Part shown: positions 1 through 64,000 of the stretch, in pieces | How the letters are laid out: each line of letters starts with the position of its first letter | Position numbering within the stretch: position 1 is the stretch's first letter | Assembly (NCBI RefSeq): GCF_004118265.1 | Contig: NZ_SDHW01000001.1 | Coordinates: 1,178,001-1,242,000, forward strand | From: Lacibacter luteus | Lineage (GTDB): Bacteria > Bacteroidota > Bacteroidia > Chitinophagales > Chitinophagaceae | Reading direction: 5' to 3' | DNA: 64,000 nt | Notes under the pieces: generated by a model | Seen by the model: the letters and a program-made list of their open reading frames with translations, nothing else | Told to the model about the DNA's origin: nothing | The model's database searches: none | Made by a program: the position numbers and the translations under genes

Positions 1-1389
1 ACTTACATCGGCAAACGAATGCCCATTGCTATTTTTAAAGAAGAAAGGATGACTGCTTCCATCAGGCATCTTCGCAATGGTTTCATCATCGTATTTATCT
101 GTACCATCCAACCCTTTGTTCATCTGCATGGAAGAAACAAAGCGGATGTAATCAAGATCAACAGGGCGTTTTACAATACCGCTGCTGATGAAAAGATCTT
201 TCTTTCCATCATTATCAAAATCGGCAAACAAAGGACTCCAGCTCCAGTCGGTTGCAGATACGCCGGCCATTAAGCCAACTTCGCTGAAGTTGATACCGCT
301 GCCGTTATTCCGTTGCAAGCAGTTGCGGGAATATTGATGCTGGTAACCGTTCAGTTCCAGTTTTACTTTGTAAATATCAGGGTTCTCATCACTGCCGTAA
401 GTCTTTACTGTTTTTTCATCGGGTGGCAGCATATCAACTGTAATTACATCGGGCTGACCATCGTTGTTATAATCGGCAATATCGTTGCCCATACTGAAGC
501 GGCTGTAATGTGCAAAATGCATTGCACCGCTTTCGCTGAAGGTTCCGTTTTTATTGTTAAGGTAGTAGTAATCGTTTTCATGAAAATCGTTGCCGATGTA
601 TACATCTTCCCAGCCATCGTTGTTCATATCGGCTACGCTTAATCCCAATCCATAAGATAAATTGGATTGATAAATACCTGCTTCTGCAGTAACATCGGTA
701 AACTTCTGTTCGCCTCTGTTCAATTCATTTCTGAACAAACGACTGCCGCTGATGCTGTCTTTCTTATTCCGGTTAACTGTATCAACAATATTCGCATGTG
801 GTTGTTTGGAGTGATTGATGAGAAAGCAATCGAGATCACCGTCTTTATCGTAATCGAAAAAAGCAGCTTGTGTTGATAAGCCGGAAAAATCGAGACCATA
901 TGCATTTGATTGTTCGGTAAATTTTCCATTGCCTTTGTTAATGAATAATTCGTTGTGGCCTTTCAGATCGTTAAACTTTGCAACAGCAGATACATAAATA
1001 TCCAGCAGTCCATCGCCGTTAACGTCGGCCAGGGTTACACCACTGCACCAATCGTTGCTGCCTGCAACACCGGCTGCATTTGTAATATCTTCAAATTGAA
1101 AATTGCCTTTGTTGAGATAAAGTTTGTTGTTGCCCTTTGTGTTGGCGGTGAAATAAATATCAGTTAGCCCATCGTTATTGATATCGCCTGTTGCAACGCC
1201 TCCACCATTGTAGAAATAGAGGTAATATAGAATATTGAGGTGCGGTTTATTTTCGAGTTTATTTTCAAAAGCTATTCCTGTTGCAGCAGCATCTAACTGC
1301 TTAAACAGGGGTTTGTTTTCCTTACAGGAAAAAAAGGCGCCGCATAAAAACAGTGTTGCTAAGAAATGTACGTTTCGTAATAAACACAT
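1..1389 (-). CDS. FG-GAP/VCBS repeat lipoprotein (3' end outside window)
   Basis: The minus strand is open from an ATG at 1389 to base 1 (463 codons, no stop), so the C-terminus lies beyond the left edge. The N-terminus is a hydrophobic signal ending FFSC followed by KENK, a plausible lipobox. At least six FG-GAP/VCBS-type repeats follow, each with an acidic calcium-loop core such as DINNDGLTD, DVNGDGLLD, DYDKDGDLD, DMNNDGWED, DYNNDGQPD and DFDNDGKKD. Such repeats form beta-propeller blades in surface proteins; Bacteroidota members are often about 1,100 residues and end in an ASPIC/UnbV domain, which would be off-window. A terminator at 1434-1460 separates it from the SusCD group upstream. 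Its ligand is unknown. Confidence 0.85.
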   Translation of the reverse strand, partial: MCLLRNVHFLATLFLCGAFFSCKENKPLFKQLDAAATGIAFENKLENKPHLNILYYLYFYNGGGVATGDINNDGLTDIYFTANTKGNNKLYLNKGNFQFEDITNAAGVAGSNDWCSGVTLADVNGDGLLDIYVSAVAKFNDLKGHNELFINKGNGKFTEQSNAYGLDFSGLSTQAAFFDYDKDGDLDCFLINHSKQPHANIVDTVNRNKKDSISGSRLFRNELNRGEQKFTDVTAEAGIYQSNLSYGLGLSVADMNNDGWEDVYIGNDFHENDYYYLNNKNGTFSESGAMHFAHYSRFSMGNDIADYNNDGQPDVITVDMLPPDEKTVKTYGSDENPDIYKVKLELNGYQHQYSRNCLQRNNGSGINFSEVGLMAGVSATDWSWSPLFADFDNDGKKDLFISSGIVKRPVDLDYIRFVSSMQMNKGLDGTDKYDDETIAKMPDGSSHPFFFKNSNGHSFADVS

Positions 1390-1433
1390 AACCCAAACGA
1401 AAACTAAAGAGATGAAAGAAAATGGAGTTGTTT

Positions 1434-1460
1434 AAAAAGGGCCGCATAAATATGCAGCCC
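1434..1460 (-). terminator. Rho-independent terminator after the LamG lipoprotein gene
   Basis: A 10-bp stem (1439-1448 with 1451-1460, one G-T pair, tight loop) is followed on the minus strand by five T residues (1438-1434). It lies 33 bases past the stop at 1493 and ends the SusCD transcript before the FG-GAP gene. Confidence 0.75.
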
Positions 1461-1492
1461 CATTTTTGATTATGACCTAAAAACGACTGCTT

Positions 1493-2350
1493 CTATAATT
1501 TACCTGTAAACAGGGCAGTAATTTCAGCTTGCGTAAGAACTGTGCTGTACATACGAACCTGGTCGATGCCTCCTTTAAATGTAGAAGACAGCCAATCGTT
1601 TGAATCGTAGTTTGTACCCGGACCAGCACCAACACGCATTTCTGTAATCTTCGACGCATCAAACACTACACCACCATGTGTGCCCCATGCACGTGTTTTC
1701 GAATTTGCAACCCCATCAATATATAGCGTCATTATACTGTTTGTGCTGTTATAAGTTAACACTATGTGGTGCCAGTTATTATCCAGTAAACCAGGAATGG
1801 AGCTTGTATTTGAATTTTCCCAGGTAAACCAGCTGTCCGACGTTTTATCGGCAACCATTACCTTCACCTGGCCCGCAGCATTATCACCTTCAAGAAACAC
1901 CAGCAGGCTTGAACCTGACCAATGACCTGTACTTGCTTTAAAGCTCATCAGGTATTCAGGGCCGTTAGTGCCGGCATTGTTTTTTGTTTGGCCGTTACGT
2001 TTAAACCAACAGGAAATTGTGAAGCTTCTCGATATATCTGCCCAATCGTTTGGCTTTGCATATTTCACAAACTTCTTATTCTCACCTTGCACAGCCTTTC
2101 CGTTTACACCTGCTATTGATGTTAATGGATTTTCTGATGCAAAGTTTGCACGAATACTATCCACCGCATTCATTAACGGGTTAGTTGTTGTGCCATCAAA
2201 TGCAACATAAAACTTCAACGGGCCTCCCGGAGGGTTTGTATCTTTTGGATAGTTGCTGTAACCCGGGCGATTCATTTTCTGACAAGCCGAGAGGAGGAGC
2301 ATTGACGCCAACGCTCCTTTAAATATGATTTTAAACTTTTTTATACGCAT
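1493..2350 (-). CDS. LamG-like (concanavalin A-like fold) lipoprotein
   Basis: This 285-residue protein begins with a lipoprotein signal (lipobox LLSAC, Cys about residue 23), so it is predicted to be membrane anchored and probably surface exposed. Residues about 85-280 read as a LamG/jellyroll domain: ISRSFTISCWFKRN, NNWHHIVLTYN, MTLYIDGV and GGIDQVRMY are typical strands of the Laminin_G_3 fold. It starts 45 bases after the SusD stop on the same strand, so it is likely co-transcribed with susCD and may act as an accessory glycan or protein binder. No catalytic motif is visible; the ligand is unknown. Confidence 0.85.
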   Translation of the reverse strand: MRIKKFKIIFKGALASMLLLSACQKMNRPGYSNYPKDTNPPGGPLKFYVAFDGTTTNPLMNAVDSIRANFASENPLTSIAGVNGKAVQGENKKFVKYAKPNDWADISRSFTISCWFKRNGQTKNNAGTNGPEYLMSFKASTGHWSGSSLLVFLEGDNAAGQVKVMVADKTSDSWFTWENSNTSSIPGLLDNNWHHIVLTYNSTNSIMTLYIDGVANSKTRAWGTHGGVVFDASKITEMRVGAGPGTNYDSNDWLSSTFKGGIDQVRMYSTVLTQAEITALFTGKL

Positions 2351-2395
2351 ACAATTATTTTTTTAAGAATGAATGTTACTGCTAACAATCATCGA

Positions 2396-3910
2396 TTAAT
2401 AATCGGGATTTTGAATAAGCACACCATTCGATGCATCAATTGCAGCCTGTGGTATTGGGTAATAACGATGCTTGTTCTGATATCCCTGTGGAGCTAATAC
2501 TGTTGTTGCAAGGTTCCAGCGAACAAGATCAAAGAAACGTTCTCCATCCAATGCCATTTCAAAACGGCGTTCGTCCTGTATAATGGTACGCATTGCAGCC
2601 TGTGTTGTAAAACTTATATTGCCCAACCCTGCTCTTGTTCTAACCTGGTTTACATATGTAACTGCCAGTGTTTGATTACCTGCTCCACCTGCTTCGTTAG
2701 CAGCTTCAGCAGCCATCAGCAACACATCGGCATAACGAAGAACCTTTTGGTTTCTCCAACCTGCCTGGCGTTGCCCTTTTGAAGTTTGTGTTGCAGGATT
2801 CGGATACACTTTTTTGTTCCAGTATGCACGGGGTATAACTGTAGGAAATGCAGGTAATGTACGGCCATATACTCCATCGCTTTGTCCGGAGAAAAGAATT
2901 GTACCGTCTTTACGTTTATCGCCGGGAGCATATGCATTTACAAGATTTGCAGTTGGCGTGTTCCAACCCCAACCAAGGTCCCATTCTGCTGCACCACGCA
3001 CACCCTGGCAAATTGCAAACCAGGAGAAAGGTTCGCTGCTTCCTGCATATTGTGGTCCCTGATCGGCCTGGATTTCAAAAATTGATTCGAGGTTATTTTC
3101 ACCTTCGTCACCAAAGGTTTTAAAATAATCATCTGCCAATCCATAACGGCCCGATGAAATGATGTTCTGGCACAATGCCAATGCTTCGCTCCACTGACTG
3201 CGGTACATTAATGTTTTTGCACGCAATGCTTTTGCAGCATAATTGGTTAAACGGCCGGGGAAACGGCTGTTACCACTTGCATTTTTCCAATCGTCGGGTA
3301 AGCTTGCAATTGCTGCCTGCAAGTCTGCATCGATCAATGCATAAATTTCGGCAACGCTTGCTTTTGGTTTTCTTGCATCTGCAGGGTTGTAAATACGGAA
3401 GTCGATCTTTGGAACCTGTCCGTATGTACGCACCATATCAAAGTAAGCCATTGCACGGAAGAATTTCGCTTCACCGATATTGATCTGATCGGCAGGGCTG
3501 TTGAGCTTTAATGAATCGGCGATCTGCAATGCTGTATTTGCCAATGCAATTAATGTATAATGCTGATCCCAGTAAATAGTAGCACTCCAGTGATCTTTTA
3601 CATATTGGAAATTATCGTGTATCAATTCCCAATCGGCACCATCGGCAGGGCTGCTTCCTTTTTCCGAATCATCAGAACGGAAGTTGTGCAGCGCCATCCA
3701 GGGAATACCACCAAAAGCCTGGCCTGCAACATCACCATTGCGGATAGCACCATACATACCATATATCTGTCCTTCCAAACCACCCTGGTTTAAATCGTCG
3801 AGTGTGGTTTGTAATGGCTTGCGATCAAGAAATTTTGAACACCCTGAGAACATCAAGAGCGTGGACGCACCTATCAGAAACATCCACAGAAATTGTTTGA
3901 TTGTACGCAT
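2396..3910 (-). CDS. SusD/RagB family nutrient-binding outer-membrane lipoprotein
   Basis: This 504-residue protein has a lipoprotein signal (lipobox MFSGC) followed by SKFLDRKPL, the usual SusD N-terminus. The body is helical and TPR-like, with the SusD signatures GEAKFFRAMAYFDMVRTYG and YADVLLMAAEAANEAGG. The C-terminus has ERRFEMALDGERFFDLVRW and ends in YPIPQAAID and NPDY. SusD proteins cap the SusC barrel and capture substrate. It lies 52 bases downstream of susC on the same strand. The substrate cannot be told from sequence, and no glycoside hydrolase or peptidase is visible nearby. Confidence 0.96.
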   Translation of the reverse strand: MRTIKQFLWMFLIGASTLLMFSGCSKFLDRKPLQTTLDDLNQGGLEGQIYGMYGAIRNGDVAGQAFGGIPWMALHNFRSDDSEKGSSPADGADWELIHDNFQYVKDHWSATIYWDQHYTLIALANTALQIADSLKLNSPADQINIGEAKFFRAMAYFDMVRTYGQVPKIDFRIYNPADARKPKASVAEIYALIDADLQAAIASLPDDWKNASGNSRFPGRLTNYAAKALRAKTLMYRSQWSEALALCQNIISSGRYGLADDYFKTFGDEGENNLESIFEIQADQGPQYAGSSEPFSWFAICQGVRGAAEWDLGWGWNTPTANLVNAYAPGDKRKDGTILFSGQSDGVYGRTLPAFPTVIPRAYWNKKVYPNPATQTSKGQRQAGWRNQKVLRYADVLLMAAEAANEAGGAGNQTLAVTYVNQVRTRAGLGNISFTTQAAMRTIIQDERRFEMALDGERFFDLVRWNLATTVLAPQGYQNKHRYYPIPQAAIDASNGVLIQNPDY

Positions 3911-3962
3911 AGGTTCTTATTTAAATATTAGAATAAAGTTTATCGTTACAAATAGTTATCAT

Positions 3963-6900
3963 CTAAAAATTAACGTTAATGCCACCTGTGAATATTACAG
4001 GAATAGGGCCATTACCGTTATCAATACCGAACTGTGTTGGCGAACCACCAAACTCCGGTGTATAACCTGAATTGCGTTTAAACGTTTTCAGATTTTGTGC
4101 GTTCACGAAAATGCGGAAGCTCTTGATATGCACAGTACGCAGTTTTTCAGGGCTGAAATTGTAACCTAACTGTACGTTTCTTATACGGAAGAAGCTTCCA
4201 TCTTCAACACCATACGTTGATGGCAGGCGGTTGATGGGTCGGCTTGATACTGCCGGCTCCCAGTTTGATGTACCATCACCTGTCCAACGGTTTAAGCGGA
4301 AAGTTGGATAATTGAAACGTGTAAACGGTAATTCAGAACTACCCCAGTAGCGATAAATTTCATTACCATATACACCTTGAAAATCTACACCTGCATCAAA
4401 CCCTTTGTATTTAAAGTTGGCAGATAAGCCATACATAAAATCAGGCGTTGGGTTACCGATCATTGTACGATCACTAGCATCGATTTTACCATCACCATTT
4501 ACATCTTTGTATTTCAGATCGCCGGGTTGGTAATCGTAACCAACAACAGTAGGCGATGCAAGTTTATCTGCATAGCTCTGGTAAACACCTTCAACAACGT
4601 AACCATAGAAATAACCGATAGGAAAACCTTTCTCTGTTACACTCGGACGTTCTTCACCGGCAGTTAATTTACCACCCGATGGAAGATCGATCACTTCGTT
4701 ATTGAATGTTGTAATGTTACCGCTGAGTGTAAGCGTTGCATCTTTCGACAATTGTTGTGTCCAGCTTGATGTTACTTCAATACCCTGATTTCTTACTTTA
4801 CCGATGTTGCCTAAACGACTGCCGGTTAAGCTTGAAAATTCAAATGCCAGCAGATCGTTTGTAGTTCTTACATAATAAGAAGCTTCAACGTATAAACGGT
4901 TATTGAGTGCATATAATTCAAATCCAGCTTCTGATGCACGGATGCGTTCCCAGTTAAGATCACGATCAGGCTCGTAGCTTCTTGCATAAGAAGGCAACAA
5001 CAGATCGCCAAATACTGCAGAGTTACCTGCAACAATGTTTGGATACGCAGGATATGCAAGCCCCAATGTATTCTGCACACCTAATGTACCTGTTGATGCT
5101 TTAATTTTCAGGAAGTCGATCACCTTCACATCATTCATGAACGATTCTTTGGTTACTTCCCAAGCAGCACCTACTGAGAAGAAGTTATTCCATTCGTTGT
5201 TCGGGAATGCAGAAGAACCATCCCGACGGAAAGAAGCGTTCAGTAAATATTTTCCGCCGTAGTTGTACAACACCCTTCCGAGGAAGGCTGCATTTGCACG
5301 ATCCCACTGGCTTGATGATACACGTAGTGTTGCAGGATCGCCCAAGCCATTGCTTACATACCAGAAGCGTGGATCATCAGGAATAGGATCACCTGTTGGC
5401 GACTGACGAACAGAACCAAACAAGCCTCTGTATTTTTCTTCGAACGTTGTAAAACCTGCTGTTGCTGTAACACCATGTTCGCCAAAGTTTTTGCGGAAGG
5501 TTAATACATGATCCTGCTGGAATTTGCTCCAACGTTCGTTGTTCTGTGTTACAGATGTTAACGAGTTTGCAGGAACAAATGTTGAATCGATAACGGGGTT
5601 GTAACGTGCAATCAACGGATTGTAGTTTCTCGATTCAAGGTTCGACATATCGGCATAGAATGTAGAACGGAAGGTGAAGTTGCGCAGGAAGTTGATCTCG
5701 GTATAAACGCTACCAACATTGCGGTATTCAACACGTTTCTCTTTATCCCATTTGCTTTCGAGATTCATTACCGGGTTAGAAATCTGTCCGCCCTGTACAG
5801 CAAGGTCGTAGAATGTACCTTCTGCATTTGTTACAGGAGTAATGGGCAAAATTCTTCTTGCATCAAACAACAAACCATTTGCCTGGCTAAAAGGCAAACG
5901 CTGACGCATGCTGTTTAATGTAAACCCTACTTTAATGTTTTTCGAAATTTTTAATTCGTCGTTAATGTTGATGAACATTTTGGTTAAGCGTTCGTGTTTT
6001 ACCACGCCTTCGTCAATAGCATAACCAATGCCCATGTAAAATTTGTTTTTCTCTGTACTTGCAGTAACACTTAAGTTATTGGTGTTGAAGAATGCCGTAC
6101 GTGTCATTGCTTCGATCCAATCTGTGTTACCTGTCCATGGTGTGTAATCAAAACGTTGATTGGTTGGAACGCCGTTGTTGGCTTGTTCTTCATCGTACAA
6201 TGTTTTGAAACCATTTGCATCAACCATGTCAATACGGTCAACCAGGCGTTTTACACCTGCAGTTGAACTGAAGTTGATGTTGAGCTGACCTGCTTTTGCT
6301 TTTTTAGTTGTAATTACGATTGCCCCTGTTGCTCCACGAATACCGAAGATGGCAAGTGAAGAAGGATCTTTCAACACTTCAATCGATTCAATATCGTTGG
6401 GATTTAAAAAGTCGATATTGTCATTGAAGATTCCATCCACAACATAAAGCGGACGAACCTGTCCGAAGCTGGATGTACCACGCAGGCGGATATCGGGTTG
6501 TGCACCGGGCGTACCACTGTTTACAATGTACAAACCTGCAACACGACCTTGCAAAGAAGATATCGGGTTTATGTTTGGTTTATCTGCAATGTCTTTACCA
6601 CTTACTTTGGTAATTGATCCTGTAAGATCACGCTTGCTTGCAGCACCATAACCAATAACAACTACTTCGTCCATACGGCGTGTAGCCTGTTCGAGTTTAA
6701 CATTAACCACTTGCTGGTTATTTACATTTATTTCTGTTGTATTGTAACCAATAGCAGAAATTACCAGCACTGCATTTTCGGGAACAGTTAATGCGAAGTT
6801 TCCGTTCATATCGGTAACGGTACCACGTGATGTACCTTTTACTGTAATGGAAACAGCACCTAATCCTTCACCTGCTTCGTTAGTGATTTTACCTGTAATA

Positions 6901-7277
6901 CGCAGGTCTTTCTCATCTGGATTTGATGAACGGATTGCAACAAGATTGTTATCGAGCTGAAGATAAGTGAGCGTTGTACCTGCAAAAAGTTGCCTTAAAA
7001 CATCATTAATGCTGAGGTTTATAAAATCAACCGATACTTTTTGCTTCAGGTCTTTTAATTTGGAATTGTACAAAAACCTGAAATCACCCTGCCGTTGAAT
7101 ACTGTTGAGAACAGTAGCAATTTCCGTGTCCTTGGTTTTTAATGTTACTGTTTGGGCAGTAAGTCCTGCTGTAGCCTGAAACGTACACAATACAGCAAGC
7201 AAAATTGTTAGTTTCATAATCAATAGCGGCTTTTTTAAGGCATGGGTCGCCCTAGCAATCGAAGTCCTTTTTTTCAT
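3963..7277 (-). CDS. SusC/RagA TonB-linked outer-membrane transporter with STN domain
   Basis: This is a 1,104-residue TonB-dependent transporter. After a signal ending near TAGLTAQ come an STN domain (about residues 35-110), a CarboxypepD_reg-like domain (GKITNEAGEGLGAVSITVKG), the SusC plug (VVVIGYGAASKRDLTGSI, PDIRLRGTSSFG, IESIEVLKDPSS) and a barrel ending NVNF. The STN domain is the piece that signals to a FecR anti-sigma factor, which fits the fecR and ECF genes directly upstream. I chose ATG 7277 (MKKRTSIARATHALKK, typical of this subfamily). The frame stays open to an ATG at 7406, but those 43 residues do not resemble a signal peptide. susD follows after 52 bases. Confidence 0.95.
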   Translation of the reverse strand: MKKRTSIARATHALKKPLLIMKLTILLAVLCTFQATAGLTAQTVTLKTKDTEIATVLNSIQRQGDFRFLYNSKLKDLKQKVSVDFINLSINDVLRQLFAGTTLTYLQLDNNLVAIRSSNPDEKDLRITGKITNEAGEGLGAVSITVKGTSRGTVTDMNGNFALTVPENAVLVISAIGYNTTEINVNNQQVVNVKLEQATRRMDEVVVIGYGAASKRDLTGSITKVSGKDIADKPNINPISSLQGRVAGLYIVNSGTPGAQPDIRLRGTSSFGQVRPLYVVDGIFNDNIDFLNPNDIESIEVLKDPSSLAIFGIRGATGAIVITTKKAKAGQLNINFSSTAGVKRLVDRIDMVDANGFKTLYDEEQANNGVPTNQRFDYTPWTGNTDWIEAMTRTAFFNTNNLSVTASTEKNKFYMGIGYAIDEGVVKHERLTKMFININDELKISKNIKVGFTLNSMRQRLPFSQANGLLFDARRILPITPVTNAEGTFYDLAVQGGQISNPVMNLESKWDKEKRVEYRNVGSVYTEINFLRNFTFRSTFYADMSNLESRNYNPLIARYNPVIDSTFVPANSLTSVTQNNERWSKFQQDHVLTFRKNFGEHGVTATAGFTTFEEKYRGLFGSVRQSPTGDPIPDDPRFWYVSNGLGDPATLRVSSSQWDRANAAFLGRVLYNYGGKYLLNASFRRDGSSAFPNNEWNNFFSVGAAWEVTKESFMNDVKVIDFLKIKASTGTLGVQNTLGLAYPAYPNIVAGNSAVFGDLLLPSYARSYEPDRDLNWERIRASEAGFELYALNNRLYVEASYYVRTTNDLLAFEFSSLTGSRLGNIGKVRNQGIEVTSSWTQQLSKDATLTLSGNITTFNNEVIDLPSGGKLTAGEERPSVTEKGFPIGYFYGYVVEGVYQSYADKLASPTVVGYDYQPGDLKYKDVNGDGKIDASDRTMIGNPTPDFMYGLSANFKYKGFDAGVDFQGVYGNEIYRYWGSSELPFTRFNYPTFRLNRWTGDGTSNWEPAVSSRPINRLPSTYGVEDGSFFRIRNVQLGYNFSPEKLRTVHIKSFRIFVNAQNLKTFKRNSGYTPEFGGSPTQFGIDNGNGPIPVIFTGGINVNF

Positions 7278-7457
7278 ACTTTTAAGCTTTGGTAGTATAA
7301 ATAAGGAAACCGTTTTGTTTCTTACATAGCAAGCGGTCTCCGGTTTAAAAGAAAGTGTACTACTTGCGGGGAATGCGCCAACATTTCCCGCTTTTGTTTC
7401 CAACACTTTCTCAGGTAGAGTTTTGAAGTTGGGTCATAATCAGTTGCAGTTTAGGTT

Positions 7458-8576
7458 TTAATAAATAATAACAGTTTTACCTTCTATTTTATACCTGAAG
7501 TTGCTGGCAAAACGCAATGCATCCAATGCCTGCTGTAAAGTTTCTTTCGAAAAATCGCCACGCAATTCTTCCATTTCCAGTTCCTGGTTTTTGAAAATGA
7601 TCTTTACATCGTACCAGCGTTCCATTTTCTTAGCAATCTCTGCAAAGCTTTCATCTTCAAAAGCCAGCTTGTTTCTTATCCACGATGTTTCAACTGCCAG
7701 TGTATCGTTTTTCGGATAGGTTAAATGAGTAATGGCAATAATGGGCAGATTAATATCTTTTTTGTTTGCGGCTAATGAAGATTTAGCTACAGTTTGTTCT
7801 TCGTTGAGCAATACCAGTTTTTGGTTTGGCTTCAACAAATATTTTTCACCGGGACGGTTCTTTACAAATACTTCTACACTACCCTGCACCAGACTTGTTT
7901 CAACGGTTTTATCTTCAGGGTATGCCTTTACATTAAACTTTGTACCTAACACTTTTACATCAATGGTTGATGTATGAATAATAAAAGGACGGGCGGGATT
8001 TTTTACCACATCAAAAAAAGCTTCGCCGGTTAAATGTACTTCTCTGTTGCCCGCATCATTTATTTTCGAATAATCAAGTTTACTTCCGGCATTTAACCAT
8101 ACCGTTGAACCATCGGGTAGTTTAAAGCTTGTGTTTTTGCCGTTAGGCATTACTACAACTTTCGGCTCTGCTTTCGCTGTTTCTGTATTTGCCGATCCGG
8201 TTGCAGCATTTTTTCTGTTTACCAGCGGAATAATTGCTGCTGTTACAATTACGGCCACCATTACCGCAGCAAAAACCTTGCGCTTATTACGTTTAAAGAA
8301 AGAAAGTTGCAACAGCTCCTCCGATTCAACCATGTCGTCGAGATGTTTTGGCTCAACGCCGAGTTTTTTCATCTTTTCAATATGCAGGAGATAAGTTGCT
8401 TCGAGATATTCCTTGTCGGGCTGATTATTTTGCATCCATACTTGCTCAAGAGCCTCCATTTCGTATTGAAGCGATGGGTGATCTTCGATGTAAAGCTGTA
8501 GCTCCATCAGTTCATCCTGACTTGCTTCACCGGTTAATTTACGGGAATATAAATGCCAAACTTTTTCTTTGCTCAT
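7458..8576 (-). CDS. FecR family anti-sigma factor
   Basis: This 372-residue protein has the three-part layout of Bacteroidota FecR proteins: a cytoplasmic N-terminus (1-100), one membrane segment (about 101-119, VFAAVMVAVIVTAAIIPLV), and a periplasmic FecR domain with LPDGSTVWLNAGSKLDY and LTGEAFFDV. It ends in a DUF4974 domain (LAFEDESFAEIAKKMERWY to the C-terminus). FecR holds an ECF sigma factor until the STN domain of the cognate SusC reports ligand. It sits between the sigma gene (60 bases upstream) and susC (180 bases downstream), so the three form one cell-surface signalling unit. Confidence 0.95.
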   Translation of the reverse strand: MSKEKVWHLYSRKLTGEASQDELMELQLYIEDHPSLQYEMEALEQVWMQNNQPDKEYLEATYLLHIEKMKKLGVEPKHLDDMVESEELLQLSFFKRNKRKVFAAVMVAVIVTAAIIPLVNRKNAATGSANTETAKAEPKVVVMPNGKNTSFKLPDGSTVWLNAGSKLDYSKINDAGNREVHLTGEAFFDVVKNPARPFIIHTSTIDVKVLGTKFNVKAYPEDKTVETSLVQGSVEVFVKNRPGEKYLLKPNQKLVLLNEEQTVAKSSLAANKKDINLPIIAITHLTYPKNDTLAVETSWIRNKLAFEDESFAEIAKKMERWYDVKIIFKNQELEMEELRGDFSKETLQQALDALRFASNFRYKIEGKTVIIY

Positions 8577-8636
8577 GAGTTGTTACTGATAAGGAGTAGA
8601 AAATGGAAAAAATCCCCTAAAAGGATTTCAACTTTT

Positions 8637-9212
8637 TTATTTTTTTTTGCGGAGCGGTTCGCTGATGGCGGTGGCCAGCTTTTTCAATGCTATTGCCAGT
8701 TGATTGTCAACTGTTTTTACGGAGATATTGAGCAGCGATGCAATATCCTTGTATTTCATCCGGTCTTCCTTGGCCAGTTTTAAAATAAGCCTTGCTTTGT
8801 TCGGAAGGTTGTTGATAGCGGTTTCAATTTTAGTAACCGTTTCTGTAGAAAGCATCCGTTCTTCGGGGCTTTGGTATAACGAATCCACCTCTACATTTAT
8901 ACTGTCTAAAGAAATGGTTGCATCTTTATTCAGCTGACGGGCTTTACGCACTGCATTGTTTTTCACTGCTACAAAAATGTACAGCTTTAAATCGTCGATC
9001 TGGTTAAGCTTTGCACGATCGTTCCAGATAGAAATAAATACATCGGAAACAATTTCTTCAGCATTTTCTTTGGATTGCAGAATACCTTCGGCAAAATGTG
9101 TAAGGGATTGAAATAACAGAAAGAACAGCTCTTTGTAAGCAGCCTCATCTTCGTAAACAGCGATCCTTCGCTGAAGATCTTTAATGCTCTTATGCGTTTT
9201 TTTATGTGGCAA
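8637..9212 (-). CDS. ECF RNA polymerase sigma factor (FecI/RpoE-like)
   Basis: This 191-residue sigma-70 family ECF factor carries region 2 around residues 35-95 (EEIVSDVFISIWNDR) and region 4 near the C-terminus, with the helix-turn-helix MKYKDIASLLNISVKTVDNQ. It lacks regions 1 and 3, as ECF factors do. It lies upstream of fecR on the same strand and is predicted to drive the susCD operon when ligand is sensed. Upstream (9213-9292) I found no exact TAnnTTTG element. Confidence 0.93.
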   Translation of the reverse strand: MPHKKTHKSIKDLQRRIAVYEDEAAYKELFFLLFQSLTHFAEGILQSKENAEEIVSDVFISIWNDRAKLNQIDDLKLYIFVAVKNNAVRKARQLNKDATISLDSINVEVDSLYQSPEERMLSTETVTKIETAINNLPNKARLILKLAKEDRMKYKDIASLLNISVKTVDNQLAIALKKLATAISEPLRKKK

Positions 9213-9292
9213 AAACCAATACTTGAACTGTAAAATAATTTTATTTCTTAGTAATTTCCAAATGATCTTTATCAGCGATCTTCCTAAAATAA

Positions 9293-9322
9293 AAAACGGG
9301 AGCAGTTAACTGCTCCCGTTTT
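9293..9322 (-). terminator. Rho-independent terminator (perfect palindrome)
   Basis: The arms AAAACGGGAGCAGTT and AACTGCTCCCGTTTT are fully complementary. It follows the small lipoprotein gene that ends at 9343 and has T-rich tails on both strands, so it could work in either direction. Confidence 0.8.
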
Positions 9323-9342
9323 ATGCTGTTTTACTTCTTAAA

Positions 9343-9627
9343 TTACTCTTGTTTTACTTTCTCTTTCACTTCGTTTGCCGCCTCTTTAATTTTTTCGCCG
9401 GCTTTCTTTACATCGGCTTTTACAGGCTCAATTACATGCTTCTTCAAAGTATCAGCAAGTTTATCGCCTTTGCTTTGCATGGTATCTATCACTTCGTTCA
9501 TACCTTCCTGCGCTTTATCAATTACGCCGCTGTCGGCTCCTGCTTTTTCGTTATCCGACTTTTGTTCGTTGCTGCCACATGCTGTTAAAAAAGAAGCAGC
9601 CATTAAAACCAATACTAATCTTTTCAT
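9343..9627 (-). CDS. Small charged amphipathic lipoprotein
   Basis: This 94-residue protein has a lipoprotein signal (FLTACGSN, Cys about residue 17). The mature part is rich in Lys, Glu, Asp and Ala with an 11-residue-like periodicity (DTMQSKGDKLADTLKKHV, KKAGEKIKEAANEVKEKV), predicting a long amphipathic or coiled-coil helix like apolipoprotein- or LEA-type proteins. It stands alone with a strong terminator 20 bases downstream. It may be an envelope stabiliser, but no function can be assigned. Confidence 0.75.
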   Translation of the reverse strand: MKRLVLVLMAASFLTACGSNEQKSDNEKAGADSGVIDKAQEGMNEVIDTMQSKGDKLADTLKKHVIEPVKADVKKAGEKIKEAANEVKEKVKQE

Positions 9628-9673
9628 GTGTTGTATGTTTTATTATAAGTTTAGGATAACGCAAAAACCGTTC

Positions 9674-10984
9674 TTATTTTTTACGGAAGAACAAACGCAT
9701 CGGCGTTCCTTTAAAATTAAACGCTGCCCTTAACTGATTTTCCAGATAATTCTTGTACGATTGTTTTACATCATCGGGATGGTTACAGAAAAATGCAAAC
9801 GATGGAACCGGCGTAGGCAACTGTGTTGCATACTTAATACTAATGGGCATACCACGTACCACCGGCGGATGATAAGCATTAATGGCTTTCTGCAGCACTT
9901 CGTTAAGGTCGGATGTTGAAATTTTACGCAGCCTGTTTTCCACTACCTGTAATGCAGCTTCAATACCCTGCATCAGCCTGGTTTTTTCTTTTGCAGATAC
10001 GAACAGGATCGGCACATCGTTAAACGGAGCAAGACGTTGCTTTAATTCTTTTTCGTAATCACGTGCAGTATTGGTTTCTTTCTGAATAAGATCCCACTTG
10101 TTCACCAACACCACAATGCCTTTGCCTTTTTTTACAGCAAGCGAATAAATATTGAGGTCCTGTTGCGATATTCCTTTTTCTGCATCGAGCAAAAGCAAAC
10201 ATACATCTGCCTCATCCATTGCACGAATAGCACGGATCACCGAATAAAACTCCAGATCTTCATTCACTTTTGTTTTACGACGGATACCTGCAGTATCAAT
10301 AAGAATAAATTCTTTGTTGAAGAGATTATAATGTGTGTGGATAGTGTCCCTTGTTGTGCCTGCAATATCACTTACAATGGTACGCTCCTCACCAAGCAAA
10401 GCATTCAACATAGATGATTTACCAACATTCGGCTGACCGATGATGGCAATTTTCGGAATGGTTGATGTTTCTGCCTCTGCCTGTTCTTCGGGTATTAAAG
10501 CACTAACTGCATCAAGTAATTCACCTGTGCCGCTACCCGTCATACTGCTGAGGAAAAAGATATGATCAAAGCCGAGTGCATAAAATTCACTCGCCTCCAA
10601 TAAGCGTTCGTGATTATCAACTTTGTTAATTGCTAAGAAAACAGGCTTAGTGGTACGGCGCAGCAGATCAGTCATCGACTCATCCAGATCAGTAATGCCC
10701 GAAGCAGCATCGCACATAAATATCACCGCATTTGCTTCATCCAATGCAATACGCACCTGCTTGCGAATTTCTGTTTCAAATACATCATCACTGCCTGCAA
10801 CAAATCCACCTGTATCAATCAGGTTAAATGTTTTTCCGTTCCAGTCGGCAATACCATATTGGCGGTCTCTTGTTACACCGCTAACATCATCCACAATCGC
10901 TTTGCGTTGTTGCAATAAACGATTAAAGAATGTACTCTTTCCTACATTGGGTCTGCCCACAATTGCTACCGTAAAACCTGCCAT
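9674..10984 (-). CDS. der: Ribosome biogenesis GTPase Der (EngA)
   Basis: This 436-residue protein has the unique Der layout of two GTPase domains in tandem plus a C-terminal KH-like domain. G1 motifs are GRPNVGKST (about residue 8) and GQPNVGKSS (about residue 183); G3 DTGG and DTAG, and G4 NKVD and NKWD, are present. The C-terminus YATQLPTPVPSFAFFCN is typical. Der is needed for 50S subunit maturation. Length matches the family. An exact TAnnTTTG promoter lies 20 bases upstream (11005-11012), and the related GTPase gene era is the next gene upstream on the same strand. Confidence 0.97.
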   Translation of the reverse strand: MAGFTVAIVGRPNVGKSTFFNRLLQQRKAIVDDVSGVTRDRQYGIADWNGKTFNLIDTGGFVAGSDDVFETEIRKQVRIALDEANAVIFMCDAASGITDLDESMTDLLRRTTKPVFLAINKVDNHERLLEASEFYALGFDHIFFLSSMTGSGTGELLDAVSALIPEEQAEAETSTIPKIAIIGQPNVGKSSMLNALLGEERTIVSDIAGTTRDTIHTHYNLFNKEFILIDTAGIRRKTKVNEDLEFYSVIRAIRAMDEADVCLLLLDAEKGISQQDLNIYSLAVKKGKGIVVLVNKWDLIQKETNTARDYEKELKQRLAPFNDVPILFVSAKEKTRLMQGIEAALQVVENRLRKISTSDLNEVLQKAINAYHPPVVRGMPISIKYATQLPTPVPSFAFFCNHPDDVKQSYKNYLENQLRAAFNFKGTPMRLFFRKK

Positions 10985-11004
10985 AATAAAACAAATAAAG
11001 TCGG

Positions 11005-11012
11005 CAAAAGTA
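11005..11012 (-). promoter_or_regulatory. -7 promoter element for der (TACTTTTG)
   Basis: The minus strand reads TACTTTTG, an exact match to the Bacteroidota TAnnTTTG element, followed by C as is common in this window. Transcription should start near 11001, about 17 bases before the der ATG at 10984. Confidence 0.6.
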
Positions 11013-11059
11013 CAGAAATAAAAGAGAAAGCGGGGTGTGTTATTGAAAACGACTGTTTC

Positions 11060-11932
11060 TTAGCCGTTATAGCCATACTCCTTCAGGAAAAGATCGGTAT
11101 CACGCCATTTAGGCCGCACTTTAATAAACAGCTCAAGAAAAACTTTCGAATCAACAAATTTTTCAATTTCTGCTCGGGCCATTGAACCCAGCTTTTTGAT
11201 CATTACGCCTTTGTTGCCCAGCAAAATAGCTTTCTGCGTTTCCCGCTGTACAATGATATCGGCCGATATTTTAATGAGTGTATTTTTTTCCTGAAAGGCC
11301 GTTACAATCACTGTTGTGTGGTAAGGTATTTCGTCAGAGAAAAGTTCGAAAATTTTTTCCCTGATGAGTTCGGCAACAAAAAAGCGGGTGCTGAGATCCG
11401 TTAGCTGATCTTCTTCAAAATAAGGCTCACCTTCGGGCAACAACGGCAATATGTGGTTGATGAATTGTTTTTTGTTGATGCCGGATAATGCCGAAACTGT
11501 AATTGCTTTTTTGCAGTAGAGTTTACTTTCGAAATATTGTTTTGCTTCTTCCAGTTTGGCCTTATCAACCGTATCCAGTTTATTCAGCACAACAATGGAA
11601 GGCACTTTCAACTTAAGCGATGCAAACAACTCATCATTTTCCTGCCAGTTATCTTTTACATCAACAAGCAACAGTGCAACATCTGCATCTTCCAATGCAC
11701 TTTTTACACTCATCATCATTTTCTCCTGCAATTTATATTTAGGATCAATGATGCCAGGTGTATCAGACAAGATCACCTGGTAATCGGCTGTTGTAAGAAT
11801 ACCTTTAATGCGATGCCTTGTTGTTTGCACTTTCGGCGAAACAATCGCAAGCTTCTCGCCCAGCAAAGCATTCATCAATGTGCTTTTACCTGCGTTAGGT
11901 TTACCAAATATGTTTACAAAGCCAACTTTCAT
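11060..11932 (-). CDS. era: GTPase Era
   Basis: This 290-residue GTPase has G1 GKPNAGKST at residues 9-17, the switch region TTRHRIKGI, G3 DTPG and G4 NKLD, followed by a C-terminal KH RNA-binding domain with the motif GVMIKKLGSMARAEIEKF. Era binds the 3' end of 16S rRNA and helps 30S assembly. Length is normal. It lies just downstream of the tRNA-fMet gene and upstream of der on the same strand, so two ribosome-assembly GTPases are side by side. Confidence 0.97.
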   Translation of the reverse strand: MKVGFVNIFGKPNAGKSTLMNALLGEKLAIVSPKVQTTRHRIKGILTTADYQVILSDTPGIIDPKYKLQEKMMMSVKSALEDADVALLLVDVKDNWQENDELFASLKLKVPSIVVLNKLDTVDKAKLEEAKQYFESKLYCKKAITVSALSGINKKQFINHILPLLPEGEPYFEEDQLTDLSTRFFVAELIREKIFELFSDEIPYHTTVIVTAFQEKNTLIKISADIIVQRETQKAILLGNKGVMIKKLGSMARAEIEKFVDSKVFLELFIKVRPKWRDTDLFLKEYGYNG

Positions 11933-11970
11933 ACAATACTTCTTGTTGCAAGCTACATGCTATTAGCTGA

Positions 11971-11999
11971 AAAAGAAAATCCCCCGCATTTGCGAGGGA
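11971..11999 (-). terminator. Terminator of the tRNA-fMet transcript
   Basis: On the minus strand a TCCCTCGCA / TGCGGGGGA stem (one A-C mismatch, 11999-11980) is followed by a T-rich run (11979-11971). It lies 6 bases after the tRNA 3' end. Confidence 0.65.
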
Positions 12000-12005
12000 C
12001 TTTTG

Positions 12006-12077
<72 letters not shown>

Positions 12078-12087
12078 GAATGGAGTG

Positions 12088-12095
12088 CAAATGTA
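12088..12095 (-). promoter_or_regulatory. -7 promoter element for tRNA-fMet (TACATTTG)
   Basis: The minus strand reads TACATTTG, an exact TAnnTTTG match, followed by CACTCC. It ends 11 bases before the mature tRNA 5' end. The tRNA-Val gene at 53012 has the same TTTGCACTCC junction. Confidence 0.65.
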
Positions 12096-12120
12096 AGGCG
12101 AAACAGATTACCTCCCAAAA

Positions 12121-12158
12121 GAAAAAAGAAAAAGACAGAAATAATTTCTGTCTTTTTC
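12121..12158 (-). terminator. Terminator after the DUF2807 gene
   Basis: A 14-bp perfect stem (12128-12141 with 12145-12158, GAAAAAGACAGAAA and its complement) is followed by a T-rich run on the minus strand. It is 29 bases past the stop at 12187. Confidence 0.7.
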
Positions 12159-12186
12159 TTTTTCATCGTTGATAATTATCGAAAAC

Positions 12187-12915
12187 TTATTTGGTACGTT
12201 TCTTTAAACTGGATGCTCCGCTTGTTTTAAAATCACTCACAGAAGCTGTTCCTTTATATTGCACATCGCTTGCGCCACTTGCATTTACTTTTAAATCGTT
12301 ATTTACCGTTACAAAAATATCTGACGCACCCGATGCTACTGCTCTGCAATTATCTGCAACCAATTCAAAGCAATTAAAATCACTTGCGCCGTTTACATCA
12401 ACATCTAAGTTTTTTACAGAACCCGACAGTTTAGAATCGGATGCACCACTTTGATCGATATTCATACTTTCGTATGCAACTGCACCTTTTAAGCTTGAAG
12501 CGCCGCTTAAGTTTACTTTTAGATTGGTTCCTTTTAAAACACCATCAATCTTTACATCGGTAGCACCACTGATGTCAAGCTTGTCGATGTTCTTTACAGA
12601 AATATAAGCCCGAAGTTTTTTGTTTTCACTATTCCACTTCCATACACCTTCATTATCGTAGGTAATACGTAAAATACCATCCACCACTTCTGTTTTAATT
12701 CGGCTGCGGTATTTTTCTTCGCTGGCGCTAACCACTACTGCCTCCTCGTTGCCTTGTTTAATAATTACATCAAATGCACTGGATACCCGAATACCATGAA
12801 AGGAACTTACTTTACGGGGCTCGGCATTTTTATCGTTAATAACGGTTACATCCTGCGCAGCAGCAAAACCGGTTGCAAAAATGGCCAATACAATGAAGCT
12901 GAATACTTTTTTCAT
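12187..12915 (-). CDS. DUF2807 (head GIN domain) secreted protein
   Basis: This 242-residue protein has a signal peptide ending near GFAAAQ. The rest is a DUF2807 (putative auto-transporter adhesin, head GIN) domain, built from about six short beta repeats each marked by S-G-A-S/T-D (LDISGATDVKIDG, VNLSGASSLKG, DQSGASDSKLSG, DVNGASDFN, VASGASDIFV, NASGASDVQYKG). This pattern predicts a right-handed beta-helix. Such proteins are common and abundant in Bacteroidota envelopes but uncharacterised. I start at ATG 12915; an in-frame TTG lies two codons upstream. Confidence 0.9.
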   Translation of the reverse strand: MKKVFSFIVLAIFATGFAAAQDVTVINDKNAEPRKVSSFHGIRVSSAFDVIIKQGNEEAVVVSASEEKYRSRIKTEVVDGILRITYDNEGVWKWNSENKKLRAYISVKNIDKLDISGATDVKIDGVLKGTNLKVNLSGASSLKGAVAYESMNIDQSGASDSKLSGSVKNLDVDVNGASDFNCFELVADNCRAVASGASDIFVTVNNDLKVNASGASDVQYKGTASVSDFKTSGASSLKKRTK

Positions 12916-13095
12916 GATCAAAAATTTTTAGATAAGGTTTAATGGTTGATGAAAAATGAGTGCATCCTCTGTTACAACCGGCTACAGGATCTTTGTTTTC
13001 TGCTGCATACTGCCCGAAAACCAGGTTGTAACCGCTGTTGTATAGAAGTTGTACGAAAGATGTTATGAAAATGTTACAGCAAACCTGAAAGAATT

Positions 13096-13103
13096 TATCT
13101 TTG
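13096..13103 (+). promoter_or_regulatory. -7 promoter element of the thiamine receptor transcript (TATCTTTG)
   Basis: An exact TAnnTTTG match 38 bases before the TPP riboswitch. The predicted start is near 13107, which would put the whole aptamer in the leader RNA. It lies in the 405-base gene-free stretch 12916-13320, which otherwise holds only the riboswitch. Confidence 0.65.
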
Positions 13104-13141
13104 CGGCGTCGAAGGAGCGGAAAACCGGCTTTCGACACAGA

Positions 13142-13241
13142 TTCCCCGGGGTGCTTACCCGTCGGTTCCAGGGCCCGGAACCTGCACGGAGGCTGAGATC
13201 AAACCCGTAGAACCTGATCAGGGTAATGCCTGCGCAGGGAA
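13142..13241 (+). promoter_or_regulatory. TPP (THI-box) riboswitch
   Basis: The conserved THI-box parts are present in order: GGGGTGC (13148-13154), GGCTGAGATC (13191-13200), ACCCGTAGAACCTGATC (13203-13219) and GGGTAATGCC..GCGCAGGGA (13221-13240). Stem P1 pairs TTCCC (13142-13146) with GGGAA (13237-13241). A variable P3 hairpin (GGTTCC 13164-13169 with GGAACC 13177-13182) lies between. Its position 80 bases before the TonB receptor ATG at 13321 means thiamine pyrophosphate represses that receptor. TPP control of outer-membrane receptors is known in Bacteroidota. Confidence 0.97.
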
Positions 13242-13320
13242 GGAGGTTCCTACATGCATATTCCTCTCTCCGTTACGCAGCATTTCCAATTCAATTTTTA
13301 ACCGTTAAAGTGATTTTGAA

Positions 13321-15741
13321 ATGAAAAAATTGATGCTGGGAATGTTGATGATTATTTCTCAACAACTGGTAATGGCTCAAGCTACTGTAAAAGGTATTGT
13401 GAGCGAAAAAGAAACGGGCAACAGACTTGCCTTTATTTCTGCAGAAATTGATAATGTACTTCAAAGTGTGAGCAACGAACACGGAGAATTCATTATGAAA
13501 AAACTCAAACCGGGAAAGCACAAATTAAAATTATCCGGTGTTGGTTACAAAACTTCAGAATTTGACTTTGAAGTAAAGGAAGAAACATTTGTAATTCAAT
13601 TCCAGATTGAAAAGCAGGTATTGTTTCTTAATCCGGTAGAAGTTACTGCCATTCGTGCAAACGACCGTATGCCGTTTACTAAAACCAATCTCAACAAAAA
13701 AGAGATTGAAAAAATGAATACTGGGCAGGACCTTCCGTTCATTCTTAACCAAACGCCCTCTGTTGTTATTAACTCCGATGCGGGTAATGGCATTGGTTAT
13801 ACCGGCATTCGTATACGTGGTACCGATGCAACAAGAATCAACATGACGTTAAATGGCATTCCGTATAACGATGCAGAAAGCCAGGGTTTGTTTTTTGTGA
13901 ACCTCCCCGATTTTGCTTCTTCTGTAAACTCCATCCAGATTCAACGTGGAGTTGGTACTTCTTCAAACGGTGCAGGTGCATTTGGTGCTACACTTAACCT
14001 CAGTACTAATGAGTTTAATGAAAAACCTTACGCAGAGCTGAATAACGGTTTCGGCAGCTTCAGCAGCTGGAGACATACGATTAAAGCCGGTTCCGGATTA
14101 ATCGGGAAACATTTTACTATTGATGGTCGTGTATCGTTTATCAACAGCGACGGTTTTATTGAAAGAGGCGCATCCGATTTGCGTTCGGCTTATTTATCTG
14201 CAGCATACATCAACAAAAAAACATCGCTGCGTTTAAATGCGTTTACAGGAAAAGAAAAAACCTATCAGGCATGGAATGGTATTCCTGAAGCAAAGCTGAG
14301 AGGCGATGAAGCGAAGCTGCTTGAACATTACAACAACAATTATTATCTGTACGATACAAAAGAGGATTCTGCAAACCTCTTTAATCCGAACAATAACCGT
14401 ACATACAATTATTTCCGTTACGGCAATCAAACCGACAACTATCGTCAGGATCATTACCAACTCTTATTCAACCACGAGATCAATAAAAGCTGGAATATCA
14501 ATACGGCTTTCTTCTTAACTCGTGGTTTAGGTTATTACGAAGAATACAAACGTGGAGAATCGCTGGATGATTATGGTTTGAACGCTGTTACAGCAGATAT
14601 TATCCGTCAGCTTTGGTTAGATAATTATTTTTACGGTGCTACTTTCTCAGCACAATACAAACGCAACAACGATCAGTTGACTTTTGGTGGCGCATACACT
14701 CGTTACGATGGGAAGCATTATGGCAAAATTGTATGGAGTGAAGTTGCTGTGCCAAAAGATTACAAATGGTACAACCTTACAGCGTTTAAAACAGACTTTA
14801 ATTTCTATACAAAATATCAGCGCCGGTTAAACAGCCGTTGGGAAGCATTTGCCGATGTGCAGTACAGAAATGTGAACCACACGATTAACGGTTTCCGCAA
14901 GAATCCAAGTTTGCAATCTGGAGGAAACTTCAATTTTATCAATCCGAAACTGGGTATATCATACGCCAATGGAAACGGCTGGTTAGGTTTTGCATCGTTC
15001 AGCATTGGAAATAAAGAACCAAACCGTGACGATTTTGAAGCAGGTGTTACACAGAAACCCAAACACGAAACGCTTTACGACTTTGAAGTGAATATTGAAC
15101 AACGCAAAGCTCAATACAACTGGAGTGTTACCGGTTATTACATGCATTACAATAATCAACTTGTATTAACAGGAAAAGTAAACGATGTTGGCGGTTATAC
15201 ACGTACAAATGCTCCCAAAAGCTATCGTGCAGGTGTGGAATTGCAGGCAGGTGTAAAACCCATCAGCTGGTTTAATGCAAACGCTAATTTAACATTGAGC
15301 AAGAATCGTATTCTCAACTTTACAGAGTTTGTAGATGACTATGATAATGGAGGACAGCAGGAAAATAAATTCGCATCAACACCTCTCTCCTTTTCTCCAT
15401 CAGCTGTTGCAGGGTTTACACTCAACTTTATTCCGGTTAAAAACGGAGAGATCAGCTTACTGAACAAATATGTATCACGCCAGTATCTCGATAATACCGG
15501 TAATGATGCAAGAAGTATTAATCCATTTTATGTAACCGATCTTCGTTTAAGTTACCAGCTTCGCTTTAAAAAGGTAAAGGAAGTAAATTTCAACTTACAG
15601 TTAAACAACCTGTTTAACCGGGTATACGAAACCAATGGTTATACGTTTGGTTATATCTACGGCGGGCAAACCATTACTGAAAACTATTATTACCCAATGG
15701 CAGGTACTAATTTTATGGCAGGCATCAATATCAAAATCTGA
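13321..15741 (+). CDS. TonB-dependent receptor, predicted thiamine (or precursor) importer
   Basis: This 806-residue protein has a signal peptide (ending VMAQ), a CarboxypepD_reg-like domain (residues about 20-95, VKGIVSEKETGNRLAFISAE), a TonB plug (FILNQTPSVVINSD, YTGIRIRGTDATRINMTLNG, SIQIQRGVGTSSNGAGAFGA) and a large beta-barrel ending in NFMAGINIKI. It is not a SusC (no long SusC-type plug, no SusD partner). The TPP riboswitch in its leader ties it to thiamine; by analogy with known TPP-controlled receptors it likely brings thiamine or a derivative across the outer membrane. No inner-membrane PnuT or thiamine kinase gene is adjacent, so the partner is elsewhere. Confidence 0.93.
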   Translation: MKKLMLGMLMIISQQLVMAQATVKGIVSEKETGNRLAFISAEIDNVLQSVSNEHGEFIMKKLKPGKHKLKLSGVGYKTSEFDFEVKEETFVIQFQIEKQVLFLNPVEVTAIRANDRMPFTKTNLNKKEIEKMNTGQDLPFILNQTPSVVINSDAGNGIGYTGIRIRGTDATRINMTLNGIPYNDAESQGLFFVNLPDFASSVNSIQIQRGVGTSSNGAGAFGATLNLSTNEFNEKPYAELNNGFGSFSSWRHTIKAGSGLIGKHFTIDGRVSFINSDGFIERGASDLRSAYLSAAYINKKTSLRLNAFTGKEKTYQAWNGIPEAKLRGDEAKLLEHYNNNYYLYDTKEDSANLFNPNNNRTYNYFRYGNQTDNYRQDHYQLLFNHEINKSWNINTAFFLTRGLGYYEEYKRGESLDDYGLNAVTADIIRQLWLDNYFYGATFSAQYKRNNDQLTFGGAYTRYDGKHYGKIVWSEVAVPKDYKWYNLTAFKTDFNFYTKYQRRLNSRWEAFADVQYRNVNHTINGFRKNPSLQSGGNFNFINPKLGISYANGNGWLGFASFSIGNKEPNRDDFEAGVTQKPKHETLYDFEVNIEQRKAQYNWSVTGYYMHYNNQLVLTGKVNDVGGYTRTNAPKSYRAGVELQAGVKPISWFNANANLTLSKNRILNFTEFVDDYDNGGQQENKFASTPLSFSPSAVAGFTLNFIPVKNGEISLLNKYVSRQYLDNTGNDARSINPFYVTDLRLSYQLRFKKVKEVNFNLQLNNLFNRVYETNGYTFGYIYGGQTITENYYYPMAGTNFMAGINIKI

Positions 15742-15760
15742 TAAAAGAACCGCATATAAA

Positions 15761-15797
15761 AAGAAAGGCCGCTGTAAACAGCGGCCTTTCTTTTTAT
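15761..15797 (+). terminator. Terminator between the TonB receptor and the rhodanese gene
   Basis: A 12-bp perfect stem (GAAAGGCCGCTG 15763-15774 with CAGCGGCCTTTC 15779-15790) with T-rich sequence after it and A-rich before. It serves the receptor gene and probably also the convergent rhodanese gene. Confidence 0.85.
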
Positions 15798-15813
15798 TCG
15801 TTCAATAAACCGA

Positions 15814-16119
15814 TTAACCAAATACCTGGCGCCAGTTAAGCATACCACCTGTAAGGTTTATAACGTTTGTAAAGCCCATTGTTTCAGCAAACATACAAGC
15901 CTGTCCGCTGCGGTTTCCGCTGCGGCAGTAGAAAACCACTTCCTTTTCTTTTAATTCTTCCAACTCATCTACATCCATCGACAGAATACGACCAAGCGGA
16001 TACAATGTGCCACCAATATTAAACTCAGCGTGTTCGTGCGGTTCACGTACATCAACAATATTTAATTCTTCGCCGGCATCTATTCTTGCCTTCAACTCTT
16101 CTGCAGTGATTGTCTTCAT
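15814..16119 (-). CDS. Single-domain rhodanese-like sulfurtransferase
   Basis: This 101-residue protein is one rhodanese domain: NIVDVREPHEHAEFNIGG near the start and the active-site loop CRSGNRS, with the catalytic Cys that carries persulfide. No signal peptide is present, so it is cytoplasmic. It is the last gene of a tight minus-strand run (ddl, PASTA protein, rhodanese) with gaps of 17 and 11 bases. GlpE/PspE-like function in sulfur transfer is likely; the acceptor is unknown. Confidence 0.92.
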   Translation of the reverse strand: MKTITAEELKARIDAGEELNIVDVREPHEHAEFNIGGTLYPLGRILSMDVDELEELKEKEVVFYCRSGNRSGQACMFAETMGFTNVINLTGGMLNWRQVFG

Positions 16120-16130
16120 TTTTTTATTTA

Positions 16131-16970
16131 TTAATATTCGTTTACAGTTTCAGGTTTCTTTTCCATTACAGCCTTTGGTTTGGGAATGCTGTCAATCTTT
16201 GAGCGATCGGTACTGATCCACACATCAATCAGCTGTCCACCACGGATACGTATCGGTCGTCCTTCATCATCTCTAACGGGAGGGTTTTGCTTAATAACAA
16301 ATGCCGAAGCACTGTCTGCTATTGCACCATCAACCACTACTGCTCCCAGCAAAAGATCGTTGCTTTCCAGCAACACTTTTGCTTCGGCAAATGTAAGTCC
16401 TAATAACAAAGGAACAGACACTTCGGTTTGTTTTATACCTCCACCAATTACAAGACTAATGCTGCTGCCCATTGGTATTTTAGCACCGGGCTTAACGGAA
16501 ACACCCTTGTATAATTGTTCGAGTACAGAGCCTACAGCAAAATCGGGTCTTGTAGTAGTATCGCCGAGTTTTAAACCGAGTGTATTTAATTGCAACTGCA
16601 CGCTACGATAGGTTTGTCCTACGAAGTTGGGCAAAGTTACTAACGGTGCTTCTGCACGGTTGATGGTTAAATAGATGGTACGGTTCACCTTCACCAGTTC
16701 TTCGGGTTGCGGCGATTGTTTTACAATAGAAAGTTTTGGAAGACTATCGTAGTAAACACTATCCTGCACTTCTACCCGAAAGCCCTGGGCCTCCAGTACT
16801 TTCGTTGCATCTTCAACCGTTTTGCCTTTTACGGAGGGTACTTTCGCATACTTTCCATGTTGCGTAATACTATCGAGCAGTTGAAAAAAAATAAACACAA
16901 TTGCAAGCCCGAGTAAAAGCGCAATAAGCAGGTTTACAAAAAAGGAACGTTTGGTAATAAATTGAAACAC
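16131..16970 (-). CDS. Membrane-anchored protein with three PASTA domains
   Basis: This 279-residue protein has one N-terminal transmembrane helix (about residues 12-32) and then three PASTA repeats (VPSVKGKTVEDATKVLEAQG, LPNFVGQTYRSVQLQLNTLG, VPLLLGLTFAEAKVLLESND). PASTA domains bind peptidoglycan fragments or beta-lactams in PBPs and Ser/Thr kinases, but there is no kinase or transpeptidase domain here. It lies 17 bases downstream of ddl, which makes a cell-wall precursor, supporting a role in envelope biogenesis. Confidence 0.9.
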   Translation of the reverse strand: MFQFITKRSFFVNLLIALLLGLAIVFIFFQLLDSITQHGKYAKVPSVKGKTVEDATKVLEAQGFRVEVQDSVYYDSLPKLSIVKQSPQPEELVKVNRTIYLTINRAEAPLVTLPNFVGQTYRSVQLQLNTLGLKLGDTTTRPDFAVGSVLEQLYKGVSVKPGAKIPMGSSISLVIGGGIKQTEVSVPLLLGLTFAEAKVLLESNDLLLGAVVVDGAIADSASAFVIKQNPPVRDDEGRPIRIRGGQLIDVWISTDRSKIDSIPKPKAVMEKKPETVNEY

Positions 16971-16987
16971 GTTATTTAGTTTAAAAC

Positions 16988-17989
16988 TTATTTCGCAGCG
17001 GCATCTGCCAGTGCTTCTTCAATTAAAGATGCATAAAAATCTTCAAGCTTCCATCCCATTGCTTTTACTTGCTGGGGAACAATGCTTGCGTCGCTCTGCC
17101 CTGGAATGGTATTGATCTCTAACATAAACGGTTCGTTACGCTCTTCATTGTAAATAAAATCGATGCGTATTACACCGCTGCAGTTAAACACAGCATATAC
17201 TTTCTTTGCAGCATCGCTTACTTTTTTATATACTTCTTCGCTTGCTTCTGCCGGTGTTATTTCTGTACTCTTACCCTGGTACTTTGCCACGAAATCGAAA
17301 AACTCCATGTCGGCATCAGCTTTTACCTCTGTCATCGGCATTGCAATAATTTCACCTTTGTGCTTAAATACACCTATTGTAAATTCCCTGCCGGTAATCA
17401 TTTCTTCAATCAACACCTGGTTATCTTCTGCAAATGCTTTTTCAATTGCAGCAGCAAGATTTTCTTTTTTACTCACCTTGCTCATGCCAATACTGCTGCC
17501 GCCATTATTGGGTTTTACAAATACAGGAAGATTTAGATTAAATTGATTACTGTCGAAAGCCTGCTGTTTAAACAGGTGCACACTCTTTGCCACATTAATA
17601 CCTGCAAATGCAGCTACTGCAACAGTATACCTTTTATTAAAAGTGATAGCCGATGTTGCTGCATTGCACGACGTGTAAGGGAAACCCAACACATCAAAAT
17701 AACCCTGCAGTTTACCATCTTCACCGGGTGTGCCGTGCATACCAATAAACACACACTCAAATATTACTTTATGATTGTTAACACTTATTGTAAAATCGTT
17801 CTTATCAACTGCAAACAATTCACCATTCTCTGCTTTATAAAACCATCCCTCTTTTGTAACATCAATTACATACACATTGTATTTCGACTTATCGAGGTGA
17901 TTAAAGATAGTGGTTGCACTTTTATACGATATTACCGCTTCGCCACTATAGCCGCCTGTTACCAAGGCTATGTTTTTGGGTCCGTTCAT
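16988..17989 (-). CDS. ddl: D-alanine--D-alanine ligase
   Basis: This 333-residue ATP-grasp enzyme joins two D-Ala for peptidoglycan precursors. Visible signatures are GGYSGEAVISYKSA at the N-terminus, the HGTPGEDGKLQG motif near residue 85, PVFVKPNNGGSSIGMSKV (ATP-binding), the EEMITGREFTIGV region and MLEINTIPGQS near the C-terminus. Length is normal. It heads a run with the PASTA and rhodanese genes. No exact TAnnTTTG element was found just upstream. Confidence 0.96.
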   Translation of the reverse strand: MNGPKNIALVTGGYSGEAVISYKSATTIFNHLDKSKYNVYVIDVTKEGWFYKAENGELFAVDKNDFTISVNNHKVIFECVFIGMHGTPGEDGKLQGYFDVLGFPYTSCNAATSAITFNKRYTVAVAAFAGINVAKSVHLFKQQAFDSNQFNLNLPVFVKPNNGGSSIGMSKVSKKENLAAAIEKAFAEDNQVLIEEMITGREFTIGVFKHKGEIIAMPMTEVKADADMEFFDFVAKYQGKSTEITPAEASEEVYKKVSDAAKKVYAVFNCSGVIRIDFIYNEERNEPFMLEINTIPGQSDASIVPQQVKAMGWKLEDFYASLIEEALADAAAK

Positions 17990-18070
17990 GATGATGGTTG
18001 TTTAAATATTGGTTTGATTTCCGGTTGATTGTTACGGGGCAGTAAGTATTCAAAAATCCTGCCGCTCTGT

Positions 18071-18565
18071 TTACATTCCTGTTTTTTCTGCACCGGCGTT
18101 ACCCGAGTCAATCACAAATTTCCATTTACCATCGGGCTGCCTTTTCCATACATTCAGATAAGTTCCTTTTAACGTTGTATCGGCAGTTACTACTTTATAA
18201 ACACCATAGGTATAACCCATATCGGCAGAAGCAGCAATATCAGCACCGTGCGGCTCCCATGTCATTTTAAAAGATGTGTCTTCCTGTGCGTTGAGGTATT
18301 TTATTACATCTGCTTCAACAATTGGCATATAGCCGGGACGTAACAAAACTGCATCGTCTGCAGCATATTCAAGAAATGCTTTGTTCATTCCGTTTTTTTC
18401 GCTTGCGGCAGAAAATGCTTTATCTGTTTCCAGCATTTCATCGAGCTGCTTTCGTGCATCTTCAGTTTTTCCGGAAAGTGTTTCGGGGCTTTCCTGCTTT
18501 TTAAACTCCCAATTGCAAGAGGAGAAAATGGCTGCAGCCAGCAGGATGTATGCAAACTTCTTCAT
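18071..18565 (-). CDS. NTF2-like (DUF4440/SnoaL-type) lipoprotein
   Basis: This 164-residue protein has a lipoprotein signal (IFSSCNWEF). The mature part reads as a cone-shaped NTF2-like domain: DKAFSAASEKNGMNKAFLEYAADDAVLLRPG and a C-terminal TYLNVWKRQPDGKWKFVIDSG, which is the typical DUF4440 ending. These domains hold small ligands or act as enzymes; nothing here identifies the ligand. It is a single gene with a hairpin (18586-18613) just upstream of its start. Confidence 0.82.
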   Translation of the reverse strand: MKKFAYILLAAAIFSSCNWEFKKQESPETLSGKTEDARKQLDEMLETDKAFSAASEKNGMNKAFLEYAADDAVLLRPGYMPIVEADVIKYLNAQEDTSFKMTWEPHGADIAASADMGYTYGVYKVVTADTTLKGTYLNVWKRQPDGKWKFVIDSGNAGAEKTGM

Positions 18566-18579
18566 TGCTGCAAGATATA

Positions 18580-18618
18580 AAAAGCAAGGTGAAGGTTTTC
18601 AAGCCTTCACCTTTTTTT
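18580..18618 (-). terminator. Bidirectional terminator below the ferredoxin gene
   Basis: Stem AAGGTGAAGG (18586-18595) pairs with CCTTCACCTT (18604-18613), with T-rich tails on both strands. On the minus strand it follows the ferredoxin gene (stop at 18689). There is no plus-strand gene that needs it. Confidence 0.6.
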
Positions 18619-18688
18619 AACGGGAAATATCACCCGCTGTATTCCGGAATCGTTCTTACGGGAACTCATCCATCGGTTGAAAAAGAGA

Positions 18689-19036
18689 CTAACTGTGTAA
18701 GCGATCTTTACGTGCCATCAAATCATCTACAGTTTCCTGGTACATATCATCAGGAACGCAGCAATCTACCGGGCAAACAGAAGCACATTGTGGTTCTTCA
18801 TGAAAACCCTGGCACTCGGTACATTTATTAGGTGTAATGTAATAAGTATCCATACTCAATGGACTTTGCTTTGCTGCAGCATCCACTTGAGATCCATCAA
18901 TAAGCGTATACGATCCTTTAACGGTTGTTCCATCAGCGATTGCCCATTCTACACCGCCTTCATAAATTGCATTGTTGGGACATTCGGGTTCGCATGCCCC
19001 GCAGTTAATACATTCTTCTGTAATTTTTATAGCCAT
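18689..19036 (-). CDS. 4Fe-4S dicluster ferredoxin
   Basis: This 115-residue ferredoxin has cluster motif one CINCGACEPECP near the N-terminus and a second set CTECQGFHEEPQCASVCPVDC near residue 80. The longer spacing in the second motif (CxxC, 8 residues, C, 3 residues, C) is the pattern of Allochromatium-type ferredoxins with low-potential clusters. I start at ATG 19036 (MAIKITEECINCG); longer frames add unrelated sequence that would overlap the divergent acyl-CoA reductase gene. It diverges from that gene with 67 bases between, suggesting a shared redox role. Confidence 0.95.
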   Translation of the reverse strand: MAIKITEECINCGACEPECPNNAIYEGGVEWAIADGTTVKGSYTLIDGSQVDAAAKQSPLSMDTYYITPNKCTECQGFHEEPQCASVCPVDCCVPDDMYQETVDDLMARKDRLHS

Positions 19037-19068
19037 AACCTTAGAATTTTTTGGGGTTAGATTTAATT

Positions 19069-19076
19069 TACTTTTG
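19069..19076 (+). promoter_or_regulatory. -7 promoter element for acyl-CoA reductase (TACTTTTG)
   Basis: An exact TAnnTTTG match, preceded by TTTTTTGG (19047-19054) as a plausible -33 element. The predicted start leaves a leader of about 24 bases before ATG 19104. Confidence 0.65.
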
Positions 19077-19103
19077 CATTTCAAATGTAAACTAAAGCTT
19101 TGA

Positions 19104-20099
19104 ATGAATTTACAACAAAGGCTGGAAATTTTATCGCAACTTGGTGAATATATTTCTTCAAACTCGCCCGAGTGGCAAGTGGCTTGCCAGAGGGCCGAAC
19201 AGCAAAACAATTGGTTTACACAGGCATTTATAAAAAATGCAACCGACTCAATTGCTGATAACTTTTTATTGCTGACGAAACTACGCAGCTGGGCTGATTA
19301 CTATCATCTAAACGACAGTGTAATACCAAAGACTATTGGCATTGTAATGGCAGGAAATATTCCATTGGTTGGGTTTCATGATTTTCTTACTGTCTTCATC
19401 AGCGGACATAAACAGGTTTGTAAACTTTCGTCGAAAGATGATGTGTTGTTAAAGCATCTTGTTCAAAAAATGACGGAGTGGAATCCTGAAACAGCACAAT
19501 ATGTTCAATTCAACAGCATGTTGAAGAATTGTGATGCTTATATTGCCACAGGCAGCGATAACAGCGCCCGTTATTTTGAATATTATTTCGGTCGCTACCC
19601 ATCCATCATCCGAAAGAACAGAACATCTGTTGCATTGCTTACCGGTAACGAAACGGAGGAGCAACTCTCTTTGCTGGCAGATGATGTGATGCTTTACTTT
19701 GGCTTAGGTTGCCGCAACGTTACCAAACTGTATGTTCCCGCCAATTACGATTTTGTTCCATTGCTGAATGCGTTGAAGAAATACAAATGGATGTTCGATC
19801 ATCATAAATACCGCAGTAACTACGATTATCAGCTAGCCATTTATTTAATGAACAATGTGTATTACATGACCAACGATTGCATTGTGCTTGTTGAAAACGA
19901 GCAATTGTTTTCACCCATCGGCACATTGCATTACAGTTATTACAATTCTGCAAACGAAGTAACGGATGAATTAAAAAACCACGAACAGGTACAGGCTGTT
20001 ACGGGTACAGCAACAATACCTTTTGGCTATGCCCAGCAACCGGGACTGATGGATTATGCTGACGGAGTAGATGTGATGGCCTTCCTGTTAAGCCTGTAA
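19104..20099 (+). CDS. LuxC-like acyl-CoA reductase
   Basis: This 331-residue cytoplasmic protein fits the LuxC/acyl-CoA reductase family of the aldehyde dehydrogenase superfamily. Signs are GIVMAGNIPLVGFHDFL (nucleotide-binding start), ATGSDNSARYFEYYFG, SIIRKNRTSVALLTG and GLGCRNVTKLYVP, where the Cys in GCRN is the likely catalytic thiol. LuxC reduces acyl-CoA or acyl-ACP to a fatty aldehyde with NADPH. The bioluminescence partners LuxD/E/AB are absent, so the role is probably lipid metabolism. It diverges from the ferredoxin gene. Confidence 0.88.
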   Translation: MNLQQRLEILSQLGEYISSNSPEWQVACQRAEQQNNWFTQAFIKNATDSIADNFLLLTKLRSWADYYHLNDSVIPKTIGIVMAGNIPLVGFHDFLTVFISGHKQVCKLSSKDDVLLKHLVQKMTEWNPETAQYVQFNSMLKNCDAYIATGSDNSARYFEYYFGRYPSIIRKNRTSVALLTGNETEEQLSLLADDVMLYFGLGCRNVTKLYVPANYDFVPLLNALKKYKWMFDHHKYRSNYDYQLAIYLMNNVYYMTNDCIVLVENEQLFSPIGTLHYSYYNSANEVTDELKNHEQVQAVTGTATIPFGYAQQPGLMDYADGVDVMAFLLSL

Positions 20100-20230
20100 T
20101 AGCAGACGTGGGGCTTAGGAATAGAAGGATATTATATTACCGGAAACCAAGTATCGGAGGCAGATCTGTCGATTTCAGTGTAGTCTGTTATTGCTGCCGG
20201 ATAAATATTTACATTTAGTTTTAAAAGAGA

Positions 20231-20260
20231 AGAGTGCAAATGCTTGCACTCTCTTTTTTT
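20231..20260 (+). terminator. Terminator in the gap after acyl-CoA reductase
   Basis: Stem AGAGTGCAA (20231-20239) pairs with TTGCACTCT (20244-20252), followed by CTTTTTTT. It is 130 bases past the acyl-CoA reductase stop; the bases in between show no gene. Confidence 0.75.
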
Positions 20261-20309
20261 GGGTATTATCTTAACGGGAGCTCTGATACCAAAATCCAAT
20301 ACAATCACT

Positions 20310-21446
20310 ATGAAACACTCGACACTTATTTGTGTGCTGCTAACCTTATTGATTACTGCGACTAACCCTTCTTTTTCGCAATGCAGTAATTCAGGTTTTA
20401 AATTTCCTGCAACGGTCAACAACAACACATCATCCGGTATTTTCTCATGGGGAAGTGTAACAAACATTGTTTCTTCCGATAATCTTGAAGCAACAGCAGG
20501 CTACACGCTGGGCTTGTTTGCAAGTGCACAATCAAACAATCTCCTGTCTCAAAATTTCAACATTGCCATTCCTGCCGCAGTTACTATTTGCGGTATTGAG
20601 GTGCAGATTGAATGTGATGCTGATGGTTTGGGTATTCTTGGAACCTCCGTTAAAGACCAAACAGTACAATTATTAAAAGCTGGCAGCCTTGTGGGAACAA
20701 ACAAAGCTAAAACGAGTTCATGGTCAGGATCTGAAGCAGTGGTTACTTATGGAAGCAATACCGATCTGTGGGGAACTACATGGACCTCTGCCGAAGTTAA
20801 CAGTGCCGATTTTGGAGTTGCCCTTGCAATACAAATAAACTCCGGAGCTGCAGGCGCTTTTCTTAATGCCGATATAGATGCTGTTACTGTAAACGTCTAC
20901 TATCAGCATATTGCTTTGCCAAAAAATATTGAAAGTTTTAATGCTGTGCAAAAAAACAATACTGTTCAGTTAAACTGGAAATTAGAAAAAGACCATAAAA
21001 CAAAAGAAATATCGCTTGAGCGTAGCTTATCTGCTTCCGATTGGCAAGAGATAGCTCATTTTAATTCGGCAAAAAACAACCAGGAGCAAACAGACTTTGA
21101 AGCTTCCGATCTGTATCCATCAACCTCTAACAACTATCGTTTAAAAATTACAGACATAAACGGAAATAGTTCTTACTCTGCATCGATCAATGTAAAAGTT
21201 AAGCCGGTAAACGATGTGCTCATAAGCACAAACAGTCAAAAGAAAGCAGTTGTTATTACAAGCTGCAAACCGATTGCTTATTGCAACGTGTATAATTCTT
21301 TTGGCGTTTTACTTAAAACCATTCGCTGTCCCAATTCTGTGTTACAAACAGAAATACCTTTCAACCAGCTGCCCGATGGCTATGTATTAATACAGGCCTG
21401 CACAGAAACTGCAAGGGAAAGCAGGCAGCTTTTTGTTCAGAAGTAA
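20310..21446 (+). CDS. Secreted protein with type IX secretion-like C-terminal domain
   Basis: This 378-residue protein starts at ATG 20310 with a signal peptide ending NPSFSQ. Residues about 25-215 form a beta-rich domain with a repeated Thr/Ser/Asn surface (GVALAIQINSGAAGAFLNADIDAVTVNVYY) like those found in Bacteroidota secreted proteins. A Fn3-like part follows (VQLNWKLEKDHKTKEISLERS). The last 75 residues (CNVYNSFGVLLKTIRC, LPDGYVLIQ, SRQLFVQK) look like a T9SS type A sorting domain, which would place it on the cell surface or outside. Function unknown. An upstream in-frame ATG at 20244 would bury the signal peptide. Confidence 0.82.
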   Translation: MKHSTLICVLLTLLITATNPSFSQCSNSGFKFPATVNNNTSSGIFSWGSVTNIVSSDNLEATAGYTLGLFASAQSNNLLSQNFNIAIPAAVTICGIEVQIECDADGLGILGTSVKDQTVQLLKAGSLVGTNKAKTSSWSGSEAVVTYGSNTDLWGTTWTSAEVNSADFGVALAIQINSGAAGAFLNADIDAVTVNVYYQHIALPKNIESFNAVQKNNTVQLNWKLEKDHKTKEISLERSLSASDWQEIAHFNSAKNNQEQTDFEASDLYPSTSNNYRLKITDINGNSSYSASINVKVKPVNDVLISTNSQKKAVVITSCKPIAYCNVYNSFGVLLKTIRCPNSVLQTEIPFNQLPDGYVLIQACTETARESRQLFVQK

Positions 21447-21623
21447 TAATTATTCAGCATTATGTTTATTGTTAAACCTTAAAAACAAATACACTAAATA
21501 TTTGCTTCAGGTAATTTTATTCGTAACTTAATAGTGAGGAAGCGGGTTTCATTGCAGCAATTATCAGAACGGGAGAAAGAAAAACAGATATCAGCCATAT
21601 TTTTTCATTTTAAAACTTCTGTT

Positions 21624-22031
21624 ATGAAACATTACCACATCGTTTCACGGATTGCGATTTATTTGCTCTCTGTAATTCTAATAGCATTTGGCATTTTCCA
21701 CTATAAACACCCGTATGATTTATTGGTTTATGTACCCGATTTTTTACCGGGTGGTGTTGCTTGGGTATACATTGTAGGCACTGCATTTATATTAGCAGGC
21801 GTTTCTTTTCTTACCAACAAGTTTGTAAAAATTACGGGGTATCTACTTGCTGCAATGCTTATTGTTTTTGTATTAACCATTCACTTACCCAACTCAATGA
21901 ATGCGGGAGCTCCGGAAATGCGCCAAATGGCTTTAATAAATTTATTAAAGGATACAGCCATTGCAGCATTTGCACTGCATATTGCCGCAGGTGCTTATAA
22001 GCAACATCTTCATTTCGATCATAACGACTAA
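21624..22031 (+). CDS. DoxX-like four-helix membrane protein
   Basis: This 135-residue protein, started at ATG 21624, has four predicted transmembrane helices (SRIAIYLLSVILIAFGIFHY; GVAWVYIVGTAFILAGVSF; ITGYLLAAMLIVFVLTIHL; TAIAAFALHIAAGAY). Size and topology match DoxX/DUF4267-like proteins. The frame is open upstream to 21534, but the added part is charged and not membrane-like. The function of this family is mostly unknown. It is convergent with cydB. Confidence 0.78.
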   Translation: MKHYHIVSRIAIYLLSVILIAFGIFHYKHPYDLLVYVPDFLPGGVAWVYIVGTAFILAGVSFLTNKFVKITGYLLAAMLIVFVLTIHLPNSMNAGAPEMRQMALINLLKDTAIAAFALHIAAGAYKQHLHFDHND

Positions 22032-22065
22032 TAAAAAAGACTAACCAGTTCCGCATACTATTGGC

Positions 22066-22090
22066 GCAGGTGTAGCATGGCTACGCCTGC
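22066..22090. other. Hairpin next to the cydB stop codon
   Basis: GCAGGTGTAGC (22066-22076) pairs with GCTACGCCTGC (22080-22090), including one G-T pair, with a 3-base loop. No T-run follows on either strand, so it may protect mRNA 3' ends rather than terminate. It touches the cydB stop (22092-22094). Confidence 0.5.
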
Positions 22091-22091
22091 A

Positions 22092-23126
22092 TCAGTAGCT
22101 CATTTCATCGAGTTTCACCTTTCCTTTAAATGTCCAGAACACAAAAGCGGTATACATTGCCACTAACGGTGTACCAATAAGTGCAATAATGAGCAGTATC
22201 TTCATTGTTTTGGCCGAAGCTGCTGCATTATGAATTGTAATGCTGTTGTTGATGTTATTGCTTGCATATAAGAGGTAAGGAAATATTTCCACGGCAACCA
22301 TTATCAGCAATAATGCAATGGTAACAGCCGAGCTGATGAAGGCGTAGCGGTACATTCCTTTCTTGATCTGTCTTGGAATATTTGCAATGGCCAATATCAT
22401 TAACACCGGCAACAGAAACAAACCCGGCGATTGCCTGAACTGATCGCAGAGATGTGGCACATACAGCAATGTGTACAATGTTGTAATTACAAAACTCAAC
22501 ACAAAGAACACGGTGAAATTATTGGCCAGCAAGTGCATTTTTGTGTACAGCCTGTTTTCTGTTTTCATGGTAAGATAAATAGCACCGTGCATCAGAAACA
22601 GAGCCAGTGTGGTAATGGATACCATAATAGGAAACGGATGAAAGAACGACATCCAGTTACCTGCAAATTCTTTTTGTTCATTTAACGGTAACCCATATGC
22701 CACATTGCCCAACATCAATCCTAACGAAAGTGCAATTACAATACAGGCAATATTATACACTACATCCCATGTTTTACGCCACCACAGCATCGGTTCTTTA
22801 CTTCGAAACTCAATAGCAACTGCACGAAAGATTAAGCCAACCATAAAAATCATAAACGGCACATAAAACGCAGAAAAGATAGCTGCATATGCAACAGGAA
22901 ACCCGGCAAACAATGCGCCGCCGCCAATTACCAGCCATACTTCATTACCATCCCAAACAGGGCCAATGGCATTCATGGCAATACGCCTGCTTTGTTCTTT
23001 TTTAAGAAGCAAATGCAGTGCACCGGCTCCAAGATCGAAACCATCGAGTATTGCATAGCCACTGATAACGCCACCAAAAACCAGAAACCACCAAACATTA
23101 TAATCTAAACCAAGAAACGTTTCCAT
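22092..23126 (-). CDS. cydB: Cytochrome bd ubiquinol oxidase subunit II
   Basis: This 344-residue integral membrane protein matches CydB in length and signatures: WFLVFGGVISGYAILDGFDLGAGAL at the N-terminus, IGPVWDGNEVWLVIGGGALFAGFP and AIEFRSKEPMLWWR. CydB partners CydA in the high-affinity terminal oxidase that reduces oxygen to water with quinol. It begins 2 bases after the cydA stop, so the two are translated together. No short cydX-like ORF was recognised after it. Confidence 0.97.
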   Translation of the reverse strand: METFLGLDYNVWWFLVFGGVISGYAILDGFDLGAGALHLLLKKEQSRRIAMNAIGPVWDGNEVWLVIGGGALFAGFPVAYAAIFSAFYVPFMIFMVGLIFRAVAIEFRSKEPMLWWRKTWDVVYNIACIVIALSLGLMLGNVAYGLPLNEQKEFAGNWMSFFHPFPIMVSITTLALFLMHGAIYLTMKTENRLYTKMHLLANNFTVFFVLSFVITTLYTLLYVPHLCDQFRQSPGLFLLPVLMILAIANIPRQIKKGMYRYAFISSAVTIALLLIMVAVEIFPYLLYASNNINNSITIHNAAASAKTMKILLIIALIGTPLVAMYTAFVFWTFKGKVKLDEMSY

Positions 23127-23128
23127 AA

Positions 23129-24508
23129 TTATTGTTGCATTATAGGGTTATTGCGTTTACTGCCTTCTTCCAATTCTTCTTTTGCATGATCGCTTACCGG
23201 GCCATGCTTTATTTTTCGGTTGAGCAAATACAAAAACAAAACAAGTAATAACAAATACACGATTGTAAACATGATAAGTGAAAACAGCACCTGGTTTGCT
23301 GTTACTGTTTTCGATAAAGCATCCGATGTTTTGAGCAAGCCATAAACCACCCAGGGTTGCCTGCCCATTTCTGCTGCAAACCAACCAGCCTGGTTAGCTA
23401 CTTGCGGCAACAACACAGCAAACACAAAAAGCCAAAGCAGCCATTTTGTTTCGAACAAACGGTTACGTCGCCATTGCCACACAGCAAACACAGTTAGTGC
23501 AATCATGGCCATTCCGCAGGCCACCATAATATGATAGAACTGAAAAATAGCATTGATCTGTTTGGGTCGCTCATCTTCAGGAAAAGCCTTTAACCCCTTA
23601 ACCGGATCATTAAAATTTCCATGAATGAGGAAAGACAATCCACCCGGAATTTTTAAACCGCTCACCTCTTGTGTTTTGTTATTTACATAACCCAACAAAA
23701 ACATATCAGCCATGGCCAATGTATCATAATGTCCTTCAATGGCAGCAAGTTTTGCAGGTTGATTTTTTGCCACACCATCGGCACTGTGATGCCCTGCTAC
23801 CAACTGTAATAACGAACATGCTGTAGCAACGATCAATGCAAGTTTAAATGATGGTCGTGCAATTTCAAGATGACGTTTGCGAAGAATATAGTATGCATTT
23901 ACACTCAACACCAAAAAAGCACCTGAAAGAAATGCGCCGATCCACACATGCGTTAAACGATCTACACTCGATGGATTAAAAACCATTGCCCAGAAATCGG
24001 TTATTTCGGCACGTGCATTCATGCCTTCGCCAACAATATGATACCCTGCAGGTGTTTGTTGCCAGGAGTTTGCCACAACGATCCAGATGGCAGAAAACAA
24101 CGAACCTAAAAACACCATGATCGTTGAAAAGAAATGCACTCTTGAACTAACCCTGTTCCAGCCAAAGATGAGAATGCCAAGAAAGCCCGACTCGAGTGCA
24201 AATGCAAAAATACCTTCTGCAGCAAGTGCACTGCCAAAAATATCGCCTACATATTTTGAATAGGTTGCCCAGTTGGTTCCAAACTCAAACTCCATAATAA
24301 TACCCGTTGCCACACCAATACCAAAAATGAGTGCAAATATTTTTATCCAGAAACGGGTTGCATCTTCGTAAATCTTTCGGCCTGTTTTCAGGTACATTCC
24401 TTCCATAATAACAAGCAGCAGTCCCAAGCCAATACTTAAAGGCGGATAGATATAATGAAAGGCTACTGTAAACGCAAATTGTATTCGTGAAAGGACCTCT
24501 ACATCCAT
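23129..24508 (-). CDS. cydA: Cytochrome bd ubiquinol oxidase subunit I
   Basis: This 459-residue subunit carries the three hemes. The N-terminus [21 protein letters not shown] has the conserved His ligand of heme b595/d; [23 protein letters not shown] and the [22 protein letters not shown] region are typical. It is shorter than the 522-residue E. coli protein, which suggests the short Q-loop type (inference). I start at ATG 24508; the frame extends 22 codons further, but that adds a second hydrophobic stretch not seen in the family. cydB follows directly. Confidence 0.97.
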
Positions 24509-24548
24509 AAAAACGGTTGATAATTGAAGAATAGTTAGCTGGAAAAAA

Positions 24549-24556
24549 CAAAGATA
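24549..24556 (-). promoter_or_regulatory. -7 promoter element for cydAB (TATCTTTG)
   Basis: The minus strand reads TATCTTTG, an exact TAnnTTTG match, 40 bases before the cydA ATG at 24508. The gene-free stretch 24509-24781 also has a plus-strand promoter-like element at 24653-24685. Confidence 0.6.
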
Positions 24557-24652
24557 GATGAGGAACAAACCCACATTGAACAGACAGAAGAAAAAATGTT
24601 TTTCGGGAACACACGGTTGTTTGCCTTGAAAAACAAAAACCCGTTAAAACAC

Positions 24653-24685
24653 CTTTTTTGGAATTTGCCGGCAATAATAGCTTTG
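24653..24685 (+). promoter_or_regulatory. Plus-strand promoter-like element without a gene
   Basis: TTTTTTGG (24653-24660), 17 bases, then TAGCTTTG (24678-24685), an exact -7 match. The next plus-strand gene starts only at 25267, so a transcript from here would run antisense to the HSDR_N gene or be a short RNA. A 12-codon frame with AGGAG before it starts at 24769, too short to call. Confidence 0.4.
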
Positions 24686-24781
24686 TAGCCTAAGGCCGTT
24701 GCTACCTGCACGAAAAACACCTAACCGCAACACTTCGAAAAACAGGCCCAAATATACCGCAGGAGAACATGCACGAAGTAC

Positions 24782-25219
24782 TTATTCAAATTCCGGCAAG
24801 TCAGTAATACTGATGAGCCGGTTTTCTTTTTTTACCCATGCATAAGTGTACGAACCATTACTGATCACAAGATATGGAACAGGTACCGACATGTTATAAC
24901 GAACAATCTGTTCCAATACTTTTTCCGACAATTCAACATCCATTGCTTTGCATTCGATCATCATCCAGGGTTGATGATTGCTGTCATAAATCAATACGTC
25001 AAACCGTTTTTTCAATTCAGCAAGACTGATTTCTTTTTCTACACCAATAAATGCAGCAGGATATTTTTTTGTTTGGATAAGATACTGAAGCAGGTTTTGT
25101 CGTACCCATTCCTCAGGTGTTAACCGCACCCATTGTTTACGAATTTCATCAAAGATCAATTCTTTCCCCTCATCTTCTTTTATACGGAATGCGGGTTGAG
25201 GAAACGTTACCTGTATCAT
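24782..25219 (-). CDS. Stand-alone HSDR_N-type PD-(D/E)xK nuclease-fold protein
   Basis: This 145-residue protein resembles the N-terminal domain of type I restriction HsdR (HSDR_N). The conserved nuclease core is visible as RFDVLIYDSNHQPWMMIECK, giving the D..ExK catalytic triad, followed by VLEQIVRYN. There is no helicase part and no methylase or specificity subunit nearby, so it is not an R-M system. Lone copies are common in Bacteroidota genomes with unknown role. A TTACTTTG element ends four bases before the ATG (25219), suggesting a leaderless mRNA. Confidence 0.85.
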   Translation of the reverse strand: MIQVTFPQPAFRIKEDEGKELIFDEIRKQWVRLTPEEWVRQNLLQYLIQTKKYPAAFIGVEKEISLAELKKRFDVLIYDSNHQPWMMIECKAMDVELSEKVLEQIVRYNMSVPVPYLVISNGSYTYAWVKKENRLISITDLPEFE

Positions 25220-25266
25220 GCGTCAAAGTAAATGATTAATTTAGCAGAATTTAAAAAAATGAAAGT

Positions 25267-26046
25267 ATGAAGACGAAAGAGGAAATCGTAAAGAACTGGC
25301 TGCCCCGTTATACCGGTCAGCAATTAGAGGATTTTGGCAAATACATTTTATTAACCAACTTCAGCAATTATGTAAATCTGTTTGCAGAATGGAACAATGT
25401 AGAAGTAGTTGGAAGAGACAGACCGATGCAGTGCGCTACTGCAGATGGCATCACCATCATCAACTTTGGAATGGGTAGTGCAACCGCTGCAACAGTAATG
25501 GATCTGTTATCTGCAATTGATCCAAAAGCAGTTTTATTCTTAGGAAAATGTGGCGGCTTAAAAGCAAAAAATAAAATCGGCGATCTTATTCTTCCTATCG
25601 CAGCTATTCGTGGCGAAGGTACAAGCCGTGATTATTTCCCTTCTGAAGTTCCTGCACTCCCTGCCTTCGCATTGCAAAAAGCCGTTTCAACAACTATTCG
25701 TGATTACGACAGCGATTACTGGACAGGAACTGTTTATACAACCAACCGCAGAGTTTGGGAACATGATGAAGAGTTTAAAACTTATCTCGAAAAAGTAAGA
25801 GCCATGGCGATTGATATGGAAACAGCAACCGTATTTATGGTAGGCTTTGCCAATCATATTCCAACCGGTGCTTTATTACTTGTAAGCGATAGCCCAATGA
25901 CACCAGATGGCGTGAAAACAGAAGAGAGTGATAAAAAGGTGACAACTAATTTTGTTGAGAAGCATATTAAAGTCGGTATCGACTCTTTAAAACAACTCAT
26001 CAATAACGGAAACACCGTGAAGCATCTTCGTTTTGAAAATGAGTGA
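25267..26046 (+). CDS. amn: AMP nucleosidase
   Basis: This 259-residue protein belongs to the nucleoside phosphorylase (PNP_UDP) superfamily: GITIINFGMGSATAATVMDLL, AVLFLGKCGGL, and the late motif AIDMETATVFMVGF with SDSPM. The short AMP nucleosidase form of Bacteroidota splits AMP into adenine and ribose 5-phosphate. The ABC ATPase gene overlaps its end by 8 bases, so the two are translationally coupled, although no functional link is obvious. Confidence 0.9.
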   Translation: MKTKEEIVKNWLPRYTGQQLEDFGKYILLTNFSNYVNLFAEWNNVEVVGRDRPMQCATADGITIINFGMGSATAATVMDLLSAIDPKAVLFLGKCGGLKAKNKIGDLILPIAAIRGEGTSRDYFPSEVPALPAFALQKAVSTTIRDYDSDYWTGTVYTTNRRVWEHDEEFKTYLEKVRAMAIDMETATVFMVGFANHIPTGALLLVSDSPMTPDGVKTEESDKKVTTNFVEKHIKVGIDSLKQLINNGNTVKHLRFENE

Positions 26047-27796
26047 TGCTTTACTTTCCATACAGGATTTAGAAGTTGCGTTTAAAACAGAAGATGGTTT
26101 TACAAAAGCTGTTGAGGGTATTTCTTTCAGTATTGCAAAAGGTGAAACCGTAGCAGTAGTTGGCGAATCAGGTTCGGGCAAATCGGTAACATCTCTTTCT
26201 GCTTTACAATTGCTGCCTCAACCTCCTGCTGCTTATCCAAACGGAAAGATTCTTTTTACCCGTAAAGACGGAACAACTATTGATCTGTTGAAAATTCCTG
26301 CAGCACAATTGCAATCCATTCGTGGTAATGAAATTGCCATGATCTTCCAGGAACCAATGACATCGCTCAACCCTGTGTTCACCTGCGGAACACAGGTGAT
26401 GGAGGCAATACAGTTGCACCAGCAAGTGAGTAAAGAAGAAGCCCGTTTACGCACCTTATCATTGTTTGAAAAAGTAAAGCTGCCAAATCCTGAAGCAATG
26501 CTTCATCGCTATCCGCACCAGTTAAGCGGCGGACAAAAACAACGTGTAATGATTGCGATGGCCATGAGCTGCAACCCATCGTTGCTTATTGCCGACGAAC
26601 CAACAACTGCTCTTGATGTAACAGTGCAAAACACCATTCTGCAATTGATCAAACAATTGCAAAATGAAAACGGCATGGGTGTTTTGTTTATTACGCATGA
26701 TCTTGCTGTTGTACATGATATAGCCGACAGAATTGTTGTGCTGTATAAAGGTGCTATTGTTGAACAGGGAACAACAACCGACATCTTTCAACGTCCGCAG
26801 CATCCTTATACAAAAGCACTACTCGCCTGCCGTCCTGCACTGCATCCAAAAGGAAAACGCTTGCCCGTTGTCAACGATTTTTTAGAAGTGGCAAATACAG
26901 CCGATAGTTTTAAGCCGACAGTGGTTAGTGAAAAGCCCGACATACAAAATCCAAATTCCAAATCCGATAGCTATCGCATCCAAACCCCTGATTCCCCAAC
27001 TCCTCTGCTTGAGGTAAAAAACCTCAACGTTTGGTTTTCAGAAAAGAAAAAACTTTTTGGCAAACCAACTTCCTTTATCAAAGCAGTAAACGATGTAAGC
27101 TTTGATGTATTTGCAGGAGAAACATTGGGATTGGTTGGCGAAAGCGGCTGTGGCAAAACCACATTGGGCCGTGCCATTCTTCGTTTGGTTGAAGCAACAT
27201 CCGGGAGTATTTTGCTCAATAGCAAAAACATTCTTGATCAGTCTGCCAATGCATTTAAGTCAAACCGCAAAGATCTGCAGATCGTTTTCCAGGATCCGTA
27301 TTCATCGCTTAATCCACGCATTACTATTGGCGATGCCATTACCGAACCCATGCTTGTGCATCAATTAGCCACTACAAAAAAACAGGCGAAAGAACGAACC
27401 GTTGGTCTGCTGGAAAAAGTGAATCTCACGGCCGATCATTTTAAACGCTATCCGCATGAGTTCAGCGGCGGGCAGCGGCAACGCATCGTTATTGCAAGAG
27501 CATTGGCGCTGCATCCTTCCTTTATTGTTTGGGACGAATCTGTTTCAGCGCTCGATGTAAGTGTACAGGCACAGGTACTCAACCTGCTCAACGATCTGAA
27601 GCAAGAATTCAACTTCACTTCCATCTTTATTTCACACGATCTGGCTGTGGTGCGTTATATCTGCGACCGTATTATTGTAATGAACAAAGGACAAATCGAA
27701 GAAACAGGCACTGCCGACGACATTTATTTCCATCCGCAAAAAGAATACACCCGGCAACTTCTCGAAGCTGTACCCGGCCGAACTACCCTGGTATAA
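26039..27796 (+). CDS. Fused two-domain ABC transporter ATPase (oligopeptide/nickel type)
   Basis: This 585-residue protein has two complete ABC ATPase domains like DppD plus DppF or GsiA. Domain 1 has Walker A GESGSGKS (about residue 40), signature LSGGQKQR and Walker B LLIADEP; domain 2 has [16 protein letters not shown] and FIVWDES. Each is followed by the peptide-family C-terminal part ([25 protein letters not shown]). It would power import of peptides or similar solutes with permeases and a binding protein coded elsewhere. The linker (about residues 303-325) is low-complexity and coincides with repeat-like DNA. The start is ATG 26039, overlapping amn. Confidence 0.95.
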
Positions 27797-27890
27797 ACCG
27801 TAAAAACCAACGCCCTGGCTATCGGCTATCAACTACCGGCTAAAGACCAGTATCCTGTGGATAAGTTTCCCCGGTTTCGGCCTTTTCCCT

Positions 27891-27898
27891 TACCTTTG
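27891..27898 (+). promoter_or_regulatory. -7 promoter element for queA (TACCTTTG)
   Basis: An exact TAnnTTTG match. It predicts a start near 27902 and a leader of about 115 bases before the queA ATG at 28018, long for this window. Confidence 0.6.
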
Positions 27899-27910
27899 CA
27901 CCCATCAAAA

Positions 27911-27998
27911 AGTAACAGGTTCAAACCCGGTGCCGTAAGACGGGGTTTGGAGAGTCACTCCTAAGTACTCATCTCACTGCTGCGTTTGCACCGTTACT
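27911..27998 (+). ncRNA. Structured leader RNA of queA, possible cis-regulator
   Basis: A closing stem pairs AGTAAC(A)GGT(T)CAAAC (27911-27926) with GTTTG(C)ACCGTTACT (27984-27998), 14 pairs with one bulge and one mismatch. Inside, CAAACCC (27922-27928) can instead pair with GGGTTTG (27943-27949), and CCGT/ACGG and GGAG/CTCC make small hairpins. The two uses of CAAAC exclude each other. I do not recognise the family; it is not a preQ1-I, SAM-I or TPP consensus as far as I can see. Confidence 0.5.
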
Positions 27999-28017
27999 AA
28001 AATTTATAAAACGTAGT

Positions 28018-29067
28018 ATGAAGTTATCTCAGTTTACCTTCGATCTTCCTCTTAATCTCATTGCCCAGAACCCAACAAAGAAACGTGAAGACAGTCGCCT
28101 GATGGTGGTTCACCGCAAAACCGGTCAAATTGAAAACAGAACTTTCCGTGACATTATGGAATACTTCGACGACAAGGATGCTTTTGTTGTAAACAACACC
28201 AAAGTATTTCCTGCCCGTATGTATGGCCGTAAAGAAAAGACCGGTGCAAAAATCGAAGTATTTCTTCTCCGTGAATTAAACAAACAAAACCGTCTTTGGG
28301 ATGTAATTGTTGATCCCGCAAGAAAGATCCGTGTTGGTAACAAATTATATTTCGGCGACACAGAAGATCTGGTTGCAGAAGTAATTGACAACACTACATC
28401 ACGTGGCCGTACCATTCGCTTTTTGTTTGATGGCACAGACGAAGAGTTCCGCACTGTGTTGTACAACATGGGCGAAACTCCACTTCCAAAATACATTAAA
28501 CGTAAACCCGATGAAGAAGATCGTGAGCGTTACCAAACCGTGTTTGCAAAACACGAAGGTGCGGTTGCGGCTCCTACTGCAGGTATGCACTTCAGCCAGG
28601 AGTTGATCAAGCGCTTGGAAATTCAGGGTGTACGTTTTGCAGAAGTTACATTGCATACGGGCCTGGGAACTTTCCGTCCTATTGAAGTGGAAGATCTGAG
28701 CAAACATAAAATGGATGCAGAGTATTATAAGATCGATGAGTTTGCCTGCAAAATTGTAAACAAAGCAAAAGAAGGCAAGCATCGTATCTGCTCTATCGGC
28801 ACAACAACCATGCGTGCACTGGAAACATCGTTTACCGCACAGCAGCTGTTAAAACCAAGCGAAGGCTGGACAAATATTTTCATCCATCCTCCTTACAATT
28901 TTAATATTGCCGATTCACTGGTAACAAATTTCCATTTGCCCAAAACAAGCTTATTGATCATGACCTGCGCATTTGCCGGTTACGAGCTTACAATGGAAGC
29001 GTACAAAAAAGCAATTAAAGATAAATACCGTTTCTTCAGTTATGGAGATGCGATGTTGGTTATCTGA
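28018..29067 (+). CDS. queA: S-adenosylmethionine:tRNA ribosyltransferase-isomerase
   Basis: This 349-residue enzyme moves the ribosyl part of SAM to preQ1 at tRNA position 34 in queuosine synthesis. Family features are [26 protein letters not shown] at the start, [28 protein letters not shown] and the C-terminal [19 protein letters not shown]. Length matches. It has its own promoter and a structured leader, and a strong terminator just after its stop. No other que genes are in the window. Confidence 0.97.
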
Positions 29068-29074
29068 TAACATT

Positions 29075-29105
29075 ATCCCTCTCCTTGTGAGAGGGATTTT
29101 TTTTC
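29075..29105 (+). terminator. Terminator after queA
   Basis: Stem ATCCCTCTC (29075-29083) pairs with GAGAGGGAT (29089-29097), followed by eight T residues. Confidence 0.9.
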
Positions 29106-29188
29106 TTAGTTATAAAGCAGATAGACGATCAATAGCAAATCTTCGTTTACTTTGCGCCCCGGCCCATAAGCCAAAAACAGTTTTTCAA

Positions 29189-29704
29189 ATGAACAGCAAA
29201 ACAGCAAAAGAATCGTTTATTGTAATGACAGAGTTGGTACTGCCAAACGATACCAACGTATTTGGCAACCTCATGGGCGGCCGTTTAATGTATTGGATGG
29301 ATATTGCTTCTGCGCTTGCCGCAGGCAAGCATTGCAACTCTCCTGTTGTTACAGCAAGCGTAGATAATATTTCGTTTGAAAGCTCTATTAAACTTGGCAA
29401 TGTGGTTCATATTGAAGCAAAAGTTACGAGAGCATTCAACAGCTCTATGGAGGTGCACATGAAAGTGTGGGGCGAAGATACTGTGCAGCAATATCGTTAT
29501 AAAAGTAACGAGGCTTATTATACATTCGTTGCACTTGACCCTAATCGCAGACCTAAACCCGTTCCACAATTAATTCCTGAAACAGAAGAAGAACAAAAAC
29601 TCTTCGAAGGTGCTTTGCGGCGCCGCCAGTTACGTTTGATCCTTGGTGGTAAGATGAAGCCACATGATGCAGCAGAGTTGAAAGCGTTGTTTGCGGGTGA
29701 GTAA
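29189..29704 (+). CDS. Acyl-CoA thioesterase (hotdog fold, YciA/BACH-like)
   Basis: This 171-residue protein is a hotdog thioesterase: NVFGNLMGGRLMYWMDIASALAAGKH followed by VVTASVDNISFESSIKLGNVVHIEAKV is the classic acyl-CoA hydrolase core with the catalytic Asp region. It splits fatty acyl-CoA to free acid and CoA in the cytoplasm. I start at ATG 29189 (MNSKTAKES); a longer frame would overlap queA and run through its terminator. A TTACTTTG promoter-like element at 29147-29154 lies upstream. Confidence 0.92.
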   Translation: MNSKTAKESFIVMTELVLPNDTNVFGNLMGGRLMYWMDIASALAAGKHCNSPVVTASVDNISFESSIKLGNVVHIEAKVTRAFNSSMEVHMKVWGEDTVQQYRYKSNEAYYTFVALDPNRRPKPVPQLIPETEEEQKLFEGALRRRQLRLILGGKMKPHDAAELKALFAGE

Positions 29705-29709
29705 TTTGA

Positions 29710-30654
29710 CTATTTGATTACGGAATAATCTATATTCTTGTTTAATGTTTGCGGATTCCCATCCGCTTCAACATAACCAATTTCAATAGGCATCTGATAG
29801 TTTCCAGGACTTTTATTAATTTTTGTATCGTAGATAAATCTACCTCTTTCATCAGGTAATATTTTTTCGCCGTTTACGAGCATATAGGATTTAGAAAAGT
29901 ATCTAAACTCGGCAATACCGGCTGTTATTTGAAGTTGGTCGCCCGATTTAAAGTAACGCATATTTGTACCGATCAATATTTCAGTAGAATTATGATTCAG
30001 GTGACTTGTCGTTTTATCACTAATAAAAAAGTACATTCTTTTTTCGTTCAAGAGAATATTCGCTTTCAGGCTTTCCAAAAATGCATCCACCGATATTGCA
30101 GGTTGATATTTAAAAAATTCAAGAAAATTATCAAGATTCTCTAACTGCTTTTCATTCTCCGGCACATCAATCAACAGGTGTGTTATATATTCTTTGTTAC
30201 TTCTGTCTATTGCCTCTAGTTGAGTTTTATATAACTTAAGTTTTCTAAAAAGAAATTTTGCCCGCTCCTTTTGAATAAAAAGTCGCTTAACAGCATCAAG
30301 ATTGTCTTCATAATAAAAAGGTTCACTTTCATCTTTAGATGTTGCCTCCGCTATTAAATCACTTTGTGCTTTTTTTATTTCATTAATCGCTGAAGTTGTA
30401 ATACTTTTTACCCCCATCATCTGCGGTAGAAGCAACTCTGCCTTTTCTCTTGTTTCAGGGAACTGTGTTTTCATTTGAAAAGTTGTTAGCGCCTGTTCGT
30501 TTTCTCTCTCCAATATCGCTACACTATTTTCCAAGCTTATTTTTAAGGCTTTTACCACATATAAATCATTCGGAGTTCTTCTTGAACAGCCAATAAAGAA
30601 CAAGTTGAACAATAAAAAAACAAACAGGCTGGTTATAGAGAAGCGATATCCCAT
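29710..30654 (-). CDS. GldM/PorM-like lipoprotein
   Basis: This 314-residue protein has a lipoprotein signal (LFFIGCSRR). The mature part resembles the periplasmic portion of the gliding/T9SS motor protein GldM: a helical N-terminal part (VVKALKISLENSVAILERENEQALTTFQ), then Ig-like domains ending MLVNGEKILPDERGRFIYDT and a C-terminal IDYSVIK. GldM itself is an inner-membrane protein of about 510 residues with a transmembrane helix and is coded beside gldL; here there is a lipid anchor, fewer domains and no gld/por neighbours. The resemblance is weak and structural, so treat the name as a lead. Confidence 0.55.
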   Translation of the reverse strand: MGYRFSITSLFVFLLFNLFFIGCSRRTPNDLYVVKALKISLENSVAILERENEQALTTFQMKTQFPETREKAELLLPQMMGVKSITTSAINEIKKAQSDLIAEATSKDESEPFYYEDNLDAVKRLFIQKERAKFLFRKLKLYKTQLEAIDRSNKEYITHLLIDVPENEKQLENLDNFLEFFKYQPAISVDAFLESLKANILLNEKRMYFFISDKTTSHLNHNSTEILIGTNMRYFKSGDQLQITAGIAEFRYFSKSYMLVNGEKILPDERGRFIYDTKINKSPGNYQMPIEIGYVEADGNPQTLNKNIDYSVIK

Positions 30655-30717
30655 CGTTAACTTTTTTATGAAACGCTATTTACAACTGCTTATTATCGTT
30701 CTTTAACAACGAGAAAC

Positions 30718-31866
30718 TCACTCAGGCACATAATCCTCCGGCAGCATATTCGCCAGTCGTTCATACATCCACATACCATCGTAGTAAAACGACATGGCTG
30801 TTAATAATCGTCCACGGTAATCTACAAGTAACGGAACAGGTGGTTTAACAGGCCGTACTCCCGATACGGTTATATCCCGCAACTGTCCTGTAATGATACG
30901 GTTCTTGGTCATTTCATTTTTTAATGCCGTGTTTTTGTTATACAACACACGCAACCAATCGGCTATTTTTAATTGATAAATGCGATAGCCCGAATCGCTG
31001 TAGACATGCAGAATACTGTCTTCTGTTACAGGCACGGCCATATCCATACTGCTTATTCCGCTGCTTTGTATGGTTATTGTTGTACCTGCACCGGGTTCTC
31101 TTTTCATTTCTTTGCGGTAAACATTCTGCATATTGAAGCCATCCTGCTTGAGATTTTTGTTCACCAGACTTCTGAAAAAATGCATGGAGCTTCCTTCATA
31201 TGTTTGTCTGCGCCTGCGTGTCCACCTGCGTTTTGTTTCGCCATCGGTATCCTTATCAAAAAATCGGGTGTAGCCAAAAAATCTTGATTCGCCGGTTGAA
31301 CGGTTAAAGTAAAAATCAACCAGGTCGAAGTTCACAACATAACCCAGCTCAGGATTATCAACCACCAATGTTGTATCACAATAAGCAATTATTTCGTTGC
31401 TGCTTCTGCCTGCTGTAAACTGCACATCTTTCAGGTTTTTAATTTTAGCTCTTGCAGCAGCATTTGTCTGGCCCAGTAAAGTATGTTTAAAAATTTCGAG
31501 ATAACGCATTCGTGTTTCGCTTGGCAAAATGAGCAGCTCACGCATCTGCTGTTCCTTTCTGCCCATTTCAAACTTAATTTTTAACGATGCAGAATGCAGG
31601 TTGGCTACATAGAGAATGTTGTGATAACCTACAAACGATGCAACAACTTCGTACTCGCCGGGAGCAAACGGACCTAATTGAAACTCACCTGCGGTGTTGG
31701 TAACCGTGCCGCTGGTAGAATTATTGATAAACACACTTGCATTTGCAAGCGGTTGACCAGTATCGCCATCAACTACAGTTCCCCGAATAAAAAAGGATTG
31801 CGCATAAAGACAGTTGCACAATGGCAACAGAAAAAGTATGATGATAAAGGTTCGCAAAAAATGCAT
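30718..31866 (-). CDS. Secreted protein with CarboxypepD_reg-like domain
   Basis: This 382-residue protein has a signal peptide (ending NCLYAQ) and a CarboxypepD_reg-like beta-sandwich at residues about 27-105 (IRGTVVDGDTGQPLANASVFINNSTSGTVTN split over the fold, then GEYEVVASFVGY). The remaining 270 residues have no known motif; they contain a basic stretch (KRRWTRRRRQ) and many aromatic residues and may form an outer-membrane or periplasmic domain. This is a common uncharacterised Bacteroidota architecture. Function unknown. Confidence 0.85.
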   Translation of the reverse strand: MHFLRTFIIILFLLPLCNCLYAQSFFIRGTVVDGDTGQPLANASVFINNSTSGTVTNTAGEFQLGPFAPGEYEVVASFVGYHNILYVANLHSASLKIKFEMGRKEQQMRELLILPSETRMRYLEIFKHTLLGQTNAAARAKIKNLKDVQFTAGRSSNEIIAYCDTTLVVDNPELGYVVNFDLVDFYFNRSTGESRFFGYTRFFDKDTDGETKRRWTRRRRQTYEGSSMHFFRSLVNKNLKQDGFNMQNVYRKEMKREPGAGTTITIQSSGISSMDMAVPVTEDSILHVYSDSGYRIYQLKIADWLRVLYNKNTALKNEMTKNRIITGQLRDITVSGVRPVKPPVPLLVDYRGRLLTAMSFYYDGMWMYERLANMLPEDYVPE

Positions 31867-31912
31867 GGGTGAAATAAAGGCTTACAGTAAAGATAAAAGA
31901 AGAACCTGCATA

Positions 31913-32731
31913 CTACTCAGTATGATCGTGATGAAAACTATGGCCGCAGTTCGGGCATTTGACTGTTTTCTTTTGCCTCACTTTTTGCATTTCTTCTAAA
32001 AAACCGGCTGTAATAATACCTGCAGGCAATGCAAAAATAGCTACACCGCAAAGCATAATAATTGCCGTCATCACTTTTCCTAAAGTGGTTATGGGCACCA
32101 TATCGCCATAGCCTACCGATGTAAGTGTAACAAAGGCCCACCACAATGTGGCAGGTATACTGGTAAACACTTTTGGTTGTGCCTGGTGCTCGGTAAAGTA
32201 CATAATGCTCGATGCAATGATTACCAGAAAAAGTATCAGCACAACACTCAGCTTTAATTCACTTGCACGTTTCACAAATACATTCTTTACCATGCGTGCC
32301 GATTTCATGTAAGCAGTAAGCCGGAACAAACGCAGAAAACGCAGGAGTCGTAAAATACGCAGTACACGCAGATCGAGCCCGATAAGCGAATGAATATAGA
32401 AGGGTAATATTGCCAGGAGATCAATTATTCCTTCAACAGAAAAAACATAGCGAATCCTTCCATAAAGCGAATGTTCAAACCTTGCCTCGTGTATACAACT
32501 CCACAAGCGCAATAAATATTCAATCGTAAAAATGATAACGGAGATAAGATCGAAATAATGAAAGAAGGTAAGATACTTATCGTGTAAGGGCTGTACAGTT
32601 TCAAGTATCACCACAACTACGTTAGCAATAATTAAAAAAATGATAAACCCGTTAATGATCTTATCCCATTTTGTTTCGCCTAATTCGGGATGCAGTAAGA
32701 TGTGTATTTTTTTCCTGACTTTATGGTACAT
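31913..32731 (-). CDS. Voltage-gated potassium channel
   Basis: This 272-residue ion transporter has six predicted membrane helices. S4 is seen as LDLRVLRILRLLRFLRLFRL, with Arg at every third residue, and the pore has the potassium filter TSVGYGD before MVPITTLGK. The N-terminal part (KIINGFIIFLIIANVVVVI) is S1. The C-terminus ends CPNCGHSFHHDH, a small Cys/His tail that could bind a metal. I start at ATG 32731 (MYHKVRKKIHILLHPE); the open frame continues upstream through the neighbour's terminator. Function: voltage-dependent K+ flux. Confidence 0.92.
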   Translation of the reverse strand: MYHKVRKKIHILLHPELGETKWDKIINGFIIFLIIANVVVVILETVQPLHDKYLTFFHYFDLISVIIFTIEYLLRLWSCIHEARFEHSLYGRIRYVFSVEGIIDLLAILPFYIHSLIGLDLRVLRILRLLRFLRLFRLTAYMKSARMVKNVFVKRASELKLSVVLILFLVIIASSIMYFTEHQAQPKVFTSIPATLWWAFVTLTSVGYGDMVPITTLGKVMTAIIMLCGVAIFALPAGIITAGFLEEMQKVRQKKTVKCPNCGHSFHHDHTE

Positions 32732-32808
32732 GCAGTGGTTTTTGGCTGTTTTAAAGTTAATGAATAAAACAGGTTTTGCAAGAGCGAACAATGCGGCCTG
32801 CCTGCAAA

Positions 32809-32838
32809 TAAAAAAAGGATGAACCTGTTGGTTCATCC
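32809..32838 (-). terminator. Terminator after the acyltransferase gene
   Basis: On the minus strand GGATGAACC (32838-32830) pairs with GGTTCATCC (32825-32817), followed by a run of Ts (32816-32811). It separates the acyltransferase from the channel gene. Confidence 0.85.
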
Positions 32839-32861
32839 CTTCTAACTTCTTTTATTTACAC

Positions 32862-33632
32862 TCATTTATCAATAATGCTCATCAGGTGATGTCTTCCTTT
32901 GAGCATATATTTTTTACTTTGTTCAATTGAATCCATTACCTGGTCGAGGATTTCTTCTACAGGTGCATTGTAATCAATATCCAACGGTTCTTTAATGTTT
33001 ACCGAAAGCAGGCTGCCTCTTTTCTTAAACTTCAAACCTTTCTTATTGAAAGCACGCCAAAAACCGTTGATAACGATTGGTACAACAATTGGTTGATTTT
33101 GTTTAATGATGTAAGCAGTTCCTTTACGTCCGGGAGCAAACGGTTTGGTTGTTCCCTGCGGAAAAGTAATTACCCAGCTATCATTTAATGCACGTGCAAT
33201 ATTTCTTGTATCACCGGGGTCGAGTCCACGTTGTACTTCCTTACCTTCTGCACGCCATGTACGTTTAACTGTAATGGCACCGGCCTTTGCAAACAAACGG
33301 GTAAGCCATGTATCCTTCATGGTTTCTGCTGCAGCCACATAGTAGATATTTGTTTTGGGATTGAGCAGATAGTAAGGAATACCTAATCCTTTATAACGGC
33401 CCCACTTTGCTGCAAAAAAGATGTGCAGGAAAGTGATAACATCGGCAAAATAAGTTTGATGATTACTTACAAACAACACATTACGTCCGGGCAGATTTTT
33501 TAAATTCTCGCCACCGGTAATTTTTAACCTGTTTATGAGTACAAGACCAGGGTAAGTAATTACGCCCAGCACACCATAAATAACCCTACGGGTAAGGTTA
33601 AACTTCTTGAGTCGTTCTACAAAAGTTGACAT
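32862..33632 (-). CDS. 1-acyl-glycerol-3-phosphate acyltransferase-like protein (PlsC family)
   Basis: This 256-residue protein fits the PlsC/LPLAT family, which acylates lysophosphatidate or similar lipids at the inner membrane. The first catalytic block reads SNHQTYFADV, so His and Asp are separated by five residues instead of the canonical four (NHxSxxD). The second block reads FPQGTTKP instead of FPEGTRS. The rest (KWGRYKGLGIPYYLL, IVVPIVINGF) fits. This may be a Bacteroidota-specific subgroup. The start is ATG 33632. A TATCTTGC sequence about 35 bases upstream resembles the -7 element. Confidence 0.85.
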   Translation of the reverse strand: MSTFVERLKKFNLTRRVIYGVLGVITYPGLVLINRLKITGGENLKNLPGRNVLFVSNHQTYFADVITFLHIFFAAKWGRYKGLGIPYYLLNPKTNIYYVAAAETMKDTWLTRLFAKAGAITVKRTWRAEGKEVQRGLDPGDTRNIARALNDSWVITFPQGTTKPFAPGRKGTAYIIKQNQPIVVPIVINGFWRAFNKKGLKFKKRGSLLSVNIKEPLDIDYNAPVEEILDQVMDSIEQSKKYMLKGRHHLMSIIDK

Positions 33633-33735
33633 GGTTAAAGTTGATTGACGTCCCTTGCGGGTGGTGCAAGATAACATTTTGGTAACATTCAAAGCATTAT
33701 TTTTTCGATAATTATTTCACATTTAATCATTGATC

Positions 33736-34467
33736 ATGAAACAGTTACAAAGCCTTCTGGTCGTTTTACTCTTTCTTCAAACCGCAACTGCACAACTTCA
33801 GTCAGTCAGCAACCCCTACCCAAAAACGATTACCGTATCGGGCACAGCAGAAATGGAAGTTGTACCCAATGAAATTTATGTACAGGTTGACTTACGTGAA
33901 TACAAAAAAAAGGGGGAAGAAAAAGTAGAGCTTGAAATAATAAAAGAAGAGTTTTTACAACACTGTAAATCGGCAGGCATTCCGGATTCGCTCATCAGCA
34001 TAGCATCGTTTGAAGGAGCAAATGGTAACGACTGGTGGCGCAAAAGGAAAAAGGACCCTCAGTTATTTTCATTCATCTCTTATCAAATAAAATTTTCGGA
34101 GAGCAGTAAAATGGAATTACTTACTGAAAAACTAAACGAAGAAGCTACTGTAGGTTTTAGAGTTATACGTGCCTGGCATACAAAAATGACAGAATACAGA
34201 AGGCAGACAAAAATTAATGCCATTAAATCTGCAAAAGAAAAAGGCATTTATTTAACTGAAGCAATAGGTGAAAAAATTGGCCAAGCCATTACAATTACTG
34301 AGCAGGATGAAAACAATCCTTTTGAGCCATTTCAATTCCAATTTAACACTTCAAACACAATACTTAAAAATGGATTTTATGCTGACGATAAATCAGAAAG
34401 TCAGAATATTAATTTTAAAAAAATAAAAATCAGGTTTACGGTTGATGTAATTTATGCTTTACAATAA
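33736..34467 (+). CDS. SIMPL (DUF541) domain secreted protein
   Basis: This 243-residue protein has a signal peptide (ending ATAQL) and a SIMPL/DUF541 domain: NPYPKTITVSGTAEMEVVPNEIYVQVDLRE split over the first strands, with the expected C-terminal strand INFKKIKIRFTVDVIYAL. SIMPL proteins (for example BP26 and YggE) form periplasmic or surface assemblies of uncertain role. ATG 33736 is preferred over an in-frame TTG two codons earlier. Confidence 0.88.
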   Translation: MKQLQSLLVVLLFLQTATAQLQSVSNPYPKTITVSGTAEMEVVPNEIYVQVDLREYKKKGEEKVELEIIKEEFLQHCKSAGIPDSLISIASFEGANGNDWWRKRKKDPQLFSFISYQIKFSESSKMELLTEKLNEEATVGFRVIRAWHTKMTEYRRQTKINAIKSAKEKGIYLTEAIGEKIGQAITITEQDENNPFEPFQFQFNTSNTILKNGFYADDKSESQNINFKKIKIRFTVDVIYALQ

Positions 34468-34508
34468 AAATATTTCGATATTCCTTTTTTTTACCTAAAG
34501 TTTGCGCC

Positions 34509-35168
34509 ATGAAATTAAAGGCAGCAATTTTTGATATGGATGGTTTACTAATTGACAGTGAACCTTTATGGCAGGAAGCAGGCAGTGAAACTTTACATGA
34601 ATTCGGCATTAATTTAACAACAGAACAATACCACAGCTCTACTGGTTTACGTACCGAAGAATGGATACAGCATTGGTTTCATTATTTCAATATTCCGACG
34701 CAACATGCAGTACAGGCAGTTGAAACCATTATTCAAAAAGCTGTTTCAAAAATTGATGCGAACGGCATTCCTTTTTCCGGATCTGACAGCATCATTCCTT
34801 TTATGCGTTCGTTCGGTTTAAAGATTGGTCTTGCAACTTCTTCTCCACTTTCGCTTGTTGAAGTTGTATTGAGAAAACTGAAACTTGAAAATAGTTTTGA
34901 TGCCATTACATCGGCCGAAAAACTTCCGTTTGGCAAACCGCACCCACAGGTTTACCTCAACTGCGCCAACGAGTTGAATGCTGCCGGTATGGAATGCATT
35001 GCATTTGAAGATTCGTTTAATGGCATGATCGCTGCCAAAGCTGCAAGAATGAAATGTGTAATTATTCCTGCTGTTGCAGATTACAATCATCCAAAATGGA
35101 ATGCTGCCGATTTAAAGCTGCAATCGCTTACTGCTTTTGATGAAGAGCAATTGAAACTGTTTTTATAA
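34509..35168 (+). CDS. hxpB: HAD-family sugar phosphatase, HxpB (YniC)-like
   Basis: This 219-residue HAD phosphatase is close to E. coli HxpB: FDMDGLLIDSEPLW (nucleophile Asp and acid Asp), GLATSSPLSLVEVVLRKL, TSAEKLPFGKPHPQVYLNCA (motif III Lys) and AFEDSFNGMIAAKAARMK (motif IV). HxpB acts on hexitol phosphates and 2-deoxyglucose 6-phosphate. It ends 6 bases inside the convergent ClC gene. The bases TAAAGTTTG end four bases before the ATG, like the leaderless pattern seen for other genes here. Confidence 0.93.
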   Translation: MKLKAAIFDMDGLLIDSEPLWQEAGSETLHEFGINLTTEQYHSSTGLRTEEWIQHWFHYFNIPTQHAVQAVETIIQKAVSKIDANGIPFSGSDSIIPFMRSFGLKIGLATSSPLSLVEVVLRKLKLENSFDAITSAEKLPFGKPHPQVYLNCANELNAAGMECIAFEDSFNGMIAAKAARMKCVIIPAVADYNHPKWNAADLKLQSLTAFDEEQLKLFL

Positions 35169-36947
35169 TTGCTCAGAAAGATGATGTGCGTTGAGCGTTT
35201 CACGCAAAAGCCCGAGTAATATCCGTTTATCTGCAAAGCCAATAAACGCACCATCTGCATTAATAACAGGAATATGCCATAGCTCCGATATATCGAAGAG
35301 ACGCATAATTTTTTGAATATCGTCTTTTACCGAAATACTGTACTGTGGTTTTACACTTACATCTGCCACACTTGTTTTATCGAACAGTTCTTCACGCAGC
35401 AAAATCGATTTTACATCGTCGATATAAACAAGGCCTGTAAGCTTTTGCTCATCATTCAATACAGGAAAAACAGTTTGATCGGTAATAAGAAATGCATTAC
35501 TGAGTTTGCGAAAACTGTCGTCGTATTTTAAAGCAATGTATTTCCGGTCGATGATCGACTCCGGTTTAATATTATTCAGGAGCACAAGTTCCCTGTCATC
35601 AATTTTAAAACCTTTTTGCGCCAGTTTTTCTGTGTAAATGGAATAAGGCTCAAATGCCCTGCTAATGAAATAACTTACTGCTGCAACAATCATCAGCGGC
35701 ACAAATAAGGTGTAACCACCCGTAACTTCAGCAATTAAAAAGATAGCGGTCAGCGGTGCATGCACCACTCCACTTAAAATACCTGCCATACCTGCTGCAA
35801 CAAAATTTACAGTGAGTAATTCTTTCCATCCTGTTGCATTAAAAAAATAGGCAAAGCCAAAACCTGTTACAGCTCCTGTAAACAACGTAGGTGCAAACAC
35901 GCCACCATTACCGCCTGCATGCAGTGTTAATGATGATGCAATTACTTTAAAAAAAACAATGCCGGCGATGATCACTAAAAAAACATATGGGTTTGTGATC
36001 CATTCTTTGTAAAAAGTATTGTTGAGTAATTTGTCTGAATTGTTTTGAAACAAAGCAGCCATTGTTGAATAACCTTCGCCATACAAAACCGGGAAGCAGA
36101 AAATTAAAAGCCCCAGTAACAACCCACCTCCTATTGCTTTCGGCACTACAGTTTTAACTGCTGCAAATTTTTTCTCCGTCCAGAAATACATGCGCATAAA
36201 ATACACCGATATCAAACCGCATAAACCTCCAAGCAACAGGTAAAAAGGAATTGCATCAACACGCCATTCTTTTGTAAGCAGATAAAACAAATGCTCATCG
36301 TACATGAGCCTTGAAACAACTGCACCGCTTGCAGAAGCAATAAGAATAGGTATAAACGTTGGAATAGAAAATTCTGCAATCAACACTTCCATTGCAAACA
36401 ATACTCCCGCAACAGGAGTGTTAAATACGGCTGCAATACCTGCCGCTGCACCGCATGCCAGTAAAACAACTCGTTCTTTATGACTCAATAGAAATATACG
36501 TGCAATGTTTGCGCCCACAGCCGAGCCTGTTGCAACAATTGGCGCTTCCAACCCAACAGAACCTCCGAACCCAACTGTTATAGCACTGCCCACCATATGT
36601 GTGTACATATTATCGGGCGAAACATTTCCATGCCGTTTAGATACAGATTGAATGATACTGCTGATGCCACTGCCTGTTTTTCCTTTACGTATCTTCTGCA
36701 CATAAAACACAGTAAGCAGAATGCCGATAAGCGGAAGCAGGTAAAACAAAAACTCCCAGGCATTATCTTTAAATAATCCGCCAAGTGCGAGCTGCAGTGC
36801 GTGTACAGATTTTTTCAGCAACACTGCAACAAAGCCCATTGCCACACCTACAATGATGCTGGCAATGAGCAAAAAATTACGATCGCTGATGCGTGCAACT
36901 CTGTAACGGTTAATATTTCGAACAACAGTTCTTAGCGACATGAACAT
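35163..36947 (-). CDS. ClC-type chloride channel or H+/Cl- antiporter with CBS domains
   Basis: This 594-residue membrane protein has the ClC signature blocks: GSGISS (for GSGIP), GSVGLEAPIV with the gating Glu of the GxEGP block, and GGNGGVFAPTLF (GxFxP). Ten or more helices cover residues 20-430. Two CBS domains follow (about 445-590, FPVLNDEQKLTGLVYIDD; WHIPVINADGAFIGFADK), which may sense adenine nucleotides. Its ATG overlaps the stop of the glycosyltransferase-phosphatase gene by one base, so the pair is co-translated, suggesting a shared role in osmotic or ionic stress. A second ATG lies two codons in. Confidence 0.94.
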   Translation of the reverse strand: MFMSLRTVVRNINRYRVARISDRNFLLIASIIVGVAMGFVAVLLKKSVHALQLALGGLFKDNAWEFLFYLLPLIGILLTVFYVQKIRKGKTGSGISSIIQSVSKRHGNVSPDNMYTHMVGSAITVGFGGSVGLEAPIVATGSAVGANIARIFLLSHKERVVLLACGAAAGIAAVFNTPVAGVLFAMEVLIAEFSIPTFIPILIASASGAVVSRLMYDEHLFYLLTKEWRVDAIPFYLLLGGLCGLISVYFMRMYFWTEKKFAAVKTVVPKAIGGGLLLGLLIFCFPVLYGEGYSTMAALFQNNSDKLLNNTFYKEWITNPYVFLVIIAGIVFFKVIASSLTLHAGGNGGVFAPTLFTGAVTGFGFAYFFNATGWKELLTVNFVAAGMAGILSGVVHAPLTAIFLIAEVTGGYTLFVPLMIVAAVSYFISRAFEPYSIYTEKLAQKGFKIDDRELVLLNNIKPESIIDRKYIALKYDDSFRKLSNAFLITDQTVFPVLNDEQKLTGLVYIDDVKSILLREELFDKTSVADVSVKPQYSISVKDDIQKIMRLFDISELWHIPVINADGAFIGFADKRILLGLLRETLNAHHLSEQL

Positions 36948-38323
36948 CAGGCAAATTCCAGTATCTCTTCAAATCTTGGAGAGGTAATCTGCCGGTCGGC
37001 AAGGTAGTTTAATAATTCGTTGGATGAGCAAAAAGAAACACCAACACCAACATGCTTGATCATGCAGAGATCGTTTTCTCCATCGCCGATTGCAATTGCA
37101 TTGTTGATACTGATATTGTAATGTTGTAAAATGTGTTGCACGGCATTTGTTTTACAAATACTGTGCTTACAAATTGATTCGGTATGATTAAAAAAGAAAG
37201 ATGGCAACTTTACTTCGCCTGTTGCTATACTTTTTGAAAACTCAAGTTCGTTAGCGAGTGAAAAATCGGCGCCAATTTTTGTTTTGATATGATTTGTTAC
37301 CACATCATAACTATCGCTGATGATACCTACTACATAGCCTCTGTTTTTTAATTCTTTTACTACTTCTTTTACATCATGTACTAATGGTATGCTGTCAGCA
37401 ACGGCCAGCACCTGCGAAAGATCAAGCCCCTTCAACAACTTTGCAATGTTTTTTGTAATGCTTGCCGAATCTGCGCCACTTGTGCGGATATTGATGAGTT
37501 CTTTTTGAAAACCATACAGCCTTGCACAAGTATCGATAAACCGTCCACGCAAAATGGTATTGTCCATATCAAAAATGGCGATCTTATCCAACCCCATTAA
37601 ACTTTCACGAATAGCAAAATCCATCTGGTCTCTTATTTCGGAGTAGGACTGTAATTCTTCAAGATTAATTTTTGCTTTGTTTTCTTTCATCGCTTTTTGA
37701 ATAATTGCTCTCGATACTTCTTTACTCATTTTACCCAACGCCTGCCAGGGTTTGCTCTTATTATCGAGATAGCCAATGTTCACCTCTGTAATACGGGCCT
37801 TTTGCAAATACATGTCGATAAGGATACCGATGTCCACACCATAATCATCATAAAAATCAATTTGCTCAAAGAATTGTTTTCGCCCAGCTATCATACCACT
37901 GAGTGGTTGTTCAAATTCCGAAAGGCCGGGAAATAAAATATTGAGCAATGGTTTTGCAACAAGCTCTGTTACACGACCTGCATTGCGTGCAAATGTTGCT
38001 TTTACAAAATCGTGTGTGTTGTTAATGATTGGGTTTGTAAGATCACAAATTGTGTTCGGAGGATACGGATTAATATCGCCATCGAGAAAAATCAGAATAT
38101 CGTTTGTTGCACAAAGCATGCCTTCTTTCATAGAAGCGCCTTTGCCTAATTTTGTACTGGTAATTACTTTAGCCCCTGCAGCAGATGCAATTGATACCGT
38201 ATCGTCAAACGACTTATCGTCTACCACAATTACTTCCGATACATGTTTGTTTGCAAATGCGAACTTAACTACACTCTCAATTGTTTCTGCTTCATTCAAA
38301 ACTGGAATAATTACTGTTACCAT
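36947..38323 (-). CDS. GpgS-like glycosyltransferase fused to HAD-IB phosphatase
   Basis: This 458-residue protein joins two enzymes. Residues 1-225 are a GT-A glycosyltransferase (VTVIIPVLNEAETI, VVDDKSFDDT, acceptor/metal motif LDGDI near residue 80). The blocks EFEQPLSGMIAGRK, YGVDIGILIDMY and KPWQALGKMSKEV strongly recall GT81 glucosyl-3-phosphoglycerate synthases. Residues about 245-458 are a SerB-like HAD phosphatase (FDMDNT nucleophile, ISDSYD, GDGENDLCMI). Synthase plus phosphatase in one chain would make glucosylglycerate, a compatible solute, from an NDP-sugar and 3-phosphoglycerate. The substrate is inference. It overlaps the ClC gene by one base. Confidence 0.8.
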   Translation of the reverse strand: MVTVIIPVLNEAETIESVVKFAFANKHVSEVIVVDDKSFDDTVSIASAAGAKVITSTKLGKGASMKEGMLCATNDILIFLDGDINPYPPNTICDLTNPIINNTHDFVKATFARNAGRVTELVAKPLLNILFPGLSEFEQPLSGMIAGRKQFFEQIDFYDDYGVDIGILIDMYLQKARITEVNIGYLDNKSKPWQALGKMSKEVSRAIIQKAMKENKAKINLEELQSYSEIRDQMDFAIRESLMGLDKIAIFDMDNTILRGRFIDTCARLYGFQKELINIRTSGADSASITKNIAKLLKGLDLSQVLAVADSIPLVHDVKEVVKELKNRGYVVGIISDSYDVVTNHIKTKIGADFSLANELEFSKSIATGEVKLPSFFFNHTESICKHSICKTNAVQHILQHYNISINNAIAIGDGENDLCMIKHVGVGVSFCSSNELLNYLADRQITSPRFEEILEFA

Positions 38324-38387
38324 GCGAATAGGTTTTAAAAATCAGAAAATCGGGTTAACGTTCAGTTAGTTTACAAGGAGTACAATT

Positions 38388-38459
38388 ATGAATAACATAT
38401 CGTTGAAGACAATTGCAAGATGGATGCCACAAAAAAAGGGTTGCCCGGTTGAAATTTAA
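38388..38459 (+). CDS. Possible 23-residue small protein
   Basis: ATG AAT AAC begins a 24-codon frame (including the stop) in a 227-base gap, with AAGGAG seven bases upstream, unusual here where Shine-Dalgarno sites are rare. The product starts MNNISLKTIARWMPQKKG and is basic. No promoter match or relative is recognised; it may be chance. Confidence 0.18.
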   Translation: MNNISLKTIARWMPQKKGCPVEI

Positions 38460-38500
38460 TTTCTGCTAATAATCAGGCAGTTCGAAAAAATCTAAACATA

Positions 38501-38529
38501 AAAAAAGGACATCTGTATAAGATGTCCTT
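38501..38529 (-). terminator. Terminator after glutaryl-CoA dehydrogenase
   Basis: Stem AAGGACATC (38505-38513) pairs with GATGTCCTT (38521-38529); on the minus strand a T-run follows. It is 22 bases past the gcdH stop. Confidence 0.85.
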
Positions 38530-38550
38530 GTCTTTTATAAAAATTGACAA

Positions 38551-39735
38551 TTATTTAAACGCATTGAAACCTGTTACATCCATACCTGTAATCAACAAAT
38601 GAATGTCGTGCGTGCCTTCGTATGTAATTACACTTTCAAGATTCATCATGTGACGCATAATGGAATATTCGCCGGTAATACCCATACCGCCGAGCATCTG
38701 CCGTGCATCTCTGCAAATATTTGTTGCAATTTCGCAGCTGTTACGTTTGGCCATGCTTACCTGTTGCGGTGTTGCTCTTCCTTCGCTCATCAACACACCT
38801 AAACGCCAGTTGAGTAATTGCGCTTTGGTAATTTCGGTAATCATTTCTGCCAGTTTTTTCTGTTGCAACTGAAACGCAGCAATAGGCTTATCGAACTGAA
38901 TACGTTGTTTGCTGTAACGCAATGCAGTATCGTAACAATCCATAGCTGCACCCAATACGCCCCACGCAATTCCATAACGTGCTTTAGTTAAACAACCGAG
39001 CGGGCCTTTTAATCCTTTTACATTCGGTAAAATATTTTCTTTGGGCACTTTTACATTATCAAATACCAATTCACCTGTTGCACTTGCACGCAAACTCCAT
39101 TTACCGTGTGTGGTTGGTGTAGAAAAACCTTCCATACCACGTTCAACAATTACACCACGCACAATCCCTTCTTCATCTTTTGCCCATACAACAGCTACTT
39201 GCGAGTAAGGTGCATTACTGATCCACATTTTTGCACCATTGAGAATAACATGATCGCCTGCATCTTTTATATTCGTCAGCATACTGCTTGGATCACTGCC
39301 ATGATTGGGTTCTGTTAATCCAAAACAACCCAGCCATTCGCCGCTTGCAAGTTTGGGTAAATATTTTTTACGCTGCTCTTCGTTACCATACGCATAAATA
39401 GGATACATCACCAAACTACCCTGCACACTTGCTGTTGAACGCACACCACTATCGCCACGTTCAAGCTCCTGCATCATTAATCCATAACTGATATAATCCA
39501 ATCCGCCGCCGCCATATTCCACAGGAACTGTTGGACCAAAACAACCCAACTCACCCATTTGCTGTACGATCTGTTGTGGAAATTCTGCTTTTTGTGCATA
39601 TTCTTCAATAATGGGAGATATTTCTTTCTTTACATAAGTGCGCACTGCATCACGAATGAGTTTATGTTCTTCTGTGAACAACTCATCTACCAAATAATAA
39701 TCGGGACTTTGAAATAAATCTTGTTTCACTGACAT
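38551..39735 (-). CDS. gcdH: Glutaryl-CoA dehydrogenase (acyl-CoA dehydrogenase family)
   Basis: This 394-residue flavoprotein oxidises and decarboxylates glutaryl-CoA to crotonyl-CoA in lysine and tryptophan breakdown. The C-terminal NLESVITYEGTHDIHLLI has the catalytic Glu and is the glutaryl-CoA dehydrogenase hallmark; CFGLTEPNHGSDP, GAKMWISNAPYSQVAVV and RQMLGGMGITGEYSIMRH are family blocks. I start at ATG 39735 (MSVKQDLFQSPDYYLVDE). A TACATTTG promoter lies 28 bases upstream. Kynureninase, also in tryptophan breakdown, is 4 kb away but not linked. Confidence 0.94.
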   Translation of the reverse strand: MSVKQDLFQSPDYYLVDELFTEEHKLIRDAVRTYVKKEISPIIEEYAQKAEFPQQIVQQMGELGCFGPTVPVEYGGGGLDYISYGLMMQELERGDSGVRSTASVQGSLVMYPIYAYGNEEQRKKYLPKLASGEWLGCFGLTEPNHGSDPSSMLTNIKDAGDHVILNGAKMWISNAPYSQVAVVWAKDEEGIVRGVIVERGMEGFSTPTTHGKWSLRASATGELVFDNVKVPKENILPNVKGLKGPLGCLTKARYGIAWGVLGAAMDCYDTALRYSKQRIQFDKPIAAFQLQQKKLAEMITEITKAQLLNWRLGVLMSEGRATPQQVSMAKRNSCEIATNICRDARQMLGGMGITGEYSIMRHMMNLESVITYEGTHDIHLLITGMDVTGFNAFK

Positions 39736-39762
39736 AGCAAAGGCGTTCGTTTTAAAAGTTAA

Positions 39763-39770
39763 CAAATGTA
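39763..39770 (-). promoter_or_regulatory. -7 promoter element for gcdH (TACATTTG)
   Basis: The minus strand reads TACATTTG, an exact TAnnTTTG match, 27 bases before ATG 39735. It supports that start, since any longer frame would include the promoter. Confidence 0.6.
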
Positions 39771-39825
39771 CGTGTGGGCATCCACACAAAAAAGTTGTAC
39801 TTTTTGGTCATCTAAACCCCTTTGT

Positions 39826-40242
39826 ATGAGGCCAGTTATTCTTTTTGTGTTGCTGTTTATCACTTCAGCAACATATGCACAACAAAACACAGAAAAGCCA
39901 AAAGATAAAATACAACCTTACTGGTTTGTGATGTTACTGAAAGGTGCTAACCGTTCGCAGGATTCTGCAACAGCTGCTAAAATACAGGAAGGCCACATGG
40001 CGAATATGGCACGACTGCATAAAGAAGGAAAACTAAAAGTAGCCGGACCGTTTGGTGATGGTGGCGACTGGGTTGGACTGTTCATCTTTGATGCATCGGC
40101 ACCGGGCTGTAAAACGAAAGAAGAAATTGAAGCGTTGGTAAAAACCGATCCTGCTGTTATTGCCGGACGATTAACGTATGATATTCGTACGTGGTGGACA
40201 ATGGGCAGCGGCAGTTTTAAAACAGGTATTCCTGAAAATTAA
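39826..40242 (+). CDS. Exported YciI-like protein
   Basis: This 138-residue protein has a signal peptide (ending ATYAQQ) and then a YciI-like ferredoxin-fold domain: QPYWFVMLLKGANRSQD, HMANMARLHKEGKLKVAGPFGDGGDW and FIFDASA, with the conserved His and Asp. YciI proteins are usually cytosolic, so export is notable. I start at ATG 39826; the longer frame would begin before the promoter region of the divergent gcdH gene. It overlaps the next gene by one base. Confidence 0.85.
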   Translation: MRPVILFVLLFITSATYAQQNTEKPKDKIQPYWFVMLLKGANRSQDSATAAKIQEGHMANMARLHKEGKLKVAGPFGDGGDWVGLFIFDASAPGCKTKEEIEALVKTDPAVIAGRLTYDIRTWWTMGSGSFKTGIPEN

Positions 40243-40913
40243 TGACGATGAAAACTTACCTTTCAATTTTTATCTGCATATTGATGATGAGTATGGCATC
40301 TGCACAAACAAAACCACTTACCTATTTAGCTTTAGGCGATTCGTATACGATTGGTGAAAGTGTTGCTTTAGAAAAAAACTTTCCGCACCAGGTGGTTGAA
40401 TTGTTACGAAAAGAAAAGATCAACATTGACGATCCTGCAATTATTGCCAAAACAGGATGGACCACTGATGAATTGCAGGAACAATTAAGCCGGGTACGCT
40501 TAGCAGTACCGTTTGATTTTGTTACGCTGCTGATTGGTGTAAACAACCAATATCGTGGACGCAGCGAAAAAGAATATGCACAACAGTTTGAAGAATTACT
40601 GCAACAGGCAATAGGTTATGCTGGTGACAAAACAGATCGTGTAATTGTGCTGAGTATTCCCGATTGGGGAGTAACGCCTTTTGCAAAAGACAGAGATAAA
40701 AAGAAAATTGCAAAAGAGATCGACGCATTCAATGCCATCAATGAAAAAATAGCGAAGAAGTACAAGGTTCACTACATTAACATTACTGCGTTTACAAGAG
40801 AAGCTGCAACTGATAAAACATTGGTTGCGGAAGATGGGTTGCATCCTTCAGCAAAAGATTATGCACGTTGGGCAAAGCTTGTTGCAGATGTTATACTGAA
40901 ACTTGCAAAATAA
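40242..40913 (+). CDS. Exported SGNH/GDSL hydrolase
   Basis: This 223-residue esterase/lipase-type protein has a signal peptide (ending MASAQ) and the SGNH blocks: GDSYTIGESV (catalytic Ser, block I), LLIGVNNQYRG (block III Asn) and DGLHPSAKDY (block V Asp/His). It would hydrolyse ester bonds, perhaps acetyl groups on sugars, in the periplasm. Its ATG shares one base with the stop of the YciI-like gene, so the two are co-translated. A second ATG lies two codons in. Confidence 0.93.
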   Translation: MTMKTYLSIFICILMMSMASAQTKPLTYLALGDSYTIGESVALEKNFPHQVVELLRKEKINIDDPAIIAKTGWTTDELQEQLSRVRLAVPFDFVTLLIGVNNQYRGRSEKEYAQQFEELLQQAIGYAGDKTDRVIVLSIPDWGVTPFAKDRDKKKIAKEIDAFNAINEKIAKKYKVHYINITAFTREAATDKTLVAEDGLHPSAKDYARWAKLVADVILKLAK

Positions 40914-40914
40914 A

Positions 40915-41448
40915 TCAGGATTGATTTTTTCTGAAACGTTCAGCAATAATCGTCAGTTCTTCTTTTTTAAGATTTGTTGTTTGTTGAAGTATTGAAATAA
41001 ACGCAGCTACCTCTTCTTCACTTGCCGGGCAACCGATATTTTCACCTGCTTCTTCTTTCGATATGCCAGGTTTACGCATATAACTGTCTGCAAGTAATTT
41101 TTGATCGGCATCGAGTATAAGCCAGAAAGGAAGACCGGCTGTTTCACCTTTGTATTTTTTCTTAACCGCATCTGCACCGGGTGTTTCAAGATGCTTTTTA
41201 TCTGCCGACTCATCTACTGTGAGATGTACCGTTATAAAATTATCATCAAAGTACTTTTTACAAACCGGATCACTCATTGAAATATCCATCTTCTTACACC
41301 AGCCACACCAGCTTGCATGAAAAAGAACAATCACTTTTTTGTTCTCTGCTTTTGCTTTTGCAGATGCCTCTTTTAAAATAGTTTCAGCAGATTGAGCGAA
41401 TGCATTGTTAACAGAAATCAACAGCAGTAAAGGAAGAATGTATTTCAT
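40915..41448 (-). CDS. Periplasmic thioredoxin-family protein
   Basis: This 177-residue protein has a signal peptide (ending NNAFAQ) and a thioredoxin fold with the redox motif ASWCGWCKKM near residue 45, DESADKKHLE and the cis-Pro region GLPFWLILD. The CGWC motif resembles the DsbD C-terminal domain and Thioredoxin_7 group. It would transfer electrons to periplasmic disulfides. I start at ATG 41448. It lies 86 bases downstream of pyrF on the same strand. Confidence 0.92.
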   Translation of the reverse strand: MKYILPLLLLISVNNAFAQSAETILKEASAKAKAENKKVIVLFHASWCGWCKKMDISMSDPVCKKYFDDNFITVHLTVDESADKKHLETPGADAVKKKYKGETAGLPFWLILDADQKLLADSYMRKPGISKEEAGENIGCPASEEEVAAFISILQQTTNLKKEELTIIAERFRKNQS

Positions 41449-41534
41449 ACGTTGTATTTGCAAACAAGATAACAACAGAAATATTATCTGCAAACCGACA
41501 AATAGAGATGAATGATATTTTAACAAGATTTAAA

Positions 41535-42410
41535 TCAGCCGAGATAACTCTTCATCTCAAACTGGTATTGCTCTGCAATGGCTTTTGCTTCTGTTGCAAA
41601 ATCTTCTTTGCCTGATGCGTAGATAACTGCACGGCTTGCGTTAACTAATAAACCTACATCACTCCGACCTGAAGGTACGGAGCCATTCACTGAAGGTTCG
41701 GGGCCAGTTACCATTGCTTTTTCCGAAATATCTTTTAAGCTGCCGCCTTGTGCACCAACACCGGGCACCAGTAAAAAATGATCGGGAATAATACTGCGGA
41801 TATTTAAAAATTCTTCAGGTTGTGTAGCACCAACAACAAACATCAGGTTATCGGGCGTGCCCCATTTTGCTACTGAACGTAAAACACGTTCATACAAAAA
41901 TTCTGCACGAAGATGTGCTTCACCATTATCGCTTACCAATTGTTTCAATTCAAAATCGTTTGCGCCTTTGTTTGATGTTAATCCAAGTACAATGGCCCAT
42001 TTACCTTCATATTCTAAGAACGGACGTACACTGTCTTCACCCATATAAGGTGCCACAGTAACGGCATCAAAATTCATGGCTTCAAAAAAAGCACGGGCAT
42101 ATTGTGTAGAGGTGTTACCGATATCGCCACGCTTGGCATCAGCAATTTTAAAATGTGTATCAGGAATATAATTCACCGTGCGTTCCATTGCCTCCCAGCC
42201 CTTCAAACCCATTGCTTCGTAAAACGCAGTATTGATCTTGTAACTAACACAATGCGGCAACGTAGCATCAATGATGGCTTTATTAAATTCGAAAATGGCA
42301 TCAGGATGTGATTGCAAATGTTTGGGAATTTTTGTTAGATCAGTATCTAACCCCACACATAAATACGATTGCTTCTGATGGATCTGTTCTACGAGTTGCT
42401 GCCTTGTCAT
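41535..42410 (-). CDS. pyrF: Orotidine-5'-phosphate decarboxylase
   Basis: This 291-residue enzyme makes UMP from OMP in pyrimidine synthesis. It is the longer type II form: YLCVGLDTDLTKIP at the N-terminus, FKIADAKRGDIGNTSTQYARAFF (catalytic Lys and Asp of DxKxxDI) and the phosphate-binding LLVPGVGAQGGSL. A TATCTTCG near-match to the -7 element ends four bases before the ATG, hinting at a leaderless mRNA. It lies next to an inverted repeat that also forms the end of kynU. Confidence 0.96.
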   Translation of the reverse strand: MTRQQLVEQIHQKQSYLCVGLDTDLTKIPKHLQSHPDAIFEFNKAIIDATLPHCVSYKINTAFYEAMGLKGWEAMERTVNYIPDTHFKIADAKRGDIGNTSTQYARAFFEAMNFDAVTVAPYMGEDSVRPFLEYEGKWAIVLGLTSNKGANDFELKQLVSDNGEAHLRAEFLYERVLRSVAKWGTPDNLMFVVGATQPEEFLNIRSIIPDHFLLVPGVGAQGGSLKDISEKAMVTGPEPSVNGSVPSGRSDVGLLVNASRAVIYASGKEDFATEAKAIAEQYQFEMKSYLG

Positions 42411-42422
42411 GCGGCGAAGATA

Positions 42423-42540
42423 AAGAAAGTCGGAAGTCTGTAGTCGGAAAGTCCGGAAGAATCACTCTGCAAAACGCTGAGAATAATGCTTTCTGACTTC
42501 CCGTCTTTCGGACTTACGGTCTATCTGTCTTACCGACTTA
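42423..42540. repeat. Imperfect inverted repeat between pyrF and kynU
   Basis: The left arm (about 42424-42463) has AAAGTCGGAAGTCTGTAG then TCGGAAAGTCCGGAAG. The right arm (about 42490-42540) has CTTCCCGTCTTTCGGAC and CGGTCTATCTGTCTTACCGA, roughly its reverse complement. The arms are built of short GTCGGA/TCCGAC units like dispersed intergenic repeats. The stop codon of kynU lies in the right arm. Confidence 0.6.
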
Positions 42541-43807
42541 CAATCTTCTTCAACTGCTCCCCAAACTTCCACACCTCTTCAAATGTATTATACAAAGGAA
42601 CAGGTGCTAAACGGATCACCGAAGGCTCACGCCAGTCAACAAAATAACCGGCTTCCATTAAAGCAGTATAAATTTCCTTGCCCCGCTGCAGCATATTCAT
42701 GCTTACCTGGCAACCATGCTCAGCTTCGTTTCGTGGAGTGATAAATTCAATGATAGGGCTGGCTTGTGTCTTGTTTACCTCATCAAGTATATACCAGAAA
42801 TAAGCTGTTAACTGCTTACGTTTTGCATTGATGTTACTCCAACCAGCTTCTTCAACTATTTCTAACGATGCAAGTAAAGATGCATACAACAACAACGGCG
42901 GTGTACCTAACTGCCAGCCTTCTGCTGTTTGGATTGGTTTGAACCCTTTCTCCATTTGAAAACGAGTTGCTTTTTCATAACCCCACCAGCCTGCAAAACG
43001 TTGCATCGATGCATCTTTATGATAACGTTCGTGCACATAAGCTGCAGCAATAGCACCGGGACCGCCATTCAAATATTTGTAATTACACCAGCAGGCGAAA
43101 TCAACATTCCAGTTATGCAATTGTATTTCAATATTACCGGCCGCATGCGCCAAGTCGAAACCAACTTTAGCGCCGGCCTGTTGTGCCAGCTTGGTAATGG
43201 TTTGCATATCGAACACTTGCCCGCTGTAGTAATTGATACCGGCAAATAAAACCAATGCCAGTTCATCACGCAGCTCAACGATCTTTTGCAGAATATCTTC
43301 GTTGCGGATAGTATGCTCACCGGGACGTGGAGCGATTTCTACAACCGCATCAGCAGGATCGTATCCATGATTCCGCACATGTGTTTCCATCATATACTGA
43401 TCGCTGGGAAAAGCTTTTGCTTCGCAAAGAATTTTACAACGTTTTCCCTGCGGACGATAAAAACTTACCAGCATCAAATGCAGGTTCACACTCAGGCTGT
43501 TCATCACCGTTACTTCGTGTGGTAAGCAACCAACGATCTTACTTAACGGACCTGTTAACCGATCGTGATAATCCATCCACGGTTGTTCGGCATGAAAGAA
43601 GGATTCCACTCCTTGCTTTGCCCAATCGTGTAATATTGTTTGCAGTTTTTCTTTTGTGCGTTTTGGCTGAAGACCCAGTGAGTTTCCAAGAAAATACTGT
43701 TTGGCAGTTCCATTCTCAGCCGGAATAATAAATTCATTACGAAAGTTTTTTAATGCATCCTGTGCATCGAGTTGTTGTGCAAATGCAAGCGTTGGTTGAA
43801 AGTTCAT
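42530..43807 (-). CDS. kynU: Kynureninase
   Basis: This 425-residue PLP enzyme splits kynurenine or 3-hydroxykynurenine to anthranilate or 3-hydroxyanthranilate plus alanine. Family blocks are FLGNSLGLQPKRTKEKL at the N-terminus, QPWMDYHDRLTG, VGFDLAHAAGNI with the PLP-binding Asp, and WCNYKYLNGGPGA with the PLP Lys near residue 244. Length is normal. No other kyn or nad genes are in the window. The last codons (VSR and the stop) lie in the inverted repeat at 42423-42540. Confidence 0.95.
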   Translation of the reverse strand: MNFQPTLAFAQQLDAQDALKNFRNEFIIPAENGTAKQYFLGNSLGLQPKRTKEKLQTILHDWAKQGVESFFHAEQPWMDYHDRLTGPLSKIVGCLPHEVTVMNSLSVNLHLMLVSFYRPQGKRCKILCEAKAFPSDQYMMETHVRNHGYDPADAVVEIAPRPGEHTIRNEDILQKIVELRDELALVLFAGINYYSGQVFDMQTITKLAQQAGAKVGFDLAHAAGNIEIQLHNWNVDFACWCNYKYLNGGPGAIAAAYVHERYHKDASMQRFAGWWGYEKATRFQMEKGFKPIQTAEGWQLGTPPLLLYASLLASLEIVEEAGWSNINAKRKQLTAYFWYILDEVNKTQASPIIEFITPRNEAEHGCQVSMNMLQRGKEIYTALMEAGYFVDWREPSVIRLAPVPLYNTFEEVWKFGEQLKKIVSR

Positions 43808-43852
43808 ATTATTTGTTCTTGTCCGGCGAAAATGCCAAATGGGGTAAATGAG

Positions 43853-44794
43853 TTAAAATAAATCCGGGTAATCGCTGATGATGCCATCAACACCCAGCTT
43901 CTTCAATTGTTCTATTTCTTCTTTCGTATTCACTGTCCATGGAATGACTTTGATGTTTTTTTCATGACAGTATTTGATCAGTTCAACATTTACCAATGAA
44001 TAATGCGGACTGTAAATTGTTGGCATAAATCCCAACGCTTCAATCTGTATTTCAATGCCACGTTTATCATCATCTTCAATTAACATAGCTGTTTTGATGT
44101 TGGGATAATGCTGATGCAAATATTGTAGTGTACGAAAATCGAACGACTGGATAATAACCCACTGTTCCATTTTCTTTTCTTTGATCACTGTCATTAACAG
44201 TTCAACAAACTCTTGAGGCTTGGGATGAAAGATGCCATCTGTTGCAGGAAGGCATTTGGTTTCGATGTTGAAAAATGGTTGAGGACGTTTATGCGATTGC
44301 ATGTAAACAGCAATACTGTCAAACAGATCACGGAGCAATGGTTTATTCGCAGCGATTTTTTTCTGCTGCGGAAAACGGGGATGAGGCTTTAGTCCCACAT
44401 CAAATCGTTTCATTTCTTCATAAGTCATTTGAAAAACATTGAATGACTTTTCATTTGCATCTGTTATTGCAGGATTTGCGTAAGTGCCGTACGTAATGGT
44501 ACTTATTTCATGATTAAAGAACGGCTCATGCGAAAGCAGCACCTGTTTATCTTTTGTAATAACCACATCCAGCTCAAGTGTTGTTACATTTAAATCCAAT
44601 GCATGAAGCATTGCCGGGATCGTATTCTCCGGCATCAACCCACGGCAACCACGATGGCCTTGTTTATCGAAAGTTGTTTGCATATTTAATGTGTCGTATG
44701 CGTAATCTAATGGGTTCATCCATGTACAAGTAAACGGCTTCACGGATGAACAAGAAACGAAAAACAATAAACCAAAAACAAGGATTGCTCTCAT
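43853..44794 (-). CDS. Glycerophosphodiester phosphodiesterase lipoprotein
   Basis: This 313-residue protein has a lipoprotein signal (LLFFVSCSS) and a GDPD TIM barrel: DKQGHRGCRGLMPENTIPAM (His-Arg and Glu), LELDVVITKDKQVLLSHEP (Glu-x-Asp and His) and a C-terminal VIPWTVNTKEEIEQL with DGIISDYPD. It releases glycerol 3-phosphate from glycerophosphodiesters in the periplasm. Its ATG overlaps the stop of the PaiB-like gene by four bases (ATGA), so the two genes are translated together. Confidence 0.95.
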   Translation of the reverse strand: MRAILVFGLLFFVSCSSVKPFTCTWMNPLDYAYDTLNMQTTFDKQGHRGCRGLMPENTIPAMLHALDLNVTTLELDVVITKDKQVLLSHEPFFNHEISTITYGTYANPAITDANEKSFNVFQMTYEEMKRFDVGLKPHPRFPQQKKIAANKPLLRDLFDSIAVYMQSHKRPQPFFNIETKCLPATDGIFHPKPQEFVELLMTVIKEKKMEQWVIIQSFDFRTLQYLHQHYPNIKTAMLIEDDDKRGIEIQIEALGFMPTIYSPHYSLVNVELIKYCHEKNIKVIPWTVNTKEEIEQLKKLGVDGIISDYPDLF

Positions 44795-45423
44795 TTTCCA
44801 AACACTTTATCTTTTCGTTCTTCCATCGTCTTTGCCACTTCAGCTGCTTCTCTTCCCTCTTCTTTTAAACGATTAATAATACGGTCGTAACTTTTTGCAT
44901 CTCTGTTCTGGCTAAGCTTAAACACATGATCAACAGATGCAACTTCTATTTCAAACCCAACAATTGCTTTCAGCATTTTCGCAGCGTAATCTGCCGGCAG
45001 ATTATCGTACACAGTAGATGATTGTTGATTTTGTTTTTCGTAGTGCAGAGAAAGTTTACGCAAGGCTGCAATCAATCCTTCTTCATCTAAAAATACCAGC
45101 TTACCTCTTACATGTACACTGCTGTAATTCCATGTGCTTACTGTTTGCGGATTTTCGTACCAGGTTGCACTAACATACGCATGTGCTCCGGTAAAAATCA
45201 CGAGTGCTTCTGCATTTTCTTCAAATACCAATTGATGATCCTGCTTTCGTGTAATATGACCAAGTAAAAACAACTTACCCTCCCGCTCTTCAATCATCAA
45301 TGGCACCTGTGTTGCAACTGCACGGCCATTACTGTTACCGATGAGCATTGCAAACGGATGTGCTTTCATAAATTCAATTACCTGCTGTTGGTCTTCTTCT
45401 TTGAACTGTGCAGAATTGTACAT
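44791..45423 (-). CDS. PaiB-like FMN-binding protein
   Basis: This 210-residue protein matches the PaiB family (FMN-binding split-barrel): MYNSAQFKEEDQQQVIEFMK, HPFAMLIG, GKLFLLGHITRKQDHQ, FTGAHAYVSATWYENPQTVSTWNY and the late VGFEIEVASVDHVFKLSQN. Bacillus PaiB is called a negative regulator of sporulation genes, but many members bind flavin or heme. I start at ATG 45423 because an exact TACCTTTG promoter ends four bases before it, so longer frames would contain the promoter. It overlaps the GDPD gene. Confidence 0.93.
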   Translation of the reverse strand: MYNSAQFKEEDQQQVIEFMKAHPFAMLIGNSNGRAVATQVPLMIEEREGKLFLLGHITRKQDHQLVFEENAEALVIFTGAHAYVSATWYENPQTVSTWNYSSVHVRGKLVFLDEEGLIAALRKLSLHYEKQNQQSSTVYDNLPADYAAKMLKAIVGFEIEVASVDHVFKLSQNRDAKSYDRIINRLKEEGREAAEVAKTMEERKDKVFGK

Positions 45424-45427
45424 GCGC

Positions 45428-45435
45428 CAAAGGTA
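45428..45435 (-). promoter_or_regulatory. -7 promoter element for the PaiB-like gene (TACCTTTG)
   Basis: The minus strand reads TACCTTTG then GCGC then ATG. If the element is centred at -7, transcription starts on or next to the A of the ATG, giving a leaderless mRNA. Confidence 0.6.
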
Positions 45436-45472
45436 AGGTTCTGCAAAAACAGTAGTATAAAACAATGGTTAT

Positions 45473-45499
45473 AAAAATGGCGGGTTAAAAACCCGCCAT
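45473..45499 (-). terminator. Terminator after the GlsB gene
   Basis: ATGGCGGGTT (45477-45486) pairs with AACCCGCCAT (45490-45499), followed by Ts on the minus strand. The same stem recurs after mrp at 45844-45865. Confidence 0.85.
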
Positions 45500-45522
45500 C
45501 ATTTTATCAGTAACCACAATGT

Positions 45523-45774
45523 CTATTTCGCACTTCTGAATATCAGGTTAATGATCGCCAATATAATAATGGCTCCCAACGCACCTGTAAGTATAGCACC
45601 GATCCATCCGGCACCAAAGCTTACTCCGAGTTTTCCCAATACCCAATAGCCTACAATACTCCCGAGAATACCTACCACAATGTTTCCAAGTAAACCCAGC
45701 CCATGACCTTTAAATATTTGTGCTCCAAGCCAACCGGCAACTGCACCTATCAGCAGTGTGACAATAATTTCCAT
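45523..45774 (-). CDS. GlsB/YeaQ/YmgE-family stress membrane protein
   Basis: This 83-residue protein has three glycine-rich hydrophobic helices with the family pattern: VTLLIGAVAGWLGAQIFKG, GLLGNIVVGILGSIVGYWV and GWIGAILTGALGAIIILAII. These transglycosylase-associated (misnamed) proteins are small inner-membrane proteins induced by stress in several bacteria. It stands alone, flanked by two almost identical terminators. Confidence 0.93.
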   Translation of the reverse strand: MEIIVTLLIGAVAGWLGAQIFKGHGLGLLGNIVVGILGSIVGYWVLGKLGVSFGAGWIGAILTGALGAIIILAIINLIFRSAK

Positions 45775-45836
45775 ACAATGTGTTTTAAATTGATTGAATA
45801 AAATCCTGTCAGCAACTGGTATAAAATTATCGTGCC

Positions 45837-45865
45837 AAAAAAAATGGCGGGTTAAAACCCGCCAT
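45837..45865 (-). terminator. Terminator after mrp
   Basis: ATGGCGGGTT (45844-45853) pairs with AACCCGCCAT (45856-45865), followed on the minus strand by about seven Ts. It lies 21 bases past the mrp stop. Confidence 0.85.
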
Positions 45866-45885
45866 TAAAAATGTATAACTGCTGC

Positions 45886-46980
45886 TTACGAAACAATTTC
45901 CAATGTTTGTGTTACAGGCAGTTCGGCATTACGCATTGCAATGCTGCGTACTGCTGCTGCAGTAAATTCTTCAAACGCTTTTTTGGTAATTGCTTCATCG
46001 GTTGCCATAACAGGTTTGCCGTTATCGCCACCTTCACGAATGCTTTGTACAATCGGAATTTGTCCGAGGAAATTCATATCAAACTCATCGGCCAAACGCT
46101 TGCCGCCATCTTTACCAAAAATATAATACTTGTTGTTCGGCAACTCTGCAGGTGTGAAATACGCCATGTTTTCAACCAAACCAATGATAGGTACTTTTAT
46201 CTGCGCCTGGCCAAACATTGCAACCGCTTTCTTCGCATCGGCCAATGCAATGTCCTGCGGTGTGGTTACAACAATTGCACCTGTTACCGGCACTGTTTGC
46301 ACCAATGTTAAATGAATATCGCCGGTGCCCGGAGGCATATCAATTACAAGGTAATCCAACTCTTCCCAAAGCACATCTGTTACAAATTGGCGAATAGCGC
46401 TGCTGGCCATCGGGCCACGCCAAACAATCGCATCTTTTTCATTCACCAGCAAACCAATGCTCATAAACTTAATGCCGTATTTCTCCATCGGCACAATCAT
46501 GGCTTTGCCGTTTATTTCAGTCATTTTCGGACGCTCACCACGTACGCCAAACATAATGGGTACGCTTGGTCCGTAAATATCAGCATCCATCAACCCTACT
46601 TTTGCACCACCTTGTGCAAGTGCCAGTGCAAGGTTTGCACTTACCGTGCTTTTACCTACGCCACCTTTACCACTTACAACAGCAATAATATTTTTCACGT
46701 TGGGCAGTACCGATTTGGGATCTTTCCTGTTACTGCTGGTGTTAGAGGTAAAATTCACGATCACCACCGCATCTTTATTCACCAATAATTCAATTGCATT
46801 GGTAGCTGCACGCCCCATCATATCCTTCATAGGACAGGCCGGCGTGGTTAATACAATCGTAAAAGACACTTTATTGCCATCAATTTCAATATCCTTGATC
46901 ATATTTAATGTAACGAGGTCTTTGCCAAGGTCGGGTTCCTGTACATTACTCAATGCCTGCAGCACTTGTTCCTTTGTCAT
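45886..46980 (-). CDS. mrp: Mrp/NBP35-type Fe-S carrier ATPase
   Basis: This 364-residue protein has an N-terminal MIP18/DUF59 domain (residues 1-90) with its Cys at residue 49 (TTPACPMKDMM) and a P-loop ATPase domain (SGKGGVGKST near residue 105, DADIYGPSVPIMFG, LVIDMPPGTGD). Mrp/ApbC proteins carry Fe-S clusters to target enzymes. The CxxC pair that bridges the cluster in most members is absent: after VENMAYF comes TPAELPNNKYY, and Cys49 is the only Cys in the protein. A TAATTTTG promoter lies 36 bases upstream. Confidence 0.95.
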   Translation of the reverse strand: MTKEQVLQALSNVQEPDLGKDLVTLNMIKDIEIDGNKVSFTIVLTTPACPMKDMMGRAATNAIELLVNKDAVVIVNFTSNTSSNRKDPKSVLPNVKNIIAVVSGKGGVGKSTVSANLALALAQGGAKVGLMDADIYGPSVPIMFGVRGERPKMTEINGKAMIVPMEKYGIKFMSIGLLVNEKDAIVWRGPMASSAIRQFVTDVLWEELDYLVIDMPPGTGDIHLTLVQTVPVTGAIVVTTPQDIALADAKKAVAMFGQAQIKVPIIGLVENMAYFTPAELPNNKYYIFGKDGGKRLADEFDMNFLGQIPIVQSIREGGDNGKPVMATDEAITKKAFEEFTAAAVRSIAMRNAELPVTQTLEIVS

Positions 46981-47016
46981 GTGTAGTAGTATTTGTTAAA
47001 AAAGTGGATCGAAGGG

Positions 47017-47024
47017 CAAAATTA
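47017..47024 (-). promoter_or_regulatory. -7 promoter element for mrp (TAATTTTG)
   Basis: The minus strand reads TAATTTTG, an exact TAnnTTTG match, 36 bases before the mrp ATG at 46980. Confidence 0.55.
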
Positions 47025-47069
47025 ACCATAGTTCGGTTTCAACAGATGAGGCAAATCATGTTTTCAGCT

Positions 47070-47077
47070 TATTTTTG
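47070..47077 (+). promoter_or_regulatory. -7 promoter element before the gene at 47084 (TATTTTTG)
   Basis: TATTTTTG, then six bases, then ATG 47084. This predicts a very short or absent leader and argues against the TTG at 47075, which lies inside the element. Confidence 0.5.
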
Positions 47078-47083
47078 AAGCAG

Positions 47084-47725
47084 ATGAAGAAATTTCTACT
47101 CCTTATATTCCTGGCCGGATTGTTTGCCCCAGTTGCTGTAAAAGCACAATTTGAATCGTTTAAAGATTCTGTTGTTCAATTATATGGTGTGGTGATGACC
47201 GCCGACAGTTTACGTGGCCTTCCTGCAGTTACTGTAAAAGTGCGTAACCAAAACCGGGGAACCTTTACCAACGAACAGGGCGTTTTCAGTATTGTTGTGA
47301 TGAAAGGCGATGTTATCGACTTTACTTATGTTGGATTTAAACCTAAAGAAGTAAAGATTCCTGCAAACATCGAAGGCAACTCTTTTAGCATTATACAGCT
47401 GATGGTTGTTGATACGGTTTACCTTCCTGCAACAATTATTAAAGCAAGACCAAGGCGTGAACAGTTTGAACGGGAATTTGTAAATGCAGATGTGCCGGAC
47501 GATAAAATTGAGATTGCCAGACAAAATACAAAAACAGCTCAATCGAGAATATTGATGCAATCCTTGCCAAGAGATGGCAGTGAAAATTCACGCTATGTAC
47601 AAAGACAAAGTTCGCAACAACAGTTCTACAGTGGCCAATACCGTCCGCAAAACATTTTTAACCCTGTTGCATGGAACGAATTTATACAGGCCTGGAAACG
47701 GGGAGATTTTAAGAATAAAAATTAA
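47084..47725 (+). CDS. Exported protein with CarboxypepD_reg-like domain
   Basis: This 213-residue protein has a signal peptide (ending AVKAQ) and a CarboxypepD_reg-like beta-sandwich at about residues 35-115 (VQLYGVVMTADSLRGLPAVT, NRGTFTNEQGVFSIVV, VIDFTYVGFKPKEV). The C-terminal 90 residues are Gln/Arg/Asn-rich and probably unstructured (RQSSQQQFYSGQYRPQN). This family is widespread in Bacteroidota without a known role. It ends in a strong terminator. Confidence 0.88.
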   Translation: MKKFLLLIFLAGLFAPVAVKAQFESFKDSVVQLYGVVMTADSLRGLPAVTVKVRNQNRGTFTNEQGVFSIVVMKGDVIDFTYVGFKPKEVKIPANIEGNSFSIIQLMVVDTVYLPATIIKARPRREQFEREFVNADVPDDKIEIARQNTKTAQSRILMQSLPRDGSENSRYVQRQSSQQQFYSGQYRPQNIFNPVAWNEFIQAWKRGDFKNKN

Positions 47726-47746
47726 AAGTGGAAAGTTCATAACACA

Positions 47747-47785
47747 AAAAGAATTGCCAACCTTAAAAGGTTGGCAATTCTTTTT
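47747..47785 (+). terminator. Terminator after the CarboxypepD_reg gene
   Basis: GAATTGCCAACC (47751-47762) pairs with GGTTGGCAATTC (47769-47780), followed by five Ts. Confidence 0.9.
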
Positions 47786-47881
47786 GCAGTACAAGGAAAA
47801 GCATCAGAGCAACTGGTAATGCCCGTCATTTCTTCAACACAAAGCTTTCCTTATCTTGCAAGAACTTTAAAAAGCATAGAA

Positions 47882-48772
47882 ATGAAACAGATTGCTGTAG
47901 TAGGTGCAGGAACCATGGGTAATGGTATTGCACACGTATTTGCCCAAAATGGATTTGCTGTAAAACTGATTGATGTAAACCCCGGCCAATTGGTAAAAGC
48001 AAAAGAAACCATTACAAAAAACTTAGACCGTCAGGTTGCAAAAGGAGTCCTGACAGAAGAACAAAAACAAAGTACACTAAAGAACATTACAACCACACAC
48101 GACTTGCTCGATGGTGTTACGAATGCCGAATTAGTAGTAGAAGCTGCAACAGAAAACATTGAACTGAAACTGGAAATTTTTGAAGAGATCGACAATGCTG
48201 CTCCGGCTAACTGTATTCTTGCTACCAACACCTCTTCCATTTCCATTACCAAAATTGCGTCTGTAACAAAACGTCCGGGCATGGTTATTGGCATGCACTT
48301 TATGAACCCCGTACCAGTAATGAAGCTGGTGGAAATTATTAATGGCTATGCAACCAAACAGGAAGTAACCGATGCAATTGTGGAACTGAGTAAACAATTA
48401 GGCAAAGTGCCGTGTGTTGTGAACGATTACCCCGGCTTTATTGCCAACCGCATTTTAATGCCCATGATCAACGAAGCTATTTGCAGCTTGTACGAAGGTG
48501 TTGCAGGTGTGGAAGAAATTGATACGGTAATGAAGTTAGGTATGGCACACCCGATGGGCCCGTTGCAGTTAGCCGATTTTATTGGTCTTGATGTTTGCCT
48601 TGCAATTCTGCGTGTATTGCAGGATGGTTTTGGCAATCCGAAATATGCACCTTGTCCTTTATTGGTAAACATGGTTACTGCAGGAAAATTAGGCGTTAAG
48701 AGTGGCGAAGGATTTTACAGCTATCTTGCAGGAAGCAAAGAATTGATCGTAAGTAAAAGTTTTAAGAAGTAA
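47882..48772 (+). CDS. hbd: 3-hydroxybutyryl-CoA dehydrogenase
   Basis: This 296-residue NAD-dependent enzyme has the Rossmann motif GAGTMGNGIAHVFAQNG, ATNTSSISITKIA, GMHFMNPVPVMKLVEII with the catalytic His, and the C-terminal PLQLADFIGLDVCLAIL. It interconverts acetoacetyl-CoA and 3-hydroxybutyryl-CoA in short-chain fatty acid metabolism. I start at ATG 47882 (MKQIAVVGAG); the longer frame would include the terminator of the gene before. TTATCTTGCA about 30 bases upstream resembles the -7 element. The symbol hbd follows clostridial use; paaH or fadB2 are alternatives. Confidence 0.94.
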   Translation: MKQIAVVGAGTMGNGIAHVFAQNGFAVKLIDVNPGQLVKAKETITKNLDRQVAKGVLTEEQKQSTLKNITTTHDLLDGVTNAELVVEAATENIELKLEIFEEIDNAAPANCILATNTSSISITKIASVTKRPGMVIGMHFMNPVPVMKLVEIINGYATKQEVTDAIVELSKQLGKVPCVVNDYPGFIANRILMPMINEAICSLYEGVAGVEEIDTVMKLGMAHPMGPLQLADFIGLDVCLAILRVLQDGFGNPKYAPCPLLVNMVTAGKLGVKSGEGFYSYLAGSKELIVSKSFKK

Positions 48773-48790
48773 CCGTATAGTATAAACAAA

Positions 48791-48817
48791 GAAAGCCCTG
48801 CAATTGCAGGGCTTTTC
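48791..48817 (+). terminator. Terminator between hbd and the convergent lipoprotein gene
   Basis: The perfect palindrome AAGCCCTGCAA / TTGCAGGGCTT (48793-48814) with a T-run after it serves hbd and, on the other strand, probably the gene ending at 48837. Confidence 0.85.
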
Positions 48818-48836
48818 TGTATATATACCTCTTGTG

Positions 48837-49244
48837 TTAATTCATTTTTGTATACCGAACAGTATAATCTGCCGAGATGTAAAACACAAGCTGATGAAAC
48901 TTGACTTCAAATTCAGTTCCTTTTTTAATCCATGTAAAACTGCTTGCAGTGTACATACCGCTTGCCGTAGTCATGTAATTCTGAAACGAGAATGAATTGT
49001 TTAAAAGTAAATACTCAGCCGATACACGTGCCGGTATGCCAAGCATAGGCGCTGTTGTGCATTTAAAATCCAGTTTATACAAATTGTTTGCTTTCAAAAA
49101 AACCAATGTATCTGCTGGCGCATTCCCTGTTGCTCCTGTTTTGAGCCAGGTTCCCAAAAGCAGATCGTTTTCTTTAGCTTGATCTTTAACACAACCTGCA
49201 AATGCAATACAAAAGAGCAGGCAGGCTAAAAACAATCGTTTCAT
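48837..49244 (-). CDS. Small lipocalin-like lipoprotein
   Basis: This 135-residue protein has a lipoprotein signal (CIAFAGCVK). The rest is beta-rich: LLLGTWLKTGATGN near the start is the G-x-W motif of lipocalin-like proteins, then TLVFLKANNLYKLDF and strands to the C-terminus. Such lipocalin-like lipoproteins are numerous in Bacteroidota; the ligand is unknown. Confidence 0.78.
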   Translation of the reverse strand: MKRLFLACLLFCIAFAGCVKDQAKENDLLLGTWLKTGATGNAPADTLVFLKANNLYKLDFKCTTAPMLGIPARVSAEYLLLNNSFSFQNYMTTASGMYTASSFTWIKKGTEFEVKFHQLVFYISADYTVRYTKMN

Positions 49245-49319
49245 TTTTTAACTTTGTAAGGGAAAGTTAGGAACAATTTTCGCTGTTTACAAGTAGTAAC
49301 TCTGCCTAAACGTTTGAAC

Positions 49320-49559
49320 ATGCTGAAGCACACAAACTATATGGTATTACTCTCCAGCCTTTACCTGCTTTTATTTGTACTTCTGATTCAGTTCGGGTTG
49401 TGGATCAACGTTATTTATCTGATGTTTTTCTTTTCTCCTGTTGTTGTATTTGCACTGGCATGGAGTATAGTACGCCATGGTAAATACAATGGAAAAGATT
49501 TTTCAGAAGATCAGCACTGGGGCTACCAGGACAGACCCGATAAAGCAAAAAATAAATAA
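49320..49559 (+). CDS. Small two-helix membrane protein
   Basis: This 79-residue protein has two predicted membrane helices (MVLLSSLYLLLFVLLIQFGLW and INVIYLMFFFSPVVVFALAW) and a polar C-terminal tail (HGKYNGKDFSEDQHWGYQDR). ATG 49320 is preferred over a TTG two codons earlier. I do not recognise the family. It diverges from the lipocalin-like gene. Confidence 0.65.
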   Translation: MLKHTNYMVLLSSLYLLLFVLLIQFGLWINVIYLMFFFSPVVVFALAWSIVRHGKYNGKDFSEDQHWGYQDRPDKAKNK

Positions 49560-49676
49560 CCTGGCTGTACACGAAACATAACTCAGGCAAATGCAAAGGC
49601 AATAAGTTCAGATAATCTTCGTTTTTGAAAAATCTGAACTGCGGTATACAAACTCCTGTTCATTGCTATTCTTAAC

Positions 49677-49685
49677 TAACTTTTG
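49677..49685 (+). promoter_or_regulatory. -7-like promoter element for the DUF418 gene (TAACTTTTG)
   Basis: TAACTTTTG has one extra base compared with TAnnTTTG and is followed by C. It lies 26 bases before the TTG start at 49712. Confidence 0.45.
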
Positions 49686-49711
49686 CAGACTTAAAATCAC
49701 CACAAAACCTT

Positions 49712-50860
49712 TTGATAGAATTAAGTCCAGTTTCACAGCAACAGCGCACTCCTGTTGTTGATATACTTAGAGGATGGTCGCTGCTTGGCGTTGTAATCAT
49801 GAATTATTTAAGTGTTTATGGCTGGAACACGCATGGTAAAGAAATAGCTTCAACTGCAACATCAACTTTTATTGAAAACTTTACCGAACTTCTATTTGGC
49901 TCAAAAGGCTGGCCCCTGCTTGCTATATTGTTTGGATATGGCTTTTCTGCATTATTAAAAAACATCAGCAAATACAACGCAGGTAAATATGCTTTTTTCA
50001 TTACCAGGATGTTTTGGCTTTTTGCTTTTGCATTTATCAATACCTTGTTTTTTGGTGGAGATATATTGAATGACTACGCTTTTATCGGCTTACTACTATT
50101 AGCCTTTCATAAATGCTGCAGCCGGCAACTATTTGTAATTGGCATTGCAATTCTGCTTCTTACTCCTCTTCTGCAATCTTATTTGGGAAAACACAAGCTT
50201 TTATTCTCTCCTAAAGACAGAGATACTTTTTATTCGCTTTATGAAGAAGGAACATTTGTAGCTTATCTTAAGGCGAACTTACATATGCGATACAAATGGA
50301 TGCTTCGCTTGAGCTATTTAATTATCTTCCATCTGATACAGTTAGGCTGTTTTCTGATAGGAGCAGCTTTAGAAAGGAGTAATGCTTTTGATACCAATGG
50401 ATTTCTTTCAAATAAAAAAGTAATTAAAAAAATATTCTGGTTCAGCTTTTTTAATTCTGCTCTTATCTACCTGTTGCAATTCTTTATTGCACGTTACGAG
50501 TGGCCATTTAACAAGTATTATAACCTTTATTATCCGCAAGCCCTCGTTGTAATGCTGTTTATATCTATTTCTATAATCTGGCTGCAGAGTACCAGCAAAT
50601 TCATTTTAATTTTTGAAGCATTTCGTGCTACCGGAAAAATGACTTTAACCAATTACATCTTACAAAATATAATTGCATTTATTGTACTCATTTATTCAAA
50701 ACCTGGTTGGGGTATTACAGGCTACTTTCTTTTCGGGCTAATTGTTTTTTTATTACAAATGCCCTTAAGTCAATGGTGGTTGAAGAATTACAACTACGGC
50801 CCTGCAGAATGGCTTTGGCGTTGTTTAAGCTATAAAAAAAGATTTGCTTTTAAGAAATAA
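49712..50860 (+). CDS. DUF418 membrane protein (TTG start)
   Basis: This 382-residue protein has the family start RTPVVDILRGWSLLGVVIMNYLS, a large internal membrane part, and a C-terminal DUF418 domain (FRATGKMTLTNYILQNIIAF, and the WWLKNYNYGPAEWLWRCLSY ending, which is diagnostic). About nine membrane helices are predicted. Function unknown; related to acyltransferase-like families. The start must be TTG 49712: the frame upstream hits a stop (49673) without any ATG, and the first internal ATG is inside the first helix. Confidence 0.9.
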   Translation: MIELSPVSQQQRTPVVDILRGWSLLGVVIMNYLSVYGWNTHGKEIASTATSTFIENFTELLFGSKGWPLLAILFGYGFSALLKNISKYNAGKYAFFITRMFWLFAFAFINTLFFGGDILNDYAFIGLLLLAFHKCCSRQLFVIGIAILLLTPLLQSYLGKHKLLFSPKDRDTFYSLYEEGTFVAYLKANLHMRYKWMLRLSYLIIFHLIQLGCFLIGAALERSNAFDTNGFLSNKKVIKKIFWFSFFNSALIYLLQFFIARYEWPFNKYYNLYYPQALVVMLFISISIIWLQSTSKFILIFEAFRATGKMTLTNYILQNIIAFIVLIYSKPGWGITGYFLFGLIVFLLQMPLSQWWLKNYNYGPAEWLWRCLSYKKRFAFKK

Positions 50861-50959
50861 GATAATCCTTGAATCTGGAAAAGCTTCCGGAATTGCGCAA
50901 TCGTGTTCATTTATTCAATTGCATTCTTTCAACTATCTTCGAAAACAATACATCAACGA

Positions 50960-51775
50960 ATGCGTCGCTATTTACTTTTTACCGTAATTCTTGCAGCAGC
51001 AGTCATGTGCAGTTGCCGCTCTGCAAAACAGTCAGATAAATCCAACGAATGGGTTTCACTTTTTAATGGAACAGACATCAACGACTGGTTTGTAAAAATT
51101 CATCATCATGATGTGGGTGTGAACTTTGGCAACACTTTTCGAGTGGAAGACAATATGATCAAAGTACGTTACGATCAATATGGCGATTACAATGAACAGT
51201 TCGGTCATTTGTATTACAAAACACCTTATTCCTATTATCATCTGAAGCTTGAATATCGTTTTGTTGGGGAGTGGTATAAATCTGCGCCCTCTTATACCTT
51301 ACGCAACAGCGGAGTTATGTTTCACTCACAGGATCCACACAGCATGCCCAAGGAACAAGATTGGCCGATTTCTGTAGAAATGCAATTCCTCGGCGGACTG
51401 AGCGATGGCAAGCCAAGACCAACCGGCAATATGTGTTCGCCCGGAACAGAAGTTGTGCAAAAAGGAACCATCGTTCCATCGCATTGCATTAACTCAACTT
51501 CAAAAACCTATGATGGTGAACAATGGGTAAGTGCTGAGCTGATTGTATTAGGCGATTCGCTCATTACACATATCATTAACGGAGATACTGTATTGCAATA
51601 TTCCAAACCTCAAATCGGTGGTGGTGTAGTTAACCGTTTCGATCCGAAAATAAAACAGGATGGCAAATTATTAAGCAGCGGATTTATTGCTTTGCAAAGC
51701 GAAGGACAACCGATTGACTTCAGAAATATTTACATAAAAGATTTATCAGCCAGGTACAATAAAATCAGCCATTAA
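50960..51775 (+). CDS. DUF1080 (3-keto-disaccharide hydrolase-like) lipoprotein
   Basis: This 271-residue protein has a lipoprotein signal (VMCSCRS) and one DUF1080 domain: EWVSLFNGTDINDWFVKIHH at the start, YYHLKLEYRFVGEWYK, RNSGVMFHSQDPHS, PISVEMQFLGG and the end GFIALQSEGQPIDFRNIYIKDL. DUF1080 proteins have a concanavalin-like fold and some hydrolyse 3-keto-disaccharides. I start at ATG 50960. It overlaps the convergent histidine kinase gene by four bases. Confidence 0.93.
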   Translation: MRRYLLFTVILAAAVMCSCRSAKQSDKSNEWVSLFNGTDINDWFVKIHHHDVGVNFGNTFRVEDNMIKVRYDQYGDYNEQFGHLYYKTPYSYYHLKLEYRFVGEWYKSAPSYTLRNSGVMFHSQDPHSMPKEQDWPISVEMQFLGGLSDGKPRPTGNMCSPGTEVVQKGTIVPSHCINSTSKTYDGEQWVSAELIVLGDSLITHIINGDTVLQYSKPQIGGGVVNRFDPKIKQDGKLLSSGFIALQSEGQPIDFRNIYIKDLSARYNKISH

Positions 51776-52779
51776 TTCAACGGAAGAGCAACAGAAATTT
51801 TTGTTCCGCTTCCTGCTGTGCTGCTTATTTCAAAATCGGCATGAATTGAAGCAGCACGCTCCTGCATTACATTCAAACCGGGAGTATTGGTTTGCTGGTT
51901 CACCTGAAATCCTTTTCCATTATCGCTTATCGTAAGAAGGATCATCTTCTCCGTTTCTTCAATCCGGATTATTGCTTCACTTGCTTCTGCGTGGTAAACA
52001 ATATTGTGCAATGCTTCCTGGCAAATACGAAACAGATCAAGCTGCAAGTCCTTATTGATCTTAATATCCTCCATATCAGCTTCCAACCGAAATGAAATTG
52101 AACTGATAACAGAAAACTCATTGCAATGCCAACGCAATGTTTCAACAAGCCCGAGATCCTGCAACATACCGGGGCTGATTGAAAACGATATTCGTTGAAT
52201 TGTTTTCATCAGCAATTCTGTAATGGCAGTTGCATGTTGAAGTCTTTCGTTGATGAGAGCTGGTAAAATTTCTTCTCTTGCCTTGATCCAGTCGATATCG
52301 ATTTTTAATACCGCCAGTAATTGCGCCAGCTCTTCGTGCAAGGCAACGGAAAGATATTTTCGATCACGTTCAATATTTCCTTTAAAATGCCCTACCATAC
52401 TTTTTACACGATTGTATTTAGCTTCTACTTCAAGCTCTGCCAATTTTCGTACGGTAATGTCTTTTGCAATGGCAAAGACTACTTCTTCATCAGGCAAATA
52501 AATCGATGTCCATTCGAGCCAAACAACAGTACCTTGTTTTGTAACATACCTGTTCTGGAAGTTAACAAGCGGAACTCCGTTGAGTAATTTCTCCCGTTCA
52601 ACTTTTGTAGATGCCCTGTCGTCGGAATGCATAAAATCGGCAATCGGGCGTGCAAATAATTCTTCCTGTGTATACCCGAGTTTCTCAACTACGGCTTTGT
52701 TTACTTTGCGACAAAAGCCATCTCTTCCTGCTACAAAAACAAGATCGAGGGTAAGTTCAAAGAAAGGTGACAACTCCAT
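51772..52779 (-). CDS. PAS-domain sensor histidine kinase (NarX/HisKA_3 type)
   Basis: This 335-residue soluble kinase has an N-terminal PAS domain (residues about 5-120, FVAGRDGFCRKVNKAVVEKLG, VVWLEWTSIYLPDEEVVFAI), a dimerisation region with the phospho-His in VALHEELAQLLAVL, and a C-terminal HATPase_c (RICQEALHNIVYHAEAS, SDNGKGFQ). There is no membrane segment, so it senses a cytoplasmic signal. No response regulator gene is near, so it is an orphan. Its 3' end overlaps the DUF1080 gene by four bases. Confidence 0.93.
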   Translation of the reverse strand: MELSPFFELTLDLVFVAGRDGFCRKVNKAVVEKLGYTQEELFARPIADFMHSDDRASTKVEREKLLNGVPLVNFQNRYVTKQGTVVWLEWTSIYLPDEEVVFAIAKDITVRKLAELEVEAKYNRVKSMVGHFKGNIERDRKYLSVALHEELAQLLAVLKIDIDWIKAREEILPALINERLQHATAITELLMKTIQRISFSISPGMLQDLGLVETLRWHCNEFSVISSISFRLEADMEDIKINKDLQLDLFRICQEALHNIVYHAEASEAIIRIEETEKMILLTISDNGKGFQVNQQTNTPGLNVMQERAASIHADFEISSTAGSGTKISVALPLN

Positions 52780-52979
52780 ACTGTAACGACTACTTCACAT
52801 ACATCTCAACTTACCTGGTTTTATCCCGTAATTGAGTCTGCAAAGTTTACAATGTGATAATGCTATTTTACAAGCATACAAGTTAAGGCCAGAAAAGCAA
52901 ATAAAAAGCCTGTTTAACTTCTTGTTGAAAGAATTAAGATTTTGCACTTATACCCTCTTACCAAAGAGTGTACAAATAA

Positions 52980-53010
52980 AAAAAGCCTTCGAAATTTCGA
53001 AGGCTTTTTT
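52980..53010 (-). terminator. Terminator of tRNA-Val
   Basis: Perfect palindrome GCCTTCGAAA / TTTCGAAGGC (52985-53004) with T-runs on both sides; on the minus strand it follows the tRNA directly. Confidence 0.9.
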
Positions 53011-53011
53011 G

Positions 53012-53086
53012 TGGAAGCACACGGGCTCGAACCGCGGACCCTCTGCTTGTAAGGCAGATGCTCTGAACCAACTGAGCTATGCTTCC
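53012..53086 (-). tRNA. tRNA-Val (anticodon TAC)
   Basis: The minus strand folds into a 75-nt cloverleaf: acceptor GGAAGCA / TGCTTCC plus A73, D arm GCTC-AGTTGGTTCA-GAGC, anticodon arm TCTGC-CTTACAA-GCAGA, T arm with GGTTCGAGCC. CCA is not encoded. The anticodon TAC reads GUA and, with modified U34, other valine codons. Confidence 0.96.
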
Positions 53087-53099
53087 TTGATTGGGAGTG

Positions 53100-53107
53100 C
53101 AAAGATA
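53100..53107 (-). promoter_or_regulatory. -7 promoter element for tRNA-Val (TATCTTTG)
   Basis: The minus strand reads TATCTTTG followed by CACTCCC. A TTGG-containing run lies about 20 bases upstream as a possible -33 element. The element ends 13 bases before the mature tRNA. Confidence 0.65.
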
Positions 53108-53142
53108 AGAGGATGATTTATTCAGCCAAAAAAAAATAGAAA

Positions 53143-55158
53143 TTATTTGAAATTATTTTTTGGCGGGCGTATAAAGTCGAGCGGATTTTTTCTGAAATAG
53201 CGCCATAGAATACCCAAGAACTCCGGATAATCTTTCAGCTTAATACCTCTTGACTTAACAGCAACAAAAAAAGCAAAACCAAAGCTTACAAAAAAGTTGA
53301 GAAAGCCAATTAATGCAACACCCAAAATTATAATGCTCATATATGCCCAATCAACTGGCTTATCCATTCCAAAAAAACCAATGGCAGTATTACCGGCAGC
53401 AATCGTAATGTGCCGGATGTCGAAAGGAATGCCGAATATCTTTCCTATAAATGAAGCCATACCAAGAAAGAAACCAAGTGATACACTACCGGCAATAGAT
53501 CCTAAATTATTTTCTACAGTATTTGCCAGCCAGTTCAATTGCTTTTTACCTAAACTATGGTGCAAGGCTGGATGTTGTTGAATACGTTGCGGCAGTTGTG
53601 CATACACAACATAGTTTTCTACCCAACCGGCAATCAATCCGCTTAAAAACAAAAAGAACCCTGTAAAACAGGCAAACAGTAATGCGAGACTTTTAAACGG
53701 ATGTTGTGCCTGTAATAAAGCTGTTGCTGCATCGCCTTCCGCAATCATAATTCCGGTTGCTTTGTAAAACAACATTGCAAGCAGATAGGTTAACGGAAAA
53801 ACAATAATGAGGTTACCGATAAAAGATGCTATCTGGCTTCGTGAAACCTGCGCAACTGTTACAGCAAGATTGTCAAGATCGGGTCGGCCTTTAAGTTTTG
53901 AACTATCGAGCGAACTTGCAACAGACGATGCTGTAAACGCAGGTTGTTTTGTTGCCAGTGTTGAACCTGTTGCCTGTATTAATAAAAATCCAAGACTGTA
54001 GTTTGTACTGTATGCAACGCCTTGCCAAAAAGGAGCCAATGTTATTTTGCCGAGCAGGTTTTTTGTTATTGCAATAAAGGAAATGATAAAGCCCCCTCCC
54101 ATTGCGCTGAGGAAAATGCGATTGAATTCTGATTTGGTTTTTGTAATAAATGTTTCACCTTTTTTACCGCCATGTTCCGATATCTGGTAAGCCAGTAACC
54201 CCATGTTCTGCGAAAGAAATTCGCCCAAACTGTTTTTCCTGTTTTGATTACGTACTACTGTTATGAAATAAGTAATAAACCGATCGATATCAAAACGCTT
54301 ATCGTTATCTACTGCATCTAAAATTAACAGCATACGTTCTACATGCTGCTCCATACGTGTAAGCAAAAATGTTTCTGCAAGGCTTGTACCTACACTCCGG
54401 CGGTGTTCTTTGATCCAGATAATACTTTGTGAGCAATTATGTAACGCTTCAAAAATACCTGCTGCCAATACCTTTTCATCCTGCAGGTTATGGGTTCCTT
54501 TTTTTCTTTCTATTAACAGATTTATCAATCTGTTCTGTTCAAGAAAAGGAAATGCTGCATCGCTTACGAGGTTGTGTTGTTTTGTAATTTCTTTTTCAAG
54601 CCCCATCATCGATAAACGGTACGATAATGTTTGCATAGCTTCGAGCAGCTGATGATTTAAAGCCTTCTCATGCAGATCAACCTCAAAGCCTAAACGTTCA
54701 AAAAAAGAAGACCATAGTTGCGAATCGATCTTCTCCATCCATACATAATCGTTCCTTTTATAAAAAATACGTTCAATAACATATAAGAAATCCGATGGCT
54801 GTAGCAGTGCCGGAATTATTTTGTGCTTTACTTTAGATGTAAGCTCCTGTATAAATCCACGGGAACTCAATAAACCGCTTTCGGTTAATGCTGTTGAAAG
54901 GTTACTATTGTTAAACTGCGAAAGCAAAGCTCTGCGAAGAGAAAACAACAGCGACTTATCTTCCTGCAACTGAAATAAAAATGCCTGGAACTTTAATTCG
55001 GCCTCCTCTTTATTATCGGCATCAGCAGGCCGTACTTTCCGAAACAACTCTACCAAAAAATCGAGCCCCCTGTTGGTGCTGTTGATAGACAGCACAACAG
55101 CCTTCCCTTGTACGGGCGAGTCCTGGGCTTTCTTTTTAGGCAGAAGTCTGAATTTCAT
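53143..55158 (-). CDS. Large multi-pass membrane protein of the site-specific recombinase (PF10136-like) family
   Basis: This 671-residue protein matches the family named after gonococcal Gcr. The first 330 residues are soluble and helical; the C-terminal half has six or more membrane helices with family blocks KQPAFTASSVASSLDSS, FTGFFLFLSGLIAGWVENY and HITIAAGNTAIGFFG. No tyrosine or serine recombinase active site is visible (no RHRY set, no resolvase Ser motif), so the recombinase name is doubtful. It stands alone next to tRNA-Val; no mobile-element boundaries are seen. Confidence 0.82.
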   Translation of the reverse strand: MKFRLLPKKKAQDSPVQGKAVVLSINSTNRGLDFLVELFRKVRPADADNKEEAELKFQAFLFQLQEDKSLLFSLRRALLSQFNNSNLSTALTESGLLSSRGFIQELTSKVKHKIIPALLQPSDFLYVIERIFYKRNDYVWMEKIDSQLWSSFFERLGFEVDLHEKALNHQLLEAMQTLSYRLSMMGLEKEITKQHNLVSDAAFPFLEQNRLINLLIERKKGTHNLQDEKVLAAGIFEALHNCSQSIIWIKEHRRSVGTSLAETFLLTRMEQHVERMLLILDAVDNDKRFDIDRFITYFITVVRNQNRKNSLGEFLSQNMGLLAYQISEHGGKKGETFITKTKSEFNRIFLSAMGGGFIISFIAITKNLLGKITLAPFWQGVAYSTNYSLGFLLIQATGSTLATKQPAFTASSVASSLDSSKLKGRPDLDNLAVTVAQVSRSQIASFIGNLIIVFPLTYLLAMLFYKATGIMIAEGDAATALLQAQHPFKSLALLFACFTGFFLFLSGLIAGWVENYVVYAQLPQRIQQHPALHHSLGKKQLNWLANTVENNLGSIAGSVSLGFFLGMASFIGKIFGIPFDIRHITIAAGNTAIGFFGMDKPVDWAYMSIIILGVALIGFLNFFVSFGFAFFVAVKSRGIKLKDYPEFLGILWRYFRKNPLDFIRPPKNNFK

Positions 55159-55251
55159 ACGTTTATTTTACAATCAACCATCATTAGACAATTAACGTAC
55201 CATTTTAGTTGCGCTAAGTACCGAAAGAATTGTTTATTTATTTTCTCTTTT

Positions 55252-55259
55252 TAAATTTG
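55252..55259 (+). promoter_or_regulatory. -7 promoter element for clpS (TAAATTTG)
   Basis: TAAATTTG, then TGTG, then ATG 55264. This spacing predicts a leaderless clpS mRNA and argues for ATG 55264 rather than GTG 55261. Confidence 0.55.
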
Positions 55260-55263
55260 TGTG

Positions 55264-55557
55264 ATGGCGCAAATTTCTACCCATACAAAAGAATTTGAAG
55301 AAACGGATGTATTAACCGATGTGGAAGAGCCCTGCCACTTAATTATGTGGAACGATGAGGTAAACACATTTGAGTGGGTTATTGAAACCTTGATCGACAT
55401 TTGTGATCATTCTCCCGAACAGGCAGAGCAATGTGCCTGGATTATTCATACAAAAGGAAAATACGCCGTTAAAAACGGCTCGTACGATGATTTAAAACCG
55501 CTTTGCGATGCCATTACCGAACGTGGTATTGGTGCAACAGTTGAAGCCATTGTTTGA
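55264..55557 (+). CDS. clpS: ATP-dependent Clp protease adaptor ClpS
   Basis: This 97-residue adaptor has the ClpS core: CHLIMWNDEVNTFEWVIETL with the Asn-Asp pair that binds the substrate N-terminal amine, and CAWIIHTKGKYAV with the conserved His. ClpS hands proteins with N-degron residues (Leu, Phe, Tyr, Trp) to ClpAP or ClpCP. The next gene, 35 bases on, is aat, which adds such residues, so the two form an N-degron unit. Confidence 0.95.
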   Translation: MAQISTHTKEFEETDVLTDVEEPCHLIMWNDEVNTFEWVIETLIDICDHSPEQAEQCAWIIHTKGKYAVKNGSYDDLKPLCDAITERGIGATVEAIV

Positions 55558-55592
55558 TCTGTCGTTTTATTTTCTTTTACCTTATTTGATAC

Positions 55593-56237
55593 ATGAACGT
55601 CGCCCTTCTTACAGATGAATTATGGTTTCCTTCTGCAGAAAAAGCAAAAGCAAACGGCTTACTTGCTATTGGCGGCGATTTAAGAACTGATCGCTTATTA
55701 CTCGCCTACCGAAGTGGCATTTTTCCCTGGTTTAACGATGATGAGCCGCCGCTATGGTGGTGCCCCGATCCCCGGTGCGTTGTTTTTCCCGATGAACTTT
55801 ACATCAGCAAAAGCATGCAGCAATTATTAAAACGAAATGCATTTGAGTTTCGCTTTAATACTGCTTTTAAAGAAGTAATTCATTTATGCGGACAAACACG
55901 TAAGCTTATTGAAGGAACATGGATAACCAATGAGATTGAAGAAGCTTATTGCAAGCTGCATAACTTGGGCTATGCATTTAGTGGCGAAGCATGGCTGAAT
56001 AATGAATTGGTTGGTGGCTTATATGGTTTGCGGATAGGAAATGTTTTTTTTGGCGAAAGCATGTTCAGCAAAGTAAGTAATGCAAGTAAGTATGCCTTTA
56101 TAAAACTTGTGCAACAACTGCAACAGGATGGAGTTGTTTTGATCGATTGCCAGATCTACACGCCCCATCTGGAAAGCCTTGGTGCAAGAATGATCGACCG
56201 AAAGGAGTTTTTGAAAATAACAGCAGCGAATACATAA
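55593..56237 (+). CDS. aat: Leucyl/phenylalanyl-tRNA--protein transferase
   Basis: This 214-residue enzyme moves Leu or Phe from tRNA to N-terminal Lys or Arg of proteins, marking them for ClpS. Family blocks: ELWFPSAEKAKANGLLAIGG, RSGIFPWFNDDEPPLWWCPD with PRCVVFP, GEAWLNNELVGGLYGLRIGN and FFGESMFS. Length is normal. It follows clpS on the same strand. Confidence 0.96.
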   Translation: MNVALLTDELWFPSAEKAKANGLLAIGGDLRTDRLLLAYRSGIFPWFNDDEPPLWWCPDPRCVVFPDELYISKSMQQLLKRNAFEFRFNTAFKEVIHLCGQTRKLIEGTWITNEIEEAYCKLHNLGYAFSGEAWLNNELVGGLYGLRIGNVFFGESMFSKVSNASKYAFIKLVQQLQQDGVVLIDCQIYTPHLESLGARMIDRKEFLKITAANT

Positions 56238-56271
56238 CCGATGAGCGATCATGTATCCGCTGCTTTACTTA

Positions 56272-57183
56272 TTACTGCGTTACTTTTGTTTGTTTAAAAA
56301 ATCCTTTCCTGCGTATCCACCACAAGACAGCAGCAACAAGCATCCACAAAGGCCAGAGATATAACAACCCAATTACAATTTCACCAATAGCTTCCCAACC
56401 ACTGCCTACAGCTTCTTTTATTTTTTGCCAAAAGGTTTCTTCACCCGGTTCCTGCACAGCAGCATTCAGTACCTGGTAATAGGTAAGATTGATGGTACTC
56501 ATTGCAGATGCGTTTGCTAAATAGTTGATGCGGCCTGTTGCACTTTCTATCTGTTCCTGTATATCGTTGATCTCATTTTGAACCTGCAGAATTTCTTCCA
56601 TGTTCTTTGCCTGCTTCAACAGATCGAGGTAGCGAAGACGAACCTGCTTCTTTGCTTCAAGTCTTGAACGGGTATCAACATACTGTGTGGTTACATCGTC
56701 TGAAGAAATATTCTTTTCGTTGATCTTTCCCTCACCATTTGTAAGAAAATCGACTGCTGCCTGAAACTGATCAACCGGTACTTTTAAGGTTACGGTGTTT
56801 TCGATTTTATATTCCGATTCTGTTTGTTGTTCATTGGCAATATAACCACCGAATTTTGCAACTGAAGTATGCAGCAGCTGATTAAACTTGTTATACTCTT
56901 TTACTTCAATATTTAAAGAAGCTGTTTTTACAATCTTCTTGTTCCAGTCGGGTTTGCTTTCAGGAGTTTGCAATGGCGCTTTTGGTTTGCTACTTTGTTG
57001 CGGTGAGCCTGATGCAGGAATCTGTTGAGGCTCTTCATATGCAGCAGAAGAATCTGCAACAGCAATATTGTTGATCGCAATATCTGTAAGAGCAACTGTT
57101 TTTTCTTCCTCCTTTGTATTGGCATAATTGCATGCAGCAACCAGCAGCAGACATACGATGCCTGCGTAAAAATATGTACGCAT
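56272..57183 (-). CDS. DUF4349 lipoprotein
   Basis: This 303-residue protein has a lipoprotein signal (LLLVAACNY) and then a DUF4349 domain: KKIVKTASLNIEVKEYNKF, KFGGYIANEQQTESEY, VTLKVPVDQFQAAVDFL, the coiled coil NMEEILQVQNEINDIQEQIE, and a C-terminal membrane helix (WEAIGEIVIGLLYLWPLWML) ending in a basic tail. This layout is typical for the family, whose function is unknown. Confidence 0.92.
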   Translation of the reverse strand: MRTYFYAGIVCLLLVAACNYANTKEEEKTVALTDIAINNIAVADSSAAYEEPQQIPASGSPQQSSKPKAPLQTPESKPDWNKKIVKTASLNIEVKEYNKFNQLLHTSVAKFGGYIANEQQTESEYKIENTVTLKVPVDQFQAAVDFLTNGEGKINEKNISSDDVTTQYVDTRSRLEAKKQVRLRYLDLLKQAKNMEEILQVQNEINDIQEQIESATGRINYLANASAMSTINLTYYQVLNAAVQEPGEETFWQKIKEAVGSGWEAIGEIVIGLLYLWPLWMLVAAVLWWIRRKGFFKQTKVTQ

Positions 57184-57224
57184 AAAATTGTTTTTAATTG
57201 GATGCAGAATGGTTTGAAATGCAT

Positions 57225-57253
57225 AAGCGCAGGCAATATTGTTGCCTGCGCTT
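57225..57253. other. Strong hairpin between the lipocalin-like and DUF4349 genes
   Basis: AAGCGCAGGCAA (57225-57236) pairs perfectly with TTGCCTGCGCTT (57242-57253). No T-run follows on the minus strand, so it may protect or attenuate the transcript rather than end it. Confidence 0.55.
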
Positions 57254-57259
57254 AGTAGG

Positions 57260-57691
57260 TTACTTTACTTTCTTAAAGAAGAGTGTAACACTATCGCTGC
57301 TCAATAAATGCAGCTGTTCGTTTGTAAGCAACAATACCTGCATGGGTTGCTTTTCCTGTAACGAATCGCCTTCGTTAAAAACAAGATGGGCGCTATCGCT
57401 GAATATATAGTTACGCTTTACAGGAACAACACTATCGTTGAGCAATTGTGTAACCGATCCGTCCTTTGCAAAACGAAATGCATAATTGGTAAGATTGCTG
57501 TCGAGAGCCATTACCAGCAACCCAATACTGTTTGAATCTTTTGCGGCAACTGAATCAATTTTCCAGTCGCCGAGGATGGTTTCAGTATAAGCAACTGTTG
57601 AAGGTTTATCTGTAAGCTTTGGTTTGAAATATACATACAAAGCTCCGCCTGCGGCTGCCAATAGTACGACAGCCAAAATGATTTTTTTCAT
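57260..57691 (-). CDS. Lipocalin-like membrane-anchored protein
   Basis: This 143-residue protein has an N-terminal hydrophobic segment (IILAVVLLAAAGGALYVYF) without a lipobox, so it is probably membrane anchored. The rest is a small beta-barrel with the lipocalin-like start ETILGDWKIDSVAAKDS and strands such as AHLVFNEGDSL. It is unrecognised beyond the fold. It precedes the DUF4349 gene on the same strand with a hairpin in between. Confidence 0.72.
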   Translation of the reverse strand: MKKIILAVVLLAAAGGALYVYFKPKLTDKPSTVAYTETILGDWKIDSVAAKDSNSIGLLVMALDSNLTNYAFRFAKDGSVTQLLNDSVVPVKRNYIFSDSAHLVFNEGDSLQEKQPMQVLLLTNEQLHLLSSDSVTLFFKKVK

Positions 57692-57859
57692 TTTGATAAG
57701 TTTAATTGTTTAAGAAGAGAAGAGAGATGCAGGAGCAGCGAAGTACTTGCTGAATTCATTTGCCGGCGTGCAAATCATTCAACTGCTGATGTATCGTTCA
57801 TAAGTAATGATTGATACCACTAACTGTAAAATGTAACCGAAGCTAATTGTTAAAGAATG

Positions 57860-57968
57860 CTAAGAGTTTTAAAAAGAGGAAGAAGAAAAAGAGTAGCCTT
57901 AATTAAGCTGCATAAAAAAGGAGTTGCTTTACAACTCCTTTACTCTTTTCACTTATTTAAACTCTTAG
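57860..57968. repeat. Long imperfect inverted repeat below the EVE gene
   Basis: CTAAGAGTTT (57860-57869) pairs with AAACTCTTAG (57959-57968), and further inside AAAAGAGTA pairs with TACTCTTTT. The structure encloses the terminator hairpin at 57914-57941. The rest of the 278-base gap 57692-57969 shows no gene. Confidence 0.55.
57912..57941 (-). terminator. Terminator after the EVE gene
   Basis: AAAGGAGTTG (57917-57926) pairs with CAACTCCTTT (57932-57941), with a T-run on the minus strand (plus-strand As 57913-57918). Confidence 0.75.
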
Positions 57969-57969
57969 C

Positions 57970-58377
57970 TTATTCACCTGCCAGCTCCAACACAATCTTC
58001 CATTCTTCATCTGTTACTTTACCCACACTTAAACGACCCAAGCGTAACAGGTCCATATTCGTCAACCGTTTATCGGCTTTCATCTGCGCAAGCGTTACAG
58101 GCTTTTTTATTTTACGCACAGGTTTAAAATCAACAACTACCCACGCATCTTCGTCTGTCGTTGGATCCTGGTATGCTTCTTTCACCACTTTTGCAATACC
58201 TACAATTTCCAATCCTTCGTTGCTGTGATAAAAGAACACCTCATCCCCTTTCTTCATATCACGGAGATTGTTACGTGCAGCATAGTTACGCACACCATCC
58301 CAAAACGTTTGCTTGTCTTTTACAAACTGATCCCAGCTGTATTTAAACGGTTCTGATTTTATTAACCAATGAGCCAT
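57970..58377 (-). CDS. EVE domain protein
   Basis: This 135-residue protein is one EVE (PUA-like) domain: MAHWLIKSEPFKYSWDQF at the start, WDGVRNYAARNNLRDMKKGD, VFFYHSNEGLEIVGIAKV and the end LRLGRLSVGKVTDEEW. EVE domains bind modified bases in nucleic acids, and relatives fused to McrB-type GTPases act in defence. This copy is alone, the common housekeeping form (like human THYN1). Confidence 0.94.
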   Translation of the reverse strand: MAHWLIKSEPFKYSWDQFVKDKQTFWDGVRNYAARNNLRDMKKGDEVFFYHSNEGLEIVGIAKVVKEAYQDPTTDEDAWVVVDFKPVRKIKKPVTLAQMKADKRLTNMDLLRLGRLSVGKVTDEEWKIVLELAGE

Positions 58378-58380
58378 ATA

Positions 58381-58445
58381 ATAATTGATAATTGTGTAAT
58401 TAAAAATGGATAATTATCGAGGAGGTAAATTATCAATTATCCATT
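58381..58445 (-). repeat. AT-rich nested palindromes before the EVE gene
   Basis: Two overlapping inverted repeats: ATAATTGATAATT (58381-58393) with AATTATCAATTAT (58428-58440), and AATGGATAATT (58405-58415) with AATTATCCATT (58435-58445). On the minus strand the second is followed by TTTTAATT, so it may also terminate the lutA transcript. The unit TAATGGATAATTGATAATT looks like a dispersed intergenic repeat. Confidence 0.6.
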
Positions 58446-58464
58446 AAAAGATTATCGATTTCTT

Positions 58465-59184
58465 TTACCATCCATTCGCCAATACATCGGCTAAATGCAA
58501 TGTGCGGAGATTATGTCCTTTCTGTTTAATATAACCTTCGAGGTGCATTAAACAACTAAGATCGGTAGAGATCATGTACTGAGCTCCTGTAGCTAATGCA
58601 TTGTTCACTTTTTGATCGGCCATAGCTACAGAGATCGGCTCAAACTTTACTGCAAAGGTTCCACCAAAACCACAACAGGTTTCAACATCGTTCATTTCAA
58701 CAAGCTCAAGTCCTTCTACATTGTTGAGCAGTTTACGTGGTCCTTCTTTGATCTTGCATTCACGCAAACCGGCACAGCTATCATGATAAGTAGCTTTACC
58801 CTCCAGTTTTGCACCAACATTTTCCACCTTCAACACATCGGTTAAAAACTCACTGAATTCGTAGAGACGTTTACTTAAATCCTTTACTTCGTTGTGAACA
58901 GATGAGTTGTCGAATATTTTTGAGTAATAGTTACGTACAAAGCCTGTGCAAGATGCACTGGGAGCTAAAATAAAATCAGAGCCGGAGAAATCTTTCAGGA
59001 ATTTTGTTGCCACATCTTTACACTCGTGCTGGAAACCTGCATTAAAAGCCGGCTGTCCGCAACAGGTTTGATTGGCATTGTAATGAACTGTACAACCAAG
59101 CTTCTCCAACACCTTTACCATATTAAAGGCGGTTTGCGGATACAACTGATCTACAAAGCATGGTATAAACAACTGTACATTCAT
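58465..59184 (-). CDS. lutA: LutA-type Fe-S oxidoreductase subunit
   Basis: This 239-residue protein has two CCG-type domains (cysteine-rich, DUF224): QTCCGQPAFNAG with an upstream PCF, and VETCCGFGGTFAV with HDSCAGLREC. These bind a non-cubane 4Fe-4S cluster in LutA, HdrB and GlpC. LutABC oxidises lactate; lutB and lutC are not in the window after this gene, so the lactate role is inference. It lies 22 bases after ribH on the same strand. Confidence 0.9.
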   Translation of the reverse strand: MNVQLFIPCFVDQLYPQTAFNMVKVLEKLGCTVHYNANQTCCGQPAFNAGFQHECKDVATKFLKDFSGSDFILAPSASCTGFVRNYYSKIFDNSSVHNEVKDLSKRLYEFSEFLTDVLKVENVGAKLEGKATYHDSCAGLRECKIKEGPRKLLNNVEGLELVEMNDVETCCGFGGTFAVKFEPISVAMADQKVNNALATGAQYMISTDLSCLMHLEGYIKQKGHNLRTLHLADVLANGW

Positions 59185-59206
59185 ATAACGGTTACAACTC
59201 TGCTTT

Positions 59207-59713
59207 TTATTTTCTTAATGAGGTATTGAGGGCAATCATCTTTAACGCTGTTAAGGCAGCTTCTTCGCCTTTATGTCCGTGTTTACCACCAATCCGTTCC
59301 AATGCCTGCTCCTGGTTTTCTACTGTAAGAATGCCAAAGATCGTTGGCACCTGTATCAACAGGTTCAGCTGTGTTACTGCATCTGTTACTGTTTTACATA
59401 CATAATCGAAATGCGGTGTATCGCCACGAATTACACAACCAAGTGTAATAAATGCATGTGGTCTTGTTCCCAGATGTCTCGACTTACTTTCCCAGTAAGC
59501 TTTAACAGCAAAACCTATTTCCACTGCACCGGGAATCGTTACAGTAACAACCTGTTTAACTCCGTATTCATCCAGTACCTTTCTGCAACCCTTTTCCAGT
59601 TCATCAATAATGGTTGCATTCCATTCGGTACGTACTAACACAACACAGGCACCCGAAAAATCGTGAGTGCCTGTGTTAAATGCGTATAAATTGCTGTTGC
59701 TAACATCAGCCAT
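59207..59713 (-). CDS. ribH: 6,7-dimethyl-8-ribityllumazine synthase
   Basis: This 168-residue enzyme makes the lumazine precursor of riboflavin. Visible features are VVLVRTEWNATIIDELEKGC (substrate-binding Phe/Trp region), VTVTIPGAVEIGFAV, FITLGCVIRGDTPHFDYVC with the catalytic His, and QVPTIFGILTVENQEQA with GKHGHKGEEAA. Length is near the norm. It lies in the run pdhA, TPR protein, ribH, lutA. Confidence 0.97.
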   Translation of the reverse strand: MADVSNSNLYAFNTGTHDFSGACVVLVRTEWNATIIDELEKGCRKVLDEYGVKQVVTVTIPGAVEIGFAVKAYWESKSRHLGTRPHAFITLGCVIRGDTPHFDYVCKTVTDAVTQLNLLIQVPTIFGILTVENQEQALERIGGKHGHKGEEAALTALKMIALNTSLRK

Positions 59714-59735
59714 AGTAAAATGGGTTTAGCATTTT

Positions 59736-60425
59736 TTAGTCGTTTGAAACAACACCCAAGCGTGCAAGAAATTTATCGGCCTGACCTGCACCGTTTGATC
59801 TTGGATATTTTTCTTTCAATGCTTTTAATAAATCTGCAGCCTTTTCTTTATTACCTACTGCTTCATAAGCCATTGCTGCACGTAACAGATTTTCCGATGA
59901 AGTGAATTCATCTTTCTCGTTCAGCTTTGCAGCTTTTTCGTACATAGCCGGACCTTTATCTTTCTTATCGGTGCTCATATAAGCATCACCTAACATGCGC
60001 CATGCAGCGCTTTGTATTTGTGTTGCATCGGTAGAAAAATCTTCGAGGTGCTTAATAGCATTGTTATAATCTTCTTTGCGGAGATAGATAGCGCCTGCAT
60101 AATAATTTGCAAGGTTTGCAGCTTTCGTTCCGCTGTAGTTTTTAATGATCTTAAGGAAACCTGCGTTAGGGCCATCGCCGTTTAATGCCTGGTTTAATGA
60201 ATCCTGTGCGAAATACATCTGAGCACGGCTCATTGCATCGTTTGCTTTTGATTCCTTCGGACCTACAACAAAGTTTTTATATGCGAGGTAACCACCTGCC
60301 AATAAAATAATCAAACCACCAACATAAGTGATTGGTTTAGAAAAACGACCCCAGAACCCCTTTACTTGTTTAATGGCTTCCACATCGTTGAGTTCCTGTG
60401 CCGTTGTTTTTTTTGTTTCTGACAT
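59736..60425 (-). CDS. Membrane-anchored TPR protein (YfgM-like)
   Basis: This 229-residue protein has one membrane helix (about residues 33-52, ITYVGGLIILLAGGYLAYKNF) and a periplasmic series of TPR repeats (AANLANYYAGAIYLRKEDYN, QSAAWRMLGDAYMSTDKKDK, NLLRAAMAYEAVGNKEKAAD). The layout resembles YfgM, a chaperone partner of the Sec translocon, but may be general. It lies between pdhA (54 bases) and ribH (22 bases). Confidence 0.88.
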   Translation of the reverse strand: MSETKKTTAQELNDVEAIKQVKGFWGRFSKPITYVGGLIILLAGGYLAYKNFVVGPKESKANDAMSRAQMYFAQDSLNQALNGDGPNAGFLKIIKNYSGTKAANLANYYAGAIYLRKEDYNNAIKHLEDFSTDATQIQSAAWRMLGDAYMSTDKKDKGPAMYEKAAKLNEKDEFTSSENLLRAAMAYEAVGNKEKAADLLKALKEKYPRSNGAGQADKFLARLGVVSND

Positions 60426-60479
60426 TTTGTATTTGTTCTGATTGAATTGAATATAGCTAAAGCTTCGTTATGCTAAATA

Positions 60480-61472
60480 TTAGTCTACAATGAACGGATA
60501 GTTCTGATCAATATAAACATCCTTCAGCAGTTCATCTTCAGTTGGCCATGGGCTTTCTTCAGCAAACTTCACACACTCTTCCACTTCTACACGAACACGC
60601 TCATTGATTGCTTCAATTTCTGCTTCGCTTACACCAAATACTTCCAATAATTTTTGTTTTGAAGTTTCAATTGGGTCACGTTGTTTGTATTCTTCTACCT
60701 CGTCTTTAGAACGATATTTCTGCGGATCACTCATTGAGTGACCTTTATAACGGTAGGTTTTAATTTCCAGTAAAGTTGGCCCTTCGCCAGCTCTGCCACG
60801 TTTTACCGCACGTGCAACAGCTTCATGTACCGCTTCAGGATCCATACCATCAATACTGTCTGCAGGCATTTCGTATGCATCAGCCAGTTTATAAATATCA
60901 ACCACATTACTTGTACGGGTTACAGAAGTACCCATTGCATAGTTGTTATTTTCACAAATAAAAATAACCGGCAGCTTCCAAAGCATTGCCAGGTTAAACG
61001 TTTCGTGCAACATACCCTGGCGGGCAGCACCATCACCAAAAAATGCAAGTGTAACATTGTCGTTACCGTTGTACTTATCGGCAAATGCCAATCCTGCACC
61101 GGTACCAATTTGTGCACCCACAATACCATGACCGCCAAAGAAGCCAACATCTGCACCAAAAAAGTGCATACTGCCACCTTTACCTTTTGAACAGCCTGTA
61201 GCTTTACCAAACATTTCAGCCATACAAGACTTTGCACTTACGCCCTTTGCAATAGCTAAAGCATGATCACGATAAGCTGTGATCATTTTATCTTCAGGCT
61301 TGGTAGCTGTCATACATCCTGCTGCAATGGCTTCCTGGCCAATGTAGAGGTGACAAAAACCACGGATCTTTTGCATTCCATAAAGTTGACCTGTTTTTTC
61401 TTCAAAACGGCGGAGGAGCAGCATTAACTCGTACCAGTAGAGATATGTTTCTTTCGTGAATTTAGTGGCCAC
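60480..61472 (-). CDS. pdhA: Pyruvate dehydrogenase E1 component, alpha subunit
   Basis: This 330-residue protein binds thiamine diphosphate: the motif GDGAARQGMLHETFNLAMLW continues to FICENNNYAMGTS. MLLLRRFEEKTGQLYGMQKI, GFCHLYIGQEAIAAG and YRYKGHSMSDPQKYR (phosphorylation-loop region in mitochondrial relatives) are typical of E1 alpha. It needs an E1 beta subunit, which is not next to it. An exact TATCTTTG promoter lies 22 bases upstream of its ATG. Confidence 0.96.
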   Translation of the reverse strand: MATKFTKETYLYWYELMLLLRRFEEKTGQLYGMQKIRGFCHLYIGQEAIAAGCMTATKPEDKMITAYRDHALAIAKGVSAKSCMAEMFGKATGCSKGKGGSMHFFGADVGFFGGHGIVGAQIGTGAGLAFADKYNGNDNVTLAFFGDGAARQGMLHETFNLAMLWKLPVIFICENNNYAMGTSVTRTSNVVDIYKLADAYEMPADSIDGMDPEAVHEAVARAVKRGRAGEGPTLLEIKTYRYKGHSMSDPQKYRSKDEVEEYKQRDPIETSKQKLLEVFGVSEAEIEAINERVRVEVEECVKFAEESPWPTEDELLKDVYIDQNYPFIVD

Positions 61473-61493
61473 GTCGTAATTTTTTTAGAGTGG

Positions 61494-61501
61494 CAAAGAT
61501 A
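61494..61501 (-). promoter_or_regulatory. -7 promoter element for pdhA (TATCTTTG)
   Basis: The minus strand reads TATCTTTG followed by CC, 21 bases before the pdhA ATG at 61472. It probably drives the run pdhA to lutA. Confidence 0.65.
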
Positions 61502-61666
61502 AGGGGACGAGGTTAAAAATAAATCGGTGATTTTGGATTGTGGATTTTTGAAAAATTTAGCCCGTAAACGTTGTTAACGAGCGTTTTGGCATACACAGAG
61601 TTCTGGCATCTTTTTCGATGCAATTGCCATGAAGAAAACCTGTTTTTCTTCGCTAAATTTTAAGTT

Positions 61667-62098
61667 ATGGGTACATTACAGCAATTGGAAAATTGGAGCA
61701 TTACCCATCACCCCAAATGGCTGGTGGTTTTGCGAATAGCACTTGGTTTCAGCCTTCTGTTAAAAGGTATTTCGTTCATCAGTAACGACGCAACTCTGCA
61801 GAACATTTTACAGCAAAGCATTTTCTCTTCTCAGAACTGGCTTGTTACACTTATTCCATGGGCGCATCTTTTGGGAGGAATCCTCATTATTGTGGGTTTA
61901 TTTACACGTTGGGCAGTGTTGTTGCAGATCCCCATTTTGGCAGGAGCATTTTTATTGGTGCTTTCGCAAAAGAGCTTTATGGGTTCGCAGTCGGAGCTTG
62001 GTTTATCGCTGATGATATTGGTACTGCTGTTTGTATTTTTTATTGAAGGAGGCGGACCAATTTCACTGGATGATTATTTCAGGCGAAATCCGAAATAG
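61667..62098 (+). CDS. DoxX family membrane protein
   Basis: This 143-residue protein has four membrane helices with the DoxX pattern: WLVVLRIALGFSLLLKGISF, LVTLIPWAHLLGGILIIVGL, RWAVLLQIPILAGAFLLVL and LSLMILVLLFVFFIEGGGP. Most DoxX proteins are uncharacterised; some act in thiol or redox stress. It lies alone between divergent pdhA and convergent MFS genes. Confidence 0.88.
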   Translation: MGTLQQLENWSITHHPKWLVVLRIALGFSLLLKGISFISNDATLQNILQQSIFSSQNWLVTLIPWAHLLGGILIIVGLFTRWAVLLQIPILAGAFLLVLSQKSFMGSQSELGLSLMILVLLFVFFIEGGGPISLDDYFRRNPK

Positions 62099-62144
62099 CA
62101 GCCCTTTCCTTTGTTGATTATTGACAGCTGTCTGCTGTGTGGCA

Positions 62145-63371
62145 TTACTGTGTCCTTAAAGCTTTTTTATGATGAAGTGAATAGAAGGCGACTCCTGCAC
62201 TTGCAAGCATAAATACCGAGCCAAGCACAAATGGGGCGCCGGGAAAATATACCGGTGCTTTAGGGCCTGTAAACGCCGCAAAAATATTCGTCATCATAAT
62301 AGGTCCAAGAATAGAACTAAAACTCATGAGTGCCGAAAGTGAGCCTTGCAATTCGCCTTGCTGATTAGCCGGTACTAAGCCCGTCATGATCGATTGCAAA
62401 GCCGGGCCACAAATACCACCGAGGCAATAAGGAACGAGAAAAGCAAACATCATCCAGCTTTGTGTTGCTAATGCAAACAAGCCCATACCAAATGCATAAA
62501 GTGCCAGACCGATGTAAATGCTTTTTTCGTTTCCAAGACGTGGGTTGACCACCCTTGTTAAACCCGCCTGCACTGCGCCTACCAGCAAACCAACAACAGC
62601 CAGCGAAATACCGATCATCTTCGAATCCCATTTAAAACGTTCGATCGTAAAGAAACTCCAGTTACTGTGTACAGCATGGCTGCCGAGGTAAACCAAAAAA
62701 AGAGCAATTACTAACCCGCCAATGGCAGGATACTGACGCAACCTGATAAGCGTAACAAAGGGCAGTGTTCGTACCCATTCGAACTTGCGTCTGTTTTCGG
62801 GCTTTAACGATTCGGGGAGAACAAATAATCCATAAAGGAAATTCAACAAACACAAAGCAGCGGCCACCATAAATGGCACACGTGGACCAAAGCCGCCCAA
62901 CAAACCACCTAAGGCGGGGCCAATTACAAAACCTAATCCAAATGCAGCACCGATCATGCCGAAATTCTTTGCACGGTCTTCGGGTGTGCTGATGTCGGCA
63001 ATGTAAGCAGAGGCAGCTGTAAAGCTTGCACCCGTAATACCTGCTACAATACGACCAATGAACAACCAACCTAATGTAGGTGCAAAAGCTAAAAAAAGAT
63101 AATCGACTGCAAAGCCAAACAGTGATGCAAGAATAACGGGTCGGCGACCATACCTGTCGCTGAGATTGCCCATTAACGGCGAAAACACAAACTGTGTAAT
63201 GGCAAATGCAAACAATAACCAACCACCAATCTGCGATGCCTTGCTTACATTGGCATGCCCCAACTCTTCAATAAGCTTGGGCATTACCGGAATAATGATG
63301 CCGAAACCAATAACATCAATAAGCATTGTAATGAAAATAAAACCGATAGCAGCGTTGCGGTTGGAGGCCAT
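62145..63371 (-). CDS. TetA-like MFS drug efflux transporter
   Basis: This 408-residue 12-helix transporter of the major facilitator superfamily has motif A SPLMGNLSDRYGRRPVILAS between helices 2 and 3, and ASFTAASAYIADISTPEDRA and GAAFGLGFVIGPALGGLLGG, hallmarks of the TCR/Tet proton antiporter group. It may export tetracycline-like drugs, but the native substrate is unknown and no TetR regulator is next to it, so resistance should not be assumed. Confidence 0.9.
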   Translation of the reverse strand: MASNRNAAIGFIFITMLIDVIGFGIIIPVMPKLIEELGHANVSKASQIGGWLLFAFAITQFVFSPLMGNLSDRYGRRPVILASLFGFAVDYLFLAFAPTLGWLFIGRIVAGITGASFTAASAYIADISTPEDRAKNFGMIGAAFGLGFVIGPALGGLLGGFGPRVPFMVAAALCLLNFLYGLFVLPESLKPENRRKFEWVRTLPFVTLIRLRQYPAIGGLVIALFLVYLGSHAVHSNWSFFTIERFKWDSKMIGISLAVVGLLVGAVQAGLTRVVNPRLGNEKSIYIGLALYAFGMGLFALATQSWMMFAFLVPYCLGGICGPALQSIMTGLVPANQQGELQGSLSALMSFSSILGPIMMTNIFAAFTGPKAPVYFPGAPFVLGSVFMLASAGVAFYSLHHKKALRTQ

Positions 63372-63443
63372 AATTGATGATTAAGGTTGCAAAGATGATT
63401 GTTTAAAGAAAAAAGGCAGAAGTTTTTTTTCAACCTCTAACAA

Positions 63444-63476
63444 ACAAAAAAGGCAATGGAATTACTCCATTGCCTT
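63444..63476 (-). terminator. Terminator after the DsbA-like gene
   Basis: AAGGCAATGGA (63450-63460) pairs with TCCATTGCCTT (63466-63476); a T-run follows on the minus strand. It lies 20 bases past the stop at 63497. Confidence 0.85.
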
Positions 63477-63496
63477 AAAAAAATTGCCACACTATT

Positions 63497-64000
63497 TTAT
63501 GCTCTTTTCTTAACCGCTGTTTTTGCAGCAGCTTTCTTTTGCTTTGTTAAGGGCTCAATTACTTTGCAAAATGCGCTGAGGTTTACCGGACCTTTGTAGG
63601 GCTCGCCGTTGATGTAGAAATAAGGTACATCTGTAATACCTTTATCGGCACCCTCCAGCAAATCGGCTCTTACGCTCCAGCCATATACCGAATCAACCAG
63701 CTTGGTTAAAAAGTTTTTATCGGTAACACCAACATCTTTTGCATAACCTTTTAAGCTGATAGTGCCCAGGTTGCGGCGGTGTGCAAACAAGGTGTTGTGC
63801 ATATCCCAGAATTTGCCTTCGCCTTCCTGTGCAGCACCAACAGAAGCTTCTGCAGCTTTTTGAGCACGCTGGTGAATACGTGTTAACGGAAAGTGACGGA
63901 AGTTAAACTGTACGCCGTCTTCAAACTTCTCCAGCAACTGATTAACCACTTCGTTTGCTTTTGCACAGGCTTCACTTTCATAATCGCCATACATTACCAG
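63497..64000 (-). CDS. DsbA-like thioredoxin-fold protein (5' end outside window)
   Basis: The frame is open through the right edge (LVMYGDYES at the boundary), so the true start is beyond 64000; the ATG at 63994 is internal. The visible 167 residues match the DsbA/Thioredoxin_4 domain also found at the C-terminus of some NhaA antiporters: FNFRHFPLTRIHQRAQKAAEAS, GKFWDMHNTLFAHRRNL and DVPYFYINGEPYKGP with the cis-Pro. The usual CxxC after the first strand is SEAC, so the nucleophilic first Cys is replaced by Ser. The tail is Lys/Ala-rich. Fusion to an upstream domain cannot be excluded. Confidence 0.85.
   Translation of the reverse strand: MVMYGDYESEACAKANEVVNQLLEKFEDGVQFNFRHFPLTRIHQRAQKAAEASVGAAQEGEGKFWDMHNTLFAHRRNLGTISLKGYAKDVGVTDKNFLTKLVDSVYGWSVRADLLEGADKGITDVPYFYINGEPYKGPVNLSAFCKVIEPLTKQKKAAAKTAVKKRA

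Follow-up and report, generated by a model that had tools for sequence, protein, structure and literature searches.

A GT81-like glycosyltransferase fused to a HAD-IB phosphatase in Lacibacter luteus, a probable two-step enzyme for glucosylglycerate

The 64,000-nucleotide stretch of Lacibacter luteus DNA analysed here (the window), from a genome of 5.07 Mb that is 99.95% complete, carries a gene in which a GT81-like glycosyltransferase is fused to a HAD-IB phosphatase. We think it probable that the product is a bifunctional enzyme making glucosylglycerate in two steps, the ClC gene beside it being a local partner only. In the first step 3-phosphoglycerate would receive a hexose through the GT81-like domain, glucose with a nucleotide sugar as donor being the likeliest, and become glucosyl-3-phosphoglycerate. 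The HAD-IB domain, a relative of SerB in which phosphoserine recognition has been lost, would then remove the phosphate from this intermediate, which may pass between the domains, to yield the compatible solute glucosylglycerate, with a possible role under stress. This would be a two-step route in one gene, as MgsD is for mannosylglycerate. Weighing against the proposal are a GpgS score below the cut-off, the exchange of the metal-binding histidine for asparagine, the loss of Arg261 from all but one of the fusions and a HAD site that is altered in 11 of 45. The features of the locus are:

36947..38323, minus strand: whole gene for the putative bifunctional GT81-like/HAD-IB fusion, 458 amino acids (ORF, Pfam, NCBIfam, genome survey)
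37676..38323, minus strand: GpgS-like GT-A domain, residues 1-216 (NCBIfam, PDB match, tree, fold, residues)
37592..37675, minus strand: linker, residues 217-244, with low mean pLDDT in the model
36947..37591, minus strand: SerB-type HAD-IB phosphatase domain, residues 245-458, with the catalytic set complete and the phosphoserine-binding Glu and Arg absent
35163..36947, minus strand: ClC with CBS region, 594 amino acids (Pfam), beside the fusion in only 5 of 45 loci
34509..35168, plus strand: convergent HxpB-type hexitol phosphatase gene (254 bits against a cut-off of 191), in the flank and outside the enzyme

The fusion ORF starts with ATG and contains all of the sequence blocks quoted in the initial annotation, QPLSG, YGVDIGILIDMY, KPWQALGKMSKEV, DMDNT and GDGEND. 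As claimed there, a GT-A glycosyltransferase and a complete HAD phosphatase lie in one frame, the ORF agreeing with Pfam matches to Glycos_transf_2 (residues 3-119, 1.2e-19) and HAD (residues 249-422, 4.6e-13). The one-base overlap with the ClC gene is also there, since the junction reads TGATG and the stop of the fusion and the start of the ClC frame have one base in common. That the frame is no product of chance follows from its retention at full length among the Chitinophagales, where 35 of 298 genomes have it; of the named relatives found, that of Lacibacter cauensis is the closest, at 91% identity. Of these 298 genomes, 38 gave a match at 1e-20, the 35 with full-length fusions holding 36 genes, and the remaining matches were adjacent GT and HAD frames in G223, a HAD alone in G140 and a fragment in G202. 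Since an assembly frameshift might account for the split in G223 (L118), that case is only suggestive. Across a sample of 395 genomes from the phylum, 134 matched at 1e-25, eight of them with a full-length fusion; the others were 21 unfused GpgS-like proteins, one short GT2-like protein and 104 matches of SerB type only.

The kinship of the N-terminal domain with GpgS, proposed from its sequence blocks, is upheld by profile, tree and fold alike. Among the NCBIfam models GpgS matched best (7e-52, 176.4 bits), though the curated cut-off of 262 bits was not reached, and it was also the best match in a search of PDB sequences with residues 1-225 (3.6e-28). An AlphaFold model of the fusion (33 sequences, pLDDT 86.8, pTM 0.49, the orientation of the domains being left uninterpreted at this pTM) retrieved GpgS structures first in a fold search (7pdo, 1.8e-21, 35% identity), with Rubrobacter MpgS from rank 41. 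A tree of 68 rows covered the GT domains of 44 fusions and one split GT, together with 16 unfused GpgS from Bacteroidota, the M. hassiacum GpgS and six GT2 enzymes of the own genome. In it the fusion domains, the split GT, the unfused GpgS and the M. hassiacum GpgS were separated from the six GT2 enzymes with support of 100/99, a test that is coarse because the six GT2 branches are very long. A generic GT2 identity for the domain is thus rejected by profile, tree and fold; it groups with GpgS and retains the acceptor residues.

Weaker matches of the domain were to AglJ (1.3e-23), Rubrobacter MpgS (4.4e-22) and an archaeal dolichol-phosphate mannose synthase (4e-8). In the excerpts of PMC7185993 used here, GT81 is grouped with GT2 enzymes that use phosphate acceptors. 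It might therefore be asked whether the GT acts on another phosphorylated acceptor, polyprenyl phosphate for example, with the HAD acting elsewhere in that pathway. The AglJ and mannose synthase matches would fit, as would the changes at the metal His and Arg261 described below; GpgS is, however, a far better match (7e-52, 5.4e-27), and we regard such an acceptor as quite unlikely.

The residues of the active site were compared over 45 fusions, with roles taken from the M. tuberculosis GpgS as described in excerpts of PMC2581804; for this count L179 was added by hand, L009 was left out and L014 was dropped as a repeat of L091. Equivalents of E54, S81, K114, D134, G184, R185, V186, L209 and M269 are found in 45 of 45, those of D136, S210, G211 and Y229 in 44 and that of T187 in 43. 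The donor-site network of Lys, DxD and acid is therefore present (K114 and D134 in 45/45, D136 in 44/45, the E232 position as Asp in 45/45). So too are the contacts to the 3-phosphoglycerate acceptor, where G184, R185, V186 and T187 are kept in 45, 45, 45 and 43 fusions respectively and all four in the window protein. Within the latter, the sites lie at 81-83 (DGD), 116-119 (GRVT) and 139-143 (QPLSG), with Asn188 where the metal His would be expected. This histidine (H258) is Asn in 43 of the 45 fusions, the window protein included, Val in L112, which is without other GT residues too, and His in L179, which comes from a more distant family; it is present in all 16 unfused GpgS and in M. hassiacum GpgS. 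According to the excerpts of PMC7185993, GT-A families have repeatedly lost the metal His, with water or Asp taking its place. The diphosphate contact R261 is kept in one fusion of 45, being Lys in 28, Gln in 15 and His in one. The L112 fusion (L112:8028-9404) has altered residues in both domains and is perhaps decaying.

An enzyme with the same two steps and a donor other than glucose, making mannosylglycerate or another hexosylglycerate, would be compatible with several of these features. Rubrobacter MpgS matches both by sequence (4.4e-22) and by fold, the Asp at the Glu232 position of all 45 fusions is as in MgS (PMC2581804, excerpts), and the MgS-like form PLGG occurs in L179 and in the split GT of G223. 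On the other hand, GpgS structures rank above MpgS, and the Ser of PLSG, at the S210 position where serine is thought to favour glucose (PMC2581804, excerpts), is found in 44 of the 45 fusions. We consider a donor other than glucose unlikely.

The C-terminal domain is of the HAD-IB type with the phosphoserine phosphatases as its nearest family (SerB model, 124.7 bits; 31% identity to the M. jannaschii SerB-type enzyme), and its catalytic set is complete in the window protein, bearing out the complete phosphatase of the initial annotation. Two positions that we take to be the phosphoserine-binding residues of SerB, Glu20 and Arg56 in M. jannaschii numbering, have both changed. Among 44 fusions the first has become Arg in 28 and Ser in 10, with another residue in six; at the second, all 44 carry Ile, Val, Met, Thr, Ser or Ala. 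Phe49 falls in an alignment gap in all 44. The Glu and Arg are thus found in 0/44 fusions as against 11/12 non-fusion controls, a control set in which three SerB controls gave empty rows and G107 and G255 were not included. The exception among the controls is a HAD phosphatase fused to a TIR domain (L123:8163-9362). An Arg in this place would fit a substrate that has a carboxylate but no amino group. Given the absence of the phosphoserine-binding residues from all 44 fusions, the domain is most likely a glucosyl-3-phosphoglycerate phosphatase rather than a phosphoserine phosphatase.

It could nonetheless be supposed that the HAD domain is the phosphoserine phosphatase of the cell, fused to another user of 3-phosphoglycerate. 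SerB is its nearest family, SerB-SerA fusions occur in the same order of bacteria, and the own genome has no other SerB-like HAD above noise, since beyond the fusion the SerB model gave seven matches, all weak and partial (best 0.0014). Against this stand the missing Glu and Arg, the case of G168, where the fusion is accompanied by a HAD in which the phosphoserine residues are retained, and the rarity of SerB in the order. A SerB-type HAD was found at 1e-10 in 55 of the 298 Chitinophagales genomes, none over the cut-off and 38 of them in fusion-family genomes, and was not found at this threshold in 243, indicating that the order has another route to serine. On the binding residues and this rarity we reject the domain as a serine enzyme, a role that appears very improbable. 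Among the loci read, L124:6853-8718 encodes a fusion of the SerB-SerA type, 621 residues long, whose domains are HAD, 2-hydroxyacid dehydrogenase and ACT; L130 (427 residues) has a shorter form.

The five-residue catalytic set of the HAD domain is intact in 34 of 45 fusions, and at least one residue is altered in the other 11, which speaks against one uniform function. Seven of the 11 (L110, L111 and L113-L117) form one clade with support of 100/99 in which the GT residues are intact; the nucleophile has become Asn or Glu in six of these and the second Asp is missing in L115. An intact HAD of the family occurs elsewhere in two of the genomes, as a separate HAD in G251 (L119) and in a second fusion in G119 (L095). 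At 1e-20 none was found in G168, G255, G263, G267 or G277, so that either another phosphatase serves there or the function has changed. A wider reading would be that with the HAD-IB domain a new glucosyl-3-phosphoglycerate phosphatase class begins, recruited from SerB by replacement of the phosphoserine Glu (mostly by Arg) and Arg, and that the fusion is a main glucosylglycerate route of the Chitinophagales. In the clade with the damaged phosphatase the end product would then be phosphorylated, either because the reaction halts at glucosyl-3-phosphoglycerate or because the HAD fold has become a sensor. We put this forward tentatively, as a rather doubtful extension.

Unfused GpgS genes of distant Bacteroidota (families f44, f63 and f42) offer a comparison. 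From 21 genomes, 17 loci were fetched and 16 read, L181 being left out as it has no called GpgS frame. As in the fusion, GpgS is paired with a HAD in 16/16; these operons differ in having separate genes, another type of HAD, an M20-like hydrolase upstream and the metal His retained. In every case both partner genes are on the strand of GpgS, the hydrolase gene immediately upstream and the HAD gene at the first or second position downstream; this cluster is conserved in L162-L176 and L180. The GpgS of L163 scored 396.2 bits, above the cut-off of 262, and the HAD gave a weak REG-2-like match. With a different HAD gene at their side, these GpgS genes bring the same two steps together independently. 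A GH13 gene lies within three genes on the opposite strand at 11 of the 16 loci and a GT4 gene at four. For the GH13 gene, sucrose phosphorylase was the nearest model (206 bits, cut-off 334), and glucosylglycerate phosphorylases belong to GH13_18 in the excerpts of PMC11009771; these genes may encode glucosylglycerate phosphorylases. An ortholog was not found in the genome of the window, where there were only partial matches of 29-32%, and this counts against a glucosylglycerate route for the fusion.

The initial annotation also had the fusion co-expressed with the ClC channel (Voltage_CLC 5.9e-82, CBS 3.8e-06) in an osmotic-stress unit. While its one-protein route to glucosylglycerate draws support from the GpgS kinship, the acceptor contacts and the complete HAD, the channel as a general partner does not stand. 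Of 45 loci, five have the ClC gene next to the fusion (the window, L009, L010, L084 and L085), all close relatives (L009 was included in this count and the neighbours of L179 were outside the reading), and in L095 it is four genes upstream. The overlap in the window and the gap of five bases in L084 and L085 would suit a conserved unit. In the syntenic close relatives L011, L012 and L015, however, the fusion is followed directly by the HxpB gene without a ClC. The neighbourhood is therefore not conserved, a conserved osmotic-stress unit of fusion and ClC is highly improbable, and the ClC is a local partner in the close relatives of the window. Of the two findings that the initial annotation named as refuting its proposal, this one is borne out, while the other, an N-domain grouping with generic GT2 enzymes and lacking the acceptor residues, is not. 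A voltage-gated-type ion channel gene (Ion_trans 1.7e-36) lies at 31913-32836 on the minus strand, about 2.3 kb from the ClC gene, and five other syntenic loci have it at the corresponding position.

More widely, 25 of 44 loci have a downstream gene on the same strand that begins at most 200 bases away. The downstream gene falls into a single cluster in 10 of 45; the member tested, from L092, is a universal stress protein, and members occur at the G223 and G140 loci as well. Other neighbours are DUF389 (L104, L177), a Na+/H+ exchanger (second gene, L177), TauE (L089), a Na/Ca exchanger and CitMHS (L178), a glycine transporter (L090) and DnaK (L112); for a membrane protein in L087 there was no match in Pfam. 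TPR, DUF4421, xylose-isomerase-like, RimM and short-chain dehydrogenase genes lie outside this ion and stress theme, which is no more than suggestive, the counts carrying no background rate.

The fusion shares its fold and its donor and acceptor residues with mycobacterial GpgS (GT81), the window domain being 35% identical to the M. hassiacum enzyme, and differs by carrying a HAD and by having Asn at the metal His, Asp at Glu232 and Lys at Arg261. The cut-off and the metal His keep it from being classed as a GpgS equivalog. With SerB (HAD-IB) it has fold and catalytic set in common, and because the phosphoserine-binding residues are gone it is not filed there either. Nor is it filed as MgsD, which we take to be a GT55 synthase with an MpgP-type HAD: the HAD of the fusion is of SerB type, and the GT55 synthase model was absent among its 14 Pfam matches up to an E-value of 10. 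The likeness to MgsD, the bifunctional mannosylglycerate synthase of Dehalococcoides, is that a synthase and a phosphatase acting on 3-phosphoglycerate are in one protein (PMC8490865, excerpts). The Marinobacter glucosylglycerol-phosphate phosphatase/synthase is likewise a synthase-phosphatase fusion for a glucosyl solute, compared here by description and not by domains, and makes a different product, glucosylglycerol (PMC10873239, excerpts). Within the literature excerpts retrieved, we found no paper on such a fusion in Bacteroidota and no glucosylglycerate route for the group that bears it. If our proposal is true, this group of Bacteroidota has a one-gene way to glucosylglycerate, and phosphatases of the SerB type have taken on a new substrate. 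One enzyme for both steps would aid glucosylglycerate production, and the clade with the damaged phosphatase offers a direct test of the purpose of the fused domain.
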